DNA from: an uncultured Odoribacter sp. | GTDB lineage: Bacteria > Bacteroidota > Bacteroidia > Bacteroidales > Marinifilaceae | Assembly: GCA_905204385.1 (NCBI GenBank) | Contig: CAJKZL010000084.1 | Coordinates: forward strand, 1 to 9,514 | Direction: 5' to 3' | Length of the DNA: 9,514 nucleotides | Shown here: positions 1 through 9,514 of the stretch, in pieces | How positions within the stretch are numbered: the first letter of the stretch is position 1 | Layout: each line of letters starts with the position of its first letter | Made by a program: the position numbers and the translations under genes | Notes under the pieces: model-generated | Seen by the model: only the letters and a program-made list of their open reading frames with translations | Told to the model about the DNA's origin: nothing | The model's database searches: none

Positions 1-1748
1 GCATCAACCTTGGCATTTTTAATAATCTCCTTGCGAGATATTAGTAAGTCCTCCATTTCTGCCTGATAACGGGCGATGGTGTCTTCCATATGTTTCTCGC
101 GTTGGCGGATGGTCTGGCGTTTGCCTTCCCAATATCGCTTGTCGCGTACAATGTCTTGCAGGTATTTATCAGCATTGATGTATTCACTGCCCACAATTTC
201 GGATGCGTCAGCAATCACATCTTCCGGAAGACCAATCTTTCTGGCTATTTCTACGGCAAATGAACTTCCGGGGTTACCGATCTGAAGTTGGAATAATGCC
301 TGCATCAGGTGGCGGTCATATAGCATAGCTCCATTTACTACCCCTTCATGGTCTTCGGCAAAGTGCTTCAGATTCTGGTAGTGTGTAGTAATAACACCGA
401 AAGTTAACTTTTGGTTGAAACGTTTCAGTACGGCTTCGGCTATGGCACCGCCGATTTGCGGTTCTGTTCCGCCGCCGAATTCATCGATCAGGATCAGGGT
501 ATTTTCATCTCCGTAGCGGAGAAAGTTTTTCATGTTGATGAGGTGTGAGCTATAGGTACTCAGATCGTTTTCGATGGATTGTTCGTCCCCCATGTCGATC
601 AGGATATTCCCGAAGATGCCGAATTTACTGGCTTCGCCGACCGGAACGGGAAGCCCGCATTGAAACATATATTGCAGGAGCCCGGCGGTTTGCAGGCATA
701 CCGATTTTCCTCCGGCATTGGGACCGGAAATCAGGATGATCCGCTGGTCTTCGTTCACTTCCAGATTCAGGGGGACCAATGTTTTGCCGTTATTTTTCAG
801 GCTCAACCACAACAAAGGGTGCTTGGCCTCATACCAAAGCATCTCGGCGCGCGGACTGAAAACCGGTACGATGGCTTCGATAGACTGGGAAAAAGCGGCC
901 TTGGCGCGGACGAAATCGATATAAGCCAGGAAATCGTAGGCGGGAAGTAGGTCGTCGATATAGGGGCGGAGCTCGTCGGCAAATTTCCGTAATATGCGGG
1001 TGATCTCCCGTCTTTCCTCCACTTCGAGTTCCCGGATTTCATTATTGGTTTCGACAATCTCGGCCGGTTCGATATAGGAGGTTTTGCCGGTGGCCGATTC
1101 GTCATGCACGATGCCGTTGATTTTCCGCTTATAAGCCGAGGGGACAGGAATGACCATTCTGCCATCGCGGATGGCGATGGCGCTCTCTTTGTCGGCCCAT
1201 CCTTCGCTCTGCGCCTGCTGCAGCAAGCTTTGCATGCGTTTGGAGATGCCGGCTTGTTTGCGCTGTAGCTGATGCCGGATCTCGTTTAATTCTGCCGAGG
1301 CATTGTCCTTGATGGTGCCATGGCGGGTCACGATGGCGTCCAGCCGCTGCAATATATAAGGGAACAGCTGAATTTCACCCGCCTTTGCCGTCAGCAAAGG
1401 ATAACGCTCCGCCTTGCCTTTGAAGAAACGCACGATGGCGGTCAGGGATTCCAGCGAATTTTTGAGGGCTACCAATTCGGGGATTTCCAGGAATAAACCT
1501 TCGATCCGGATTTTGGCTAGAAAAGGACGGGCATCACGGAAATGATCGCCCGGAAATTCCTCCTCTTCCCCGAGAATGGCCATAAATTCCCGCGTTTCTT
1601 CCAACTTTTCGCCGATGACGGAAGCGTCCGAAGAAAAACTCATCCCCTCCGTCAGTTCTCTTCCCATATCGCTCAGGCAATACCCTTTGATGAGCTGTCT
1701 GATTTTGTCGAACTTGATCTTACTTTCGAAATTTTCCGGATAAATCAT
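1..1748 (-). CDS. mutS2: Endonuclease MutS2, N-terminal 582 residues (3' end cut by window)
   Basis: This is a MutS-family ATPase of the MutS2 branch, which lacks the mismatch-recognition domain. In other bacteria MutS2 suppresses recombination and/or splits collided ribosomes. The ATG at 1748 begins MIYPENFESK, typical of Bacteroidota MutS2. The lever/core helices come first. A Walker A motif GPNAGGKS lies at residues 342-349 (bases 702-725). The Walker B stretch LILIDEFGGGTEP lies at about residues 418-430, followed by the switch-type TTHYQNLK. A charged, coiled-coil-like segment is reached at the window edge. The frame is open throughout. About 250 residues, including the expected C-terminal Smr nuclease domain, should lie beyond base 1, so the presence of Smr cannot be confirmed here. 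It starts 23 bases after the stop of the upstream DUF1573 gene and is probably co-transcribed from the promoter near 3970. Confidence 0.95.
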   Translation of the reverse strand, partial: MIYPENFESKIKFDKIRQLIKGYCLSDMGRELTEGMSFSSDASVIGEKLEETREFMAILGEEEEFPGDHFRDARPFLAKIRIEGLFLEIPELVALKNSLESLTAIVRFFKGKAERYPLLTAKAGEIQLFPYILQRLDAIVTRHGTIKDNASAELNEIRHQLQRKQAGISKRMQSLLQQAQSEGWADKESAIAIRDGRMVIPVPSAYKRKINGIVHDESATGKTSYIEPAEIVETNNEIRELEVEERREITRILRKFADELRPYIDDLLPAYDFLAYIDFVRAKAAFSQSIEAIVPVFSPRAEMLWYEAKHPLLWLSLKNNGKTLVPLNLEVNEDQRIILISGPNAGGKSVCLQTAGLLQYMFQCGLPVPVGEASKFGIFGNILIDMGDEQSIENDLSTYSSHLINMKNFLRYGDENTLILIDEFGGGTEPQIGGAIAEAVLKRFNQKLTFGVITTHYQNLKHFAEDHEGVVNGAMLYDRHLMQALFQLQIGNPGSSFAVEIARKIGLPEDVIADASEIVGSEYINADKYLQDIVRDKRYWEGKRQTIRQREKHMEDTIARYQAEMEDLLISRKEIIKNAKVD

Positions 1749-1771
1749 TCCTGTTTTGGTTTAAAGCTATG

Positions 1772-2842
1772 TTATTCTGGCCTGATGCTTCCGTTGAGGG
1801 TCAGTATGGTCTCCGGATGCTCAGGGTCGTTGGTAATGATGGTGATCGATTTGAATTGTCGGCCGGTCTTGCCGGTGGAATCGAAGATGGCGCGTATGGT
1901 GGTGGATTTCCCGGCTTCCAGGCTTTGATCTCCCAGCGTGATTGCCGTACATCCGCAGCTTGCTTTCGTTTTCCGGATAAACAAGGTGCTTTTTCCGGCG
2001 TTCGTCAGGACAAAATCGCAATTGGCTTTTTCTCCGGGGCGCAGTTCGCCGAAGTTGATTTCCTTTTTCTCGAAAGCGGCGACCGGAGCTTTCGCCCTTT
2101 CCTGGGGGCTTAACCTGCTGAAATCTTCTACCAGATTGGCGGTGATGCCCAGGCGGTTTTTATAATCCCGGGATTGATCGATAGAAAGGATCAGGCTTTC
2201 GTAATGATACCCGTAATCGTTTTTTTGAGGAGCGTCGTAGGTGATGATCATGCTGCCCCGCTGCCCGGGTTTCACCTTTTCCGGAAGGAAGACGGTGTTT
2301 ATGTAGGGCGGTTGGTAGTGAATACCCACACTCACTTCTTCTTTCCGGGTATTGTAGTAATAAAGGGTATCGGTTCTTTTTTCCCAGGTATACACCTTAT
2401 TCAGGTTGAGATTGGTGATTTTGAATCTCAGTCCGCTGAGATCGTGTTTATACAGCAAATAGGGTTGCTCGGGATTATCGGCGATGTGGCCGGAAAAACT
2501 CAACTCCTGGCGGTTGTTTGTGGCATTCGAGTAAACGAGGATGTTGTAGTTGAAATCTTCCGGTAGCTGGGTAGGGGTAAAAACAAGCCGGATTTCCCTG
2601 CTTTTTCCCGGTAGTATGGGTTGCTTGTCCCATTCTGCTTTCACCTGCATCGTCATGGGTGATACCCGGGTGATGATGACCGGCCGGTTGCCTGTGTTTT
2701 TAACGGCAATGGACTGGGTCACCGGCTGCTCGGTGGCTATTATGTTTTCCAGGTGAATCTTCTCGTTTTCAATCGTCAGTATTCCCTGACTGTATGCAGG
2801 AGACAGGAAAAGCAGAAAGAGAAGGAAGAGTGTGTATTTCAT
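1772..2842 (-). CDS. DUF1573 domain protein, secreted, CGC motif in C-terminal domain
   Basis: This is a 356-residue exported protein of unknown function. Residues 1-19 form a signal peptide (hydrophobic LFLLFLLFLSPA, then YSQ before the likely cleavage), so it acts in the periplasm or at the cell envelope. Three immunoglobulin-like beta modules follow, at about 22-120, 125-238 and 257-356. The last is a standard DUF1573 repeat with FGELRPGE, the CGC motif (C296, C298) and ITNDPEHP near the end. The first module has the same layout, but its CGC position reads SPMTM. Many Bacteroidota encode DUF1573 proteins and their role is not settled. A structural or adhesive envelope role is only a guess. 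The protein is clearly a paralogue of the gene upstream: both share an EDFSR linker and the NDPxHP ending. The start is fixed by the signal peptide. It begins 23 bases after the stop of that gene. Confidence 0.88.
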   Translation of the reverse strand: MKYTLFLLFLLFLSPAYSQGILTIENEKIHLENIIATEQPVTQSIAVKNTGNRPVIITRVSPMTMQVKAEWDKQPILPGKSREIRLVFTPTQLPEDFNYNILVYSNATNNRQELSFSGHIADNPEQPYLLYKHDLSGLRFKITNLNLNKVYTWEKRTDTLYYYNTRKEEVSVGIHYQPPYINTVFLPEKVKPGQRGSMIITYDAPQKNDYGYHYESLILSIDQSRDYKNRLGITANLVEDFSRLSPQERAKAPVAAFEKKEINFGELRPGEKANCDFVLTNAGKSTLFIRKTKASCGCTAITLGDQSLEAGKSTTIRAIFDSTGKTGRQFKSITIITNDPEHPETILTLNGSIRPE

Positions 2843-2865
2843 GGCAGTGTCGTTTGGCTGGGGCT

Positions 2866-3921
2866 TTAGGATTTTGTGGAAACGGTCAATTTATAAGTAA
2901 CCGCCGGATGGACCGGGTCATTCGTGATAAACTGGATGAGTTGGGTCGACTCGGGAACGGTGGTTTTGAAATGAATGCTGGCTTTTACTTTTTTGCCCGG
3001 TTTGACGGTGGTCTTACTGAGGTGGACGGTGGCCATCGGGTGGGAGGTTTTGATTTTTCGGATGATCAGTTCCGATTTCCCCTCATTCTGGATGATGATG
3101 TCGTGGGTGTAGGAAGTATTCGGCGAGAGTTCCCTTAAAGTGGTTTCGGTTTCCGACAGGCTGATTCTAGGTGCGGATTCGAAATTGCCCTCGTATCGGG
3201 AAAAATCCTCCTGAATATCGGCCCTGATTTTAAGTTCATGCCGGCTTTTATCGTCGATCTCCACGGTAACCAGGCCGGTGACGATCCCCCAATCGTCCAC
3301 CTGGCTCGCATCGTAGGATATACGGATCTTGCCTTTCTCGCCCTTTTTCAAAACGGCAGGATTGACCTCCGCGCCGATATACGGAGAGGAGGACGCTATC
3401 CGTAAATGGGCCGGCTTGGAGTCCGTATTGACGACTTCGATCTCTTCGTGTACGGTCTTGGTATTGGGGACGATTCCCAGGTCGAGGAAATTTGCCGTTG
3501 CTTTCACTTTTCCGAATGCAAAAGGATAATCGCTATAGGGACCTTTGGGTTTTTGACTCACTTTTCCCCGGATGGTGAGCGATACTACCGGATTTTCGGC
3601 ATTGGAATTTACGGTGATGCTTTTGAGGAAAGCTCCCGGACGTTGGCGGGGATCGAAGGTCTCCCGGATACTTCCTTCCGCACCGGGAGGGATAGGGGCG
3701 TTGCTCCATGTGGGTACGGTACAGCCGCAACCGGCACGTACATTGGTCAGGATCAGGGGTGATTTACCTGTATTTTTGAATCTGAAATCATAGCTGACTT
3801 TTCCGTTTCCTTCGGCGATGGTCCCGAAATGGTGGGACGTTTCCGGAAAATCGATTTTAGCTTTTTGACCGAATACCAACAGGGGCAAAAGCGTCAGCAA
3901 TGAGAGAATAATTCTTTTCAT
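2866..3921 (-). CDS. DUF1573 domain protein, secreted, CGC motif in N-terminal domain
   Basis: This is a 351-residue exported protein and the first gene of the minus-strand operon. The signal peptide is residues 1-18 (MKRIILSLLTLLPLLVFG, then QK). The first module (about 22-122) is a typical DUF1573 domain: a HFGTIAEG strand, FKNTGKSPLILTNVRAGCGC with the CGC pair C65/C67, and a PPG turn. A middle Ig-like module (about 130-237) contains LDLGIVPNTKTV and ISYDASQVDDWG. The third module (about 250-350) keeps the fold and the ITNDPVHP ending but has TSHPM (292-296) where CGC would be. The domain order matches the downstream paralogue, so a tandem duplication is likely. The function is unknown; the periplasmic or surface location is inferred from the signal peptide. 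The ATG at 3921 lies about 35 bases downstream of a strong promoter match. Confidence 0.88.
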   Translation of the reverse strand: MKRIILSLLTLLPLLVFGQKAKIDFPETSHHFGTIAEGNGKVSYDFRFKNTGKSPLILTNVRAGCGCTVPTWSNAPIPPGAEGSIRETFDPRQRPGAFLKSITVNSNAENPVVSLTIRGKVSQKPKGPYSDYPFAFGKVKATANFLDLGIVPNTKTVHEEIEVVNTDSKPAHLRIASSSPYIGAEVNPAVLKKGEKGKIRISYDASQVDDWGIVTGLVTVEIDDKSRHELKIRADIQEDFSRYEGNFESAPRISLSETETTLRELSPNTSYTHDIIIQNEGKSELIIRKIKTSHPMATVHLSKTTVKPGKKVKASIHFKTTVPESTQLIQFITNDPVHPAVTYKLTVSTKS

Positions 3922-3955
3922 GACAGAGGATTGGATGTTTGTTTTTCAGAACTTG

Positions 3956-3988
3956 CAAAGGTAAAAAAGAATTTCGTTTCCTTCCAAA
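3956..3988 (-). promoter_or_regulatory. Bacteroides-type promoter for the DUF1573-DUF1573-mutS2 operon
   Basis: Read on the minus strand, TTTG (3988-3985) is followed by 21 bases and then TACCTTTG (3963-3956). This is an exact match to the TAnnTTTG -7 element with a TTG-type -33 element, as used by the primary sigma factor of Bacteroidota. Transcription would start near 3949, giving a leader of roughly 30 bases before the ATG at 3921. No strong Shine-Dalgarno is present. Consensus match only. Confidence 0.75.
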
Positions 3989-4043
3989 ACCTGCTTTAAA
4001 TTAAATTGTGTTTTATTTTGTTTTTATGTATTCTTATAGTAAC

Positions 4044-4076
4044 TTTACAAACAACAATAAATACAAAATAGATTTG
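4044..4076 (+). promoter_or_regulatory. Candidate promoter for the four-gene plus-strand block
   Basis: TAGATTTG at 4069-4076 is an exact TAnnTTTG match. A -33-like TTTA lies at 4044-4047, 21 bases upstream, one base off TTTG. The predicted start near 4083 leaves a leader of about 140 bases containing the 4124-4136 inverted repeat. A second, overlapping option is TTTG (4017-4020), 19 bases, then TAACTTTA (4040-4047). The good -7 element makes this plausible, but AT-rich DNA gives chance matches. Confidence 0.45.
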
Positions 4077-4123
4077 TGCTGAATTGCTATATGTGTTATA
4101 AATCAGTGGATTATGATAAAAAA

Positions 4124-4136
4124 TTCCTTAAAGGAA
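4124..4136. repeat. Short perfect inverted repeat in the leader of the four-gene block
   Basis: TTCCTT and AAGGAA are complementary around a single central A, between the candidate promoter and the first gene. A one-base loop is too tight for a stable RNA hairpin, so a protein-binding operator is the likelier reading if it is functional. It could be chance in AT-rich DNA. Confidence 0.3.
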
Positions 4137-4225
4137 ATGAGGAGAAAAGCTCGGTATCGCTTTATATTTCAGCTGATTTTAAACTTTTATAAAGATAGCG
4201 TTGACAAAATTTATATGTTACGTTT

Positions 4226-5059
4226 ATGAATATCAATGATATAGACGCAATGGCTGTATTAGTCAACGGCGCAAAAATGCCGCGTTTAGGACTAGGGGTG
4301 TGCCAGTTAAAAGAGGGAAAGGAGGTGATGGATGCTGTCGGATGGGCTTTGGAAGCTGGATATCGGTTGATCGATACGGCTTCGATATACAAAAATGAAA
4401 GAGGTGTGGGACAAGCGATACGGAGGAGTGGAAGGAACAGAAAGGATTTGTTTATTACCGGTAAAGTATGGAACGCAGATCATGGTTATTTGAAAACGTT
4501 GGATGCATTTGAAAAATCGATCGACCGGTTGCAGGTCGATTACCTTGACCTGTATTTGATCCATTGGCCTGGCAGTGATCGGTTTCTTGAAACTTGGAGT
4601 GCATTGGAAACTTTGTATTTGAGACAAAAGGTCAGATCGATTGGGGTATGTAACTGTTTGCAACATCACCTTGAATATCTCATGCAACATGCTTTGATAC
4701 CTCCCATGGTCAACCAGATGGAATTTCACCCGCGTTTGGTGCAGCATGCTTTGCTTAGTTTTTGCCAAAGCAATGGAATCTGCTTTCAGGGGTGGGGACC
4801 GTTGATGAAAGGGGAGGTAAATCGAATCACCGAATTGCAAACGCTTGCTCTCCGTTACTCCAAATCAATTCCTCAGATTGTATTACGCTGGCAATTGCAA
4901 AAAGGGATTCTTGTCATTCCCAGATCTGCCCGTAAGGAACATATTTTTTTGAATGCAGATCTGTTTGATTTTAATATTACCGACCCGGATATGCGCTACA
5001 TAGATGCGCTTAATCAGAATAAGCGTACTTACAGACATCCGGACGAGTTTATTTTTTAA
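4226..5059 (+). CDS. Aldo/keto reductase
   Basis: This 277-residue soluble NAD(P)H-dependent oxidoreductase has the (alpha/beta)8 aldo/keto reductase fold, closest in pattern to the 2,5-diketo-gluconate-reductase / YvgN-like group, which reduce aldehydes and ketones to alcohols. The catalytic tetrad is intact: D50 and Y55 (LIDTASIY), K80 (TGKVWN) and H113 (LIHWPG). The signatures GLGVCQ, NERGVGQAI, VNQMEFHP and VIPRS follow in order. In the cofactor loop (IPRSARKEH) a His sits where NADPH-using members usually have Arg, so cofactor preference is open. The substrate cannot be told from sequence. The ATG at 4226 gives a short extra N-terminus; the ATG at 4250 (MAVLVNGAK) matches the family start about as well. 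It is the first gene of the plus-strand block, with 43 bases to the next gene. It may be part of the system or only its upstream neighbour. Confidence 0.93.
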   Translation: MNINDIDAMAVLVNGAKMPRLGLGVCQLKEGKEVMDAVGWALEAGYRLIDTASIYKNERGVGQAIRRSGRNRKDLFITGKVWNADHGYLKTLDAFEKSIDRLQVDYLDLYLIHWPGSDRFLETWSALETLYLRQKVRSIGVCNCLQHHLEYLMQHALIPPMVNQMEFHPRLVQHALLSFCQSNGICFQGWGPLMKGEVNRITELQTLALRYSKSIPQIVLRWQLQKGILVIPRSARKEHIFLNADLFDFNITDPDMRYIDALNQNKRTYRHPDEFIF

Positions 5060-5102
5060 CCTTTGTAAAAAACATTTATCTATTATCAAACCTACAGATG
5101 TG

Positions 5103-5918
5103 ATGGAAAAAAATATGAGATATATCCTTATTATGATTCTTATGCTTGTTTTTATGTGGATGGCAAACTGCTCTTCGCTCAGTATGGGTAACCGGGAAAT
5201 AATTATATCGATTGCCTGCAGCATTCTGGCTCCTATTCTGGCGTTTTTCATCGATGCGGTTTTATCCAATCTAAACACTCTATCGCTCTGGTGGGCTTCT
5301 GTGTTTAAGTACCGCAACAAAGAAGTGAGAGTTTCGATGGCTTATTTGTACAGGATTCAGATCAACGGAAAGTTTTTGCTGGTCAAAAATTCAAAATACG
5401 ATTTATACCAACCTGTCGGAGGTGTATATAAAGTGCTGAGTAACGATCTCGGCTCTTTGATCGAACAATTTAGATGGCGGAAAGACAATAAATATCCGGA
5501 TACAGATGAGAAGAGATGCGATTTGAGAGGGATTATTCCATCGACGAAACTAATCGCGTTTCTTCGTTGGTACAAGTCGCAAAAACAAAGAGAAACCAGT
5601 CCCTGGCGAGAATTTTATGAAGAGTTGATTCGGAAAAATGTTTTACGAATCGAGGATTTTTCCTTTTTTGAATATCGCTATTTGCGTACGATTACGACTC
5701 CGATTCAAAGAAAAACCAATGGTAACTTGGAATACTATTCTTTCGATATCATTGATTTTATTGCAACCCCGGCTCAGGAAAAGATTTTAATAGACACACA
5801 AAGAGTTGAGAGCGACTATTTTAAATGGGTAGATGAACCAACCATTTCAAATGATGGCCGGATGAGAAATGGTAAAGTGATTCCGCTCGGCGATCATACG
5901 AAGTGGATCATCAAGTGA
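5103..5918 (+). CDS. Two-TM SMODS-associated NUDIX protein (Cap16-like)
   Basis: This 271-residue protein has two N-terminal membrane helices (about residues 5-22 and 31-54) and a cytosolic NUDIX domain (about 75-271). The domain opens with YLYRIQINGKFLLVKN and QPVGGVYK (103-110). A long insertion follows, then the core RE..EE of the Nudix box at SPWREFYEEL (166-175), which supplies metal-binding glutamates. It ends with DHTKWII (264-270). This pattern, with a split Nudix box and PWREFYEEL, is what I recall of the SMODS-associated NUDIX family. In CBASS anti-phage systems that family, joined to two TM helices, is the effector Cap16. Such effectors sense a nucleotide signal and damage the inner membrane. 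No CD-NTase is visible here. The ATG at 5103 is preferred because an upstream ATG (5004) lies inside the aldo/keto reductase gene; ATG 5115 is also possible. 36 bases separate it from the next gene. Function here is inferred by family. Confidence 0.82.
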   Translation: MEKNMRYILIMILMLVFMWMANCSSLSMGNREIIISIACSILAPILAFFIDAVLSNLNTLSLWWASVFKYRNKEVRVSMAYLYRIQINGKFLLVKNSKYDLYQPVGGVYKVLSNDLGSLIEQFRWRKDNKYPDTDEKRCDLRGIIPSTKLIAFLRWYKSQKQRETSPWREFYEELIRKNVLRIEDFSFFEYRYLRTITTPIQRKTNGNLEYYSFDIIDFIATPAQEKILIDTQRVESDYFKWVDEPTISNDGRMRNGKVIPLGDHTKWIIK

Positions 5919-5954
5919 AAAAGAATAGTAAACGTAATATTTAATCGGCATAAA

Positions 5955-6878
5955 ATGAAAAATTACTCTCCGATATCGTTTGATGTAAAAAATAACAAAT
6001 TTAGTGCTATTCCGGTCAACGGATCGTATGAAACGAAAGGTCCGTTGTCGGTTGGGTTTCAAATTACCAGAAAATGCAACCTCAAGTGCGTATATTGCAG
6101 CGAACCCTTTAGCGGACAAGAGGAATTGGACTTACCGGAAATCGAAAAGATCATGGGGAATCTAGCCTCCGGCGATACCCGGGTGGTTAAACTCACCGGA
6201 GGCGAACCGTTGTTGAGACAGGATATTTTTGATATTGCCGGAATTATCAAATCTTTTGGTATGCATGTAGCTATCGATACCAATGCGACTTTGATCGATG
6301 GCCCTACGGCTAAGCTGATGTCGGAAAAATTAATGTATGTAGAAACCACACTGGATGGAACGGAAGAGATGCATAATAAAATACGTGGCAATTACCGCCA
6401 AGTTTTGAAAGGGATCGACAACCTTTCAAAATACGACATAGATATTTTCCTGGCGACGATCGTGTTGGAAAATCCGGTTGAAAACATCCGGGCAGTCATC
6501 GATTTCTCAAGAAATTACAACATCAAAACGCTAAAGATTATGTCTCCCATTCCCAAAGGCCGGGGAAAAGATGTCCTCGCTGAATGCACTGGAAACCAGT
6601 CTGTTGTAGACTACTGGGAAAGTGTGTGCGAGTATAAAAAGCGTGTGAATCCGGGTTTGAAACTCATTTTGTTGGATTGGACCAAAATCGGTCCGGGATC
6701 GGTGATCTTGATTCAGCCGGACGGCCGGGTAGTAGGTTCTCCTTCCATCGGAGAAGCGGGGTGTATCACTCCATTAGGTAATTTGAGGCATGAATCCATT
6801 CTGACGATGTGGGATGCTTATAAATATAAATCGAATCATATCTGTAAATGTCTCGAACAAACCGTCTATTGGCGCTAA
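5955..6878 (+). CDS. Radical SAM enzyme with reduced SPASM/twitch-like C-terminus
   Basis: This is a 307-residue radical S-adenosylmethionine enzyme. The [4Fe-4S]-binding CxxxCxxC is C41, C45 and C48 (RKCNLKCVYC). TGGEP (81-85) contacts SAM, and LDGTEEMHNKIRG (133-145) is typical of the MoaA/PqqE/SPASM-type branch. The C-terminal part keeps the shape of a half-SPASM (twitch) domain (IQPDGRVV, then C270-ITPLGN, ESILTMW) but has few cysteines: C270, C297 and C299, with SPS where a cysteine is usual after the PDG turn. A second cluster is therefore doubtful, or unusually ligated. Related enzymes modify peptides, cofactors or nucleotides. No obvious peptide substrate is encoded in the gaps on either side. 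It does not look like viperin, whose motif context differs. The short intergenic distances (36 and 43 bases) point to co-expression with its neighbours. Confidence 0.88.
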   Translation: MKNYSPISFDVKNNKFSAIPVNGSYETKGPLSVGFQITRKCNLKCVYCSEPFSGQEELDLPEIEKIMGNLASGDTRVVKLTGGEPLLRQDIFDIAGIIKSFGMHVAIDTNATLIDGPTAKLMSEKLMYVETTLDGTEEMHNKIRGNYRQVLKGIDNLSKYDIDIFLATIVLENPVENIRAVIDFSRNYNIKTLKIMSPIPKGRGKDVLAECTGNQSVVDYWESVCEYKKRVNPGLKLILLDWTKIGPGSVILIQPDGRVVGSPSIGEAGCITPLGNLRHESILTMWDAYKYKSNHICKCLEQTVYWR

Positions 6879-6899
6879 GAAAACAGTAGGTTCATTTTG

Positions 6900-6913
6900 T
6901 TGTTAAATAACAA
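6900..6913. repeat. Palindrome just before the start of the fusion gene
   Basis: TTGTTA-AA-TAACAA is a perfect inverted repeat with arms at 6900-6905 and 6908-6913. It ends 8 bases before the ATG at 6922, where a ribosome would bind. It could be a protein-binding site or modulate translation of the downstream gene. The sequence is AT-rich, so chance is possible. Confidence 0.35.
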
Positions 6914-6921
6914 TATTGTAT

Positions 6922-9297
6922 ATGGCTATAGATAAGAAATTAAATTACGGACTTGTATTCGATAAAGATACACTTGCAAAATCGAAATTTAAGACGATCT
7001 GCGAGCAAAAAAACAAAAAGATACTGATGACTTGTAAGCCTAAAACTTCGTTTCATCTCGGTAACATCTGGATGTATCACAAAATCCGTCAATTTCTGGA
7101 GTGTGGTTTTAAGATTGATATTATCATTATTTTGTTTGATGAGAATGAACGTTTGAGTGAACAGGAGAAAGATACTTTGCTTCAAAAGGCTGTGTTCACC
7201 AAACGGTTTTTAAGCGAGTTTTTCGAAAATAGTAGAATGGTGAATATAAAACTATCCACAGAGGTCAATATTCCGGAAAGAAAGATCGCTGCTTACCATG
7301 CCGAATGGAAAAGTATATATGATCGATATTGCAATAAGAATACGGATAAAAACGATCATATTTCAAAACTGATAACGGAAAAAAATCAGTTATGGGTCTC
7401 CAATACGCACACTTATGTTTCAAAATGTATCGCCATTTATACTACACGAAAAGCGGATATTGTACTTTGCGGTAAAAAACACGACAGTATCGTTTCTACC
7501 TTTAGGGCAGTTGCGAAAAAAATGAAATTGCCATTTCCCGATGTTTTGTATGTCGAAAACTTACAGGATTTGACAGGAAAACGGGCAATGGATGGTAATG
7601 ACAGCGGTCCCGCGTCTATCAATTTACTGGACTCGGAAGAAATTATTCTCAGTAAAATACTTAAGTCGCCTCAAAAACTGAGAAGAATATTTTTGAATTC
7701 GGCATTGGACAAACTACTCCTGGCCGATAAGGAATTTACTCTGTGTGGAGTAAAAACAATAGCCTCCGAGGAACAAATGAAAGGGTGTTTCAATCTTGCT
7801 CCCGACTGTATAAACGGTGTCGTTTTGTACCATTTGATCGATGCCATCAGTACATATAACCAATTGTTGCGCAAAGTGAAAGAATATCCGGATATTAAAT
7901 TTATTTGGGAGTATGAGCGAAAATATAGCGATGACGAGAAACAACGCATCGAAAAAATTCTGGAATCTATTTATTACAATAATCAGATCGATGAAATATG
8001 TATCGGTAAAGAATTTACAGAAGGTAAAAGCGGTTCTAGAGTGTTTGAAATAGAATTATATCCTCAAAATACGAAAAACAGTTTTAAAGCTATTTTTAAA
8101 GTCGGGGATTATATCGATATGGAACGGGAAAAGGATCTTTTTGACAAGATAAACGGAAATTGTGACAATAGTTTTACGCCGGTTTTGAGGATCAGTGAAC
8201 TCAAGGATTGGAAAATAGGTATTATCTATAAACATGCGAATGTTTTTCTGAACGCTCGTTTGATCAATTTGAAAGAATATATAGAAAAACGTATTGAGAA
8301 TGAAAATTCGACCATTTTAAAGTTCATAACTTGTTTATTTAAAAGGGGGTTACAGGGCTCATTGCACAAACATGGAATTTCTTGTAATACGGATAAATAT
8401 TGTGATTTTTACAATCGGATTTTGCCGGCAGGCCTCGAAGTCGGATTGGTGGAGGATGCACCTGAAAATGCAATCGGTTTATCGGGTGACACTATTTTTC
8501 AATTGGCGGAGAATGACCGTTTCAATACGGAAAATATTTACCGGATACGGATTGCTCAAATACTTAAGTTGAGTGACGATGAAGTGGTTTTTCTCGACAA
8601 AAAGAAAAATAAGATCAGGGCTTTTCTGTCCGGAACAAGTTATAACGTCCAAAATTTAAGATTGAATTACAACAGGAAGAAACCTTTTGATATTTATGCG
8701 AAAATAGAAAAAACAAGAAGATTTTTTTATGACGAATTGCTGGCCGATGTCGATAGGCAAAAACTGGATATGCTCCTTCGTCAGATTTATGGAGAAGAGC
8801 AGGTCGGTCCATTGGAACAGATGAATGATATTTTAAGTTTAAGAACGAATAAAGTCCGGAAATCGCTCATTCACGGTGATTTGAATCTGACTAACATTTT
8901 AATCTTGGATGAAAATAATTATAGCTTGATCGATTATCAATATACCGATTACGGTTTGACCAATTATGATTTTATTAAATTTGAAGTGGAATTACGGACC
9001 CAGCTTTTGAACGAGCTGGATATCGAGGCGTATATCGCCTTTGAGGGGCGGTTGGCAGAAGTAAATAACGAAAAAAAATTTCTCGGTCAAAAAGCTGAAA
9101 ATCTACTCCTGCTTATTAAAGAAATACGGAAGATATATTTTGAAACGGATACGACAGCCGATGCAAAGAAACATTATGCGATCGGAATGTATCTTTATTC
9201 GCTCAATTGTCTGAAATATTTTAGGGAGGACAAGACCATGAAAGATAAATTGTATTTTACGGCATCTTTGTATCTCAACAAATTCCGGGATCAGTGA
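6922..9297 (+). CDS. Class I aaRS-like domain fused to APH/choline-kinase-like phosphotransferase
   Basis: This is a 791-residue cytosolic protein with no signal peptide or TM helix. Residues about 30-265 resemble the TrpRS/TyrRS Rossmann catalytic domain. The order is ILMTCKPKTSFHLGNIWMYHKI (HIGH-type HLGN at 45-48), ADIVLCGKKH (near 178-187, at the place of the VGxDQ region), a GKRAMDGND loop (219-227) where KMSKS would be, then ASINLLDSEEIILSKI, as in TrpRS. No anticodon-binding domain is apparent. Residues about 357-791 look like a kinase: a glycine-rich loop EGKSGSRVF (367-375), K393 in IFKVGD, Glu 401/403, catalytic HGDLNLTN (651-658: H651, D653, N658) and metal-binding D671 in LIDYQYTDYG. 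About 210 residues separate the N-lobe from the catalytic loop. The kinase recalls the TCAD9-type phosphotransferases of conflict systems (from memory). The ATG at 6922 is preferred over a TTG at 6916. The substrate is unknown; both active sites may be linked in one reaction series. Confidence 0.8.
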   Translation: MAIDKKLNYGLVFDKDTLAKSKFKTICEQKNKKILMTCKPKTSFHLGNIWMYHKIRQFLECGFKIDIIIILFDENERLSEQEKDTLLQKAVFTKRFLSEFFENSRMVNIKLSTEVNIPERKIAAYHAEWKSIYDRYCNKNTDKNDHISKLITEKNQLWVSNTHTYVSKCIAIYTTRKADIVLCGKKHDSIVSTFRAVAKKMKLPFPDVLYVENLQDLTGKRAMDGNDSGPASINLLDSEEIILSKILKSPQKLRRIFLNSALDKLLLADKEFTLCGVKTIASEEQMKGCFNLAPDCINGVVLYHLIDAISTYNQLLRKVKEYPDIKFIWEYERKYSDDEKQRIEKILESIYYNNQIDEICIGKEFTEGKSGSRVFEIELYPQNTKNSFKAIFKVGDYIDMEREKDLFDKINGNCDNSFTPVLRISELKDWKIGIIYKHANVFLNARLINLKEYIEKRIENENSTILKFITCLFKRGLQGSLHKHGISCNTDKYCDFYNRILPAGLEVGLVEDAPENAIGLSGDTIFQLAENDRFNTENIYRIRIAQILKLSDDEVVFLDKKKNKIRAFLSGTSYNVQNLRLNYNRKKPFDIYAKIEKTRRFFYDELLADVDRQKLDMLLRQIYGEEQVGPLEQMNDILSLRTNKVRKSLIHGDLNLTNILILDENNYSLIDYQYTDYGLTNYDFIKFEVELRTQLLNELDIEAYIAFEGRLAEVNNEKKFLGQKAENLLLLIKEIRKIYFETDTTADAKKHYAIGMYLYSLNCLKYFREDKTMKDKLYFTASLYLNKFRDQ

Positions 9298-9336
9298 GTT
9301 GTTTTTCCGTTGTATGCAACCGGAGGAGAAGGGGGA

Positions 9337-9411
9337 ATGGACTGTTGGAAAAGCTACTGTTTCCAGCAGATGTGTGAGGAAAGATCTGTCCTGAAGGAAG
9401 CGGTGTTATAG
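9337..9411 (+). CDS. Possible 24-residue Cys-containing peptide (doubtful)
   Basis: The ATG at 9337 opens MDCWKSYCFQQMCEERSVLK and four more residues, with three cysteines (C3, C8, C13). Purine-rich GGAGG (9322-9326) and GGGGG (9331-9335) lie upstream, unusually good Shine-Dalgarno-like sequence for this window. The frame is also the in-frame continuation after the TGA stop of the fusion gene. It could be a small peptide of the neighbouring system. The overlap with a strong inverted repeat and its small size make a chance frame at least as likely. Confidence 0.15.
   Translation: MDCWKSYCFQQMCEERSVLKEAVL
9342..9369 (+). repeat. 10-bp hairpin 3' of the four-gene block
   Basis: CTGTTGGAAA (9342-9351) pairs with TTTCCAGCAG (9360-9369) over an 8-base loop, with nine Watson-Crick pairs and one G-T wobble. 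No T-run follows on either strand, so it is not a standard intrinsic terminator. It could stabilise the 3' end of the message or help termination with Rho. Confidence 0.5.
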
Positions 9412-9431
9412 GTAAATAAAGCCGAAGATCC

Positions 9432-9463
9432 TTTGGCAGGTTGAAAAATAAAACTTATCTTTG
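9432..9463 (+). promoter_or_regulatory. Bacteroides-type promoter for the next gene
   Basis: TTTG (9432-9435), 20 bases, then TATCTTTG (9456-9463) match the Bacteroidota -33/-7 consensus exactly. Transcription would start near 9470, about 36 bases before the ATG at 9506. The downstream gene therefore has its own promoter, independent of the four-gene block. Confidence 0.75.
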
Positions 9464-9505
9464 CGGCGTTTTAGCGATATTATTCAATTTAAAGAATTAA
9501 AAACC

Positions 9506-9514
9506 ATGTATTTA
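9506..9514 (+). CDS. Start of a downstream gene (MYL...), possibly ribosomal protein S15
   Basis: ATG-TAT-TTA are the last nine bases of the window, preceded by a promoter and an AT-rich leader, so this is very likely a real start. Bacteroidota S15 (rpsO) begins MYL, and a strong separate promoter would suit a ribosomal gene. Three residues cannot establish identity, so this is a guess from memory. Confidence 0.35.

Follow-up and report, generated by a model that had tools for sequence, protein, structure and literature searches.

The DNA analysed here, a stretch of 9,514 nucleotides that we refer to as the window, contains a gene whose 791-residue product joins a domain resembling tyrosyl- and tryptophanyl-tRNA synthetases (TyrRS/TrpRS) to a kinase of the APH superfamily. 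The synthetase-like half has lost positions that are invariant in the synthetases with which it was compared, while the kinase half carries its catalytic motifs. The gene is the last of four co-directional genes that also encode an aldo/keto reductase, a Cap16-like membrane effector and a radical SAM enzyme. We tentatively interpret the protein as a pseudo-synthetase-gated kinase that belongs with the effector and the radical SAM enzyme to a defence-type operon, a reading that we regard as possible, if short of probable, and whose mechanism we infer. The features on which the analysis is built are as follows.

4226-5059, plus strand: aldo/keto reductase at the head of the co-directional set, 43 nt before the next gene (Pfam Aldo_ket_red, E 8.9e-47)
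About 5103-5918, plus strand, longer start possible at 5004: 2TM-Sa_NUDIX protein, a Cap16-like CBASS effector (Pfam, PADLOC)
5955-6878, plus strand: radical SAM enzyme, 307 aa, with a CNLKCVYC motif (Pfam Radical_SAM, E 3e-21)
6922-9297, plus strand: fusion gene, 791 aa, putative TyrRS/TrpRS-like pseudo-synthetase domain plus TCAD9/APH kinase (open frame, profiles, predicted model)
6922-7956, plus strand: N-terminal TyrRS/TrpRS-like domain, residues 1-345, including a helical stretch beyond the KMSKS position
7054-7065, plus strand: equivalent of the HIGH motif, kept as HLGN (H in 41/45 and G in 44/45 aligned synthetases)
7471-7485, plus strand: GxDQ position, reading GKKHD, with the D and Q of 45/45 synthetases lost
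7576-7611, plus strand: KMSKS-loop position, reading KRAMDGND, with both lysines of 45/45 synthetases lost
8002-9213, plus strand: TCAD9/APH kinase at the C-terminus, from about residue 361 to 764 (both PF19974 and PF01636 score above cut-off)
8872-8895 and 8926-8940, plus strand: HGDLNLTN and LIDYQ of the kinase half
9432-9463, plus strand: match to a Bacteroidetes-type promoter after the fusion gene, taken as the start of the next transcript

A synthetase-like domain without its activation residues

An earlier note on this DNA had proposed that synthetase-like and kinase domains are paired in one chain, and the pairing is confirmed by a single frame of 2376 nt, uninterrupted from ATG to stop (with an alternative start, TTG, at 6916), in which profiles match both halves. 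The landmarks that the note had named are all present, in the order given there. The synthetase half carries HLGN (residues 45-48), GKKHD (184-188), GKRAMDGNDSGP (219-230) and LLDSEEI (235-241), and these are followed in the kinase half by IGKEFTEGKSGSRVF (361-375), AIFKVGD (390-396), HGDLNLTN (651-658) and LIDYQ (669-673).

Assignment of the N-terminal half to a fold comes from profile alignment and structure prediction. With hhalign, a combined TyrRS and TrpRS profile gave a score of 42.2, as against 22.9 for the best of 150 shuffled sequences, 14.6 for the reversed sequence and 29.1 for the best of 264 real open reading frames; a broader profile gave 42.6, as against 25.0 for the best of 100 shuffles and 31.9 for the best of the same 264 frames. 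The match to PF00579 reached 14.0 bits (E 0.032), below the curated cut-off of 21.1, and among four NCBIfam rows TrpRS came first (E 0.0026) and TyrRS third (E 0.025), both far below their cut-offs. Plain hmmsearch gave a weak signal, with the best shuffle scoring above the real sequence for two of three profiles (7.3 vs 1.7 for TrpRS and 8.4 vs 6.7 for TyrRS, compared with 9.0 vs 10.2 for the combined profile). An AlphaFold model of the domain, made from an alignment that contained chosen synthetases, is confident and has a TyrRS/TrpRS-like fold; single-sequence prediction of residues 1-345 was poor (pLDDT 39.8). Foldseek aligned synthetase structures to the modelled domain up to about residue 334, and in the predicted model, as in synthetase structures, the KMSKS position is followed by helices. 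The aminoacyl-tRNA synthetase-like (HUP) fold expected by the earlier note is thus upheld, with a class Ic layout, by hhalign scores above all shuffles and decoys and by prediction and structural search, the model having been built with synthetases in its alignment.

The catalytic residues were compared in an alignment of the window protein with 45 synthetases. H45 (41/45), G47 (44/45), Y165 and G184 (both 45/45) are kept. By contrast, five positions that are invariant in 45/45 synthetases have changed: I172 replaces D, K186 and H187 replace the D and Q of the GxDQ position (GKKH, 184-187), and A222 and G225 replace both lysines of the KMSKS position (AMDGN, 222-226). I172 stands in place of the D near the substrate helix; in synthetases this D, the GxDQ pair and the KMSKS lysines serve amino-acid and ATP binding. 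Loss of these five positions speaks against adenylation and favours a role in ligand binding or docking. The working adenylation step that had been suggested for this domain is therefore not borne out, an active TyrRS/TrpRS was rejected on the same lost motifs, and the domain is most likely a non-adenylating pseudo-synthetase. The note's other suggestion, a kinase responsive to tRNA or amino-acid state, is a possible reading of a dead synthetase domain in this position, as is sensing of a nucleotide, and it comes close to the interpretation that we favour below. Compared with archaeal/eukaryotic-type TyrRS and TrpRS (class Ic, PF00579), the domain has in common a fold of about 300 residues, the HIGH motif, the order of motifs and the helical domain after KMSKS; it differs in lacking GxDQ and KMSKS, in its identity of only 8-17% to the aligned synthetases, in falling below the PF00579 cut-off and in the attached kinase.

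An apparently active kinase of the TCAD9 type

Residues 363-764 match Pfam TCAD9 (PF19974) with an E value of 3.7e-36 and 125.7 bits against a cut-off of 40, and the APH family (PF01636) is matched with an E value of 7.1e-6 and 26.4 bits against a cut-off of 23.2, which bears out the earlier description of this half as a TCAD9/APH kinase. The catalytic HGDxxxxN and the metal-binding D are present as HGDLNLTN and LIDYQ; all four aligned TCAD9 proteins share, without variation, HGDLNL, the N after it and the ID pair. Judged from these motifs, the C-terminal half is apparently active, as a TCAD9-type member of the APH kinase superfamily. In a figure legend of PMC10910872, TCAD9 is named as a domain that accompanies vWA-MoxR-VMAP conflict systems, and a passage in PMC7159879 places APH-like kinases among conflict-system effectors that perhaps phosphorylate low-molecular-weight substrates. 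The fusion shares the HGDxxxxN and ID motifs with TCAD9 and APH kinases. Of the partners in vWA-MoxR-VMAP ternary systems, no MoxR, vWA or VMAP was found among the four window genes scanned with Pfam, in a window that extends to 9514.

The accompanying effector and enzymes

The protein encoded two genes upstream of the fusion matches Pfam Sa_NUDIX (E 2.4e-55) and the PADLOC model of the 2TM CBASS effector (E 3.7e-64), and its sequence is hydrophobic in two places close to its start, around residues 5-27 and 31-55. In a passage of a review (PMC10419184), Cap16 is described as transmembrane helices plus a NUDIX domain, with a toxicity that survives NUDIX mutation. PADLOC identified a CD-NTase adjoining the Sa_NUDIX gene in all four other loci that were opened (L175, L176, L177 and L178), with HORMA and TRIP13 also present in L176, which indicates that the 2TM-Sa_NUDIX family normally receives a nucleotide signal. 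The PADLOC model for a reverse-transcriptase-associated NUDIX protein also matches the window gene (E 1e-50), so a CD-NTase is not the sole known partner of this NUDIX domain. Sa_NUDIX was above cut-off in 2/395 genomes, with matches in 39 plasmid records, two of which were opened. A weak, stop-containing Sa_NUDIX match was also seen at L174, and the NUDIX protein had a single phage match.

The neighbours of the effector in the window are the aldo/keto reductase and the radical SAM enzyme, and no cyclase was found among the four genes scanned with PADLOC up to position 9514. CBASS proper was rejected because these four genes include no CD-NTase; one could lie to the right of 9514, though the next start has a promoter match ahead of it. 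The locus thus has the same effector family as CBASS with a 2TM-NUDIX effector (Cap16) but carries a radical SAM enzyme and the fusion, and no CD-NTase.

The profiles nearest to the radical SAM enzyme are those of NirJ, AhbC, MoaA and SPASM maturases, with none of the best 25 of 89 NCBIfam models reaching its cut-off; among proteins of solved structure, SkfB is the best relative (E 4.4e-11). The PADLOC pVip profile also matches (E 2.2e-18). Identity as a viperin was rejected, as the score against NF038283 was 49.1 bits with a cut-off of 180. At the locus, as with prokaryotic viperins and their nucleotide kinases, a radical SAM enzyme and a kinase stand together in defence-like surroundings; the two differ in that the window enzyme misses the viperin cut-off and the window kinase is of the APH type and fused to a synthetase-like domain. 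One relative of the radical SAM enzyme at E 1e-25 or better was found in 395 genomes, with 31% identity over the full length. This relative lies in a three-gene set (L289:828-4865) in which it is preceded by a P-loop NTPase-type protein with a weak PADLOC PDC-M51B match (E 3.8e-4); the set also includes a 249-aa protein and stands beside a serine-recombinase-like gene that was recognised by reading. The aldo/keto reductase of the window is DkgA-like (243.8 bits, below the DkgA cut-off of 425), and its membership in the system is uncertain.

Layout and origin of the gene set

The left part of the window carries, on the minus strand, MutS2 (3-1748) and two DUF1573-like genes (1772-2842 and 2866-3921). 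MutS2 is 76% identical to its counterpart in an uncultured Odoribacter and 71% identical to that of O. lunatus; for the second DUF1573 gene the values are 48% and 46%, and the best is 55%, in a genome of the same family. By these identities, the left part resembles Odoribacter-type genomes. On the plus strand, aldo/keto reductase, NUDIX, radical SAM and fusion genes follow each other with gaps of 43, 36 and 43 nt. The first three genes have a third-position G+C of 0.45, 0.44 and 0.49 and the two halves of the fusion one of 0.39 and 0.38, compared with 0.59-0.62 in the flanking conserved genes of the left part. In five of 12 relatives (L001, L002, L003, L194 and L198), pnp adjoins the DUF1573 gene at the place taken here by the plus-strand set; three others have a flank of about 12 kb without pnp, and in the remaining four the flank is too short. 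None of the four genes was found at E 1e-3 in any of the 12 relatives. Because of its lower G+C and its absence from the flanks of these relatives, the plus-strand set looks acquired.

We infer that the plus-strand genes form one operon or unit. Scanning for the pattern TTTG-N-TANNTTTG, the Bacteroidetes promoter consensus, gave three matches in the window compared with 0.26 expected, among them the match downstream of the fusion and another inside the fusion gene; no match in the window starts between genes of the set. Scans of the window for sigma-70-like promoters (18 found, 18.4 expected) and for terminators (5 found, 4.1 expected) were at chance. No RNA family reached gathering score at the locus and no tRNA was found there, so both were rejected; attachment-site repeats were rejected too, as the window shows short imperfect repeats only and the right border lies beyond it.

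A proposed mechanism and its alternatives

In the interpretation that we tentatively favour, the fusion would be a class Ic (TyrRS/TrpRS) synthetase paralogue without the residues for amino-acid activation, joined to an APH-superfamily kinase. Its dead synthetase domain might bind one of the ligands that suit a pocket of this kind, such as ATP, an adenylate, tRNA or an aromatic amino acid, or else a factor from a phage, and this binding would gate the fused kinase, which could phosphorylate a small molecule, perhaps the product of the radical SAM enzyme. Kinase and radical SAM enzyme would then take the cyclase's place and supply the signal for which other loci rely on a CD-NTase. On sensing this phosphorylated product through its Sa_NUDIX domain, the 2TM protein would permeabilise the membrane and kill the cell. 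A more specific form of this proposal, which we put forward as speculation and think unlikely as it stands, is an anti-phage signalling operon in which the dead TyrRS/TrpRS domain is a sensor or integrated decoy for an attack on translation (on tRNA, aromatic amino acid, adenylate or host synthetase). When triggered, it would activate the APH kinase, which together with the radical SAM enzyme would yield a modified and phosphorylated small-molecule signal, other than a cyclic oligonucleotide, that opens the Cap16-type effector. If the defence reading is true, it would be a second way to feed a Cap16-type suicide effector, and the locus would offer a concrete test of whether bacteria use retired translation enzymes as infection sensors.

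The same genes could instead be a small biosynthetic operon that makes or alters a peptide or small molecule by means of the reductase, the radical SAM enzyme, the synthetase-like domain and the kinase, with the 2TM-NUDIX protein either serving self-protection or simply lying next to them. Synthetase paralogues such as MshC and VlmL do take part in biosynthesis, the profiles nearest to the radical SAM enzyme include peptide and cofactor maturases besides its structural relative SkfB, and 43 nt separate the aldo/keto reductase gene from the co-directional NUDIX gene that follows it. However, the synthetase residues for activation are gone, neither a precursor peptide nor a transporter nor any further tailoring gene lies in the 9.5 kb, and the 2TM-Sa_NUDIX family stands beside a CD-NTase in 4/4 other opened loci; we judge a biosynthetic role improbable on balance.

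More doubtful is a toxin or regulator aimed at translation, whose pseudo-synthetase docks on or mimics the host TyrRS/TrpRS or tRNA while the kinase modifies the target, HipA-like in effect. Fusion of a synthetase fold to an apparently active kinase would suit this idea, and HipA is stated, in a passage of PMC8262856, to phosphorylate a tRNA synthetase. Pfam, however, assigns the kinase to TCAD9/APH and not to HipA, and the membrane effector and the radical SAM enzyme would be left unexplained. There is slightly less to be said for a synthetase-like domain that is catalytic in an altered way and passes an adenylated product to the kinase or the NUDIX protein: HLGN, Y165 and G184 are kept, but I172, K186, H187, A222 and G225 occupy positions invariant in 45/45 synthetases, and we consider such activity distinctly unlikely.

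Searches for further copies

Each of the modules is known, and by limited searches we found no second example of the synthetase-kinase pairing or of the gene set, both of which appear to be new. A full-length search returned, among the matches listed, the fusion itself alone from 7994 candidates scored, and the 1420 candidates for residues 1-345 included none with an E value up to 1. Of 7992 sequences scored against an alignment of the kinase pair, two matched, both without the synthetase half and one a member of the query. Within the order, 2/393 genomes matched the fusion, in the kinase core only (residues 648-712 and 646-716); within the family 0/56 did, in a type of search whose empty answer shows nothing. 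Neither tblastn of the fusion in plasmids and phages nor PADLOC at E up to 10 gave a match, and there was no confirmed match for the fusion in genome contigs and viral contigs or for the TCAD9 alignment in viral contigs. Among the papers listed for the domain pairing, for decoy-type systems and for the ternary systems in the open-licence PMC literature, none describes this fusion. Word-based searching misses distant relatives, so the rarity of the architecture is not proven, and with one copy of the gene set found there is no conservation of the set to support a shared function.

The earlier note had also raised the possibility of homologues with the two parts as separate genes, merged here by a sequencing error; none was found, nor any with both parts at all, and the open frame and the equal third-position G+C on either side of the joint (0.39 vs 0.38) speak against such a merge. 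An error of assembly, or two genes joined by chance, would fit the single copy of the architecture but is very improbable given the one open frame with the same codon-position composition on both sides and a matching protein cluster (100% over the full length) that stands for 12 member sequences, of which one contig is shown.

TCAD9 kinases in other loci

TCAD9 was above cut-off in 6/395 Bacteroidota-group genomes, with matches of any strength in 80/395; the contexts inspected are those of the six genomes and one of the weaker matches. The window and locus L115 have in common the coupling of a TCAD9 kinase with a HUP nucleotide-binding domain, at a kinase identity of 25%. In L115, however, the two are separate genes, the HUP domain is cytidylyltransferase-like and accompanied by a STAND NTPase and TPR, and synthetase, radical SAM and Sa_NUDIX are missing. 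The L115 pair (6181-10582, minus strand) comes from a Chlorobaculum MAG. Its first gene encodes 1024 aa with NB-ARC, TPR and a NadM-like HUP domain (CTP_transf_like) that apparently occurs twice (the second copy by reading), and the TCAD9 kinase gene lies directly downstream.

Other TCAD9 kinases differ from the fusion in their N-terminal partner, which is STAS in L113, membrane-like (by reading) in P0003 and absent in P0002. Defence aside, with the fusion TCAD9 kinases gain another input domain besides STAS and the membrane-like N-terminus. STAS-TCAD9 fusions of the Bacteroidota group were seen at L113:7241-9526 (STAS by Pfam) and, with STAS recognised by reading, at L114:6757-9045, L120:6480-8798 and L121:7092-9422. 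At L117:3423-7315 and L118:6911-10773, TCAD9 genes of about 655 aa lie downstream of an SMC/AAA_21-like ATPase (recognised by reading in L117), a defence-looking pair, and L116 contains a short TCAD9 frame.
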